Shown: positions 1-41,195 of the stretch, in pieces | Layout: every line of letters begins with the position of its first letter | Position numbering within the stretch: the first letter of the stretch is position 1 | Origin: Chlorobaculum sp. | GTDB taxonomy: Bacteria > Bacteroidota > Chlorobiia > Chlorobiales > Chlorobiaceae | Length of the DNA: 41,195 nt | Direction: 5' to 3' | Assembly (NCBI GenBank): GCA_013334655.1 | Contig: JAAXXD010000013.1 | Location: forward strand, 1 to 41,195 | Notes under the pieces: model-generated | Database searches by the model: none | Told to the model about the DNA's origin: nothing | Seen by the model: only the letters and a program-made list of their open reading frames with translations | Program-made: the position numbers and the translations under genes

Positions 1-31
1 GTCCTTTGTTTGAGTTGTAGCAAAGTAGTAA

Positions 32-150
32 GTGCAACGCACAGCGCTATGCTTCGGAAAAAGGGGCAAAAGGACTACTTAACGATTTACCATATCCGTT
101 ATGTGGAGAGGTTTGCAGTGATTCAAGCGTACTGCAAAATCAGATACTAC
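32..150 (-). promoter_or_regulatory. Upstream control region of an off-window gene, near copy of the PEP-CTERM gene leader
   Basis: This block closely matches 15083-15200, which lies upstream of the PEP-CTERM gene. Both contain the dyad TTTGCAGT-N11-ACTGCAAA (here 112-138). Both also contain the stretch around AAAGGACTACT(T/G)AACGATTTACC and a run of C/T reading CCCCTTTTTTCCGAAG on the minus strand. The window begins with GTCCTTTGTTT, which in the second copy directly precedes the ATG of the PEP-CTERM gene. I infer that a related, probably PEP-CTERM, gene starts just left of the window on the minus strand. The dyad could be an activator site; no sigma-54 -24/-12 box was recognised. Confidence 0.6.
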
Positions 151-621
151 TACAATCTGATATAAAAGCCTGGGAGCATCAATTATCCCCGAGGATGGGG
201 ACGAACGCATGTTGGTGCTGCAAGCTGTACTACTTCTTTGAACTACCGAACAGTTACTTCGAACTTCAAATACTACTGGTACTGCCTGAACTGCGTTTTA
301 TTTGATTGGTGGAGATAGGAATTTCAAGTAGAAATTTACCACGAGAGATTTTGAAAATCCAAATACACTATTTGAAAAATCGAAGATTCAGAAAATAAAT
401 TTTGCTAAAAATACGCATACGGTGTATTATTGCTGAGTATCTATATCATTGAGCAAAAGCACGTACCGCGCTCATACCGTCCACCTCGTCCCCACCCCGA
501 TTTTTCAGGAACGTAACGACATCCGCGCGGGGTTGGAGTCTGTGGTGTGTATCTTTGCGTGACGTGATAGGTGGGCGGCGTTCATTGCCGTCCGGGTGAG
601 CAAATTTTGGGAGAGAGTGTG
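151..621. other. Intergenic region upstream of ackA
   Basis: No coding region is supported here. The left part is AT-rich (about 300-450) and the part from 460 is GC-rich. A purine-rich ribosome-binding site, GGGAGAG, lies at 609-615 just before the ackA start. No riboswitch or clear promoter was recognised. Confidence 0.5.
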
Positions 622-1809
622 ATGAAGCCTGTGATTACGATTCTTGCGGTCAATACCGGTTCTTCGAGCATCAAGTTTTCGCTCTACGAGAGCGGGGAGC
701 GGGAGGAGCTGCTTTTTTCCGGGTCGCTGACACGCATCGGGTTGCCGGACGGACGCTTCTCCGTGACCGATGCCGAGGGGCGGTATATCGATTGCGTGCG
801 GGTTGAGGTGGCCGATCATGAGGCGGCGTGTCGGCAGGTATTCTCCTGGATCAAGGCTCACGGCCCCGGAATGCCCGACGCGGTAGGGCACCGGGTGGTG
901 CATGGCGGGCCTCGTCACACCGCGCCAGAAATGGTCACGCCCGAACTGCTCGACTCCATCGCCGAACTCGTCCCTTACGCTCCCGAACATCTTCCGCAGG
1001 CGCTGAATGCCATCCGCTACGCCGCATCCGGGTTGCCCGGCGTGTTTCAGGTCGCCTGCTTCGACACCGCTTTCCACAGCACCATGCCTGCCATCGCGAA
1101 GCTCTGCCCCATCCCGGAAGAGTTCCGGCGCGAGGGGGTGCAGCGCTACGGCTTTCACGGCCTCTCTTATCAGTACATCCTCAATGAGCTGAAGGCGCAG
1201 GGCGATCCGCTGGCCAGCAAAGGGCGCGTGATCCTCGCGCATCTCGGTCACGGCGCGAGCATGGCGGCGGTGCTCGACGGGCGGAGCGTCGAGACGACGA
1301 TGGGCTTCTCGCCTGCGGGTGGCCTCGTGATGAGCACGCGGACGGGCGACCTCGATCCGGGCGTGGCGCTCTTCCTCTTGCAGCAGGGGCACCTTGATGC
1401 CGCCGGATTGCGGGACATGGTGAACAAAAAGTCCGGCCTGCTCGGTGTGTCGGGCCTGAGCGACGACATGCGCGACTTGCTGGAAGCTGAAGCGGACAAT
1501 CCGCAGGCGCATCTGGCCGTGGAGCTGTTCTGCTACTCCGCCCGCAAGCACATCGGCGCACTCGTGGCGGCGCTCGGCGGTCTCGACATGATCGTCTTCA
1601 CCGGCGGCATTGGTCTGCACTCACCCGAAATCCGCGAGCGCATTTGCTCCGGCCTCGAATTCCTCGGTGTCAGGCTCGATGAGCAAAAAAATATGAACCG
1701 TCACGGAATCATTTCGACGGATGAGAGCCAGGTTGTCGTCAGAGTTATGGAAACGAATGAAGAGGTAATGATTGTTAGAGAAACGAGAAGTGTTCTTGAA
1801 GTTGGTTGA
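622..1809 (+). CDS. ackA: Acetate kinase
   Basis: Interconverts acetyl phosphate plus ADP and acetate plus ATP in the cytoplasm. The 395-residue length fits the family. The N-terminus carries the ASKHA phosphate-binding motif AVNTGSSSIKF. The central GHRVVHGG region, the RYGFHGLSY signature and the C-terminal FTGGIG motif are all present. The ATG at 622 is preferred to an upstream in-frame ATG at 571 because homology begins there and GGGAGAG precedes it; a GTG at 619 is also possible. The next gene is phosphoketolase on the same strand, whose product acetyl phosphate is this enzyme's substrate, so the pair likely makes ATP from sugar phosphates. A 260-base gap separates them, so an internal promoter is possible. 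Confidence 0.96.
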   Translation: MKPVITILAVNTGSSSIKFSLYESGEREELLFSGSLTRIGLPDGRFSVTDAEGRYIDCVRVEVADHEAACRQVFSWIKAHGPGMPDAVGHRVVHGGPRHTAPEMVTPELLDSIAELVPYAPEHLPQALNAIRYAASGLPGVFQVACFDTAFHSTMPAIAKLCPIPEEFRREGVQRYGFHGLSYQYILNELKAQGDPLASKGRVILAHLGHGASMAAVLDGRSVETTMGFSPAGGLVMSTRTGDLDPGVALFLLQQGHLDAAGLRDMVNKKSGLLGVSGLSDDMRDLLEAEADNPQAHLAVELFCYSARKHIGALVAALGGLDMIVFTGGIGLHSPEIRERICSGLEFLGVRLDEQKNMNRHGIISTDESQVVVRVMETNEEVMIVRETRSVLEVG

Positions 1810-2071
1810 CTGTGATGCCGATATGGTGTGGTTACCGGTTTGGCAATGAACAGTGTGTGAAGGGATTGGGCTGAAGCCCTGGATTCATTATGATTATCTC
1901 GCCACGTTTCGAAAGTTTTTGCGACGGGGCGAATGAATGCAAGAGTAAAAAGGTGGAAGCCCAGACTCCCACTCTGACAGCATTGGGGACTGGACTCGGA
2001 TTGAGAAATTAAACGGATGATCCGGAAGATTGCCGGATTGTTCTGACCTTTGAAATGAAAAGAAACAATTG

Positions 2072-4444
2072 ATGACAGAACAACATACTCCGCTTTCCGA
2101 ACGAGAACTTGCACTGATGAACGCTTACTGGCGGGCGGCAAACTATCTCTCCGTCGGCCAGATCTACCTGATGGACAACCCGCTTCTGAAGCAGCCGCTC
2201 TCGAAACAGCATATCAAGCCCCGCCTGCTCGGCCACTGGGGCACCACTCCCGGCCTCAATTTCATCTACGTGCATCTGAACCGCATTATCCGCAACCGCG
2301 ATCTCGACATTGTCTATATCGCCGGGCCGGGGCATGGCGGGCCTGCGCTGGTGGCGAATGTGTGGCTGGAGGGGACGTACAGCGAGTACTATCCCGACGT
2401 GTCGTTCGACGAGGCGGGCATGAAGCGGCTCTTCCGGCAGTTCTCCTTTCCCGGCGGCATTCCGAGCCACGTCGCGCCGGAGACGCCGGGGTCGATCCAC
2501 GAGGGCGGCGAACTCGGTTACTCCATCGCGCACGCTTATGGTGCAGTATTCGACAATCCCGATCTCGTCACGGCCTGCGTGATCGGCGACGGCGAGGCGG
2601 AGACCGGGCCGCTCGCGACGGCGTGGCACAGCAACAAGTTTCTGAACCCGAAGCGCGACGGCGCGGTGCTGCCGATTCTGCACCTGAACGGTTACAAGAT
2701 CGCCAATCCGACGGTGCTGTCGCGCATTTCGCATGACGAGCTGGAGAAGCTCATGATCGGCTACGGCTACACGCCGTACTTCGTCGAGGGGGATGACCCG
2801 GCGACGATGCATCAGGCGATGGCTGCCACAATGGATCGCTGTTTCGACGAGATCGCCGAAATCCAGCGCCGGGCGAGGGTCGATGGCGTGAGCGAGCGGC
2901 CCCGCTGGCCGATGATCGTCTTCCGTTCGCCGAAAGGGTGGACGGGGCCGAAGGTGGTTGACGGCAAACCCGCCGAGGGGAACTGGCGCTCGCATCAGGT
3001 GCCCTTCAGCACGGTGCGCGACAATCCGGAGCACATGGCGCTGCTCGAATCGTGGCTGAAGAGCTACCGCGCCGAGGAGCTGTTCACGTCCGACGGTGTA
3101 TTGCTGCCGGAGTTGCAGGCGCTCGCTCCGAAGGGGCAGAAGCGCATGGGCGACATTCCGCACGCCAACGGCGGTCTCTTGCTCAAGGAGCTGCACATGC
3201 CCGATTTCCACGACTACGCCATCGACGTGCCGAAGCCCGGCGTAGTTGAGGTCGAGTCGCCCAAGCCGATGGCCCGCTTCCTGCGCGACATCATGAAGAT
3301 GAACGAAAAGAGCGCCAACTTCCGCGTTTTCGGCCCGGATGAGACCGCCTCGAACCGACTCGGCGACCTCTTCGACGAGACCGACCGCACCTGGATGGCA
3401 GAGACGCTGCCGAGCGACGATCATCTCTCGCGTGATGGCCGCGTGATGGAGATTCTTTCGGAGCACACCTGTCAAGGGTGGCTCGAAGGGTATCTGCTTA
3501 CGGGCCGCCACGGCTTCTTCTCCTGCTACGAGGCCTTCATTCACATCATCGACTCGATGTTCAATCAGCACGCCAAGTGGCTCAAGGTAACCGACACCGA
3601 AATCCCGTGGCGGCGGCCCATCGCCTCGCTGAACTACTTCCTGACTTCGCACGTGTGGAGGCAGGATCACAACGGCTTTTCGCATCAGGATCCGGGCTTC
3701 ATCGACCACGTGGTCAACAAGAAGTCGAGCGTGATCCGCGTCTATCTGCCGCCGGACGCCAACACGCTGCTCTCGATCACGAATCACTGCCTGCGCTCAC
3801 GAAACTACATCAACGTCATCGTTGCGGGCAAGCAGCCCGAGTGGCAGTGGCTCGACATGGAGTCAGCCGTCCGCCACTGCACCAGCGGCATCGGCATCTG
3901 GGAATGGGCCTCCAGCGACGCGGGGGGCGAGCCGGACGTGGTGATGGCCTGCGCGGGCGACGTGCCGACGCTCGAAACGCTGGCGGCGGTGAAGATTCTG
4001 CGCAACCTCGCGCCGGAGCTGAAGATCAGGGTGGTCAACGTGGTCGATCTCATGACCCTGCAACCAAAGGAGGAGCATCCCCACGGCCTCGCCGACCGCG
4101 ATTTCGACGATCTGTTCACCGCCGACAAGCCGGTCATCTTCGCCTATCACGGCTATCCGTGGCTGATCCACCGCCTCACCTACCGCCGCACCAACCATCC
4201 GAACCTGCACGTGCGCGGCTACAAGGAGGAGGGCACGACGACTACGCCGTTTGACATGGTGGTGATGAACGACCTCGACCGTTTCCACCTCGTCGCCGAC
4301 GTCGTCAACCGCGTGGAGAGTCTGAGGCCACAGGCAGCGTACATCAAACAATACATCCGCGACCGCCTGATCGAGCACAAGGAGTACATCAGGAAGTATG
4401 GTGAAGATATGCCGGAAGTGAGGAATTGGAAGTGGGAGGATTGA
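2072..4444 (+). CDS. xfp: Xylulose-5-phosphate/fructose-6-phosphate phosphoketolase
   Basis: Thiamine-diphosphate enzyme that splits xylulose 5-phosphate (often also fructose 6-phosphate) with phosphate, giving acetyl phosphate and glyceraldehyde 3-phosphate (or erythrose 4-phosphate). At 790 residues it matches the family length. Visible signatures are GHGGPA near residue 90, the ThDP-binding GDGEAETG motif near 175, LTGRHGFF near 470 and FSHQDPGF near 535. The start could be TTG 2069 or ATG 2072; the ATG is more likely. It follows ackA, and the pairing argues for conversion of acetyl phosphate to acetate with ATP gain. A strong hairpin follows the stop. Confidence 0.96.
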
Positions 4445-4457
4445 TATGATATGATGA

Positions 4458-4487
4458 AACAGCGTCCCGACTTGTCGGGACGCTGTT
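4458..4487 (+). terminator. Hairpin terminator after xfp
   Basis: A perfect 14-bp stem (AACAGCGTCCCGAC with GTCGGGACGCTGTT) around a two-base centre begins 13 bases after the xfp stop. No long T-run follows, so termination may be imperfect, but position and stability fit an operon end. Confidence 0.7.
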
Positions 4488-4526
4488 GTGTATTGGGGGG
4501 CTGTTTATGGATTCTGTTTCGTCTGG

Positions 4527-5855
4527 GTCTGTCCAGCAAACTGTGTAAACGGCCATTTTCAAATTGGAATCCTCCCCTTGAATTTAATCGAAAATACGTT
4601 CAGCACCGCGCCCCAGTTCTGGATTGGCATCGTCCATTTTTAGGCGATGTTCTGCATGGCAAGATACATCAGTTTCAGGATCGATTCGTCGTTCGGAAAT
4701 GATCCCTTGGTTTTGAGCACTTTGCGCAACGAGCGGTTCAGTGATTCGATGGCGTTGGTCGTGTACATGACCTTCCGTATCTCTGCCTGATAGGCGAAAA
4801 ACGGCGTAATGTACTCCCGATGATTTCGCCACAGCTTGCTGATCGTGGCGTATTTTCCATCTCATTTCTCGCCGAATGCTTGCAGGTTCAGCTCCGCAGC
4901 CTCGACGGTTGATGCGCCGTAAATCGTTTTCAGATCGGCACAGAGCTCTTTGCGATCTTTCCACGACACATACTTCGTCGAGTTGCGCGCCATGTGCACG
5001 ATGCAGAGCTGCACCTCGGTCTCCGGGAACACGGCACCAATGGCTTCGGGAAAGCCGACCAGCCCGTCAACGGCGGCAATCAGGATGTCCTGAACCCCAC
5101 GGTTTTTCAGCTCGGTCATGACGCCGAGCCAGAATTTGGCCCCTTCATTCTGCGAAATCCACATGCCGAGAAGTTCTTTCTGACCTTCCATCGTGATGCC
5201 AAGCGCCAGATAGACCGCTTTGTTGCTCACTCAACCCTCCTGACGACCCTTGACGACGATGCAGTCGAAGTAGGCAAGCGCGTAGAGGTGATCGAGCGGG
5301 CGGCTCTGCCAGGCGCGCACATCGTCGAGCACCGCGTCGGTCACAGTGCTGATCAGCGCTTCGGAGACCTCGACCTGGTACAGCTCTTCGAGCATCGTCT
5401 GCATGTCGCGCACGCTCATGCCGCGGGCGTACATGGCCAGAATTTTTTCATCGAATCCCTTGAAGCGAGTCTGGCGCTTGCCGATTAACTGCGGTTCAAA
5501 TCTGCCGTTACGGTCACGAGGCGGCTGGATTTCGAACTGATCCTGATCGACGATGATGGTTTTGCTGCCGCGTCCGTTGCGGCTGTTGCCGTTGTTCGGC
5601 TCGACGGGCCGGTGCTTGCGATAGCCGAGGTGCGCGTCCATTTCAGCGTCGAGCACCATTTCGATGAAGCGCTTTTTGATTTGGTCGTACAGCCCGCTCT
5701 TGTTGAACAGGGCTTTCAGGTCACCGTTTTCACGCAGTAGTTGCTTGATCATCTCGCCCGCAACATCCGGTGTTTTTTCTTGCTTTCTGTCCATAGTTGT
5801 CCTCCGTTTTGGTTGAGGGGAATCTATGACCATTTACACAGTTTGTTGAACAGAC
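4527..5855 (-). mobile_element. IS256-family insertion sequence, defunct
   Basis: Terminal inverted repeats run inward from 4527 and 5855. The shared core is GTCTGT(T/C)CA(A/G)CAAACTGTG, continuing TAAA(T/C)GG(T/C)CAT. The single gene inside is a mutator-type transposase on the minus strand, broken by stops. Flanks read TTCGTCTGG (4518-4526) and TTCGTCCTG (5856-5864), which may be an eroded target duplication of the 8-9 bases typical of this family. The element sits right after the xfp terminator and does not interrupt a recognisable gene. Confidence 0.88.
4559..5794 (-). pseudogene. IS256/mutator-type transposase with three in-frame stops
   Basis: The frame runs from ATG 5794, preceded by an AGGAGG-like site, to a stop at 4559-4561 without any frameshift. 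It is broken by TGA at 5231-5233 (expected Arg in the EGRVSNKAVY region), TGA at 4862-4864 (expected Trp in GEKWDGKY) and TAA at 4640-4642 (expected Lys before KWTMPIQNWG). All recognisable transposase_mut blocks remain: YRKHRPVEPNNGNSRNGR, YALAYFDCIVVKGR, DILIAAVDGLVGFPEAI, CIVHMARNSTKYVSWKDRK and YTTNAIESLNRSLRKV. The catalytic DDE positions therefore look retained but cannot be joined in one protein. Point decay rather than rearrangement suggests inactivation after insertion. Confidence 0.9.
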
Positions 5856-6659
5856 TTCGTCCTGTCGTAACTGAAAACCTGTTTTGCAAATGGAATCATC
5901 TCAAAGAACATGGATATTCGGGGCAAAGCAGCACTCCGTGGACGGTACGAAATCGGAAATGTTGCAAATTACTGTTTTTAGAGGTGCTCGCAATTGATCG
6001 TCGAACAAGCCAAGTGGATTGATGTTTTTCATTGCAGTACGTTCTGCTTGATGGGCACAGCGTAAGATATTAATATTTAATAATTTAGTCGAACGTGACT
6101 CGATATATTTCTATAGGTTGTATCGCTGCCGACTTTTTAGAGATGCCCATTTAAGCCAAAAGGCCCCCCGGCAAACTACGCCAACGAAAGCCATACATTG
6201 AGCATCATCGCCTCGATCAACCCCCACGCAACTCCCCACCGATGACGACAGCGCGACCCGATTCTGCTCGCGATAAAACACATAATTTTTTCTGCCAAGA
6301 AGAGGTCTTCTTAAAAATTGCTTGCAAAAGACATCATAATTACGTAAATAACAATCGTGAATACTGAGAGACTACGGGCGTCTGCTACTCACAGCGGAAG
6401 CAGCAGGCATCGTTCATAAACGCTGACGATGTGACCACTGAAGCCTCAGGCTTGCCCGTCGTGACGCTTTTTGTATACCGGGCTTGCAATGAACACCTGA
6501 TTATTCGAACGGGCAGCGCTTCTTTGCTTCGTTGAGTTATTTATCTGGACATCGGGCAATTGTTGCCTTGAACATATATCGCTCAGCGTCTGGATAAGGG
6601 TTTTCGTTTTTCGATACCTGTTTCAAAAATGTTTCCAAACAATAAACCGGAGATGAATC
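5856..6659. other. Non-coding region upstream of the propeller-like gene
   Basis: About 800 bases without a supported gene. Short ORFs here have no recognisable motif. A small palindrome, AAGCCTCAGGCTT, lies at 6441-6453. The ribosome-binding site CCGGAGATGA lies just upstream of the ATG at 6660. Composition varies, with AT-rich stretches near 6065-6110 and 6280-6350. Confidence 0.4.
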
Positions 6660-8684
6660 ATGCTGACAACAATTGCCGAGAATCTGGGCGCTGCAATCGG
6701 CAGCAAGTATTTGCCGAACACCAATCAGCTTCTCTTTACCGAGTATTCGAAAGGCGCTCTTAGCGTGCTGGATCTTGTCGCGCCGTCCACAGGCACCGTT
6801 TCATCGGGTACGACGATTATCAAGGGCACCTGGATTTTTGACTGCGAAACAGGTACGCTCGGAGGCGATATGACCAATATCTACGATATCTGGTGGGAAC
6901 AGATCGATAACGTCAAAAGACAGATCGTGCCGATGGCCGGGGTTGGTATCATCAATCTCGGGCCGGTCGATTTCAATCTGTTGACGCCCGCCGTTTTGCA
7001 GTCTCTCTCTTACGGTTCGACTCCGATTCCCGGCAACAACGATGCCACCAACCAGCTGACGGTAAACGATGTGTTCGCGGTACGCACAAAGTCCGGTAAC
7101 ATCGCCAAGATCAAGGTTTTGCAGTATGGCTACGACCTCAAGATAGAGTGGGTGACCTACAAGTTCGCTTCGCCGTACCATACCATCGGAACGGGCTATG
7201 CCACACCGGAGGATGTCGTGACCAGCGCCAATGGACTGACGGCATACGTGACGGAACGAACCGGATCGCTGGTGAGGGTTGCCTTGAACAATGCGAACCG
7301 GGCCGCCGCGACGGTTATCGCCGCCGGTTTGCAGGCACCGCACCAGATGTGCCTCGACGAGCAGCACAATCAGATATTCGTGGTCGAATTCGCCAATCCG
7401 GGGCGACTGATCCAGATCGATCTGAACACGAACAAGCAGAAAGTTCTCCTCAACGGCCTGAGCAACGCCATAGGTCTGCTCGTGTCGAGCGATCTCGCCT
7501 ACGCCTATATCAGCGAGCAGTCGGGTGGCGGAAAGGTGACGAAGTACTCGCTTCAGGGGAAGGCCCCGGTTGTGCTCGCTACCGGGCTGACCAATCCGTT
7601 CTTCCTCACCTGGGCCGATGCGTCGAAATCCTCTTTCTTCGTTGCCGAACGTGATCCGGCAAACCGCGTGACGCTGCTCAAGACCGAACTGGGCGCAGGC
7701 AACGCCGTTCAGGTTGTCACCGGCACGGGAGCGCGCCCGTCGAGCGTGGCGTGCGTTGGCGCTTCGCAACTTCTGGTCTGCTGCGATACCATGATCCAGA
7801 AGACCGATATTCTTTCGGGAATTTCATTGCCCACAGGTCTTTTCAAGGGAATCGGACTCGTCCCCTGGAATCTTGTCACCGCCGCAGGTTACGCTGATAC
7901 CACCACGCAGCCTGTATACCCATACCAGTTCGCAAAAAATTCACCATTCGGTGGAGTTCTTTCCTTGCAGTTCAATCATCCACTTGCATCGCAGCAAGGC
8001 GTAAAGTATTACAGGGTACTGGTGGATGCGACTCCAAGAATGGATACCTGGTGGGATCTCAAGCTCAATACGGCAAACGGGAAATATGAAATTCCGGTCG
8101 AATTCAAACCGGAGACCAAATGGGGTAAAGATGGATGTTATCTCATTCACCAGCCGGGCGTATTCTATATGAACAGCGATCTCGGGCTCATCATGAACAG
8201 CGTCTCGGTCGCGAACGGCAAGCGAGCGTTCACAATCGAATTTTATACAGACGCCGGAGTCAAGGTGCAGCAGCAGGTGGTGTATGTCATGATCGACAAC
8301 AACATCTGTACGGCGGCGATGGATATGCCGGAAATCGGAGGCGTTTACGCTACGACCGATTGCGGTATGCTCAAGTATAACAACGTTGCCGACAAGCTCT
8401 CGATCCGGTATGTCGCTTCTCATCCAACCCTTCAGGCAACCTACTCATGGCGCGTTGGCAGAGCTGGAAAGGGGCCGGTTCTTGGCGTGCCGGAGTGTTG
8501 CGTGGATGGTCAGGCGCAGCTCGCCCCATTTACCTTCCAGAAAGATGTGGGGGCTCTTCTGGGCGCTTGCACGAGCGCGGCGTTCTATGCGAGTGTTTAT
8601 GTCGCCGCCAGAGCGATCAACGGCTTCGGACGGCAGAGCCAGTATGACCGTTCGGTCACTATCGCATTTGCTCTGACGCACTGA
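6660..8684 (+). CDS. Large beta-propeller-like protein of unknown function
   Basis: A 674-residue protein starting at an ATG with a good GGAG site. Residues about 180-400 contain repeated strand-rich units resembling NHL/SMP-30-type propeller blades, for example GYATPEDVVTSANGLTAYV, LQAPHQMCLDEQHNQIFVV and LSNAIGLLVSSDLAYAYIS. These suggest a six- or seven-bladed propeller that reads values along a ligand or surface. The C-terminal part (about 420-674) has alternating beta segments with several Cys (CCVDGQ, CTAAMDM, TDCGMLKY). There is no signal peptide, membrane segment or catalytic motif that I recognise. It stands alone between an IS remnant and a dehydrogenase and ends with its own terminator. 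Function unknown. Confidence 0.75.
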   Translation: MLTTIAENLGAAIGSKYLPNTNQLLFTEYSKGALSVLDLVAPSTGTVSSGTTIIKGTWIFDCETGTLGGDMTNIYDIWWEQIDNVKRQIVPMAGVGIINLGPVDFNLLTPAVLQSLSYGSTPIPGNNDATNQLTVNDVFAVRTKSGNIAKIKVLQYGYDLKIEWVTYKFASPYHTIGTGYATPEDVVTSANGLTAYVTERTGSLVRVALNNANRAAATVIAAGLQAPHQMCLDEQHNQIFVVEFANPGRLIQIDLNTNKQKVLLNGLSNAIGLLVSSDLAYAYISEQSGGGKVTKYSLQGKAPVVLATGLTNPFFLTWADASKSSFFVAERDPANRVTLLKTELGAGNAVQVVTGTGARPSSVACVGASQLLVCCDTMIQKTDILSGISLPTGLFKGIGLVPWNLVTAAGYADTTTQPVYPYQFAKNSPFGGVLSLQFNHPLASQQGVKYYRVLVDATPRMDTWWDLKLNTANGKYEIPVEFKPETKWGKDGCYLIHQPGVFYMNSDLGLIMNSVSVANGKRAFTIEFYTDAGVKVQQQVVYVMIDNNICTAAMDMPEIGGVYATTDCGMLKYNNVADKLSIRYVASHPTLQATYSWRVGRAGKGPVLGVPECCVDGQAQLAPFTFQKDVGALLGACTSAAFYASVYVAARAINGFGRQSQYDRSVTIAFALTH

Positions 8685-8711
8685 CAGGCGTGAACCATTC
8701 CATCTGATGCC

Positions 8712-8748
8712 AAAGAGCCGCAATCTGTTTTCAGGATTGCGGCTCTTT
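8712..8748 (+). terminator. Strong hairpin terminator
   Basis: A 14-bp perfect stem (AAAGAGCCGCAATC with GATTGCGGCTCTTT) around a nine-base loop lies 28 bases after the propeller-like gene. The arm ends in TTT, consistent with intrinsic termination. It separates that gene from the following dehydrogenase. Confidence 0.85.
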
Positions 8749-8795
8749 GCGCTACCTTGAATCCGGTGATATTTCATAACCAACACTCACAAATG

Positions 8796-9539
8796 ATGAA
8801 AAACAAAATTGCACTGGTAACTGGCGCGAGCAGGGGGATTGGACGGGCTACGGCGAAGCTGCTGGCCGCCGAGGGGGCGGCGGTGGCCGTCAATTACTTC
8901 CAGAGCGAAAGCGCGGCTCGCGCCGTCGTCGATGAAATCACGCAGGCTGGTGGCAGGGCGCTGGCCGTCCGGGCGGATGCGCGTGACGAGGCGCAGGTTC
9001 GCGCGATGGTCGCTGATGTGGAGCAAAGCCTCGGGCCGGTCGATCTGCTTGTCGCCAATGCATCGATCGGCTTTCCCGTCAAACCCTTCACGCAGTTCGC
9101 TTGGGGCGAGTTCGAAGCCAAGCTCACCGGCGAGCTGAAGTCGATCTTTTTCTCTTGCCAGGCGGTGCTGCCTGGCATGATCGAGCGGAAATCGGGCAGC
9201 ATCATCGCCATTTCGAGCACCCTCTCGCGCCACTCCTCGCCGGGTTTCATCGCTCACTCGACGGCCAAATCGGGCCTCGACGCTTTCGTGCGCTCGCTTG
9301 CCGAGGAGGTCGGTCCCTTCGGCGTGCGCGTCAATGTGGTCGCCCCCGGCCTCACGCTCACCGACGCCACGGCCTGGCTGCCCGAGGAGCAGAAAGCGAT
9401 GATCGGCGAGATGGCACCGCTGAAGCGCGTCGCCCTCCCGGAAGACATCGCCGGAGTGGTGCTCGCCATCGCCTCCGACCACAGCCGTTTCGTGACCGGC
9501 TGCTACATCCCGGTCTCAGGAGGCTTGCTGATGCTGTAA
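8796..9539 (+). CDS. Short-chain dehydrogenase/reductase (FabG-like) with altered active site
   Basis: A 247-residue Rossmann protein. The nucleotide-binding TGASRGIG motif lies at residues 9-16, as in NADP(H)-dependent 3-oxoacyl reductases. Serine 140 (AISST) and Lys158 are present. The position four before the Lys, normally the catalytic Tyr of YxxxK, is His154 (HSTAK). The structural NNAG motif reads ANAS at 87-90. The rest of the fold, including the NVVAPG loop and the C-terminal SGG, is normal. It is therefore either a reductase with changed chemistry or a non-catalytic binder; an ordinary FabG role should not be assumed. Of two adjacent ATGs (8793 and 8796) the second fits the family start. 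Substrate unknown. Confidence 0.88.
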   Translation: MKNKIALVTGASRGIGRATAKLLAAEGAAVAVNYFQSESAARAVVDEITQAGGRALAVRADARDEAQVRAMVADVEQSLGPVDLLVANASIGFPVKPFTQFAWGEFEAKLTGELKSIFFSCQAVLPGMIERKSGSIIAISSTLSRHSSPGFIAHSTAKSGLDAFVRSLAEEVGPFGVRVNVVAPGLTLTDATAWLPEEQKAMIGEMAPLKRVALPEDIAGVVLAIASDHSRFVTGCYIPVSGGLLML

Positions 9540-9604
9540 CAGCGCAGGTGAGTATGCTTTCGGAGTTTGAATGGTATTGCTGCGATGTGGTTGAAAGTAC
9601 CATA

Positions 9605-10278
9605 TCAGTGAGCAAGACCTTCGAGTTCTGTTATCCAGTTGTTGAATAACGGGCAGGACTGGCGCATTTTCGGGATGCCAATTGCCGTGGCGATGGCAAT
9701 TCCGGTTGTTGTTTTTTTGAACCGGTTCGAGAGTTTTTCCAGCCTTTTAGATGGTGCGTTGTCGGGTGATCATTGATCTGCTCCGGTTCGCCGCACTCGT
9801 CGAGAATCTGTTCGATTGATTTTTGCGGCACTCCAGACTTTTCAGCCAGGAAATGCGGGTCACTGAAATAGAGGGCTTCGATTTCGTACATGGAAACATA
9901 AGGAATGAAGCGTCGGGCGGAATCAAAATCTGCGAACAGGCTGTTGACCTCATCAACCGTAGCCCGGTTCATGATTTGGGCTTTCCGGGTATGCTCTGTC
10001 TGTTTTTTTGATCCCGCATATCCCGGCCAATCGCTGTCAATGCCGTAGTAATCGACAAAGAGCGTTATCCAGGTGTTTTTTCTTTGTTTCAGATGTTTCC
10101 CGATGTCATTCCGGGTGCGCGCAAATTGGACATCGCCACCTTTTTCTCCGGGTTTCTCCAGAATGACAGGGGTGAGATAGATGCCTTGCTGAGCCAGATA
10201 TGGAGCCAGCAACTGCTTGACGAAGAGTTGCTCTGTCGGTCCCTCTGAAAGCACAATGACCTCCGCATAGCTACTCAT
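9605..10278 (-). pseudogene. DUF4276 family protein, frameshifted near the C-terminus
   Basis: The protein opens with VIVLSEGPTEQLFVKQLL, the typical DUF4276 start, which has the acidic, Toprim-like look of these putative nucleases, and continues with VDYYGIDSDWPG and YEIEALYFSDP. After EQINDHPTT the frame runs into unrelated sequence ending at 9631. A one-base shift near 9757 restores the expected tail APSKRLEKL through CPLFNNWITELEGLAH, ending at 9605. The ATG overlaps the end of the upstream ATPase gene by 8 bases, so the two were one operon. ATPase plus DUF4276 pairs are common in defence islands and resemble OLD/PARIS-type logic (ATPase plus Toprim-like effector). Because both genes are broken, the pair is probably dead. 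Confidence 0.8.
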
Positions 10279-11221
10279 ACGTGGTGCCTCCGGCGATGAT
10301 ATTTCTTGTCAAGAGTTCACCGACGGAATATTCGTTCAGCCATTCATCGAAATCGGCGCGTTGCAACCGCTCAAAAACGGACTGTCCCTCCCGGCGATTC
10401 ACCACGACAATATCTTCTATCGAAAACTGATCAAGCAGCAGGGGCGATTGCGTTGCGACAATAATCTGGGTTCGTTTGGCCGCGTCTCGAATCAGCTCGC
10501 CGAGAATCCTGATCGCTTCGGGATGCAGCCCCAGTTCCGGTTCGTCAATGACGATGACCGATGGCGGAAACGGATTTAACAGGGCCGTAGCGAGGCAGAT
10601 GAAACGAATCGAGCCGTCGGAAAGGTGAGAAAGTCGGAGCCTTTTTGTTGCCAGTCGAGTTTTACTTTTTCCGCTTCACCTTTTTTCTGAACATCGAGTC
10701 GAAAGTCGTCGAAAAACGGCATGACCAGCCGAACGGCATTGATGATGTCCTGATAATATGAATGGTAGCCGGTTTTCAATTTCAGCAAAAACGGAGCGAC
10801 GTTGCCGCCGTTACTTCTGAGCTTTGTATTGTCTTCGATGATCTCATAACGACGCATTGGGGCCGATGAACTGGTATCATGAAAGTGATAGACCATCCAG
10901 TTGGCTATGGACTGGTAAACAAAATAGCCAACGCCATGTCCTGTTCCTGTTGCGGATGTTTCTTCCCGCTTTTCGTACAGGCTACTTTCCTGTGATGGGC
11001 TGCAATAAGAGCGCCAGTTCGTTGTGATGTATTTCCGTTCTTCACTGACAAGAAAGGCCTCCTCTACGGTAGGTGTCAACTCAAAACGGTAGTAGTTCGA
11101 TCCTTGGCTGAATGCGCTATGGGGCTTGAATTCAAACTCCATCGATATTGCCCCTTTTGCTTCTTTTGGCGACAACGGCTTTGGGCGTGCAGTGTTTTGC
11201 TGGTTTCCTGAAACTCTCCGT
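10271..11221 (-). pseudogene. AAA-type ATPase (AAA_15/21-like), 5'-truncated and frameshifted
   Basis: The retained part holds the middle of an SMC/OLD-like ATPase (EFEFKPHSAFSQGSNYY, NAVRLVMPFFDDF) and, after a one-base shift near 10633, its C-terminal ATPase half. That half contains LSHLSDGSIRFICLATALL (signature-like), VIVIDEPELGLHPEA (Walker B) and IIVATQSPLLLDQF. No Walker A P-loop is found; the frame closes at a stop at 11222-11224, where the restriction gene remnant begins. It therefore lost its 5' end in a fusion or deletion. It stops by overlapping the start of the DUF4276 gene. Such ATPases sense and gate the partner nuclease in known systems; here the gene is a relic. Confidence 0.8.
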
Positions 11222-11289
11222 CATGCAGCGGGATCAGGATTTTTTCCGTATCAGCGATCATTAAGCGAAACCTTCATAAGACAGCGCCT

Positions 11290-11808
11290 ACCCATGCCCA
11301 ATCCTGAAATCCACGCATATACCGCCTCCGATTGTTGCTCAACGCCCACCGCATCGACGGCGGTGACGGCGCTTGCGCCACCCGTCGAAACATCGTCTTG
11401 CAGCCGCACGATCTTGTCCGACAGCTCGTCGTTTTGATACAACGCCCACTCGTTGCCGTCCGTGAGGAGCGTGTTCGCCATCGCTGAAAAGCGATTGAAC
11501 CGCTCGCGGTTTCGCCCCTTGAAGCGCTTTGTGTTCGCGCCCGAAACCGGAGCCTTGAGTTCGTCATATCCCGCCAGTGCCTGATTGCGATGGATGGCGA
11601 AATCGGGCTGACCGAGCCGGTCAGGCAGCGGCGTTTCGCCCGTGAAGACCACCATCCAGCCAAAAATCTCCGCCACGCCTGCCATGAAATTCTCGAACGG
11701 AGCGTGAATTTACTCCTCCAGCTCGCCCGGCGTGATCTGATTCATCTTCTCCGTAATGGCGGTGGCGAACGCTTGCAGAGCCTTGAGGATTGAGTTGGTG
11801 CTTGTCAT
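11290..11808 (-). pseudogene. N-terminal remnant of the type IIG restriction-modification gene
   Basis: The remnant starts with MTSTNSILKALQAFA and follows residues 1 to about 168 of the intact enzyme encoded at 16564, including the nuclease segment PDFAIHRNQALAGYDELKAP. An in-frame TAA at 11710-11712 replaces the codon for Gln33. A frameshift near 11335 moves the frame before RGFQDW. The Glu-x-Lys of the nuclease motif is kept (ELK), while the residue before it has changed (Val to Asp). Sequence identity extends slightly upstream of the ATG (AATGGCATGACAAGC). It joins an ATPase remnant, so a deletion removed the methylase half of this copy and the ATPase start. The orientation is opposite to the intact copy. 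Confidence 0.9.
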
Positions 11809-11990
11809 GCCATTACAATGCTTGGGGAATAAGGTACATCGAGGCGTGTTTACCTCAATATAACGTATCGCAAACGGAATTTATACGTCAGTACTCTTGC
11901 AGGCTGAGAGAAAATGTTTTTCGCCGCAAGGAAATACCGCAATTAATACCATCGTCAACTGCGGCATCGGCGCTCAGCTCAATCCGAAGG

Positions 11991-12299
11991 TCACGAATGA
12001 AACTCGATCTGCAGGCTGTTGTCTGCGGCTTCTTTCATCGTGTAGGTGCCTTTCGGGTGGATAGTGAGGCCAATCGGCGGCGCGGCGTCGAGAATTTTCG
12101 AGGAGATGCTCTCCGCTTCGTCAGCCGAGCAATCGGTGTTGATGAACAGATCGAGCGAATGCGACTCCTTGCCGAATTGCAGCAGGAAGTGGTTGTGATC
12201 GACAAAGACCAGGTCTTCGTAAGCGTAAGTCACTTCGTGACCAATCGACTCGATCAGCTCCATGACGGTGCCCAACGGGCGTAGTGGTTCTGTTTCCAT
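11991..12299 (-). CDS. Small conserved-looking protein of unknown function
   Basis: A 102-residue cytoplasmic protein beginning METEPLRPLGTVMELIES, with an AGGA site just upstream of the ATG. It alternates predicted strands and helices, is rich in acidic residues and has no signal peptide, membrane segment or Cys cluster. Codon use matches the GC-rich chromosome, supporting a real gene. I do not recognise the family. It is divergent to the 84-residue gene at 12483, with a 183-base gap likely holding both promoters. Confidence 0.65.
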   Translation of the reverse strand: METEPLRPLGTVMELIESIGHEVTYAYEDLVFVDHNHFLLQFGKESHSLDLFINTDCSADEAESISSKILDAAPPIGLTIHPKGTYTMKEAADNSLQIEFHS

Positions 12300-12482
12300 G
12301 ATTCCTGATGTACTGATGACCAGTGGGAGCTTTTTTCCGGGAAGTCTCCGAGGTCTGTTGAAAAGGTTGTGCCGGTTTAGTTTTGTCTTGTTGTTGCTAT
12401 TGTTAAAATGATAAGGTAAATTAGATAAAAGTCCTAAAAACGATAGGTAGTATCTTGCAATAATGTAATAAAGGAGGCTCGT

Positions 12483-12737
12483 ATGGCGGTCAGCGCATTA
12501 CAGACATGGGAGAAGGTTCTTGAATATGCTTCAGTTCCACTGCATGGAACCATGTCGAGAAAAATCCGAAAAGGGGTCAAGCTTCAGATCAACGAAGGGA
12601 AAGTGTACGAAGACGCGGTGCTTTTCATCAGCGACTTGTTCCTGCGTGTGACCGAGGAGTCGGAAGGGGTGTCGGTCAACACTTACTACGACATCGATTC
12701 AATCGCCAGCATCAGGACTTACAGCAGCAAGGAGTGA
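12483..12737 (+). CDS. Small protein of unknown function
   Basis: An 84-residue protein with a strong ribosome-binding site (AAAGGAGG at 12472-12479). The text reads MAVSALQTWEKVLEYA followed by a strand-rich half with a VYEDAVLFISDLFLRV segment, suggesting a small beta barrel or PilZ-like size, but no motif is decisive. Codon use is typical of the chromosome. No signal sequence. Stand-alone; function unknown. Confidence 0.7.
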   Translation: MAVSALQTWEKVLEYASVPLHGTMSRKIRKGVKLQINEGKVYEDAVLFISDLFLRVTEESEGVSVNTYYDIDSIASIRTYSSKE

Positions 12738-12933
12738 CATTCATTTACTTGCCTCATGTTCGGGACAATGGGAGATGTTGACCATGGCAGTAAATTCAGG
12801 GCCATAAAAACAGCTCTTACCTTGGTTATATGACGCAGAGTGACTGCCCGAAATATCTGGTTTCAAGCACTTCAGGCAGTCAACTCATGCAATATCAAAC
12901 GTGTCGTCGCTTTTAAATTTATAGTTAATTCTG
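12738..12933. other. Intergenic region
   Basis: Converging ends of the 84-residue gene and the EpsD-like gene. No gene or clear hairpin with a T-run was recognised. Confidence 0.4.
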
Positions 12934-14286
12934 TCAGACAGCGCTCATCCTCAAGGTTATAACAACGCTGACAAGAACCAGCACGCCAAGAAGCGTGGCA
13001 ATGATCAGGTAGGTTTTTCTTGACCACGCTTGTAAAATTCCGAAATTCAGCAACCGGCTTGCAATAATACCGGCGATGATACCGATTGCAATGCTTGCGA
13101 ATAACACCAGCGCATCGATCTTGTTCCATAGCAGCATGATCGAGAAAACCATGGCCGCAGAGATCAGCAACACCATGACGGCAAGATATATGCGACGAGT
13201 CAGCGTCGATGTAGCTCGAATATCGTAATGCTGCGTCCGCTCGATGGAACTCGATGATCCAAACCAGAGTCGAGGCAACCAAGCCATGCTGTAAAGCGTT
13301 CGTATAACAGCCGTTACCATCATGACCGCCAGTATGAACGAAAGAGATAGGCCAGAAGCAAGGAGAATATTTTTTCGGAATGCCTTTTTTGTTTTTTCAG
13401 TGTCAGGTTCCGGCAGTGCTACAAGTTTGCTTTTGGCATCGGCTTTCTTTAAATATTCGTCATAATAGGTGATTTTTGCGCTATTGAGCTCATCATTCAT
13501 GGCTTTTGCCATCGCAACGTTTTTTTGATTCGATGCGATCATCGCCATTGCGGCTCTTCTGGCCGACTCGCCTTCGAGTGGTGTCGGATATGCGGCACGC
13601 AACAGCAAAATTATGGAGATATTGTCTCCTTTGCGAGCGATAACCTGGGCAACGTTTGGGTTGATCTGGTTGAGAAAAGAAAGAACTTGTGGCGGAATTT
13701 TTTCAGAAGTCAGGGCAATGAGCGTTTTGTTGAAGGGGATTTTTTTTGCCCTCAGTTCATCAAGAAGAGTGTTGAGTGGCGCTCCGTTTACTGCCATTTT
13801 ATCGAGCGATTCCAGCAGCGGCATGTCTACACCGGGAAACAGCACTTCGTCGTAAACGAAAAGTTTGCGTCCGGCAAACAGTTGAGGGGTGTTTTGAACA
13901 ACAGATTCCGCCTGATCAGCAGTAACCGGCGGTTGATTCCCCATAATCTTGCTCTCTGCCAGACCCGCCAGTACGTTTTTCTGGGCGGCATACAGCGCAA
14001 TGCTGTAATCTGGACTGTTATCGAGCTTCATCTCCTTACCTTTTCCCGCAAGCAGTTCGAGACTAACAAGGTCGGAAAGAATACGTCTTTTCAGGTTGGC
14101 AGACTCTGCGTCGCTCATGTTCGGCATGGCAGAACGCTGATAGAGGTACTCGATCTGGCGCTTGGTTATTTCAACGCCGTTGACCACTGCCGCGACACCG
14201 CTATCTGATTCTTTGGATGTCTGCTGGGAACATCCTGCAAGGATGCCGAGCAGCAGGGCGAAGAGAAGAGAGGTGAGTTTTTTCAT
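12934..14286 (-). CDS. EpsD-like peptidyl-prolyl isomerase-type lipoprotein with C-terminal membrane segments
   Basis: A 450-residue protein. The start at 14286 gives a lipoprotein signal with lipobox LAGC after about 20 residues. The following VVNGVEITKRQIEYLYQR resembles the SurA/EpsD N-terminal chaperone helix region, and the segment around 140-260 is parvulin-like in layout but weak. Unlike classic EpsD it carries four hydrophobic helices in the last 150 residues (for example IYLAVMVLLISAAMVFSIML), so it may be anchored at both ends. EpsD-type proteins accompany exosortase/PEP-CTERM exopolysaccharide systems, and the gene next door encodes a PEP-CTERM protein on the same strand. A bidirectional-looking hairpin separates the two, so they are probably transcribed separately. 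Confidence 0.7.
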   Translation of the reverse strand: MKKLTSLLFALLLGILAGCSQQTSKESDSGVAAVVNGVEITKRQIEYLYQRSAMPNMSDAESANLKRRILSDLVSLELLAGKGKEMKLDNSPDYSIALYAAQKNVLAGLAESKIMGNQPPVTADQAESVVQNTPQLFAGRKLFVYDEVLFPGVDMPLLESLDKMAVNGAPLNTLLDELRAKKIPFNKTLIALTSEKIPPQVLSFLNQINPNVAQVIARKGDNISIILLLRAAYPTPLEGESARRAAMAMIASNQKNVAMAKAMNDELNSAKITYYDEYLKKADAKSKLVALPEPDTEKTKKAFRKNILLASGLSLSFILAVMMVTAVIRTLYSMAWLPRLWFGSSSSIERTQHYDIRATSTLTRRIYLAVMVLLISAAMVFSIMLLWNKIDALVLFASIAIGIIAGIIASRLLNFGILQAWSRKTYLIIATLLGVLVLVSVVITLRMSAV

Positions 14287-14393
14287 GCTGCGAATAAATT
14301 GGATTATGCTGTCATGGCCATAAATACACATGGAAGTAAAGATAACATCAACTGGTCTAAATTGCACTAACAAATACCAGTATATTACTTGTT

Positions 14394-14433
14394 AAACAAC
14401 GAAAACCCGGAATTTCCCGGGTCTTCGTTGTTT
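14394..14433 (-). terminator. Hairpin terminator after the PEP-CTERM gene
   Basis: A 17-bp stem with one mismatch (AAACAACGAAAACCCGG with CCGGGTCTTCGTTGTTT) and a six-base loop sits 28 bases beyond the PEP-CTERM stop. On the minus strand the arm ends in TTT, consistent with intrinsic termination. The symmetric A/T flanks could also serve the opposite strand. Confidence 0.8.
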
Positions 14434-14460
14434 GCAACATCGCTCGTCAAAGACAATACC

Positions 14461-14949
14461 TCAAAGGGCGGCTTCCTCTTTCTTGCTCTCATAGAGCTTG
14501 CGGCCACCGGCAAGCAGTCCGCCGATGCCAAGCAGCATCACCGTCGCAGGTTCCGGAACCGGGCCTTGCGTTGAGCCCGCACCACCCGTGCTGACATACC
14601 AATTTACAGGGCCGTTAGTATCTGGAGAGGTCACTTGGAAATTTGGTATTACCCAACTATCAATTACATTAACATTTACGTCCATCCAAGTCCATATGGC
14701 CGTATGTCCACCACCTACAAGCTCACCCGTCCATCCATCAGGTGAGTCAATACCGGTCATTACACCTGATGTCACAAGTGTAACATTAGTACTTGAAAAC
14801 AAGGTGTCTTTAACGATCTCAAGATCATAGGTCCAAGTGTTAGGGCCAGTCGAGGTGTTAACAAAAGTGATTGCTGCCATTGCCTGTGAAGGCGCGAAAC
14901 CGGTCATCAGGGCGATGCCGAGGCCGATGGTTGACAAGAGTTTTTTCAT
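14461..14949 (-). CDS. PEP-CTERM sorting-domain secreted protein
   Basis: A 162-residue exported protein. The start at 14949 begins MKKLLSTIGLGIALMTGF and ends in an AMA-type signal peptidase site. The mature part is short, acidic and rich in Thr, Asn, Trp and Gly. The C-terminus has the sorting tripartite signal: PVPEPATVMLLGIGGLL (PEP motif plus hydrophobic helix) followed by RK and a charged tail. Such proteins are cut and exported by an exosortase, which is not in this window. The leader (15083-15200) matches the left end of the window, so at least two genes share this control region. The mature part matches no enzyme I recognise. Confidence 0.9.
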   Translation of the reverse strand: MKKLLSTIGLGIALMTGFAPSQAMAAITFVNTSTGPNTWTYDLEIVKDTLFSSTNVTLVTSGVMTGIDSPDGWTGELVGGGHTAIWTWMDVNVNVIDSWVIPNFQVTSPDTNGPVNWYVSTGGAGSTQGPVPEPATVMLLGIGGLLAGGRKLYESKKEEAAL

Positions 14950-15082
14950 GTTCGTCCTTTGTTTTTGTTGTGGCAAACTGCTTTACCGACAAAACAACCC
15001 GTGCGCGATACAATTACGTTTTCTTTTCGTACATCTTTCGAAAAGTAAAAAAAAACACGCAAATCGTCACTTTATCAGTAAA

Positions 15083-15200
15083 AGCAACGCAAACCGCTGT
15101 TCTTCGGAAAAAAGGGGTAAAAGGACTACTGAACGATTTACCTGTCCGCTCTGTCGAGAGGTTTGCAGTGAATCAAGGGTACTGCAAAATCGGATACTAC
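15083..15200 (-). promoter_or_regulatory. Conserved upstream block of the PEP-CTERM gene with dyad operator
   Basis: This block is about 118 bases long and aligns with 32-150 almost end to end. It contains the dyad TTTGCAGT-N11-ACTGCAAA at 15162-15188 and a second inverted pair, GGTAAA...TTTACC, around 15116-15142. Between the block and the ATG lie 130 bases, compared with about 30 bases to the window edge in the first copy; the GTCCTTTGTTT just upstream of the ATG is shared too. I infer a common regulator binding the dyads. Confidence 0.6.
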
Positions 15201-15388
15201 ATGTGGATGTTATAAAATATTATTCAGTTCCAAAAGAAATATCTTGATGGTTTCGATGATACATATGTCAAGAAGTTTGAGGAAATATATTAATTATATG
15301 CTTTCTGGTGCATCAAAGCGTTTTTTTTATTTCTCAAAAATATTATTTCTACGTTTCGACACCTGGTTTCGTGACAGATCATCACTGT

Positions 15389-15426
15389 AAAAATCCCCGC
15401 TCCGACGGTTTTCAGAACGAGGATTT
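15389..15426 (-). terminator. Terminator of the truncated SulP gene
   Basis: A 12-bp stem with two mismatches (arms 15391-15402 and 15415-15426), and on the minus strand a following run of five T. It lies about 50 bases after the stop of the SulP remnant and faces away from the PEP-CTERM leader. Confidence 0.65.
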
Positions 15427-15478
15427 GTCTTGATCAGCGCTGTCGTTTGCCGATGCGACGTTTTCCTGTCATCGCCCT

Positions 15479-15745
15479 TTACTTCTCCTCCCGTTTCACG
15501 CTGGCTACGAACCCTTCCGGGCGTCCTTCTTTAGGCAGGCCGAGAATCTGGCGGGCGCGGTCGAGGGCGTCGTCGATGTTGCCGTGGATGTTCTCTTCGC
15601 CGATCATATCGGCCAGGCCGTATTGCTGCATGGCGAAGATCGGCTGGGCGTGGACGCCGGAGAGGATCAGCTTCGTGCCGGTTTTCTGGCAGTCCGCGGC
15701 CAGCTCCTTCAGCATGTTCAGGCCGACGGCGGTGCTGGCGCTGAA
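15479..15745 (-). pseudogene. SulP-family anion permease, C-terminal STAS remnant
   Basis: Only the last 85-90 residues remain. STAVGLNMLKELAADC, GTKLILSGV and ADMIGEENIHGNIDDAL are the STAS domain that ends SulP sulfate/bicarbonate permeases. The reading frame continues upstream as nonsense, overlapping a truncated prenyltransferase gene on the other strand. The permease core (10-14 helices) is missing from the window. The gene therefore lost its 5' part at the junction near 15740. Its terminator remains. Confidence 0.82.
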
Positions 15746-16421
15746 CGACTGGTTCGACGTCGAGACCGACCGTATCAACGCGCCGTTGCGTCCGCTGCCT
15801 GCCGGAGTGGTGACGAAACGCGAGGCGCTCGCCTTGTCGGTAGTCGTTGCGCTCTCCGGTTGCGCTTCTGCGGCGATGATTGGGTTCAGCGCCTTCGTCG
15901 CGGCCTGCGCGATGCTGCTGCTGGGCGTGCTGTATGACTGGAAGCTCAAGCGGTACGGGCTTTTCGGGAATCTCGTCGTTGGTTTTTCGGTCGGCATGAG
16001 CTTCATCATCGGCGGCATCGCTGCCGGGAATCCATTCGAACTGGTGGTGCTCTTTCTTGCCGTGATGACGATGCTCGTCGATCTCAGCGAGGAGATCGCG
16101 GCAGACGCGCTCGATGTCGAGGGAGACCGTCAATCCGGCTCCCGTTCGCTCGCCGTCGTGCTCGGCCCTGAGAAAGCGATGCGCATCGCCGCAGGTATTT
16201 TCGCGCTGGTGATCGCGGGAAGCGCCGCGCCGTTCGCCGCCGGATGGTTCGGCTGGATGTACCTTCCGCCGATCATCGCCTTCGACGCCGCAGTCGCCTG
16301 GTCAGTCTGGCGGCTGCTCGACTCCCGGACACCCCGGAAGCTCCGCTATATCCGCCGCATCTACCTCGCCGGAACCGCTATGCTGCTCGCCCTGATCGCC
16401 ATCCGGCTCGTCGCGGGGTGA
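15740..16421 (+). pseudogene. UbiA-family prenyltransferase, 5'-truncated
   Basis: The segment begins inside the first Asp-rich motif, NDWFDVETDRINAPLRPLPAG, the prenyl-diphosphate-binding site of UbiA enzymes, and runs to the natural C-terminus through several hydrophobic helices. The second Asp-rich region reads DLSEEIAADALDVEGDRQSG. The first about 50-60 residues with helix 1 are absent; sequence before 15740 belongs to the opposite-strand SulP remnant, so the open frame from 15447 is a chance fusion. Relatives make geranylgeranylated lipids or quinones. The missing helix makes activity unlikely. Confidence 0.82.
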
Positions 16422-16563
16422 CGAAAATTGCTGGCTGTGGCAGCTCAGAACTCCGACATTGAAGTACCACGCAGGCGGAAAATGCTGCAAAAACTGGTAT
16501 GTTTATACAGAGCAAGCACAAACCCGCCTCGCTCGCTGAAAAATCTCCAAGCTTTCCAATGGC

Positions 16564-19500
16564 ATGACAAGCACCAACTCGATACTCAAAGCGTTGCAAG
16601 CGTTCGCCGACGCCGTTACCGAGAAAATGAACCAGCTCACGCCGGGCGAGCCGGAGGAGCAGGTTCGCGCTCCGTTCGAGAATCTCATGGCGGGCGTGGC
16701 TGAGGCTTTCGGATGGAAGGTGGTCTGCACAGGCGAAACGCCGCTGCCTGACCGGCTCGGTCGGCCCGATTACGCCATCCATCGCAATCAGGCGCTGGCG
16801 GGGTACGTCGAGCTGAAGGCTCCGGGTTCGGGGGCGAACGCGAAGCGTTTCAAGGGGAGGAATCGCGAGCAGTTCAAGCGCTTTTCGGCGATGCCGAACA
16901 TGCTTTACACCGATGGCAACGAGTGGGCTTTGTATCAAAACGGAGAGCTGGCGGACAAGATCGCGCGGTTGCAAGGCGATGTTTCAACCGATGGCGCGAG
17001 CGCCGTAGCCGCCGAAGATGCGGCGGGCATCGAGCGATTGCTGCGTGGATTCCTGCAATGGGAACCGTCCATTCCAACCGGGCGCAAAGGAAAAATCGAC
17101 CTCAAGGGCTTCGCCGATCTGCTCGCGCCGTTGACGCGCATGTTGCGCGACGACGTGACCGATGCGCTCAAAGACCCCGAATCGCCGCTCGTGCACCTCG
17201 CGCGTGACTGGCGGCAACTGCTCTTTCCCGGCGCTCCCGACGAGCAGTTCGCCGATGCATACGCGCAGACCGTGGCGTTCGCGCTTTTGCTGGGGCGTAG
17301 CGAAGGGGCCGATCCGCTCACGCTCGACAGCGCCGAAGCGGCGCTCGCCGCGCAGCACAACCTGCTGTCCCGCGCATTGCAGGTGCTAACCGACCCCGGT
17401 GCTCGCGCCGAGATGGACGCCTCGCTGAACCTCTTGCTTCGCCTCATCGCCGCCGTGCCGCCCGCGACCTTCACCGGCCCCGAAGATCCGTGGCTTTACT
17501 TTTACGAGGAGTTTCTCGCCGCTTACGATCCCAAGTTGCGCAAGGATGCCGGAGCCTACTACACGCCCGTCGAGGTGGTGCGCTGCCAGGTGCGCCTGAT
17601 CGACGACTTGCTCGTCAACCGCCTGAACATGCCACTCGGGTTTGCCGACCCCGGCGTCGTCACGCTCGACCCCGCCACGGGAACCGGCACCTACCTGCTC
17701 GGCGTCATCGAGCACGCCCTCGCGCGCGTCGAGTCCGAGCAGGGCGCAGGAGCCGTCGCGGGGCAGGCAACCGGGCTGGCCCGCAACCTCTACGGCTTCG
17801 AGCTGATGGTCGGCCCTTACGCCGTGGCCGAACTCCGCGTCAGCCGCGCCCTGCGCGACCGTGGCGCGTTGCTGCCAAAGGATGGCACGCATGTCTATCT
17901 GACCGACACGCTCGAAAGCCCCGACGCCAAGCCGCTTTCACTGTCCTTCTACCTGAAGCCGATCTCCGACCAGCACGAAAAGGCGCTAAAGGTCAAGAAC
18001 AGCGTGCCGGTGATCGTCTGCCTCGGCAATCCGCCCTACGACCGGCACGAAGCCGCGACCAGCGTGAACAAGGCGCGAACCGGCAACTGGGTGCGCTGGG
18101 GCGACAAGCCGAACGGCGCGGACGCGATCATCCGCGATTTCATCGACCCCGCCGTCGCCGCCGGGCATGGCGTGCATGTCAAGAATCTCTACAACCTCTA
18201 CGTCTATTTCTGGCGCTGGGCGCTCTGGAAGGTGTTCGAGCACCCTGCGGCGCACGGGCCGGGGATCGTGAGCTTCATCACCGGATCGAGCTACCTCGAC
18301 GGCGACGCCTTTTGCGGAATGCGCGAGCACATGCGCCGCCATTGCGATGAACTCTGGATTCTCGACCTCGGCGGCGAAGGGCGCGGCACGCGGCAGGACG
18401 ACAACGTTTTCGCCATCCAGACCCCCGTCGCCATCGCGGTTGCCGTGCGTTCGAGCAAAGCGCGGGAGGATAAACCCGCCACCGTCCGCTACGCCCGCAT
18501 CGAAGGCGCCCGCAACGAAAAACTCGCCGCACTCGACGCCATCGCCAACTTCGCATCCCTCGACTGGCAAGAGTGCGCCGACAACTGGCAAGCGCCGTTC
18601 CGTCCTTCGGGCAAGGGAGATTATTTCGACCTGCCGCTTCTGACCGATCTCATGCCGTGGCAGCAATCCGGCGTTAAAGCTGGTCGTACCTGGATTATTG
18701 CACCAGAGGAGGATTCTCTCAAAAAGTGCTGGAAGATGCTCTTGAATGCTGATAAAGATGAGCGCAAAACGCTTTTCAAGGATTCTCCAACCGGACGCAA
18801 ACTCCACGAATCCGCGACGCAACTTCCGCCATCGAGTGAGAAACTCAAACCTCTTTCAGAATTAGTCAAAGGTGAACATCCGACAACAATCATCAGATAC
18901 GCATTTCGTTCTTTCGACCGTCAATATATTTTTGCTGATGCGCGTATGCTGGACAGACCCGGCCCTGATCTCTGGCGGACGCATGGAACGCGGCAAGTAT
19001 ATCTATCAAGTTCTTTAACACAAGTTCTTGGATTTGGACCGGCTTTAACTGCATCCCCATTAATTCCTGATTTGCATCATTTTTCCGGACGCGGAGCAAA
19101 AGACACCATTCCTCTCTATCGCACCGCCAACGCTTCGGAGGCGAATATTCTGCCGGGCTTGCTTGACCTGCTGGGCGCGACGTACCGGCGCACCGTAACG
19201 CCGGAGGATTTTCTCGCTTATGTCTATGGCGTGCTGGCGCAACCGGCATTCACGGCGCGGTTCCACAAAGAACTCGAAACCCGCGAGCTGCGCGTGCCGC
19301 TCACCAAAGACGGCGAACTTTTCGAGCAGGTGCGCGGGACTGGCGCAAAGCTGCTCTGGCTGCACACCTACGGCGAGCGCTACGTGCCCGAGGGACGCAA
19401 AATCGGACAGGTGCCGAACGGTTTGGCGCGATGCACGAAAGCCGTCCCCGGCGACGCAGACGGCTATCCCGAAACCTTCGAGTACCACGACGCCACCCTC

Positions 19501-19875
19501 GCGCTCCACGTCGGCGACGGCGAGTTCGCGCCCGTCGCGCCGGAGCTGTTCGCGTTTGAAGTGTCGGGGCTGAAGGTGGTGCAATCGTGGCTGAAGTACC
19601 GCATGAAGAAAGGGGCGGGCAAGAAATCCTCGCCGCTCGACGACATCCGCCCAGAGCGCTGGACGAGCCAGTTCACCACTGAACTGCTCGAACTCCTCTG
19701 GGTGCTCGAAGCCACCATCGACGGCTACCCCAAACAAGCCGCGCTGCTCGAAACCATTCTTGCGGGCGACTGCTTTGGTGCAGGCGAACTCCCCGCCGTC
19801 CCCGAAATTATGCGTAGTCCGAAGAAAGCGAAACCAGCCACCGGCGACCTGTTTGATTTCGATGATGAAGGGTGA
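16564..19875 (+). CDS. Type IIG-like restriction endonuclease and N6-adenine methyltransferase
   Basis: A 1103-residue single-chain enzyme. Residues 1-160 hold a PD-(D/E)xK nuclease: Asp69 in GRPDY, then Glu83-x-Lys85 in YVELKAP. Next comes a helical connector, then the methyltransferase: YYTPVEVV (motif X) near 335, DPATGTGTYLLG (motif I, SAM binding) near 369 and NPPY at 489-492 (motif IV, amino-methylation). The C-terminal 600 residues should contain target recognition. The segment encoded by 18661-19110 (residues about 700-850) is clearly richer in A and T than the rest, as if swapped in. No helicase is seen, and no separate specificity or restriction subunit lies next to it. A truncated copy of its first 168 residues lies at 11290-11808. 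It may protect the cell or act as a stand-alone methylase. Confidence 0.9.
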   Translation: MTSTNSILKALQAFADAVTEKMNQLTPGEPEEQVRAPFENLMAGVAEAFGWKVVCTGETPLPDRLGRPDYAIHRNQALAGYVELKAPGSGANAKRFKGRNREQFKRFSAMPNMLYTDGNEWALYQNGELADKIARLQGDVSTDGASAVAAEDAAGIERLLRGFLQWEPSIPTGRKGKIDLKGFADLLAPLTRMLRDDVTDALKDPESPLVHLARDWRQLLFPGAPDEQFADAYAQTVAFALLLGRSEGADPLTLDSAEAALAAQHNLLSRALQVLTDPGARAEMDASLNLLLRLIAAVPPATFTGPEDPWLYFYEEFLAAYDPKLRKDAGAYYTPVEVVRCQVRLIDDLLVNRLNMPLGFADPGVVTLDPATGTGTYLLGVIEHALARVESEQGAGAVAGQATGLARNLYGFELMVGPYAVAELRVSRALRDRGALLPKDGTHVYLTDTLESPDAKPLSLSFYLKPISDQHEKALKVKNSVPVIVCLGNPPYDRHEAATSVNKARTGNWVRWGDKPNGADAIIRDFIDPAVAAGHGVHVKNLYNLYVYFWRWALWKVFEHPAAHGPGIVSFITGSSYLDGDAFCGMREHMRRHCDELWILDLGGEGRGTRQDDNVFAIQTPVAIAVAVRSSKAREDKPATVRYARIEGARNEKLAALDAIANFASLDWQECADNWQAPFRPSGKGDYFDLPLLTDLMPWQQSGVKAGRTWIIAPEEDSLKKCWKMLLNADKDERKTLFKDSPTGRKLHESATQLPPSSEKLKPLSELVKGEHPTTIIRYAFRSFDRQYIFADARMLDRPGPDLWRTHGTRQVYLSSSLTQVLGFGPALTASPLIPDLHHFSGRGAKDTIPLYRTANASEANILPGLLDLLGATYRRTVTPEDFLAYVYGVLAQPAFTARFHKELETRELRVPLTKDGELFEQVRGTGAKLLWLHTYGERYVPEGRKIGQVPNGLARCTKAVPGDADGYPETFEYHDATLALHVGDGEFAPVAPELFAFEVSGLKVVQSWLKYRMKKGAGKKSSPLDDIRPERWTSQFTTELLELLWVLEATIDGYPKQAALLETILAGDCFGAGELPAVPEIMRSPKKAKPATGDLFDFDDEG

Positions 19876-19964
19876 TAACGGAATCACTACATTCCAGAAT
19901 ATCCAGTAACCATCGAGCAGGAGGGGCTTTTCGGCTCAATCCGGCACTATCCGTTATCAAAAAA

Positions 19965-20408
19965 ATGAAGTACTCCGAAGCAAAGCAAGGCAGGGTTTTT
20001 GTCATCAGGCTTGAAGATGGCGACATTTTTCATGAAGAGATCGAGCGGTTCACGAAGGAAAAAGGGATCGCACGGGCGTACCTGAACGTGGTCGGCGGGG
20101 CGGACAAGGAGAGCTTGCTCGTCGTCGGGCCGGAGGAGAGCCGGGCCTATCCGGTCAATCCGATGGTGCATGAGCTGTACGACGCCCACGAGGTTGTCGG
20201 CACCGGCACCCTCTTCCCCGACGACGCGGGCAACCCCATCGTCCACCTGCACATGGCCTGTGGCCGCGGGGAGAACACCGTCACCGGTTGCGTGCGCAAT
20301 GGCGTCAAAGTCTGGCACGTCATGGAGGTCATTCTGGTGGAACTGCTCGACTCGACCGCCCTGCGGCTCCTCGACAAGGCCACCGGATTCAAGCTGCTCG
20401 TGCCGTGA
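19965..20408 (+). CDS. PPC (DUF296) domain protein
   Basis: A 147-residue single-domain protein. It begins MKYSEAKQGRVFVIRLEDGDIF, and the core has the PPC-type pattern ending in GNPIVHLHMACGR and VWHVMEVILVEL. The PPC fold forms trimers and is found in bacteria alone or with AT-hook DNA-binding tails in plants. His residues in HLHMA and WHVME may bind metal. An upstream in-frame ATG at 19872 overlaps the restriction gene, but the family start is 19965. It is downstream of the restriction gene on the same strand, 90 bases away. Exact role unknown. Confidence 0.85.
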   Translation: MKYSEAKQGRVFVIRLEDGDIFHEEIERFTKEKGIARAYLNVVGGADKESLLVVGPEESRAYPVNPMVHELYDAHEVVGTGTLFPDDAGNPIVHLHMACGRGENTVTGCVRNGVKVWHVMEVILVELLDSTALRLLDKATGFKLLVP

Positions 20409-20419
20409 AGAGCAGGGAC

Positions 20420-20484
20420 AAAGGACTTCAGGAACAACAGGGACAAATAAGACAATTCTCCCTTTTCAGTCCCTGAAGTCCTTT
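20420..20484 (+). terminator. Long inverted repeat between converging genes
   Basis: AAAGGACTTCAGG (20420-20432) pairs with CCTGAAGTCCTTT (20472-20484) across 39 bases that contain further GGGAC/GTCCC pieces. It separates the PPC gene and the alanine dehydrogenase gene, which converge, and could terminate both. Confidence 0.5.
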
Positions 20485-20519
20485 ATGTCCTTTAAGTCCC
20501 TTTCTTCTTCCACCCACCC

Positions 20520-21623
20520 TCACGCAAAGGGATTCTTTCCGCACTCCACGCCAAGCGAGCGGGCTACCGCTTCTTGCGTGATCGCGCCGTTGTAGACGTT
20601 GAGGCCGCCCGCGAGACCGGGCATGACCACCATGGCGCTCTCAAGGCCGAGATCGGCGAGACGGCGGACGTAGGGCAAGGTTACGCCGGTCAGCGCTTCG
20701 GTCGAGGTGGCAGGATAGGCGGCGGGCATGTTAGTCACGCAGTAGTGCACCACGCCCTCTTGGATGAACACAGGATCGAGATGCGAGGTCGGGTGAGAGG
20801 TCTCGACGCAGCCGCCCTGGTCGATGGCGATATCGACAATCACCGCGCCCGGCTTCATCGACTGCACCATGCCGCGCGTCACCAGCTTTGGCGCGCTCGC
20901 CCCTGGGAGCAGCACCGCGCCAATGAGCAGATCGGTGCCCGGCAGCAACTCTTCGAGATGCTGTTCGTTCGAGTAGATCGTGTGCACCTCCGGCGGCAAG
21001 AGCGCCTCAAGTTCGCGCATCCGCTCTTGGTCGGTCTCCATCACCGTCACCTCCGCGCCAATTCCTGCGGCAATCCGCGCGGCGCTCATCCCGGCGACCC
21101 CGCCGCCAAGCACAAGCACCCTGCCGGGCAGCACGCCAGGCACGCCGCAGAGCAGCTTCCCCTCGCCGCCGTTGTGCTTCGAGAGATAGTAGCCGCCCAT
21201 GAGCACGCTCATCTTTCCGGCAACCTCGCTCATCGGCGCGAGCAGCGGCAAGCGCCCGCCAACCTCGACAGTCTCGTACCCAATCGCCGTAACTCCTTCA
21301 TCCGATAGTACTTGCGCGAGACCCGGCACTCCGGCCAGATGCAGATAGGTGAAAAGAATCAGCTCCTTCCTGAAGTAACCGTACTCCCCTTCCAGCGGCT
21401 CTTTCACCTTGACGATGAGTTCGCTTTTCCAAGCCTCCGCCGCAGAATCGGCAAGCACCGCGCCCGCCAGCCGGTACTTCTCGTCGCTGAAGCCGCTCGC
21501 CGCGCCCGCACCACGCTCGACCACCACGCGATGGCCCGCCGCAACAAGCTGCCTCACGCCTGCAGGCGTACAGCCAACGCGCGTCTCGCGGGTCTTGATT
21601 TCCTTTGGAATTCCTATATTCAT
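20520..21623 (-). CDS. ald: Alanine dehydrogenase
   Basis: NAD-dependent oxidative deamination of L-alanine to pyruvate and ammonium, or the reverse. The 367 residues match the family. The start MNIGIPKEIKTRETRVGCTP is diagnostic, so ATG 21623 is chosen over an upstream in-frame ATG. Lys in VKVKEP and His in FTYLHLAG are the pyruvate-binding and catalytic residues. The NAD-binding GGGVAGMSAA motif is at about 175, and the C-terminal signature YPATSTEALTGVTLPYV is intact. It stands alone. In a phototroph it could supply or consume ammonium. Confidence 0.96.
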   Translation of the reverse strand: MNIGIPKEIKTRETRVGCTPAGVRQLVAAGHRVVVERGAGAASGFSDEKYRLAGAVLADSAAEAWKSELIVKVKEPLEGEYGYFRKELILFTYLHLAGVPGLAQVLSDEGVTAIGYETVEVGGRLPLLAPMSEVAGKMSVLMGGYYLSKHNGGEGKLLCGVPGVLPGRVLVLGGGVAGMSAARIAAGIGAEVTVMETDQERMRELEALLPPEVHTIYSNEQHLEELLPGTDLLIGAVLLPGASAPKLVTRGMVQSMKPGAVIVDIAIDQGGCVETSHPTSHLDPVFIQEGVVHYCVTNMPAAYPATSTEALTGVTLPYVRRLADLGLESAMVVMPGLAGGLNVYNGAITQEAVARSLGVECGKNPFA

Positions 21624-21734
21624 GGCAGAAAAATGATGAGGGTTATCCGCCGACTCCATCAATGTAAAGCTTCAGCCTCTTTTCCGGAACAGGCGCGGTG
21701 AACAAGCGTCCCGAATGATCCCACGAAATTCAGC

Positions 21735-22016
21735 ATGATGACTCTTTTGCATGACCCGGCATATTGGATCCTGACGACGGGCTGCCTGTGCGCCGCCTCG
21801 ATTCCGGCGCTGACGCGCTCGATTGGCAAAATGCGGCTCATCGCCATTGCGGCGCTCTGGCTCGCGCTCTGCGCCGCCACCTTCTGGCGCTTCGGCGCGA
21901 TGCCAGCGCTTGCGACGACGCTGATTTCGGGCGCATGGGGCGTCGTCCTCCTCGTCGCGTCGCTGATCTTTTCAGGCATCAAATCGATGCCGAACCAGCG
22001 CTTCGAAGAGCGATGA
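21735..22016 (+). CDS. Small membrane protein of unknown function
   Basis: A 93-residue protein with three hydrophobic stretches: WILTTGCLCAASIPAL, LIAIAALWLALCAATFW and WGVVLLVASLIFSGI. It ends in a charged tail. Codon use fits the chromosome. Two adjacent ATGs (21735, 21738) could start it. It is divergent from alanine dehydrogenase. Likely an inner-membrane protein; function unknown. Confidence 0.6.
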   Translation: MMTLLHDPAYWILTTGCLCAASIPALTRSIGKMRLIAIAALWLALCAATFWRFGAMPALATTLISGAWGVVLLVASLIFSGIKSMPNQRFEER

Positions 22017-22031
22017 ATCCGACCTCCACGC

Positions 22032-22778
22032 TCAACGAGTGCCGGAAAACCACGCAGGCACAAAGCGCCACGCATGTTTCATCTCGCGATCGTGCGCAGC
22101 ATAATCGGGATCATACAGCGCGACCGTCTCCCAGTACCGGGCGGAGTGATTCATGTGAACGGTGTGGCAAAGCTCGTGAATCATGATGTAGCGCACCAAA
22201 AGCGGCGGCAGGAAAATCAGCTTGAGATTGAGATTGATGTTGCCGCGCGTCGAGCAACTCCCCCACCGGCTCCGCTGCTTTCTCACCGAAATCCCTGAAA
22301 CCTTGAAGCCGTTAATCGAAGCAAGCCGATTGAGCTGAGACTCGAACCGCAGCTTCGCCCGCCGCTTCAGCCACTGTTCGAGCGACGCCAGGCACAATGC
22401 GTGATGGCTGACCGCGCCCGAAAGCTCCAGCTCACCCGGGCCAAGCTCGGTGATCTTGACGCTCTCCCGACACTCCTCCCGATAGCCAACCCGCCACGTC
22501 TCGCCGATGCCGCAAAGCTCGATCACCTCGGGCAACGCCACCCCGGCCTGCCCGGCTTCGGCTGAGCGGTGTTTGGCGAAGGTGCTCTGCACTTTCAAAA
22601 TCCATTCCATCTTGCTTTCGACCAGAGCGGGCACGCGCTTTATATCGAACCCTTCCGGCACGACCACGGTGAGTCCCTCCTCAGGCGACATTTTCAGCCG
22701 GGCATACCGCGCCCTGCGACTGACCTTGACGATGTATTGAATGCCGGATGAGTTGCCTCTGAAGGATTGAGTGGACAT
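22032..22778 (-). CDS. YgjP-like (DUF45/WLM) metallopeptidase
   Basis: A 248-residue protein with the family layout. The N-terminal half is strand-rich. The conserved RWGSCSTRGNINLNLKL is at 171-187. The zinc motif HELCH is at 201-205, with a further His in HMNHS at 208-212. HExxH in bacterial YgjP-like proteins suggests zinc-dependent peptidase activity; the substrates are unknown. No signal peptide, so cytoplasmic. No recognisable partner nearby. Confidence 0.88.
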   Translation of the reverse strand: MSTQSFRGNSSGIQYIVKVSRRARYARLKMSPEEGLTVVVPEGFDIKRVPALVESKMEWILKVQSTFAKHRSAEAGQAGVALPEVIELCGIGETWRVGYREECRESVKITELGPGELELSGAVSHHALCLASLEQWLKRRAKLRFESQLNRLASINGFKVSGISVRKQRSRWGSCSTRGNINLNLKLIFLPPLLVRYIMIHELCHTVHMNHSARYWETVALYDPDYAAHDREMKHAWRFVPAWFSGTR

Positions 22779-22849
22779 ACGAATCCGGGATGCGATGAAA
22801 AATGCTGGAATAGTGTAGAAGTATAGTCAGCCGGAAGTGATAAAAAAAG

Positions 22850-22950
22850 CGGATATCCCCAGCTTCACGGCGCTCATGCTGTAGCTGTCCGACAGCAAAA
22901 GACCGGGAGTCCTGCATTGCACAGGGAAGGGCTGAACGGGGATATCCGGG
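22850..22950. repeat. Inverted repeat between the peptidase gene and the trans-sulfuration gene
   Basis: GGATATCCCC (22851-22860) is matched by GGGGATATCC (22938-22947), with about 77 bases between. Nearby sequence (TTCACGG and GGCTGAACGG) extends the symmetry imperfectly. It lies after the stop of the gene ending at 22961. It could be a terminator-like long hairpin or an eroded mobile fragment; the function is not clear. Confidence 0.35.
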
Positions 22951-22960
22951 AAACGGTAGT

Positions 22961-24097
22961 TTATGAAAGCGCTTGCTTCAGATCGGCGACAAGATCGTCC
23001 GGGTCTTCGATGCCGACCGACAGACGGATCACCGAGTCGGTGATGCCAGCCGCCAGCCGGTGTTCGCTGCACATCGAAGCATGGCTCATGGTCGCCGGAT
23101 GCTCGATGAGCGACTCGACGCCACCGAGGCTTTCGGCCAGCGCGAAAATCCGCGTGCTTCGCAAAACCTGCTCGACCGCCGCCTGCCCGCCGTCGAGCTC
23201 GAACGACACCATGCCGCCAAAGCCGCGCTGCTGGCGCTTGGCAAGCTCGTGCTGCGGATGGCTTTCGAGGCCGGGATAGAAGACGCGCTTCACCTTCGGA
23301 TGGCCGTCGAGGAACTCCGCGACGATCCGCGCATTGCGCTCGTGCTCCTTCATCCTCGGCACGAGTGTCTTGATGCCGCGCAGCACCAGCCAGCAATCGA
23401 AGGGCTGGGCGCAGGTGCCAAGCGCATTGACGAGGAACTTGACCTTCTGGTCGAGATCGGGAGTGTTGGAGAGAATCGCGCCGCCCACCACATCGGAGTG
23501 GCCGTTGAGATACTTGGTGGTCGAATGAATGACAATATCCGCCCCGAGCTTGAACGGCTGCTGGAGATAGGGTGACAAAAAGGTGTTGTCCACGATCGAC
23601 AGCAATCCCCGCTCTTTCGCGAAAGCGGTCACGGCGGCAATATCGACAAGGTTCAGAAGCGGATTGGATGGCGTTTCGATCCAGACCGCCTTGGTCTTTT
23701 CATTGACATACGCTTCGATGCCGTCGAGGTTCCGCAGATTGATGAAGTGGACGCGGATGTTGAAATGCTCGGCAAAGGTGCTGAGGAGTCGCGCCGTACC
23801 GCCGTAGCAATCATCGGTGCAGATGATCTCGTCTCCGCTCTGGAACAGATTCATCGTGGTAGCCACAGCGGCCATGCCGGTGGTCACGGCAACCGCGCTG
23901 GAGCACCCTTCGAGAGACGCGAGGCTGTCTTCGAGAGCCTTTCTGGTCGGGTTGCCGCTTCGGGTGTAATCGAAGCCGCGATGCTTGCCGATATCTTCAA
24001 AAACAAAGGTTGAACTCTGGTAAATCGGCGTCATTATCGCGCCATACGCCTTGTCCGGAGCCACTCCGGCATGGATGGTGTCGGTCTGAAAACTCAT
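22961..24097 (-). CDS. metB: Cystathionine gamma-synthase/gamma-lyase type PLP enzyme
   Basis: A 378-residue member of the Cys/Met metabolism PLP family. YTRSGNPTRKALE (cofactor phosphate region) lies at about 44-56 and the Schiff-base Lys195 is in HSTTKYLNGHSD. The family includes gamma-synthases (O-succinyl- or O-acetylhomoserine plus cysteine to cystathionine) and gamma-lyases; sequence alone does not separate them, so the symbol is tentative. It lies apart from the sulfur operon at 25.9-32.6 kb, but together they would link cysteine and methionine synthesis. The start ATG 24097 gives the family N-terminus MSFQTDTIHAG. Confidence 0.88.
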   Translation of the reverse strand: MSFQTDTIHAGVAPDKAYGAIMTPIYQSSTFVFEDIGKHRGFDYTRSGNPTRKALEDSLASLEGCSSAVAVTTGMAAVATTMNLFQSGDEIICTDDCYGGTARLLSTFAEHFNIRVHFINLRNLDGIEAYVNEKTKAVWIETPSNPLLNLVDIAAVTAFAKERGLLSIVDNTFLSPYLQQPFKLGADIVIHSTTKYLNGHSDVVGGAILSNTPDLDQKVKFLVNALGTCAQPFDCWLVLRGIKTLVPRMKEHERNARIVAEFLDGHPKVKRVFYPGLESHPQHELAKRQQRGFGGMVSFELDGGQAAVEQVLRSTRIFALAESLGGVESLIEHPATMSHASMCSEHRLAAGITDSVIRLSVGIEDPDDLVADLKQALS

Positions 24098-24285
24098 GAA
24101 GGCAGTGCTTTTACTGATTTTTTATCGATGATGATCCAAATGCCACTCTGAACAAAAACTGGATTGATGGGCAACTTTTTGGAAATGTAATTAACGATTG
24201 TTAATTTCAAAAAAAGAAAATCGCCCTTTTTTTGACGTACAGCGTATAAACTCACGCTACTTCATGAATTCTAACTTTTGATACC

Positions 24286-24762
24286 ATGTCTACACACCAC
24301 GCCAGCAACGGAATCCCGATGCCCATCGTCAGCCTCAACAGGAGCATGCTCCTCACCGGCATCGCGCTCGGCATCATCCTCCATCAGCCGCTCTTCACGA
24401 CAGCGCTCTTCCTCATCGTGCTTCCGGCGGTGCTCTGGGGACAGAAAGCAAGCCTCATCTACATGATCGGATCACGCCTGTTCAGAAAGCAGAACCAGAC
24501 GGCCAATACTGAAAGCCCGATTCTGATGCGGTTCAACAACTCGATTGCCGTCATCATGCTCGGCATGGCGCAGCTCGCCTTCCTCTTCAACGCGACAACG
24601 GCTGGCTGGGTGCTCTCCAGCATCGTCGCCGTAGCCGCCTTCGTGGCGCTCTGCGGCTTCTGCTTCGGCTGCTTCCTCTATTTCCAGTTCAACTTGCAAC
24701 GCTACCGGCTGTTTGGCAGCAAGAACAATTCCGGTGCGAATACCTTGCAGATCGAGCATTGA
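24286..24762 (+). CDS. DUF4395-like integral membrane protein
   Basis: A 158-residue protein with four hydrophobic stretches in two pairs: at about 20-40 and 40-55, then 90-105 and 110-140. The last pair contains CGFCFGCFLYF, a Cys cluster typical of DUF4395 proteins, which often sit near thioredoxin or rhodanese-type genes. This hints at redox or sulfur transfer at the membrane. It faces away from the metB-type gene across a 190-base gap. Function uncertain. Confidence 0.7.
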   Translation: MSTHHASNGIPMPIVSLNRSMLLTGIALGIILHQPLFTTALFLIVLPAVLWGQKASLIYMIGSRLFRKQNQTANTESPILMRFNNSIAVIMLGMAQLAFLFNATTAGWVLSSIVAVAAFVALCGFCFGCFLYFQFNLQRYRLFGSKNNSGANTLQIEH

Positions 24763-24986
24763 GCGAAGGAAAATCCGACTCGACCGGACATCCAGTCGAG
24801 TCAGCCCCGGCAATTCAGATACATCTTTTCTCCGATATGAAGGCAGCCCCGAGACAATGCCTCCCCCCTCAGCCAATCACGCCATCACGACGCTGTATTT
24901 GCGACAGCTGCGCCGCTGTCACCACAGGCAAATACACCGCAAAAGCCATTTGACGAAAACGCGATAAACCATCCTGAAATCAAACC

Positions 24987-25685
24987 ATGCGACGTCTTTC
25001 CGCTTCACCATCCGCTGAGCCATCGTCGAGACAAACTGCTGAAGCGAATGACAAAACGATTCTCATAGCGGACAGCCAGTACCTCACGACTGCCGCCCTG
25101 ACCACGCTGCTTCTCGAAAACGGTTACACGGTGCAAACAGCGGGATCGCGGCACGAGCTGATCGGCAAACTGAAGAGCGGTGACGTATCACTGATCGTCA
25201 CCGATTACATCCTGTTCGACTACCGCTCGATCAACGACCTGAAGGAGATTATCGCCGGACAACCGGAAATCCCGATGCTGGTGATGAGCAATTCGATGAG
25301 CCAGATGCAGATTCGCGAGCTGAACCAGGCGGGCATCAGAAACATCGCGCTCAAAACCGATGACCGGTCGGAGTTGCTTCAGGCGGTCTCTTCGGCGCTG
25401 AAAAAGAAAAAAGCCTACACGAGCAGCGTGCTCGACCTGCTGCTCCACGACGAGACACCCGCGCAGGATGCCTGCCAGCTCACCACCTCCGAAATCGAGA
25501 TCGTGCGGCTCATCTCCTCTGGCCTCTCCACCAAGGAGATCGCCGCGAAAAAGCATCTCAGCTTCCACACGGTGACGACTCACCGCAAGAATATCTTCCG
25601 CAAACTCGGCGTATCGAGCAGTCAGGAGATGATGCTGCTCGCCATCAAGGCGGGGCTGATCGACAACATCGAATATCACATCTGA
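24987..25685 (+). CDS. NarL/LuxR-type response regulator
   Basis: A 232-residue two-domain regulator. The receiver spans about 24-140, with Asp29, the phospho-acceptor Asp73 (VTDY), Ser101/Ser103 in the switch and Lys123 (LKTDD). The LuxR-type HTH spans about 165-230 (LTTSEIEIVRLISSGLSTKE, HTVTTHRKNIFRKLGV). The first 20 residues are Ser/Pro-rich and may be an extension or an early start. No sensor kinase lies nearby, so the signal is unknown. It is 245 bases upstream of cysK on the same strand, so regulation of the sulfur operon is plausible but unproven. Confidence 0.9.
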   Translation: MRRLSASPSAEPSSRQTAEANDKTILIADSQYLTTAALTTLLLENGYTVQTAGSRHELIGKLKSGDVSLIVTDYILFDYRSINDLKEIIAGQPEIPMLVMSNSMSQMQIRELNQAGIRNIALKTDDRSELLQAVSSALKKKKAYTSSVLDLLLHDETPAQDACQLTTSEIEIVRLISSGLSTKEIAAKKHLSFHTVTTHRKNIFRKLGVSSSQEMMLLAIKAGLIDNIEYHI

Positions 25686-25930
25686 CATACTGACAAATCA
25701 ACGGAAAACTGCCCGACAAACATTTGTCATTGAAAGGCGCGAAAGGACGTGGCAATCCATGAGCTTCTTGAGTGCATTTGATCCACTTCGCTTTTGTATC
25801 CAAACGCAGATATGACTTCCTCCTACCCTTTTAACGGTATGAAAAATACCGCTTCGGCGGGATTTCCAGTCCGGGATGGCTTAACGATCTTAAAAGCAAC
25901 CAACGAACGTTCACCAAATCATCTACACCT
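25686..25930 (+). promoter_or_regulatory. Leader of the sulfur operon
   Basis: The 245-base gap before cysK holds a compact hairpin: ACCGC-TTCG-GCGG at about 25850-25863, a stable UUCG tetraloop, flanked by AAAT and ATTT. It is a plausible transcribed leader structure. No T-box or SAM riboswitch was recognised. Promoter boxes are not certain. Confidence 0.4.
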
Positions 25931-26884
25931 ATGGCACGCATCGCGAAAAAACTCACCGACCTGATCGGCAACACTCCGCTTCTTGAGCTGGAGAACTTTG
26001 GCCGGGCAAACAACGCCCACGGCACGATCATCGCCAAGCTCGAATACTTCAATCCGGGCGGCAGCGTCAAGGATCGCATCGGTTTCTCCATGATCGAGGC
26101 GGCGGAGAAAGCCGGACTGATCAACGCCGATACGGTCATCATCGAGCCGACCAGCGGCAACACGGGCATCGCGCTGGCCTTCATCGCCGCCGCCAAGGGC
26201 TACCGGCTGATCCTGACCATGCCCGAGACGATGAGCATCGAGCGGCGCAACCTGCTCAAGGCGCTCGGCGCGGAGCTGGTGCTCACTCCTGGCCCGGAAG
26301 GCATGGGCGGGGCAATCCGCAAGGCCGACGAACTGAAAGAGACGCTGCCGAACTCGTTCGTGCCGCAGCAGTTCAAAAATCCGGCAAACCCGGACATTCA
26401 CCGCAGAACGACTGCCGAGGAGATTTGGAGAGATACCGATGGCCAGGTGGACATCTTCGTCTCGGGCATCGGCACCGGTGGCACGATCACCGGCGTGGGC
26501 GAGGTGCTGAAAGAGCGCAACCCCGATGTTCGTATCGTGGCGGTCGAACCTGCCGACTCTCCGGTCATCTCGGGCGGCAAGCCCGGCCCGCACAAAATTC
26601 AGGGCATCGGCGCGGGATTCATCCCCGACATCCTGAACACGGGAGTAATCGACGAAATCATCACGGTCAGGAACGAGGATGCCTTCCGTACCGGCCAGAA
26701 GCTGGCCAAAACCGAGGGACTGGTGATCGGCATCTCCTCTGGAGCAGCCGCTTACGCCGCGCTTCAACTGGCCCTGCGACCGGAGAACGAAGGCAAGCGA
26801 ATCGTGGTGATCCTGCCCGACACCGGCGAGCGCTACCTCTCCACGCTGCTCTACCAGTTTGAGAACGAAGCGGTGTCCATCTGA
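25931..26884 (+). CDS. cysK: Cysteine synthase (O-acetylserine sulfhydrylase)
   Basis: PLP enzyme making L-cysteine from O-acetylserine and sulfide. The 317 residues match the family. The cofactor Lys47 is in [10 protein letters not shown]. The asparagine loop TSGNTG lies at about 77-82 and GTGGTI (PLP phosphate) at about 180. The C-terminal tail is normal. First gene of a same-strand operon; the next, serine acetyltransferase, begins 21 bases on and supplies its substrate. In other bacteria CysE and CysK form a complex; whether these do is inference. Confidence 0.96.
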
Positions 26885-26905
26885 AAAACGACAACATCGA
26901 GACTC

Positions 26906-27823
26906 ATGGAGACCACAGAGAACGGACTTGACCTCATCCAGCAGGCGATCACGCTTCTTGCAAGCGACCGGAGCGCCGAATGCGATTATGCGCCGCATCC
27001 TGAGCAACTGCTGCCATCGATCGACAAGCTCCGTGAGTTTATCGATCTGGTGCGGGCGATTGTCTTTCCCGGCTATTTCGGCGCGCCGATTCTTCACCGG
27101 GAATCGCTGCCCCACTTCATCGGAGTCAGGATCGAAAAGCTCTACGATCTGCTGACCGGCCAGATACAGAGCGTCCGGCAGTTTGAAACCGGCAATACCC
27201 GGCAGGCGATCACGGCTGACGAAGCCTCGGCGGCGGCGCGGGCCTTCATCGGCAGGCTTCCGGAGATACGGCGGGTGCTCTGCACCGACGTGAAGGCGAT
27301 CTACGATGGCGATCCGGCGGCCAAAAGTCACGGGGAGATCATTTTCTGCTACCCGTCGATTCGCGCCATGATCAATCACCGTACCGCGCACGCCCTCTTG
27401 CACCTCGGCGTGCCGCTCATCCCGCGCATCATCTCCGAGATGGCGCACTCCGAAACCGGCATCGACATTCACCCCGGCGCGCGAATCGGCGAGTACTTCT
27501 GCATCGATCACGGCACGGGCGTGGTGATTGGCGAGACCTGCGAGATCGGCAACAACGTCAGGATCTACCAGGGGGTGACGCTTGGAGCGAAGCGCTTCGA
27601 ACTCGACAAGGAGGGCAATCCGGTCAAGAACCTGCCCCGGCATCCGATCATCGAGGACAATGTGGTGATCTACTCGAACGCCAACATCCTTGGCCGGATC
27701 ACCATAGGCCGGAATTCGGTGATTGGCGGAAGCGTCTGGGTCACCCGGAGCGTGCCGCGCGATTCGCGTCTTCAGCAGCAGAAGGCTGTCGAAAGCACCT
27801 TTATCAACGGCCTGGGCATCTGA
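26906..27823 (+). CDS. cysE: Serine O-acetyltransferase (EpsC/CysE-like)
   Basis: A 305-residue enzyme that acetylates serine with acetyl-CoA. The N-terminal helical half is longer than in enteric CysE, as in EpsC-like enzymes. The catalytic left-handed beta helix (about 190-290) shows HPGARIGEYFCIDHGTGVV, IGNNVRIYQGVTLGA and repeated hexapeptides, ending IGGSVWVTRSVP. The conserved His of the DHG motif is present. It sits between cysK and the encapsulin gene (27-base gap), which matches published SrpI-type loci where serine acetyltransferase is a recurrent neighbour. Confidence 0.94.
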   Translation: METTENGLDLIQQAITLLASDRSAECDYAPHPEQLLPSIDKLREFIDLVRAIVFPGYFGAPILHRESLPHFIGVRIEKLYDLLTGQIQSVRQFETGNTRQAITADEASAAARAFIGRLPEIRRVLCTDVKAIYDGDPAAKSHGEIIFCYPSIRAMINHRTAHALLHLGVPLIPRIISEMAHSETGIDIHPGARIGEYFCIDHGTGVVIGETCEIGNNVRIYQGVTLGAKRFELDKEGNPVKNLPRHPIIEDNVVIYSNANILGRITIGRNSVIGGSVWVTRSVPRDSRLQQQKAVESTFINGLGI

Positions 27824-27850
27824 GATCAATCAATAACCAAACCATTACCA

Positions 27851-29308
27851 ATGTCAAATACACTACCTGAATCCGGCAGCCTGTTGCAGCGAAGCGTTAC
27901 GACAACCGTCGCGAGAAATCTGGCCAACACGACCAAGACCGTGCCCCAGATGATGTCCATCACCCCGAGATGGCTGCTCAAACTCCTGCCCTGGGTTGAT
28001 GTCGCTTCAGGCACCTACCGGGTCAATCGCACCAAAATCGAGCTTCAGAAGCCGGAGCGGATCGGCATCGATTTTCATCACGGCATTCCTTCGTTCAAGC
28101 CCGAATCGCTTAAAAGCATTCCGCTCTTTTCAGCGCTCGGCGATGAGATCATCTCGGGTCTCGGCCGCAAGTTCGTGCTCGAAGAGGCCGAACTGGGCAA
28201 AACCCTGATTCTGGAAGGCGAAGACCGGCACAAGCTCTACATTGTCGCTCACGGTCAGCTTGAAATCCTGAGCAAGGGGTTGCATGGCGAAGAGTTGCGT
28301 ATCGCGCTCTTGTCGCATGGCGAATATTTCGGCGAGGAGGAGCTGGTATCGGGCAAGCCTTCGACGGTCACGATTCGCACCATCACGCCCGGCCTCATCT
28401 TCTCGGTCTCCAGCCAGGAGGTCGAGCAGCTTTTCCGTGAAAAACCGGCGCTCAGGGAGTCATTCCAGACAGCGGTAGATGAATACCTGAAAGTCCGTTC
28501 GACAGTCAACAAGCATGGCGAAAAACACATCGACCTGGTCTCCGGCTTCGCCGAAGATGTCGAGATTCCCGAAACCTACGTCGATTACTCCAACAAGCCG
28601 CGCGAATACTCGCTGCACGCCATCCAGACCGTCGTCAGGGTGCATACCCGCGTCTCCGATCTCTACAACGATCCCTACAACCAGATCGAGCAGCAGATGC
28701 GGCTCACCATCGAGGGCATCCGCGAGCGACAGGAGTGGGAGTTCATCAACAACCGCGAGTTCGGCCTGTTGCACTCCGCAGATCCGGTGCAGCGCATCAG
28801 CACCCGCTACGGCACCCCGACACCGGACGATTTGGACGACCTCCTGACGCTGGTGTGGAAAAAGCCCGCGTTCTTCCTTGCCCATCCGAAAGCGATTGCC
28901 GCGTTCGAGCGTGAGTGCACCTGGCGCGGCGTACCGCCGGTGACGATCAGCCTCTTCGGCGCTCCGGTCATCACCTGGCGCGGCGTGCCCATCGTGCCGT
29001 GCGACAAGCTCGAAATCAACAAGAACAACAAATCGGGTCTCGGCACGACCAACATTCTGCTCGTCCGGGTGGGCGAAGCCGAACAGGGCATCGTCGGCCT
29101 GCATCAGGCGGGCATACCGGGCGAGATCAGCCCGAGCCTGTCGGCAAGGCTGATGGGCCTCGACAAACTTGGCGTGGCCTCGTACCTGCTGACCCAGTAT
29201 TCATCACTCGCCGTGCTGACCGACGATGCGCTCGCCGTGCTTGAAAACGTTGAAGTCGGCTACTACCACGATTACGAGCATCGGAAAACAGCCATTAAAA
29301 CAAAGTAA
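27851..29308 (+). CDS. Family 2 encapsulin shell protein with inserted cyclic-nucleotide-binding-like domain
   Basis: A 485-residue HK97-fold shell subunit. SrpI-type shell sequence is seen at 18-60 (RNLANTTKTVPQM, ITPRWLLKLLPWV, YRVNR). It resumes at 238-485 with YVDYSNKPREYSLHA, NREFGLLHSA, RYGTPTPDDLDDLL, KKPAFFLAHPKAIAAFE and AVLTDDALAVLENVEVGYYHDY. Residues about 88-215 hold an inserted cNMP-binding-type domain (IPLFSALGDEII, GEYFGEEELVSG), the hallmark of Family 2B shells. The Arg of the phosphate-binding PRxA motif is absent (KPSTV), so classic cyclic-nucleotide binding is doubtful. The next gene, with a 21-base gap, encodes the cysteine desulfurase cargo. The subunits are expected to assemble into an icosahedral shell enclosing that enzyme. 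Confidence 0.93.
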   Translation: MSNTLPESGSLLQRSVTTTVARNLANTTKTVPQMMSITPRWLLKLLPWVDVASGTYRVNRTKIELQKPERIGIDFHHGIPSFKPESLKSIPLFSALGDEIISGLGRKFVLEEAELGKTLILEGEDRHKLYIVAHGQLEILSKGLHGEELRIALLSHGEYFGEEELVSGKPSTVTIRTITPGLIFSVSSQEVEQLFREKPALRESFQTAVDEYLKVRSTVNKHGEKHIDLVSGFAEDVEIPETYVDYSNKPREYSLHAIQTVVRVHTRVSDLYNDPYNQIEQQMRLTIEGIRERQEWEFINNREFGLLHSADPVQRISTRYGTPTPDDLDDLLTLVWKKPAFFLAHPKAIAAFERECTWRGVPPVTISLFGAPVITWRGVPIVPCDKLEINKNNKSGLGTTNILLVRVGEAEQGIVGLHQAGIPGEISPSLSARLMGLDKLGVASYLLTQYSSLAVLTDDALAVLENVEVGYYHDYEHRKTAIKTK

Positions 29309-29329
29309 TCCGGGCACAACGATACATCC

Positions 29330-31234
29330 ATGCCAGTGACCAGCAAAGAAATCTATCCGCAAGGAAGCATCCCGGAACTGCTGAACCCGACCTTCATCGC
29401 GCAGGTGGCAAGCCGCCTGTTCAATGAAGTTCCGGGTGGAGCCGATGCGCCCCGGAGCGAAACGGAGGTGCAGGCGTTCCCGGAAACTTCCGCCGCCAGC
29501 GCCCATGAGCACGCGAACCATGCCGCGATTCCCGGCGATCCTGCATGGCAAACCGGGTTGCCGTGGTTTCCGCCCGAGTCCGGGGAAGCAGGCAGCGGCG
29601 ACGCCTTGTATTTCGTCAGGAAACCTGGAGGGCAAGGCGACGAAAAGCTTGAACCCCATGCCGAACGGCTGACCGAGCAGCAAGCCTATGCCGCGAACAG
29701 GAACGGCTCGTACGGTCTGGAAGAGCAACTGAACCGCCCGCAGGATCCGCAATCGCTGCTCGCGGGAATACCCAATCTCACTCCTGACGCCCTGAATCCC
29801 GACGAGGGAATCTCTTTCGCGTTCCTTCGGGACCTCTTCGCGCCGATCGGCAATGCCGCCGGACTCGACCATACCACCTGCATCGCCGAGGAGCTGCTCA
29901 AACGCGCGGCCTCCGGTTCCTCGGTCAACCCGTCAGCCGTCGAAACTCCGCAACCAGAGCTGTCGCCGTTCTCGTATCTCGAAGCGCCGCGCGTCTCTTC
30001 GCCGAAGCTGGCGAGCACCGACATTTTCGACGTGGCCAGCGTCCGGCGCGATTTCCCGGCGCTGCACCAGAAGGTGCACGGCAAACCACTGGCGTGGCTG
30101 GATAATGCCGCCACCACGCAGAAGCCGTTGAGCGTCATCGAAGCCTTATCGAGGTTCTACGCTACCGACAACTCGAACATCCATCGTGGCGCGCATACGC
30201 TGGCGGCCAGGGCGACCGACGCCTATGAGGGGTCGCGCGAGAAAATCCGCCGCTTCATCGGCGCAGGCTCTTCTTCCGAAATCATCTTCGTCAGGGGCAC
30301 AACCGAAGCCATCAATCTCGTCGCGCAGACCTGGGGACGGAAGTTCATCCAGCCGGGCGACGAAATCGTGCTCTCGATCCTCGAACACCACGCCAACATC
30401 GTGCCGTGGCAGATGCTGGCTCAGGAGAAAGGGGCGGTCATCAGGGTCGCGCCGGTGGACGACCACGGCGAGATCATCCTCGAAGAGTACGCGAGGCTGC
30501 TCGGCCCTAAAACGAAACTGGTCTCGCTGACGCAGGCATCGAACGGCCTCGGTACGATTTTGCCGGTGCGGGAGATGATCCGGCTCGCCAAACGCCATGA
30601 AGCGAAAGTGCTGGTGGACGGCGCACAGTCGGTGGCGCACATTCCTGTCGATGTGCAGGATCTCGACGCGGACTTCTTCGTCTTTTCGGGTCACAAGATT
30701 TTCGGCCCGGCGGGCATCGGCGCACTCTACGGCAAAAAGGAGCTGCTCGACATCATGCCGCCGTGGCATGGCGGCGGCAACATGATCAAGGATGTCCGCT
30801 TCGAGCATACCATCTACAACGACGCACCGGCAAAGTTCGAGGCGGGAACACCGTCAATCGGCGACGCAATCGGCCTCGGCGCAGCGCTCGATTACGTCAG
30901 CAAGCTCGGGCTGGAAAATATCGCCCGGTACGAGCACGAGCTGACGCAGTACGGCACGGCGCGGCTGCTTGAAATTCCGGGCCTCCGGCTGATCGGCACG
31001 GCGAGAGAGAAGGTCGGCGTGCTCTCCTTCGTGCTCAATGGCGTGCCGAACGAAGAGGTGGGGCGCTTTCTCGACCGCGAGGGCATCGCCGTGCGCACCG
31101 GCCACCACTGCACCCAGCCATCGCTGAGAAGATTCGGCGTCGAGGGCACCGTTCGCCCCTCGCTCTCCCTGTACAACACCAAATCCGAAATCGACCGCCT
31201 TGTCGATGCAGTCCGTTCGATCCAGAGGCGATGA
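29330..31234 (+). CDS. Encapsulated cysteine desulfurase with long N-terminal cargo-loading tail
   Basis: A 634-residue PLP enzyme of the SufS/CsdA class. The catalytic domain starts near residue 231 (DIFDVASVRRDFP, then LDNAATTQKP). PLP Lys456 is in FSGHKIFGPAG, and the persulfide Cys594 is in TGHHCTQPSL. It releases sulfur from cysteine as enzyme-bound persulfide. The first 230 residues are Pro-, Glu- and Gly-rich and largely disordered, with short conserved-looking helices (TFIAQVASRLFNEV near 21-34; FAFLRDLFAPIG). This matches the disordered N-terminal domain that targets such enzymes into Family 2 encapsulins. It follows the shell gene directly. It is therefore probably the shell's cargo rather than a SUF-system enzyme. 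Confidence 0.94.
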   Translation: MPVTSKEIYPQGSIPELLNPTFIAQVASRLFNEVPGGADAPRSETEVQAFPETSAASAHEHANHAAIPGDPAWQTGLPWFPPESGEAGSGDALYFVRKPGGQGDEKLEPHAERLTEQQAYAANRNGSYGLEEQLNRPQDPQSLLAGIPNLTPDALNPDEGISFAFLRDLFAPIGNAAGLDHTTCIAEELLKRAASGSSVNPSAVETPQPELSPFSYLEAPRVSSPKLASTDIFDVASVRRDFPALHQKVHGKPLAWLDNAATTQKPLSVIEALSRFYATDNSNIHRGAHTLAARATDAYEGSREKIRRFIGAGSSSEIIFVRGTTEAINLVAQTWGRKFIQPGDEIVLSILEHHANIVPWQMLAQEKGAVIRVAPVDDHGEIILEEYARLLGPKTKLVSLTQASNGLGTILPVREMIRLAKRHEAKVLVDGAQSVAHIPVDVQDLDADFFVFSGHKIFGPAGIGALYGKKELLDIMPPWHGGGNMIKDVRFEHTIYNDAPAKFEAGTPSIGDAIGLGAALDYVSKLGLENIARYEHELTQYGTARLLEIPGLRLIGTAREKVGVLSFVLNGVPNEEVGRFLDREGIAVRTGHHCTQPSLRRFGVEGTVRPSLSLYNTKSEIDRLVDAVRSIQRR

Positions 31235-31302
31235 GAGCATTGCCGGACGGCTTCAGAACCGTCGCGAGAAACACATAACCGATAAAAAAAAGTAATTTTA
31301 TC

Positions 31303-32595
31303 ATGGCAAATACGAAACAGTACCATCCCGAAACCCTCGCCCTTCATGCAGGCCAGCAGATCGACCCGACCTTTTCGCGCGGCGTGCCGGTCTACCGCAC
31401 CAGCTCGTACCTTTTCAAAAACACCGAACACGCGGCTAACCTCTTCGCGCTGAAGGAGTTGGGCAACATCTACACGCGCCTGATGAACCCGACCACCGAC
31501 GTGCTCGAACAGCGCATCACGCAACTCGAAGGGGGCGCGGCCTCGGTGGCGCTCGCCTCCGGCACCTCGGCGATTTTCTACGCCATCATCACGCTCGCCG
31601 AAGCGGGCGACAACATCGTCTCGGCCAACAACCTTTACGGCGGCACCTACACGCAGTTCGACGCTATCCTGCCGAAGCTCGGCATCACGGTGAAGTTCGT
31701 CGATCCCTCCGATCCGGCGAACTTCGAGAAGGCTATTGACGACAAGACGCGGGCGGTCTTCATCGAAACCATCGGCAATCCGGTGCTCGACTACACCGAC
31801 GTCCGCGCCGTGGCCGACGTGGCGCATCGCAACGGTCTGCCGCTCATCGTGGACGCCACCTTCACCACCCCCTACCTGCTCCGCACCATCGATCTCGGCG
31901 CGGACATCGTCGTCAACTCACTCACCAAGTGGATCGGCGGCCACGGCGCGGGTATCGGCGGCATCATCACCGACGCCGGGCGCTTCGACTGGAAAGCCGG
32001 ACGCCATCCGCTCTTCACCGAACCGGACGCCAACTACCACGGCCTGCGCTGGGCGCTCGATCTGCCGGAGCCGCTCGCGCCAATCGCCTTCGCGCTCCGG
32101 GTGCGCACCGTGCCGCTCCGGAACCTCGGCGCGGCGATCTCGCCAGACAACTCGTGGATCTTCATCCAGGGCGTCGAAACCCTGCCGGTTCGCATCGTGC
32201 GCCACTCGGAAAACGCTCTCAAGGTGGCCGAACACCTGAAGAACCACCCGAAAGTCGCCTGGGTGCGCTACCCCGGCCTGCCGGACGACCCGTCGTACGA
32301 ACTCGCCTCGCGCGACCTGAAGCACGGCTTCGGCGGCATGGTGGTGTTCGGCGTGAAAGGCGGCTACGACGCGGCAGTGAAGATCATCGACACCATCGAC
32401 CTCTTCTCGCACCTGGCCAACGTCGGCGACGCCAAGAGCCTGATCCTGCACCCCGCCAGCACCTCGCACAGCCAGCTCACCGAGGAGCAGCGTCTGCAAA
32501 GCGGCCTGTCTTCAGACCTCATCCGCCTTTCGGTAGGACTGGAGCACCCGGACGACCTCATCGCAGCGCTCGACGACGCGCTGGCGGGGGCGTGA
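31303..32595 (+). CDS. metY: O-acetylhomoserine sulfhydrylase
   Basis: A 430-residue PLP enzyme making homocysteine from O-acetylhomoserine and sulfide. The N-terminus ETLALHAGQQIDPTFSRGVP and the Lys209 site [16 protein letters not shown] mark the MetY branch. It closes the cysteine/methionine operon 68 bases after the desulfurase. A perfect hairpin follows. Its 3' half has been duplicated downstream (33412-33757). Confidence 0.94.
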   Translation: MANTKQYHPETLALHAGQQIDPTFSRGVPVYRTSSYLFKNTEHAANLFALKELGNIYTRLMNPTTDVLEQRITQLEGGAASVALASGTSAIFYAIITLAEAGDNIVSANNLYGGTYTQFDAILPKLGITVKFVDPSDPANFEKAIDDKTRAVFIETIGNPVLDYTDVRAVADVAHRNGLPLIVDATFTTPYLLRTIDLGADIVVNSLTKWIGGHGAGIGGIITDAGRFDWKAGRHPLFTEPDANYHGLRWALDLPEPLAPIAFALRVRTVPLRNLGAAISPDNSWIFIQGVETLPVRIVRHSENALKVAEHLKNHPKVAWVRYPGLPDDPSYELASRDLKHGFGGMVVFGVKGGYDAAVKIIDTIDLFSHLANVGDAKSLILHPASTSHSQLTEEQRLQSGLSSDLIRLSVGLEHPDDLIAALDDALAGA

Positions 32596-32629
32596 GAAAA
32601 GGATAGTAGAGAAACATCATTTTTCGAAA

Positions 32630-32662
32630 ACCCGGCGATACTCTTGACAGAGATCGCCGGGT
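32630..32662 (+). terminator. Terminator of the sulfur operon
   Basis: ACCCGGCGAT (32630-32639) pairs with ATCGCCGGGT (32653-32662) around a 13-base loop, 34 bases after the metY stop. An eroded copy of the same hairpin occurs near 33780-33820 in the duplicated segment. Confidence 0.75.
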
Positions 32663-32713
32663 ATCGACAATTCCATCGTAGCGGAAGCAAAAAAAATGAG
32701 GGCTGATCGATTG

Positions 32714-33010
32714 TCACAGATCAAACTCTTCGGAACGCAGTGCCCGGTGCCCTTCAAAAACAGTTAGAATGACAACCTGCGTCGGGTTAACTCTGTACAC
32801 TATCCGGTAATTCCCGACAAGTATCTCCCGGATGTCAAACCGTGAAAACTCGGGAACCACTCTTCCCATTTCAGGAAACGATGCAATCGAATCGCCTTTG
32901 TCGAGAAGCAACTCAATAAAAGCGAAAGCCCGCTCAGGATGGTCCTGCGCGATAAATCGCTCGATTTCATCCAGCTTTCCGAGAGCTTCGGATGACCAGA
33001 CTACTTTCAT
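32714..33010 (-). CDS. RelE/ParE-family toxin
   Basis: A 98-residue protein beginning MKVVWSSEALGKLDEIERFI with the ParE/RelE core (DIREILVGNYRIVYRV, GHRALRSEEFDL). Members either cut ribosome-bound mRNA or poison gyrase; the sequence does not decide which. Its ATG overlaps the stop of the antitoxin by 4 bases (ATGA), so translation is coupled. Downstream it converges with metY, sharing the region of the metY terminator. Confidence 0.9.
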   Translation of the reverse strand: MKVVWSSEALGKLDEIERFIAQDHPERAFAFIELLLDKGDSIASFPEMGRVVPEFSRFDIREILVGNYRIVYRVNPTQVVILTVFEGHRALRSEEFDL

Positions 33011-33297
33011 GGCTTTCTGGAAGCTCTTTTTTCCGCAAGCTTCGTTCGAACCTCCTCAGTACTATACACCTCCCCGGCCTCTTCCGCCGTCAGTCCTTGC
33101 TCTATGGATTCTGTAAATTGTTTGCTGTAAACAAGATTGTCATACTCCTCGGGCGACAGAAGAACGCCAGCAGGTCTGCCGTTCTGGGTAATAATCAGCG
33201 GATGACCCGTTGCCTGAACATTTTTCAGACAGGTAGAAATGCCCGTCTTGAACTCACCCAACGGGATAATATCGCTTGAAATCCGAATGCTTTTCAT
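33007..33297 (-). CDS. Phd/YefM-family antitoxin
   Basis: A 96-residue protein. The N-terminal YefM-like DNA-binding fold reads IPLGEFKTGISTCLKNVQATGHPLIITQNGRPAGVLLSPEEY in pieces, and the C-terminal acidic helix (residues about 65-90) neutralises the toxin. First gene of the pair, start at 33297 on the minus strand. The upstream gap to 33412 is expected to hold the autoregulated promoter. The module lies between intact metY and a decayed partial copy of metY. Confidence 0.9.
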   Translation of the reverse strand: MKSIRISSDIIPLGEFKTGISTCLKNVQATGHPLIITQNGRPAGVLLSPEEYDNLVYSKQFTESIEQGLTAEEAGEVYSTEEVRTKLAEKRASRKP

Positions 33298-33411
33298 GAT
33301 ACGAAGAGATTTAATTCAGAGTCGTATTCAGACCATTATTCACACCTTAATATAGCCATCGATTCAGGAGCACCAAACAATTCCCGGCTTCATAGCTGAC
33401 CAGATTGCCGG

Positions 33412-33757
33412 TTGAACTTCCACCCCGTACCTGCTGCGCACCATCGATCTCGGCGCGGACATTGTCATCAACTCGCTCACCAAGTGGATCGGCGGCATGG
33501 TGGTGTTTGGCGTGAAGGGCGGCTACGACGCGGCGGTAAAGATCATCGACACCATCGACCTCTTCTCGCACCTCGCCAACTTCGGCGACATCAAGAGCCT
33601 GATCCTGCACCCCGCCAGCCAGATGACCGAAGAGCAACGCATCGCCAGCGGCCTGTCAAGCGACCTCATCCGCCTCTCGATCGGCCTGGAACACCCCGCG
33701 ACGACCTCATCACCGCCCTCGACGATGCCCTCGCGGGGGGGGGTGAAAACAGGATAG
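33412..33757 (+). pseudogene. Partial tandem copy of metY with internal deletion
   Basis: Residues of intact MetY from about 187 to 213 ([14 protein letters not shown] then NSLTKWIGG) are followed directly by [15 protein letters not shown], which lies about 130 residues later in the intact protein. The join falls at a shared CGGCGGC, which points to a slip or recombination between short repeats. The end shows a one-base shift in GLEHP(R)[14 protein letters not shown]. The copy continues through a decayed terminator. It is not functional. Confidence 0.9.
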
Positions 33758-33829
33758 TTGGAAAACATCATCTTTCGAGAATCCGGCGATAATCCTGACA
33801 GAGATCGCTGGGTATCTTAAACTTCATTG

Positions 33830-33965
33830 AAGCTGAAGCCCATTGTATATAATACAGTTTTACGAGAGCTTCAGATACCCAGACAAGGTTCATGGTTCTT
33901 AATCCGCGTCTTTTCATCAATTTTTGTTCTAACCTCCTCATTTCTGTGCAGCTCCATGCATATTT
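33830..33965 (-). pseudogene. Remnant of a second toxin-antitoxin module
   Basis: On the minus strand NEEVRTKIDEKTR matches the antitoxin tail (TEEVRTKLAEKRA). It is followed by MNLVWVSEALVKL, matching the toxin start (MKVVWSSEALGKL). The remnants are separated from the partial metY copy by the decayed hairpin, just as in the intact pair. The module therefore belongs to the same duplicated segment. Confidence 0.8.
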
Positions 33966-34179
33966 CTTTTTAACCTCATATGCGACGTATCCTAGAAATA
34001 TTTTCTTTATGCCATATTTCAATTCCCCTCAAAAGGCAACAGAACCTCTTTAGGTTTGTCATAATGATTGATAACCAGCTAAGGATCAGTTACCTAAACT
34101 TTTTTTAAGGCAAGTGTAAATATCCATCTTTAAACTTATTCAACTAAATAATATTTCTTAAGACCTAATGACTCTCATT
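33966..34179. other. AT-rich junction region
   Basis: No gene is supported. Composition shifts here from GC-rich chromosome to the AT-rich island that follows. No terminator with a clear T-run was recognised after the kinase stop at 34180. Confidence 0.4.
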
Positions 34180-35505
34180 TTATTTTACTTCAACGCCTTG
34201 ATAGATTGCGTTTATTTTTTTCAACGCTAAAGATGCCCCTATTAAAGCAATATATATCTTTATATCAGATTTTTTTACCGTTTCATATGACAATGAATAT
34301 ACATGCGTAAAATATAATATATTATAATAATCTATCATGCGATAATCCGGGATATTTGTTGAATTTATTTTTCTTACTCTATCTCTTATATCTTGAACCA
34401 TTCTACTTGTTGGTGTTAACACAGCATCCGACCACATCATTTCTTTTGAATAACCATCAAGCATTTCTCGTGCACTTACATACATTTCACATATTTCACC
34501 TTCTGTATATGCTTCCCTATCAACATAATTAGCAAACACCTCAGTCCACAACTCCGTCTCAATTCTTACATAATCAAATAATGACGGCATAGCTATCCTT
34601 GATTCAGCCATATCAATTATAAATATTTTTTCAGGACTCATTTTACCTGATAGTGACACCAATACATTAGTCAAGTTTAAATCACCATGTATTCTTGAGG
34701 CAAATATACCACCTGAATTATTATCCAATTTTTCACGTAGATATTTTATTGGATTTATATATTCTTTACTTAAAATATATATTGTCTCTTTTTTTTGCCA
34801 ATCATTTTCAACCATTTTAATTTTAACATAATTTATAATATCATTTATTTTCGACGATAACTTTGTAAAAACATCACTCCACCTCAGTATACTAGTATTT
34901 CCCGGAGCATATTTATGCAATAAATCTATAGCATCATATATTTTTTTTAAAGCATCTAAACAGTTATCTGTATTTGTTGATAATTGATTCCTAATCAATT
35001 CTGCAAAACTCCAAACATAACCTGATGTTGAATATGAATGTGCAGCGGGGTATATTATTATATCTTCATCAGAATGTTCAGGACACAGCACCTCTCTCGG
35101 CATATGGATGGAAAAACTTGTTTTTTTTATTGAGCGCCAAAAATCATTTTCTTTTTTTAATCTATCCTCTTCATCAAACTTTGCAATATAATAACTTTCA
35201 TTACATGAAATTATTTTTACAAAATATACTCTTGATTTTCCTGCAACACCAGAATATTTCTTAATGACATTCATCTTACATCCTGACTTCAGGATATTTT
35301 TTTTCATCAAGAAGCTCCTCAATCTTTGCATATCATTTACATCATAGTCATCATTATCATTTATCTCACTTATTCGCTTAACTATTTCGCTCCTAAGTAA
35401 CCCTGTTGCATTTATATCTTTTTCGCCACCATTTTTACAATAATTCTGATACGCTCTGTTTATATATTTTAGAGCAACCTCAAGATCATCTTTTTGCTTT
35501 GACAT
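34180..35505 (-). CDS. APH/kinase-fold protein, possibly a TCAD9-type phosphotransferase
   Basis: A 441-residue protein. The catalytic loop is RIHGDLNLTNVLV (HGD at 273-275, Asn280), and the metal-binding Asp298 is in FIIDMAES, as in aminoglycoside-phosphotransferase-type kinases. Lys109 in YYIAKF is the likely ATP-binding strand-3 Lys. The N-terminal 80 residues are helical. The large C-terminal helical lobe has no other motif. Active-site residues look intact. Its start is 1 base after the stop of the STAND gene, so the two are surely co-translated. Kinases of this general kind occur in conflict systems near NTPase sensors; the TCAD9 link is my recollection and not proved. Confidence 0.78.
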   Translation of the reverse strand: MSKQKDDLEVALKYINRAYQNYCKNGGEKDINATGLLRSEIVKRISEINDNDDYDVNDMQRLRSFLMKKNILKSGCKMNVIKKYSGVAGKSRVYFVKIISCNESYYIAKFDEEDRLKKENDFWRSIKKTSFSIHMPREVLCPEHSDEDIIIYPAAHSYSTSGYVWSFAELIRNQLSTNTDNCLDALKKIYDAIDLLHKYAPGNTSILRWSDVFTKLSSKINDIINYVKIKMVENDWQKKETIYILSKEYINPIKYLREKLDNNSGGIFASRIHGDLNLTNVLVSLSGKMSPEKIFIIDMAESRIAMPSLFDYVRIETELWTEVFANYVDREAYTEGEICEMYVSAREMLDGYSKEMMWSDAVLTPTSRMVQDIRDRVRKINSTNIPDYRMIDYYNILYFTHVYSLSYETVKKSDIKIYIALIGASLALKKINAIYQGVEVK

Positions 35506-35506
35506 A

Positions 35507-38500
35507 TTAATTATTATATTTTACGTTAAAATATATAATATCAGCCAATCCCCATAGAGCATGAGCTATCTCATCTTCTCTTTTTGTCTCCTCAGACAAA
35601 TTTAAAGATTTTTCATAATTTTCGACTGCAAGATTTATATTCCTTTTTACTTCTTCTTCGGCACTTTTAACATTACATTTTTTTCCCATTTTGGCCATGG
35701 ATTTATAAACATTTCCTTTATTCCCGTATGCTTTTGCCAATCCTAATTTTTTCTGTATTTGTTCTGTATTCTTATCAAATATCAATTGTGCATACTCTGT
35801 ATACTGATTTGATTTTTGATATAATTCAATCGCCCTATCATACACTTCAATATCATCATACCCTAAACCCCACAGCCAGTATAAACGCCCAAAATCTAAA
35901 TATAAATTTCCCTTATCGATATCTTTTTCTTCACATAGCCTTAGGCTCTCTTTATAATCCTCTTCTGCCTTTTTAAAATATTTTTCAAAGCAATTTCTTT
36001 TTGGGATATAATACTTATCCAATCCTTTTATCAAATTTAACTTTCCTCTGTGTCTGTACGCTAGCGGTAATAAACTTTTTATTTTCTGTTCACCTAATAG
36101 ACTAAATGCTTGTTCTAAATATTTCTCAACGTCATCTTCTTTTTCTAGTCTCAACCCTATCCATATTTTATCTTCCACCAAACACTTTATTAACATTTCT
36201 TTATCTCTCTTTTTTTCTAAAGCCTCTATAGCACAATCTACGATTTTTTCTCTTTCAGCCCACCTTATAAATCTCATTGGCATCATAGATTTCTCCCAAA
36301 ACTTGATAACCGCATCCCAGTCCTTACTTTTTATACATATATCAACAGCTGTCTTGATATTGTTTAATTGAGCTTCCATATCTTCACAATTATCATCATA
36401 GTAATTCTTTAAATATTCTAAATATAACCTTACATATCCAAAATCTATTTCTTTTTTTATATCCATATTCTCTTGCGATTGCAACATAAACAAACAATAT
36501 TTATATGTAATAGGATGAAGCTTGTAAAACCCGAACTGGTTATCAAGGTATGCATCACTCATTGATGTAATCAAACTAAAAACATCACTTTTCTCGAGAC
36601 CTAAAACTTTTCCTATTTGATTTGCTGTTGCGCCATCCGAGAAATATGTTAGAGCCATCATCATTTTTTTCCCATTTATATCTAATCCATTCCATGTTCT
36701 CCCAAAAAAATCATCAAACATCACTTTTGTTTCTGAAGAAGCTTTTTGTATTGACTCGATCCACTCTTCAACGTTAATTGGACTGCTCAATTGATCTATT
36801 GCTATTTTTAAAATCTTTGGCAAATAATCTACTAATTCAGCCACTTTTTGACATTGCTTAATACTCATCACATCCCTCCTTCTAACATTTTCAATAATCA
36901 TTTTGACTGCATCGCCTTCATTTAATTTCAATAAATTATAATCTTTTAAACATGCATCAATCGAGCTATTTTTCCAAAATGGCGAATACTCTCTTGTTGT
37001 AATAATAACAGTAACTATTTCAGACAATAATTCATCACCAAGGACTTCCATAATATATTCATTAATATCCTTCTCTTCTTCACTTTTATTTATTGTTTCA
37101 TAATTATCTAATATAATCAGCACTCTTCTGTATTCGTTCAATGCTGTTTTTATATTATCTTTTTTTATCTCTAAACTCTCATTTCCAACCGCAGCAGCAA
37201 TTGTAAGTAATATTTCATTCAAGATATTATCAAAAGTGATTTTACAACCTCCATAATATTCCTTTAAATTTATCCATACATATAAATCATATTCTTTTTT
37301 TCCATAATACAACTCTCTACCAATAACTGATGCTAATGCACTTTTTCCAACTCCGCCAACTCCTCTAATCACAATGGATTTTTTCCCTTTTAAAATTAAT
37401 TCTTTTATTTCTTCAACATTATTTGACCGACCATATAAATTTAATTTTTTTAAGCAATTTTGCCTAAAAGCTTTATTCTCCTTTTTTTTAGTACCTATAA
37501 CAATATTTTTCAACACATCTTTAGAACCTTCTGGTATCCATTCTTTATCTTTATCATATGAATTTTCATCAATTTGACATTTATAAACATTTTCATTTTC
37601 AATTTTTTTACCAAGCAATAACTCCACCTCATATCCTGCATTTTTCAACATTTCTATCTTTTTCTCATCCCAAGATTTAAGAATTGTTGCAAACTGTAAA
37701 CATGAATATTGCGGAATAAAGTACTTCCAATATTTAGGAATACTGATAGGAAACGGAGTAATGATGATATTATTATATTTGCCATTCATATCCTTATCTT
37801 GCAATATCCCTTTATTTATCATCTCCATACGCTCCCAATACGTAAATCTGTTAAATTCTTCTGAATCTCTATCATTATCTTCTTCAACTTTCGTTGTCAA
37901 CTGTGGATCAGGATTTGTAATACCAATAACTAAATATTTTACTTTCTCTGAAAGCAATGCTTTTTTTGCAATATTTTTATGCTCAGTATTAAATGGCTGA
38001 TATCGACCGTGAATCATACCATATTCATAATAATTATCTTTCATTATTTTCTCATTCATAATATCACTTAATACTACAGCAGTCCCCTCAGGCACTTTTA
38101 TCTTTAATTCATCAATACTTTTATCATTCATCCCTCTAATTTCTTCTCCGCTGGTTATTCTTCTTCCATTCAATATTTTTGTAGAGTAGCCATTATCTTT
38201 AAACATTCTTTCTTTTTTATAATCCCATTGACCGAAAAGACGCATAATCTGAACAGCATTGTCAGGAACATAATCTTTATATAATTTAGGATTACTAATA
38301 GGAAATGGAATGATTACTATATCTTTATACCTATCACATATTTTATCATCCAACAAGATACTATTCCGTATCATCATTAACCTCTGAAAATAGGTATATG
38401 GGTTTGAATTCGGATTATGCCTATGAGAATCAGTATCATCTTTCACAATCACATCAGGATATGGATTAGTTATACCTATATACAAACGTTTTACAATTTT

Positions 38501-38581
38501 CAATGCGGCTTTTAAATAATCCATATGCCCGTTATGAAAGGGCTGAAATCTACCATGAATCATTCCTACTTCATATTCCAT
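35507..38581 (-). CDS. Tandem nucleotidyltransferase-STAND NTPase-TPR protein
   Basis: A 1024-residue multidomain protein. Residues 1-165 are an NMNAT-like HIGH-superfamily nucleotidyltransferase: GMIHGRFQPFHNGH (HNGH 16-19) and ITSGEEIR (142-149, the ISGTxIR-like motif). Residues about 186-350 repeat it (HGRYQPFNTEH, 191-201), but HxGH reads NTEH and the second motif has decayed. About 385-660 is an NB-ARC/STAND NTPase: GVGGVGKSA (Walker A, about 407), VLIILDNYE (Walker B, about 490) and ITTREYSP (about 527). A winged-helix-like region follows, then TPR-like helical repeats from about 740 to the end. STAND proteins usually sense a ligand by TPRs, oligomerise with ATP and activate an effector; here the effector would be the nucleotidyltransferase. 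GGGGGT precedes the ATG. Confidence 0.86.
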   Translation of the reverse strand: MEYEVGMIHGRFQPFHNGHMDYLKAALKIVKRLYIGITNPYPDVIVKDDTDSHRHNPNSNPYTYFQRLMMIRNSILLDDKICDRYKDIVIIPFPISNPKLYKDYVPDNAVQIMRLFGQWDYKKERMFKDNGYSTKILNGRRITSGEEIRGMNDKSIDELKIKVPEGTAVVLSDIMNEKIMKDNYYEYGMIHGRYQPFNTEHKNIAKKALLSEKVKYLVIGITNPDPQLTTKVEEDNDRDSEEFNRFTYWERMEMINKGILQDKDMNGKYNNIIITPFPISIPKYWKYFIPQYSCLQFATILKSWDEKKIEMLKNAGYEVELLLGKKIENENVYKCQIDENSYDKDKEWIPEGSKDVLKNIVIGTKKKENKAFRQNCLKKLNLYGRSNNVEEIKELILKGKKSIVIRGVGGVGKSALASVIGRELYYGKKEYDLYVWINLKEYYGGCKITFDNILNEILLTIAAAVGNESLEIKKDNIKTALNEYRRVLIILDNYETINKSEEEKDINEYIMEVLGDELLSEIVTVIITTREYSPFWKNSSIDACLKDYNLLKLNEGDAVKMIIENVRRRDVMSIKQCQKVAELVDYLPKILKIAIDQLSSPINVEEWIESIQKASSETKVMFDDFFGRTWNGLDINGKKMMMALTYFSDGATANQIGKVLGLEKSDVFSLITSMSDAYLDNQFGFYKLHPITYKYCLFMLQSQENMDIKKEIDFGYVRLYLEYLKNYYDDNCEDMEAQLNNIKTAVDICIKSKDWDAVIKFWEKSMMPMRFIRWAEREKIVDCAIEALEKKRDKEMLIKCLVEDKIWIGLRLEKEDDVEKYLEQAFSLLGEQKIKSLLPLAYRHRGKLNLIKGLDKYYIPKRNCFEKYFKKAEEDYKESLRLCEEKDIDKGNLYLDFGRLYWLWGLGYDDIEVYDRAIELYQKSNQYTEYAQLIFDKNTEQIQKKLGLAKAYGNKGNVYKSMAKMGKKCNVKSAEEEVKRNINLAVENYEKSLNLSEETKREDEIAHALWGLADIIYFNVKYNN

Positions 38582-38645
38582 AATACCCCCATTTATCTTT
38601 TACACGTATTTATTTTCAATATTTTTTTTCGTTTCGCTAAAAGAT

Positions 38646-38978
38646 TCATATCATCTGCTTATCATAATAAACATGCCAGTGCAAATGTTTTGTTTCTTGC
38701 AAATTTCCAATATTTGTTGTCAATCTGCACCCGCCGTATTCACTCTCAACCAACCTCATTACCTCGTCAATTATACTATGCATTTCAATTATCAATTTTT
38801 TTTCATATAAATACAATTCCCTTATTGATTGTATATGTTTTTTTGGTATCACAACAATATGCCTCTCAAAAGCTGGCTTTGTGTGATGAAAAGCCATAAA
38901 GTGTTCTGTCTCACAGACGATATCAACATTAATTTTGTTTGACAAAACCATTTCACAATAAAAATCATTGTTTTTCAT
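38646..38978 (-). CDS. HIT-family nucleotide hydrolase/transferase
   Basis: A 110-residue single-domain protein with the histidine triad HLHWHV (98, 100, 102) preceded by TTNIGNLQETK and, earlier, FERHIVVIPKKHIQS. HIT enzymes hydrolyse nucleotide phosphoramidates, AMP-lysine or dinucleoside polyphosphates. Its ATG overlaps the SelD-like stop by 4 bases (ATGA), so translation is coupled. Next comes the nucleotidyltransferase-STAND gene after 64 bases. In this context it could remove or recycle an adenylylated product. Confidence 0.9.
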   Translation of the reverse strand: MKNNDFYCEMVLSNKINVDIVCETEHFMAFHHTKPAFERHIVVIPKKHIQSIRELYLYEKKLIIEMHSIIDEVMRLVESEYGGCRLTTNIGNLQETKHLHWHVYYDKQMI

Positions 38979-40018
38979 AATATCATATTTATTTTACCAG
39001 AATTCGTAACAAATCCAATTATCGATGAGCTCTCCAATCCTGCATCAATTAATTCAGCAATAAGTGCTGAGGCATTTTTGTTATCTATACTAATAAGTAA
39101 CCCTCCATTCGTTTGAGGATCAGACAATATTTTTATATATCGCCCAACATAGCTCTCATATTGCTCATCATACTCAACATACTTTTCGATATGTCTAATA
39201 TTATCTTGAGTTAAACTTGTAGAATATCCTTCATCATACCATCGCATAGCATTCGATATAACAGGGATCCCTTTAACATCAAGATCAATACCATGCTTTT
39301 TTAACGTAAGCATTTCCAGCAAATGTCCTCCTAAACCAAAACCCGTCACATCTGTAACCGCATTTATTTTATATTTTTTTAATACTTCAGTCGCATACTT
39401 GTTTAAAGTATTTGCTATTTTAACACAAGGCTTTAGCTCATCAATTGATAATAACCCAAATTTATTAACTGAAAACATTATCCCTGTACCAATAGGCTTT
39501 GTAATTATTATCACATCCCCTATCTCCAATGTACTATTCTGCCATAAATTTTTTGGATTTATGCTTCCAGTTACTGACAATCCATACCATAACTGTGGGT
39601 CTTTTATTGTATGACCACCAACTATTAAAGCTTCCGCTTCATTTACTTTTTCTTGAGCTCCTGAAAATATTTCTTGTAAAACATAATCACTGATTTGCTC
39701 AGGACAACCGCATATATTTAAACATGTAATTGGTGTTCCTCCTTTCGCATACACATCACTCAAAGCATTACAAGCAGCTATTTGACCAAATAAATATGGA
39801 TCATTAATCAAAGGTGTATTTACATCAACAGTGGTAATTATGGCATATTCATCATTTATTTTGTAAACTGCTGCATCTTCATTATTATCTATTCCAATCA
39901 ACAGATTATCATCTTTCTTTTTATTTAATAAAACACGCTTAACATTATTAAGTTTATCTGCACTAATCTTAGCAGAGCACCCACCATATGATGAATAGTT
40001 TGTAATATCTAAATTCAT
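38975..40018 (-). CDS. selD: SelD-family (selenide, water dikinase-like) enzyme
   Basis: A 347-residue PurM/SelD-fold protein. YSSYGGCSAK (Cys14, Lys17) aligns with the catalytic Cys17/Lys20 of E. coli SelD, which reads GCGCK; the second Cys is Ala here. EDAAVYKI, CNALSDVYAKGG and TDVTGFGLGGH hold the metal and ATP-binding Asp residues, and DPQTNGGLLI matches the C-terminal signature. SelD makes selenophosphate and AMP from ATP and selenide. No selA, selB or tRNA-Sec is in the window. ATG 40018 is preferred to GTG 40027 because AGGGTGAT lies before it. First gene of the island operon, AT-rich. Confidence 0.88.
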   Translation of the reverse strand: MNLDITNYSSYGGCSAKISADKLNNVKRVLLNKKKDDNLLIGIDNNEDAAVYKINDEYAIITTVDVNTPLINDPYLFGQIAACNALSDVYAKGGTPITCLNICGCPEQISDYVLQEIFSGAQEKVNEAEALIVGGHTIKDPQLWYGLSVTGSINPKNLWQNSTLEIGDVIIITKPIGTGIMFSVNKFGLLSIDELKPCVKIANTLNKYATEVLKKYKINAVTDVTGFGLGGHLLEMLTLKKHGIDLDVKGIPVISNAMRWYDEGYSTSLTQDNIRHIEKYVEYDEQYESYVGRYIKILSDPQTNGGLLISIDNKNASALIAELIDAGLESSSIIGFVTNSGKINMIL

Positions 40019-40027
40019 ATAGATCAC

Positions 40028-40460
40028 CCTAATAAATATTATAAAATCACTCTAAGCTGCATACATTTAATCCATAAAAAACAATTCTCTTACATTCCTT
40101 TATAGCGCAATTTTTATATTAAGAACCACGCATCAAACCATAAATAAACAATCGCACAATTCACCAGAAAACAAAAATATATTTTTATCTTCTAATAATG
40201 ATCGATAAAGAAAAAAGTTCATATGATTTCATTGCATTTAAATATTGAACCAAATACAAGGCACTAAATATCAATCTAGCACTCATCAATTCGGCACTTA
40301 TTTAACACACAGTAAATGCAACTACTTTAAAACAAAAAATCATGAAGAGGTTATCACGTCTTCAATGTATTTCTTTTTACTAAACAAATCAAACTATTTT
40401 TTATGGATAAAAAAATCATTAACCCTATATTTTATAATAAGTTAAATATCTTCTTAACCT
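40028..40460 (-). promoter_or_regulatory. AT-rich upstream region of the island operon
   Basis: About 430 AT-rich bases with no supported gene; a short plus-strand ORF (40245-40445) has no motif or ribosome-binding site. The region presumably holds the operon promoter. The GC content rises abruptly near 40460, which marks the probable right edge of the island. Confidence 0.45.
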
Positions 40461-40679
40461 GCGATAATTTCTAATCCTTCGGCGATGCCGATGATCTCGT
40501 CGAGATGCGGGCCAGCTCGAAGTCGTCCGCGTCGTCGCGTTCTGGCCGGGAACTCTTCGACATCGGCAGGCTAACCCATTTGCGGTAGGGAAAATACCGG
40601 ATAGGCGGGATTGAATGGGGGGCTGTTTTTGATGAACTTGAGGCCATGAAGAAAACGATCATTCAAGGAGAACGGCCCT

Positions 40680-40904
40680 ATGTTACCAGCAACCGAACAA
40701 CAACTGCTACGTCCAGTTGCGACCGGATCGACGGAAAGCATTATCAAGCAATTCCGGCTCAAAACGCTGACGAACAGCGCGGAATGGCTGCTGCAACAGC
40801 TTGCAAGACTCCGCAGCTACAGCTCTGCACAGACGCCGGAGAGTGCGGAGGAGACGATCATCAGAGAGTTCGCGCAAAAGAATCCTGAAATCTTTCTCAC
40901 CTGA
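40680..40904 (+). CDS. Small protein of unknown function
   Basis: A 74-residue ORF with a good ribosome-binding site (CAAGGAGAACG, ending about 7 bases before the ATG). It is GC-rich in codon use, unlike the adjoining island, and reads as helical (IIKQFRLKTLTNSAEWLLQQL). No family is recognised. It may be a plasmid- or phage-like small gene. It is followed by more small, unconvincing frames to 41100. Confidence 0.5.
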   Translation: MLPATEQQLLRPVATGSTESIIKQFRLKTLTNSAEWLLQQLARLRSYSSAQTPESAEETIIREFAQKNPEIFLT

Positions 40905-41169
40905 AAAAACCATGACCACTATGAAGCAGCAGCTTTTGCAAGGATTCGGCATGATTCATGACAACGACAGCATCCGGTCACAAAGCATGACGATATGGAA
41001 TTGCGGTTCGAGCTGTCGGTGCTGTACCGGCGTCACGCCAACTTCCGGCAGACAGAAATGAGGCTGTACAACCTCTCTTGCATTCGCCGGTTACTGACAC
41101 ATGAACAGCAAACCGGCTTTTTTTTTATCCGTCTCAAAAGAATTACTGACTGACAAAGGAATCAAGAAT

Positions 41170-41195
41170 ATGAACATAGCAAAATCCATAAAACT
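41170..41195 (+). CDS. Start of a gene cut by the right edge
   Basis: ATG at 41170 follows AAAGGA at 41155-41160 with 9 bases between. Only MNIAKSIK is readable. Such starts occur in small HTH regulators, but eight residues are not enough to assign a function. Confidence 0.45.

Follow-up and report, generated by a model that had tools for sequence, protein, structure and literature searches.

A conserved 117-nt block in front of a single Chlorobaculum PEP-CTERM gene family, tentatively read as a leader that masks the ribosome-binding site

A block of about 117 nt precedes the genes of a single small PEP-CTERM family in Chlorobaculum, the family whose proteins begin MKKLLSTIGLG..., and it is associated with that family one to one and is conserved more strongly than the coding sequence it precedes. 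We tentatively read the block, with a little less than an even chance of being right, as the 5′ leader of this family, which was duplicated along with the gene and which would act as RNA by masking the ribosome-binding site (RBS).

The window analyzed here is the whole of contig C108 (41,195 nt) of a draft Chlorobaculum genome (G000; 146 contigs, 2.43 Mb, 84.5% complete). The initial annotation had described a shared block of ~118 bases with an exact dyad, a GGTAAA/TTTACC pair, a C/T-rich tract, and a gene-start piece, GTCCTTTGTTT, with a spacing to the gene that differs by about 100 bases between the two copies, and all of these elements were recovered. In a BLAST search of the whole genome with the second copy as the query, the copies at 27–150 and 15084–15210 (both on the minus strand) are 86% identical over 124 bases (E = 1.1e-34; 86–89% for the 117-nt block itself). 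A separate 24-base match at 1–24 is the gene-start piece, and beyond these two matches nothing in G000 scored better than E ~1. The dyad TTTGCAGT-N11-ACTGCAAA is exact in both copies, and the possibility that it recurs at random, raised in the initial annotation, is contradicted by a scan of the 2.43-Mb genome that returned only the two block sites: at up to two mismatches there were no further sites and none for a reversed-pattern control, and at up to three mismatches there were none within the window, where 0.18 were expected. The measured difference in block-to-gene spacing is ~97 bases and reflects a deletion in the unconserved sequence that separates the block from the RBS.

Table 1. Coordinates of the block copies, their elements, and the neighboring genes in the window
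Feature	Position	Strand	Remarks
Conserved block, copy w1	34..150	-	117 nt; putative +1 at 150; covariance-model score 137.5 bits
Conserved block, copy w2	15084..15200	-	Putative +1 at 15200; among seven copies in five genomes
Dyad TTTGCAGT-N11-ACTGCAAA, copy w1	112..138	.	Exact; only two in genome
Dyad TTTGCAGT-N11-ACTGCAAA, copy w2	15162..15188	.	Exact; only two in genome
Invariant AGTCCTTTT, candidate anti-Shine-Dalgarno, copy w1	68..76	-	7/7 copies; complementary to AAAGGAC
Invariant AGTCCTTTT, copy w2	15119..15127	-	Predicted pairing with 14954-14960, probability 0.93
AAAGGAC, Shine-Dalgarno-like, of gene past contig end	1..7	-	Aligns with RBS of six relatives
Unconserved leader spacer	14961..15083	-	~123 nt here; ~26 nt in w1; 30-120 nt in relatives
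-10-like TAACAT, 6 nt upstream of block	15207..15212	-	TAnnnT at same distance in 6/7 copies; not called by consensus promoter scan
PEP-CTERM gene, 162 aa, MKKLLSTIGLGIALMTGF...	14464..14949	-	TIGR02595 19.7 bits, cut-off 16
Shine-Dalgarno AAAGGAC	14954..14960	-	Direct reading; conserved among relatives
Terminator-like inverted repeat AACGAAGACCCGGGAAATTCCGGGTTTTCGTT after PEP-CTERM gene	14394..14427	.	Terminator scan; same repeat behind G008 (both), G017, and G005 genes
EpsD-family peptidyl-prolyl isomerase gene, native downstream neighbor	12937..14373	-	TIGR02925 E=1.5e-73

To determine the distribution of the block, 98 genomes of the order were searched at the DNA level, with a covariance model, and with a protein-family profile. 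The block occurs in seven copies in five Chlorobaculum genomes, with covariance-model scores of 125–160 bits: two copies are in the window, G008 has a tandem pair, and a single copy occurs in each of G017, G005 (Chlorobaculum sp. 24CR), and G019, a complete genome of 2,154,946 bases. Past these seven, the covariance-model search of the 98 genomes gave nothing better than E = 0.1. Six of the seven copies sit directly 5′ of the genes of the MKKLLSTIGLG... family and between them precede every one of these genes; the seventh is the copy at the contig edge. The profile search arrived at the same five genomes and at six genes, all of which have the block (the gene in G019 contains an internal TAG), together with one weak match in a different PEP-CTERM gene. 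As the block stands in front of one family only, gene by gene, the 5′ region has been co-duplicated with the gene. Two PEP-CTERM genes can share such a block without belonging to a regulon, since a leader travels with its gene on duplication.

Segment-wise alignment of the copies gave identities of 79–97% for the block, against 70–77% for the gene and 52–88% for the 60 nt upstream, so that no other part of the locus is as constrained as the block. The leader stretch between the block and the RBS, which ranges from ~26 to ~123 nt, is mostly unalignable. Between the tandem copies of G008, identity is 97% in the block and 72% in the gene. The outer arms of the dyad are asymmetric in the homologous copies, with the left TTT changed to TTA, TAA, or AAT and one copy reading GTAGT, while strong conservation is seen in the 11-base “spacer” and in the bases 3′ of the dyad; conservation therefore tracks the whole ~117-nt block and not the palindrome. 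The second-longest invariant run in the block, AGTCCTTTT, is unchanged in all seven copies and is complementary to the Shine-Dalgarno (SD) sequence AAAGGAC.

Upstream DNA is homologous in six copies, and in each of them a hexamer TAnnnT, whose T, A, and T are invariant and whose other bases vary, ends exactly 6 nt before the first G of the block, which is the −10 position for a start at that G. The −35 region at the block edge is poor, and a consensus sigma-70 promoter scan found nothing there. Since only ~26 nt separate the block from the RBS in w1, there is no room for a promoter between them, and this observation, together with the placement of the hexamer, suggests that the block forms the first ~117 nt of the transcript. 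Transcription would then begin with the block's first base, which is the first G in GTAGTATC (minus strand, positions 15200 and 150 of the window). None of the papers searched mentions Chlorobaculum together with PEP-CTERM or gives C. tepidum start sites of use here.

According to the mechanism that we propose, the block would have been copied along with the gene, as an ectopic copy in the genome of the window and as a tandem copy in G008, and the leader would act as RNA. The invariant AGUCCUUUU would pair with the SD sequence AAAGGAC and hide it, switching translation off, and a GGUAAA/UUUACC hairpin would free the SD sequence, switching translation on. As the hairpin and the SD pairing draw on the same U-run, the two pairings are mutually exclusive. 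Such a two-state translational switch remains a hypothesis, the most specific one for the block.

Several calculations bear on the predicted pairing. About 0.001 chance matches to GTCCTTT would be expected among the invariant 7-mers, before allowing for the post hoc choice of this sequence. Folding assigns the SD:anti-SD pairing a probability of 0.89–0.95 in four of the six full leaders, and the overall SD pairing of those leaders was reached in 0–4 of 60 shuffles each; in the shuffled leaders the RBS is paired with anything at a mean of 0.57–0.66 (long leaders), as U-rich leaders fairly often pair purine-rich RBSs by chance. By forced energies, masking is preferred in four leaders, by 4–11 kcal/mol, and in leader G008b the two pairings come out about equal. 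In one copy the RBS changes from AAAGGAC to AGAGGAC, and the pairing is kept as G-U. The pairing is not favored in G008b or in w1, whose sequence ends before the ATG, and the RBS of the TAG-interrupted G019 copy is altered and masked by another hairpin. The folding energy of the whole block is no better than that of shuffles (z about −0.2 to −0.4). Covariation does not exceed that of shuffles in an alignment of only seven related sequences, though 94.7% of its cells are paired; an RNAalifold structure and two hand-drawn helix sets gave no covariation signal. When four copies or regions of the block and the entire window were searched against Rfam, there was no match at the gathering score, and at E up to 10 there were chance-level matches only. 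We consider it improbable that the block is both the aptamer and the switch of an undescribed class of riboswitch-like leaders that masks the RBS and so controls the surface PEP-CTERM proteins of green sulfur bacteria, perhaps in response to a second messenger, like the c-di-GMP riboswitches that precede PEP-CTERM genes elsewhere.

A transcribed RBS-masking leader is favored here over control at the DNA level, in which the block would be a promoter/operator region bound by a transcription factor at the GCAGT-N11-ACTGC dyad and neighboring elements, with gene and operator co-duplicated. Operator control is nevertheless a real possibility, if a lesser one: the dyad is exact in both window copies, the whole block is strongly conserved, and the weak −35 could call for an activator. 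The dyad is absent elsewhere in the genome, however, so the putative factor would serve only the MKKLLSTIGLG... family; the loss of symmetry in the outer arms among the relatives and the conservation of the “spacer” also argue against an operator, as does the position of the best −10-like element, which lies upstream of the block and not inside it. It is also conceivable, and in our judgment unlikely, that the block is simply the shared 5′ sequence of recently duplicated genes and holds no special regulatory device. Such plain paralogy is consistent with the restriction of all copies to one gene family, with the tandem duplicate in G008, and with the truncated neighboring STAS fragment that accompanies copies, but it does not account for a block that is more conserved than the coding sequence and the immediate flanks both across species and between tandem paralogs, a pattern that gene conversion could mimic only within one genome.

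The distribution of the block weighs on two further readings, both of them very improbable. The initial annotation had predicted a PEP-CTERM regulon with a common transcription factor, and a regulon box shared by the PEP-CTERM genes of a genome, of the sigma-54/PrsR type or for a new factor, does have a parallel in the box common to Proteobacterial PEP-CTERM genes (PMC1569441). The dyad scan, however, gave two block sites in G000 against 16 PEP-CTERM matches, and the upstream regions of six unrelated PEP-CTERM genes with readable starts in this genome contain none of the elements of the block, so that the genome-wide search largely refutes the prediction; the common factor is neither demonstrated nor required. 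A sigma-54 box (−24(GG)/−12(GC)) was considered and rejected, as the block holds only matches with three mismatches, no commoner than chance (145 in the window, 179 expected). The other reading, in which the block is a mobile repeat able to move without the gene, could draw on the location of w1 at a new site, where homology begins at the block edge. It is likewise largely refuted, since there are no orphan copies of the block without a family gene in the 98 genomes and the w1 flank has no extra genomic copies. For the same reason, the “movable module” suggested by the differing spacing gives way to co-duplication with the gene, as the block is never found apart from its family.

Among the closest known systems is the upstream region of Proteobacterial PEP-CTERM genes, which contains a sigma-54 motif and a PrsR site and is reported from Proteobacteria only (Haft et al. 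2006, PMC1569441); RpoN dependence has been demonstrated for pepA (PMC9850573). Like that region, the block is a conserved cis element that precedes single-gene PEP-CTERM units and lies within a long intergenic region; unlike it, the block lacks a −24/−12 signal, belongs to another taxon, and serves one gene family instead of most PEP-CTERM genes. In strain GP59, c-di-GMP riboswitches precede clustered or neighboring PEP-CTERM genes (PMC12530212). The leader RNA proposed here would similarly be repeated before neighboring PEP-CTERM paralogs, and the GP59 riboswitches are, in functional terms, a precedent for leader RNAs of PEP-CTERM genes; no Rfam c-di-GMP aptamer was detected in the block, however, and RNA action is in our case a proposal. 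A visual likeness of GCAAACC-UCUC-GACA-GAG-GGAC to the c-di-GMP-I core was dismissed because neither G008 nor G005 conserves the hairpin and no model matches. With SD-masking leaders (translational riboswitches, thermosensors, and autoregulatory leaders) the block shares an invariant anti-SD, a competing hairpin, and an RBS that is predicted to be masked, and it differs from the known examples in having no Rfam family match or covariation support. Given the absence of both a sigma-54 signal and a c-di-GMP aptamer, we file the block in neither family but as a lineage-specific, unclassified 5′ leader/control element. Many non-Proteobacterial PEP-CTERM genes have long unexplained upstream regions in which further regulatory elements were expected, and in C. 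tepidum two PEP-CTERM domains but no EpsH were noted (Haft et al., PMC1569441). The sharply bounded 117-nt block is an element of the anticipated kind in the genus that includes this laboratory green sulfur bacterium, and it comes with a specific testable mechanism, anti-SD masking.

The gene that follows the first block copy is unreadable because window position 1 is the end of the contig. The PEP-CTERM protein search located a C-terminus of the family, GGLLAGGRKLYESRK, followed by a stop and a terminator-like repeat, at the right end of contig C47 (3852–3908 of 3908). Also on C47 are a gene for a phosphoribosyltransferase and a conserved ORF, and in G017 (contig C191) these two immediately precede acetate kinase, which in the window is the gene right of the first block copy. 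The syntenic order C47, gap, C108 places a PEP-CTERM paralog where the first block copy predicts one, and the gene left of the window is most likely a paralog of the MKKLLSTIGLG... family, as judged from synteny and not from read-through. The claim that the block is a control region common to two genes holds in the narrower form of a gene-proximal control or leader element, the left gene being most likely a PEP-CTERM gene. Homology of the ectopic copy (window 1–150 and C47:3768–3908) runs from approximately the putative +1 to just past the terminator, or about one transcript, with imprecise boundaries. An RNA-mediated retrocopy was considered as the origin of w1, with the gene body in the assembly gap and with diverging flanks.

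The protein encoded downstream of the second copy has the C-terminal PEP motif, hydrophobic stretch, and basic tail of PEP-CTERM proteins, and four of its relatives likewise pass the TIGR02595 cut-off. The native site of the family gene lies between the genes for a SulP transporter and for an EpsD-family peptidyl-prolyl isomerase. The G000 genome has its own SulP gene end on contig C51 (1–740, L140), where it adjoins an integrase-like transposase gene (named by eye) at the place that the PEP-CTERM gene occupies in the relatives; the native SulP/PEP-CTERM/EpsD locus is therefore broken up in G000. At 15724–15731 of the window there is an abrupt junction with eight shared bases. On one side of it is a truncated STAS fragment of SulP (minus strand) and on the other a UbiA prenyltransferase that lacks its N-terminus (plus strand); the junction is either a genuine rearrangement or a chimera from assembly or amplification. 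The STAS region resembles that in C51 (94%) and in the relatives. A STAS-only SulP fragment is also present between the two tandem PEP-CTERM genes of G008 (contig C72; L042:7050–7328), the duplication unit thus comprising the SulP 3′ end, the leader, and the PEP-CTERM gene.

One match to the exosortase family PF09721 was found in G005 and none in G000 (an 84.5% complete draft), G008 and G017 (incomplete drafts), or G019 (a complete genome). PEP-CTERM proteins are encoded without a PF09721 match in these last four genomes, in G019 with the family gene interrupted by its internal stop. Elsewhere in the window, a gene-sized region at 31865–33839 is partially duplicated in tandem (repeat families D1–D4 and D6, spacing ~1.15–1.56 kb, 77–94% identity), a duplication that takes in a 430-aa ORF (31303–32595) and a truncated second copy of it.

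Follow-up and report, generated by a model that had tools for sequence, protein, structure and literature searches.

The window, by which we mean the whole 41,195-nucleotide stretch of Chlorobaculum sp. DNA that was analysed, carries a type IIG restriction-modification gene. Its 1103-residue product combines a nuclease, a helical region, a gamma-class m6A methyltransferase and a target-recognition domain (TRD) in one chain. The gene and its catalytic motifs are as follows.

16564 to 19875, + strand: type IIG restriction-modification gene, 1103 amino acids (open frame, PADLOC match, AlphaFold2 model).
16765 to 16818, + strand: nuclease motif P68-D69 ... E83-x-K85 (PD-ExK; E83-L-K85), with D69, E83 and K85 invariant in a 40-row alignment.
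17668 to 17688, + strand: SAM-binding motif DPATGTG, residues 369-375, with D369, P370, A371, G373 and G375 invariant in the 40-row alignment.
18028 to 18039, + strand: methyltransferase catalytic motif NPPY, residues 489-492, invariant in the 40-row alignment.

The PADLOC model REase_MTase_IIG matches residues 12-1091 with 1181.9 bits. Pfam places N6_Mtase at residues 313-500 and Type_ISP_C (PF18135) at 695-1044 (258 bits), with a sub-threshold HSDR_N match, and the only NCBIfam match is likewise sub-threshold (22.2 bits against a cut-off of 720). The N-terminal PD-(D/E)XK, the DPAMGTG-type SAM motif with NPPY, and a single chain of about 1100 residues are all membership features of the TspGWI/TaqII subfamily of type IIG (IIC/IIS) enzymes, whose members typically cut at 11/9 beyond an asymmetric recognition site of 5-6 bp, with SAM affecting the reaction. 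The accessible part of PMC3384240 lists the DPAMGTG-type motif and NPPY in the subfamily's motif set, while that of PMC3751577 gives the TspDTI subfamily D-EXE in place of PD-(D/E)XK. Judged by these motifs, the enzyme is classed as a single-chain type IIG enzyme of the TspGWI/TaqII subfamily; in one alignment it is 46% identical to TaqII and 45% to TaqIII. Although the C-terminal Type_ISP_C domain is present, Pfam finds no ATP-dependent translocase or helicase domain, and we therefore do not call the enzyme Type ISP. Plasmid records label its relatives, TaqII's record included, as Type ISP.

Pieces of related genes lie nearby. The N-terminal remnant of a second enzyme copy (residues 1-175, 74% identical, one stop) occupies 11284-11828 on the − strand, and pairs with the intact gene as an inverted repeat of 492 nt, whose arms (11337-11828 and 16544-17035) are 85% complementary and separated by 4.7 kb. 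Adjoining the remnant are the candidate defence genes HEC-01A and HEC-01B (9631-11175, − strand). The HEC-01A frame has 199 residues against 360 at the orthologous locus of Chlorobaculum sp. 24CR (L027), and thus looks truncated.

Relatives of the gene have also been dismantled in various ways. In Chlorobaculum sp. W9 (L059, 2263-5547), the ends of the enzyme are kept (1 to about 236, and 927-1103), and a C5 methyltransferase with an NgoMIV-type restriction enzyme takes the place of the core. In Chlorobiaceae Zod_Metabat.1248 (L063, 5001-7693), the ends (1-69 and 952-1102) flank a full-length HEC-01A/HEC-01B pair, a defence module nested in the gene. A Candidatus Zixiibacteriota gene (L068, 5001-5525) is reduced to residues 1-51 and 1003-1098 with almost nothing between. 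Four same-genus genomes (L079, L080, L081 and L083) hold short C-terminal scraps within residues 955-1103 and no other part of the gene that we found; these are probably lost copies. A further gene, in genome G016, is split within the TRD (contig C1, 1204776-1206323 and 1332968-1333759; L097 and L098). A switch inside the TRD was first suspected there; instead, about 127 kb separates the halves, which both break off at a 1266-nt element present in two identical, oppositely oriented copies. The element codes for a transposase with HTH_21 and rve domains, and we take it to be an IS3 element. The arrangement looks as if the element had inserted and a rearrangement between copies had followed. As read from gene content and remnants, the enzyme locus shows a wider turnover of defence genes.

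History of residues 701-850

The part of the gene that concerns us here, and its borders, are given below.

18609 to 18680, + strand: left edge of the exchanged segment relative to Chlorobaculum sp. 24CR, gradual (nucleotide alignment; the blastn block ends at 18678, and at 18693 against G016).
18664 to 19113, + strand: exchanged TRD segment poor in third-position GC (GC3), about residues 701-850, comprising loops IV, V and VI, the jaw and helix H (GC3, identity profile, trees, residue mapping).
19108 to 19127, + strand: right edge, sharp, with near-identical DNA from about 19127 (nucleotide alignment; similarity to G016 resumes at 19108).

An earlier note on this DNA had described a low-GC patch at 18661-19110 (residues about 700-850) without a frame break, lying in the target-recognition region C-terminal to the methylase motifs, and had proposed sliding GC and codon plots. 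Both plots recover the dip. GC3 is 0.811 over residues 1-694, 0.392 over 695-852 and 0.761 over 853-1103, with edges in 25-codon bins at about residue 701 (nt 18664) and residue 850 (nt 19113). GC1 dips too over the same three parts (0.677, 0.557, 0.681), and GC2 is flat (0.454, 0.462, 0.442). In 150-base windows, GC is 0.45-0.48 from about 18675 to 19124 and 0.57-0.74 elsewhere in the gene, except at the two edges and the gene ends. The reading frame is unbroken throughout. The most GC3-poor 150-codon window has z = -11.0, and only one of 67 other long ORFs is equally extreme (median -2.2; the controls, at least 500 aa long, come from the same loci and were called with a simple ORF rule). The placement in the target-recognition region is also confirmed, since the patch is the base-reading part of the TRD, within Type_ISP_C.

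Comparison with the closest orthologue, L027, isolates the same block. Identity is 90, 95, 97, 92 and 85% in five parts up to residue 694, falls to 33% at 695-775 and 64% at 776-851, and returns to 89 and 89% in the parts from 852 to 1050, the tail (1051-1103) standing at 69%. Uniform divergence along the protein, which the note had named as its refutation, is not seen: only the block at about 701-850 differs sharply. Its suggestion of a swapped TRD can be kept for the exchange itself, which the orthologue comparison and the conflicting trees support, but not for its extent, as the exchange is confined to roughly the first 150 TRD residues.

Among three Chlorobaculum-group genes (the window gene, L027, and L070 in G016), flank identities are 0.89-0.93, while the left half of the segment is 0.26 identical between window and L027, 0.26 between window and L070, and 0.49 between L027 and L070. 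Across 407 gene pairs with flank identity above 0.6, segment identity does not climb with backbone identity (Spearman -0.10, p 0.04; the pairs are not independent). The window segment instead resembles those of a Chloroflexi gene (L011, 61%), a betaproteobacterium (L022), a planctomycete (L023) and G378 from the window's own phylum (58%).

Trees from 25 rows, hand-picked among the nearer relatives, conflict in the same manner. The backbone tree joins the three Chlorobaculum-group genes with support of 100/99, and the segment data reject that clade (p-AU 4.35e-05). Conversely, the backbone data reject a grouping of the window gene with L011, L022, L023 and L102 (p-AU 2.4e-94, a value weakened because the group was named after the alignment had been seen). 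In the segment tree, the window's starred group has seven rows, L037 and the long-branched L026 among them; several forks are weak, L050 and L026 sit on long branches, and the backbone bootstrap had not settled. At the level of sequence, these comparisons show that residues about 701-850 differ in history from the rest of the gene. The swap is thus supported by comparison and not by GC.

Two readings would dispense with exchange altogether. Point mutation, with selection for new targets, could have made the segment diverge very fast: the hypervariable base-contact region lies in it, and in Type ISP enzymes, too, the jaw is less conserved than any other part of the TRD, according to the accessible text of PMC4872093. 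We consider this very unlikely as the whole account, given that distant backbones share segment classes (as the window does with the Chloroflexi gene), that segment identity fails to rise with backbone identity, that the right edge is sharp and that the AU tests reject one shared tree; fast divergence under selection could nevertheless add to the difference. The second reading, that mis-assembly joined genes of two strains, has in its favour that the genome is a draft of 146 contigs. It is extremely improbable: the frame is intact, the conserved residues are in place, the AlphaFold2 model (mean pLDDT 86.8) is confident across the segment, and the same block differs in independent genomes.

With exchange as the preferred reading, we think it very likely that a type IIG enzyme of this subfamily has kept its backbone while its base-reading cassette, about residues 701-850, was replaced by recombination, and that low GC3 is a standing feature of the cassette. 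Replacement would have proceeded by homologous recombination in conserved coding DNA on both sides, the incoming DNA presumably coming from a homologue with another TRD class. Because the cassette holds the base-contacting elements of the TRD, such an exchange would switch cleavage and methylation to a new target at once, without separate subunits having to co-evolve.

Against this reading, the left edge is gradual at the DNA level, and the collections searched hold no donor with near-identical DNA, the nearest segment proteins being 58-61% identical; consequently the event cannot be dated, and it may be several events. At E 1e-5 nothing in the phage collection matches the segment; separately, one viral contig matches it at 39%. 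It matches 23 plasmid records; the 20 listed are 33.8-50.0% identical, the best among those listed being on Thermus. In its own genome (146 contigs, 84.5% complete) it matches only itself, and positions 8500-21000 contain no direct repeats of at least 24 nt. A silent-cassette or phase-variation TRD system was considered and rejected, as the draft genome shows neither a second cassette nor flanking repeats, and its only other piece of the family is the N-terminal remnant; given the completeness of the assembly, a cassette could lie in the missing part. With no second cassette found, we infer that the exchange was made with homologues entering from outside, and not by an internal shuffling system. 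Positions 18400-19400 yield no Rfam match at E 0.1 or better.

Third-position composition across the family

The note had taken the AT-richness of the patch as a sign of the swap, and here our results depart from it. The other two Chlorobaculum-group segments, which are of other classes, have GC3 of 0.47 and 0.39. We compared 57 relatives, represented by one best stretch per locus of at least 780 residues that starts at residue 260 or before; this leaves out shorter or split genes (for example L029, L053, L057, L058 and L070) and second copies of the same gene, and includes L067 and L103, which are identical to rounding over the compared part. Segment GC3 is below that of the rest of the gene in 52 of the 57 (mean -0.122, Wilcoxon 8e-10, rows not fully independent); 26 genes pass z -3, and no gene exceeds +3. 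In 41 genes the segment contains the centre of the most GC3-poor window, where about 16% would be expected by length. The difference in GC1+2 averages -0.003, so that the shift is synonymous on average.

The dip varies with the host gene. Segment GC3 regressed on backbone GC3 has a slope of 0.59, the dip being deepest in GC-rich genes and near zero in the low-GC3 near relatives L018, L021 and L028; five of the 57 genes show no dip or the opposite direction. In the 47 relatives covered by a comparison with neighbouring ORFs, segments are GC3-poorer than the neighbours in 44. A further 36 loci gave 27 passing rows, three of them (L074, L075, L095) already among the 57; the 24 new relatives match TspDTI-like and Type ISP enzymes in size, and 22 of them have lower segment GC3. 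Among the 27 rows, 15 have backbone GC3 printed below 0.50; the segment is still lower in 14 of these AT-rich genes, four of which lie beyond z -3. Windows of 150 codons below z -3 occur in 60% of family genes against 24% of control ORFs. TaqII and TaqIII share the dip (from 0.87 to 0.75 and 0.73). In EcoKI hsdS, our one Type I example, GC3 is 0.15-0.25 in both TRD regions, 0.42 between them, and 0.657 in hsdM.

These data bear on the idea that an AT-rich donor supplied the patch in a single recent import, with GC marking the event. The segment's GC3 of 0.39 does stand out from the other window ORFs (0.63) and the backbone (0.81), the segment is of a distinct TRD class, and the slope and the almost absent dip in L018, L021 and L028 are what a common AT-rich pool would give. 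Nevertheless, such an import is unlikely. Orthologues with other TRD classes dip equally, the dip recurs in most relatives, and its presence in nearly all of the AT-rich genes is not what donors from a single pool of constant composition would give. Finding the dip in most relatives, whatever their TRD class, would speak against a single import, and this is the result obtained. On this comparative evidence, low GC3 is best described as a standing feature of such cassettes in the enzyme family, and is not by itself evidence of recent foreign import. Since the dip is common to relatives and to other TRD classes, it can neither date nor source a particular swap.

Weaker codon selection at variable residues would also lower GC3, and GC3 outside the segment is indeed slightly higher at more conserved residues (0.656 to 0.703). 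At positions with at least 85% conservation, however, segment GC3 is still lower by 0.133 on average (50 of 57 genes). Since the shift is as large at conserved residues, residue variability is not its cause, and we regard this explanation as quite unlikely, a shade more so than a single import. A rare-codon or slow-translation reading is disfavoured as well, as most AT-rich genes, where AT codons are common, also shift to AT.

Two causes may lie behind the shift: that the segment, lacking homologous partners, goes without GC-raising gene conversion, or that its repeated supply comes from DNA richer in AT than the host in question. Mutation in bacteria is generally AT-biased. A segment that rarely finds a homologous partner would therefore drift to AT, escaping the biased conversion that acts on the exchanged flanks. 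This proposal is possible but tentative. It fits the occurrence of a synonymous shift in GC-rich genes and most AT-rich ones, the end of the shift near the segment edges, and the GC3 of the two Chlorobaculum-group backbones measured, which exceeds that of their neighbours. Against it, backbone GC3 equals that of neighbouring genes on average (0.704 and 0.700 over 47 loci), so that the flanks have no general excess; GC1 also falls in the window gene; and repeated sourcing from AT-shifted mobile DNA would look alike. Parsimony polarity of substitutions, which might separate amelioration from decay, is saturated at these divergences and its outcome depends on the outgroup.

We speculate, with some reserve, that swappable TRD segments in restriction-modification enzymes are generally marked by a synonymous AT shift independent of the host, in GC-rich and AT-rich hosts alike, caused either by a want of homologous partners for GC-raising conversion or by an AT-shifted mobile pool. 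If so, GC3 alone could locate specificity cassettes in uncharacterised enzymes, low GC in a TRD should not be read as horizontal import, and these segments would offer a testable case about GC-raising forces in bacteria. The recurrent shift may be new: the literature searched, mostly at the level of titles and outside subscription papers, shows no earlier description of a TRD-wide GC3 dip. Older work on low GC in hsdS is likely to exist.

Base reading, predicted targets and known systems

The accessible part of PMC4872093 describes how bases are read in the TRDs of LlaGI and LlaBIII by loops IV, V and VI, plus helix H in LlaGI, with methyltransferase loops I-III also taking part. Using those loop definitions and an alignment to LlaGI/LlaBIII and TaqII, the putative equivalents are as follows.

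18667 to 18690, + strand: loop IV equivalent, residues 702-709, SGVKAGRT, with K705 at the LlaGI 1226 position.
18946 to 18969, + strand: loop V equivalent, residues 795-802, with D797, R798 and G800.
19066 to 19101, + strand: loop VI equivalent, residues 835-846, with H838, S841 and R843.

Mapped through the profile alignment and TaqII, all of the TRD reading elements (702-709, 795-802, 835-846 and about 758) fall inside the exchanged segment, and outside it lie the conserved guide and the methyltransferase. What is exchanged is therefore near the minimum: some 150 residues with the base readers of the TRD, leaving nuclease, methyltransferase and guide untouched. Where in a fused restriction-modification enzyme natural exchange takes place bears on the prediction of methylation motifs and on specificity engineering. 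Since the segment carries base readers of the LlaGI/LlaBIII type, its exchange should change the methylated site, and to that extent we agree with the earlier note.

Contact positions published in PMC5587805 and PMC4872093, as far as the accessible parts of both give them, permit a tentative prediction of the target as 5'-GGCCGA-3'. Position 0 (G) would be read by S758 with R798 (compare TaqII S737/R777 and the arginine at the LlaBIII 1327 position), and position 1 (G) by D797, which aligns with an aspartate of LlaBIII that selects C in the opposite strand. For position 2, C is assigned from K705, with LlaBIII having the same GxKxGR pattern, and position 3 (C) from H838 (TaqII H817). S841-x-R843 (TaqII S820-x-R822) would give G at position 4, and position 5 is the methylated A; the alignment gap near S841-x-R843 is optional, as HHFSGRGAKD and HHFSSRGGKD are equal in length. 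For the 24CR orthologue, where an aspartate replaces H817 and RxS is found as in TaqIII, a more doubtful prediction is GACGCA. Both predictions are this cautious because the published code is itself a model for TaqII and TaqIII, with mutation tests described as still planned in the accessible part of PMC5587805.

The methyltransferase and TRD of the window enzyme resemble those of LlaBIII (Z 36.5, 784 residues, rmsd 5.5 A) and LlaGI (Z 35.4, 773 residues, rmsd 5.2 A) in fold and in base-reading loops, and the LlaBIII readers K and D-R recur in its loops IV and V; unlike those enzymes, the 1103-residue chain has no ATPase or helicase part that Pfam could find. The type IIG enzyme DrdV (7lo5) matches the model along its length (Z 34.4, 859 residues), but at about 20% identity and with an rmsd of 18 A, so that the domains are placed differently. 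Likeness to TspGWI, the subfamily prototype, comes from its published description (PMC2700111, accessible part) and includes PD-(D/E)XK, NPPY and a single chain of about 1100 residues; its target, ACGGA, differs from that predicted here. Type I HsdS and type IIG S genes, in the accessible parts of PMC3077401 and PMC3983042, likewise have target-recognition segments replaced by recombination in flanking conserved DNA. There, each S subunit has two TRDs and movement is repeat-mediated, whereas the window enzyme has one TRD in a fused chain and its draft genome no second cassette that we found.

The closest parallel is provided by TaqII and TaqIII of Thermus aquaticus YT-1, which share the window enzyme's subfamily, layout and contact positions. 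The accessible part of PMC5587805 gives their targets as GACCGA and CACCCA, with cleavage at 11/9, and reports that they are 93.4% identical, with most of the 71 differences in the putative TRD. Unlike the window enzyme, both are plasmid-borne and thermophilic; of the two plasmids named in that part, p61 is inferred to carry TaqII and p11 TaqIII, from lengths (1105 and 1101 aa) and contact residues. As in that pair, the Chlorobaculum enzymes are closely similar in their backbones, with the sharpest differences in the TRD. Since TaqII and TaqIII already establish TRD divergence with a changed target in this subfamily, the cassette exchange is a new case of a known kind. The Thermus enzymes differ by those 71 residues, and the Chlorobaculum case concerns a whole cassette.
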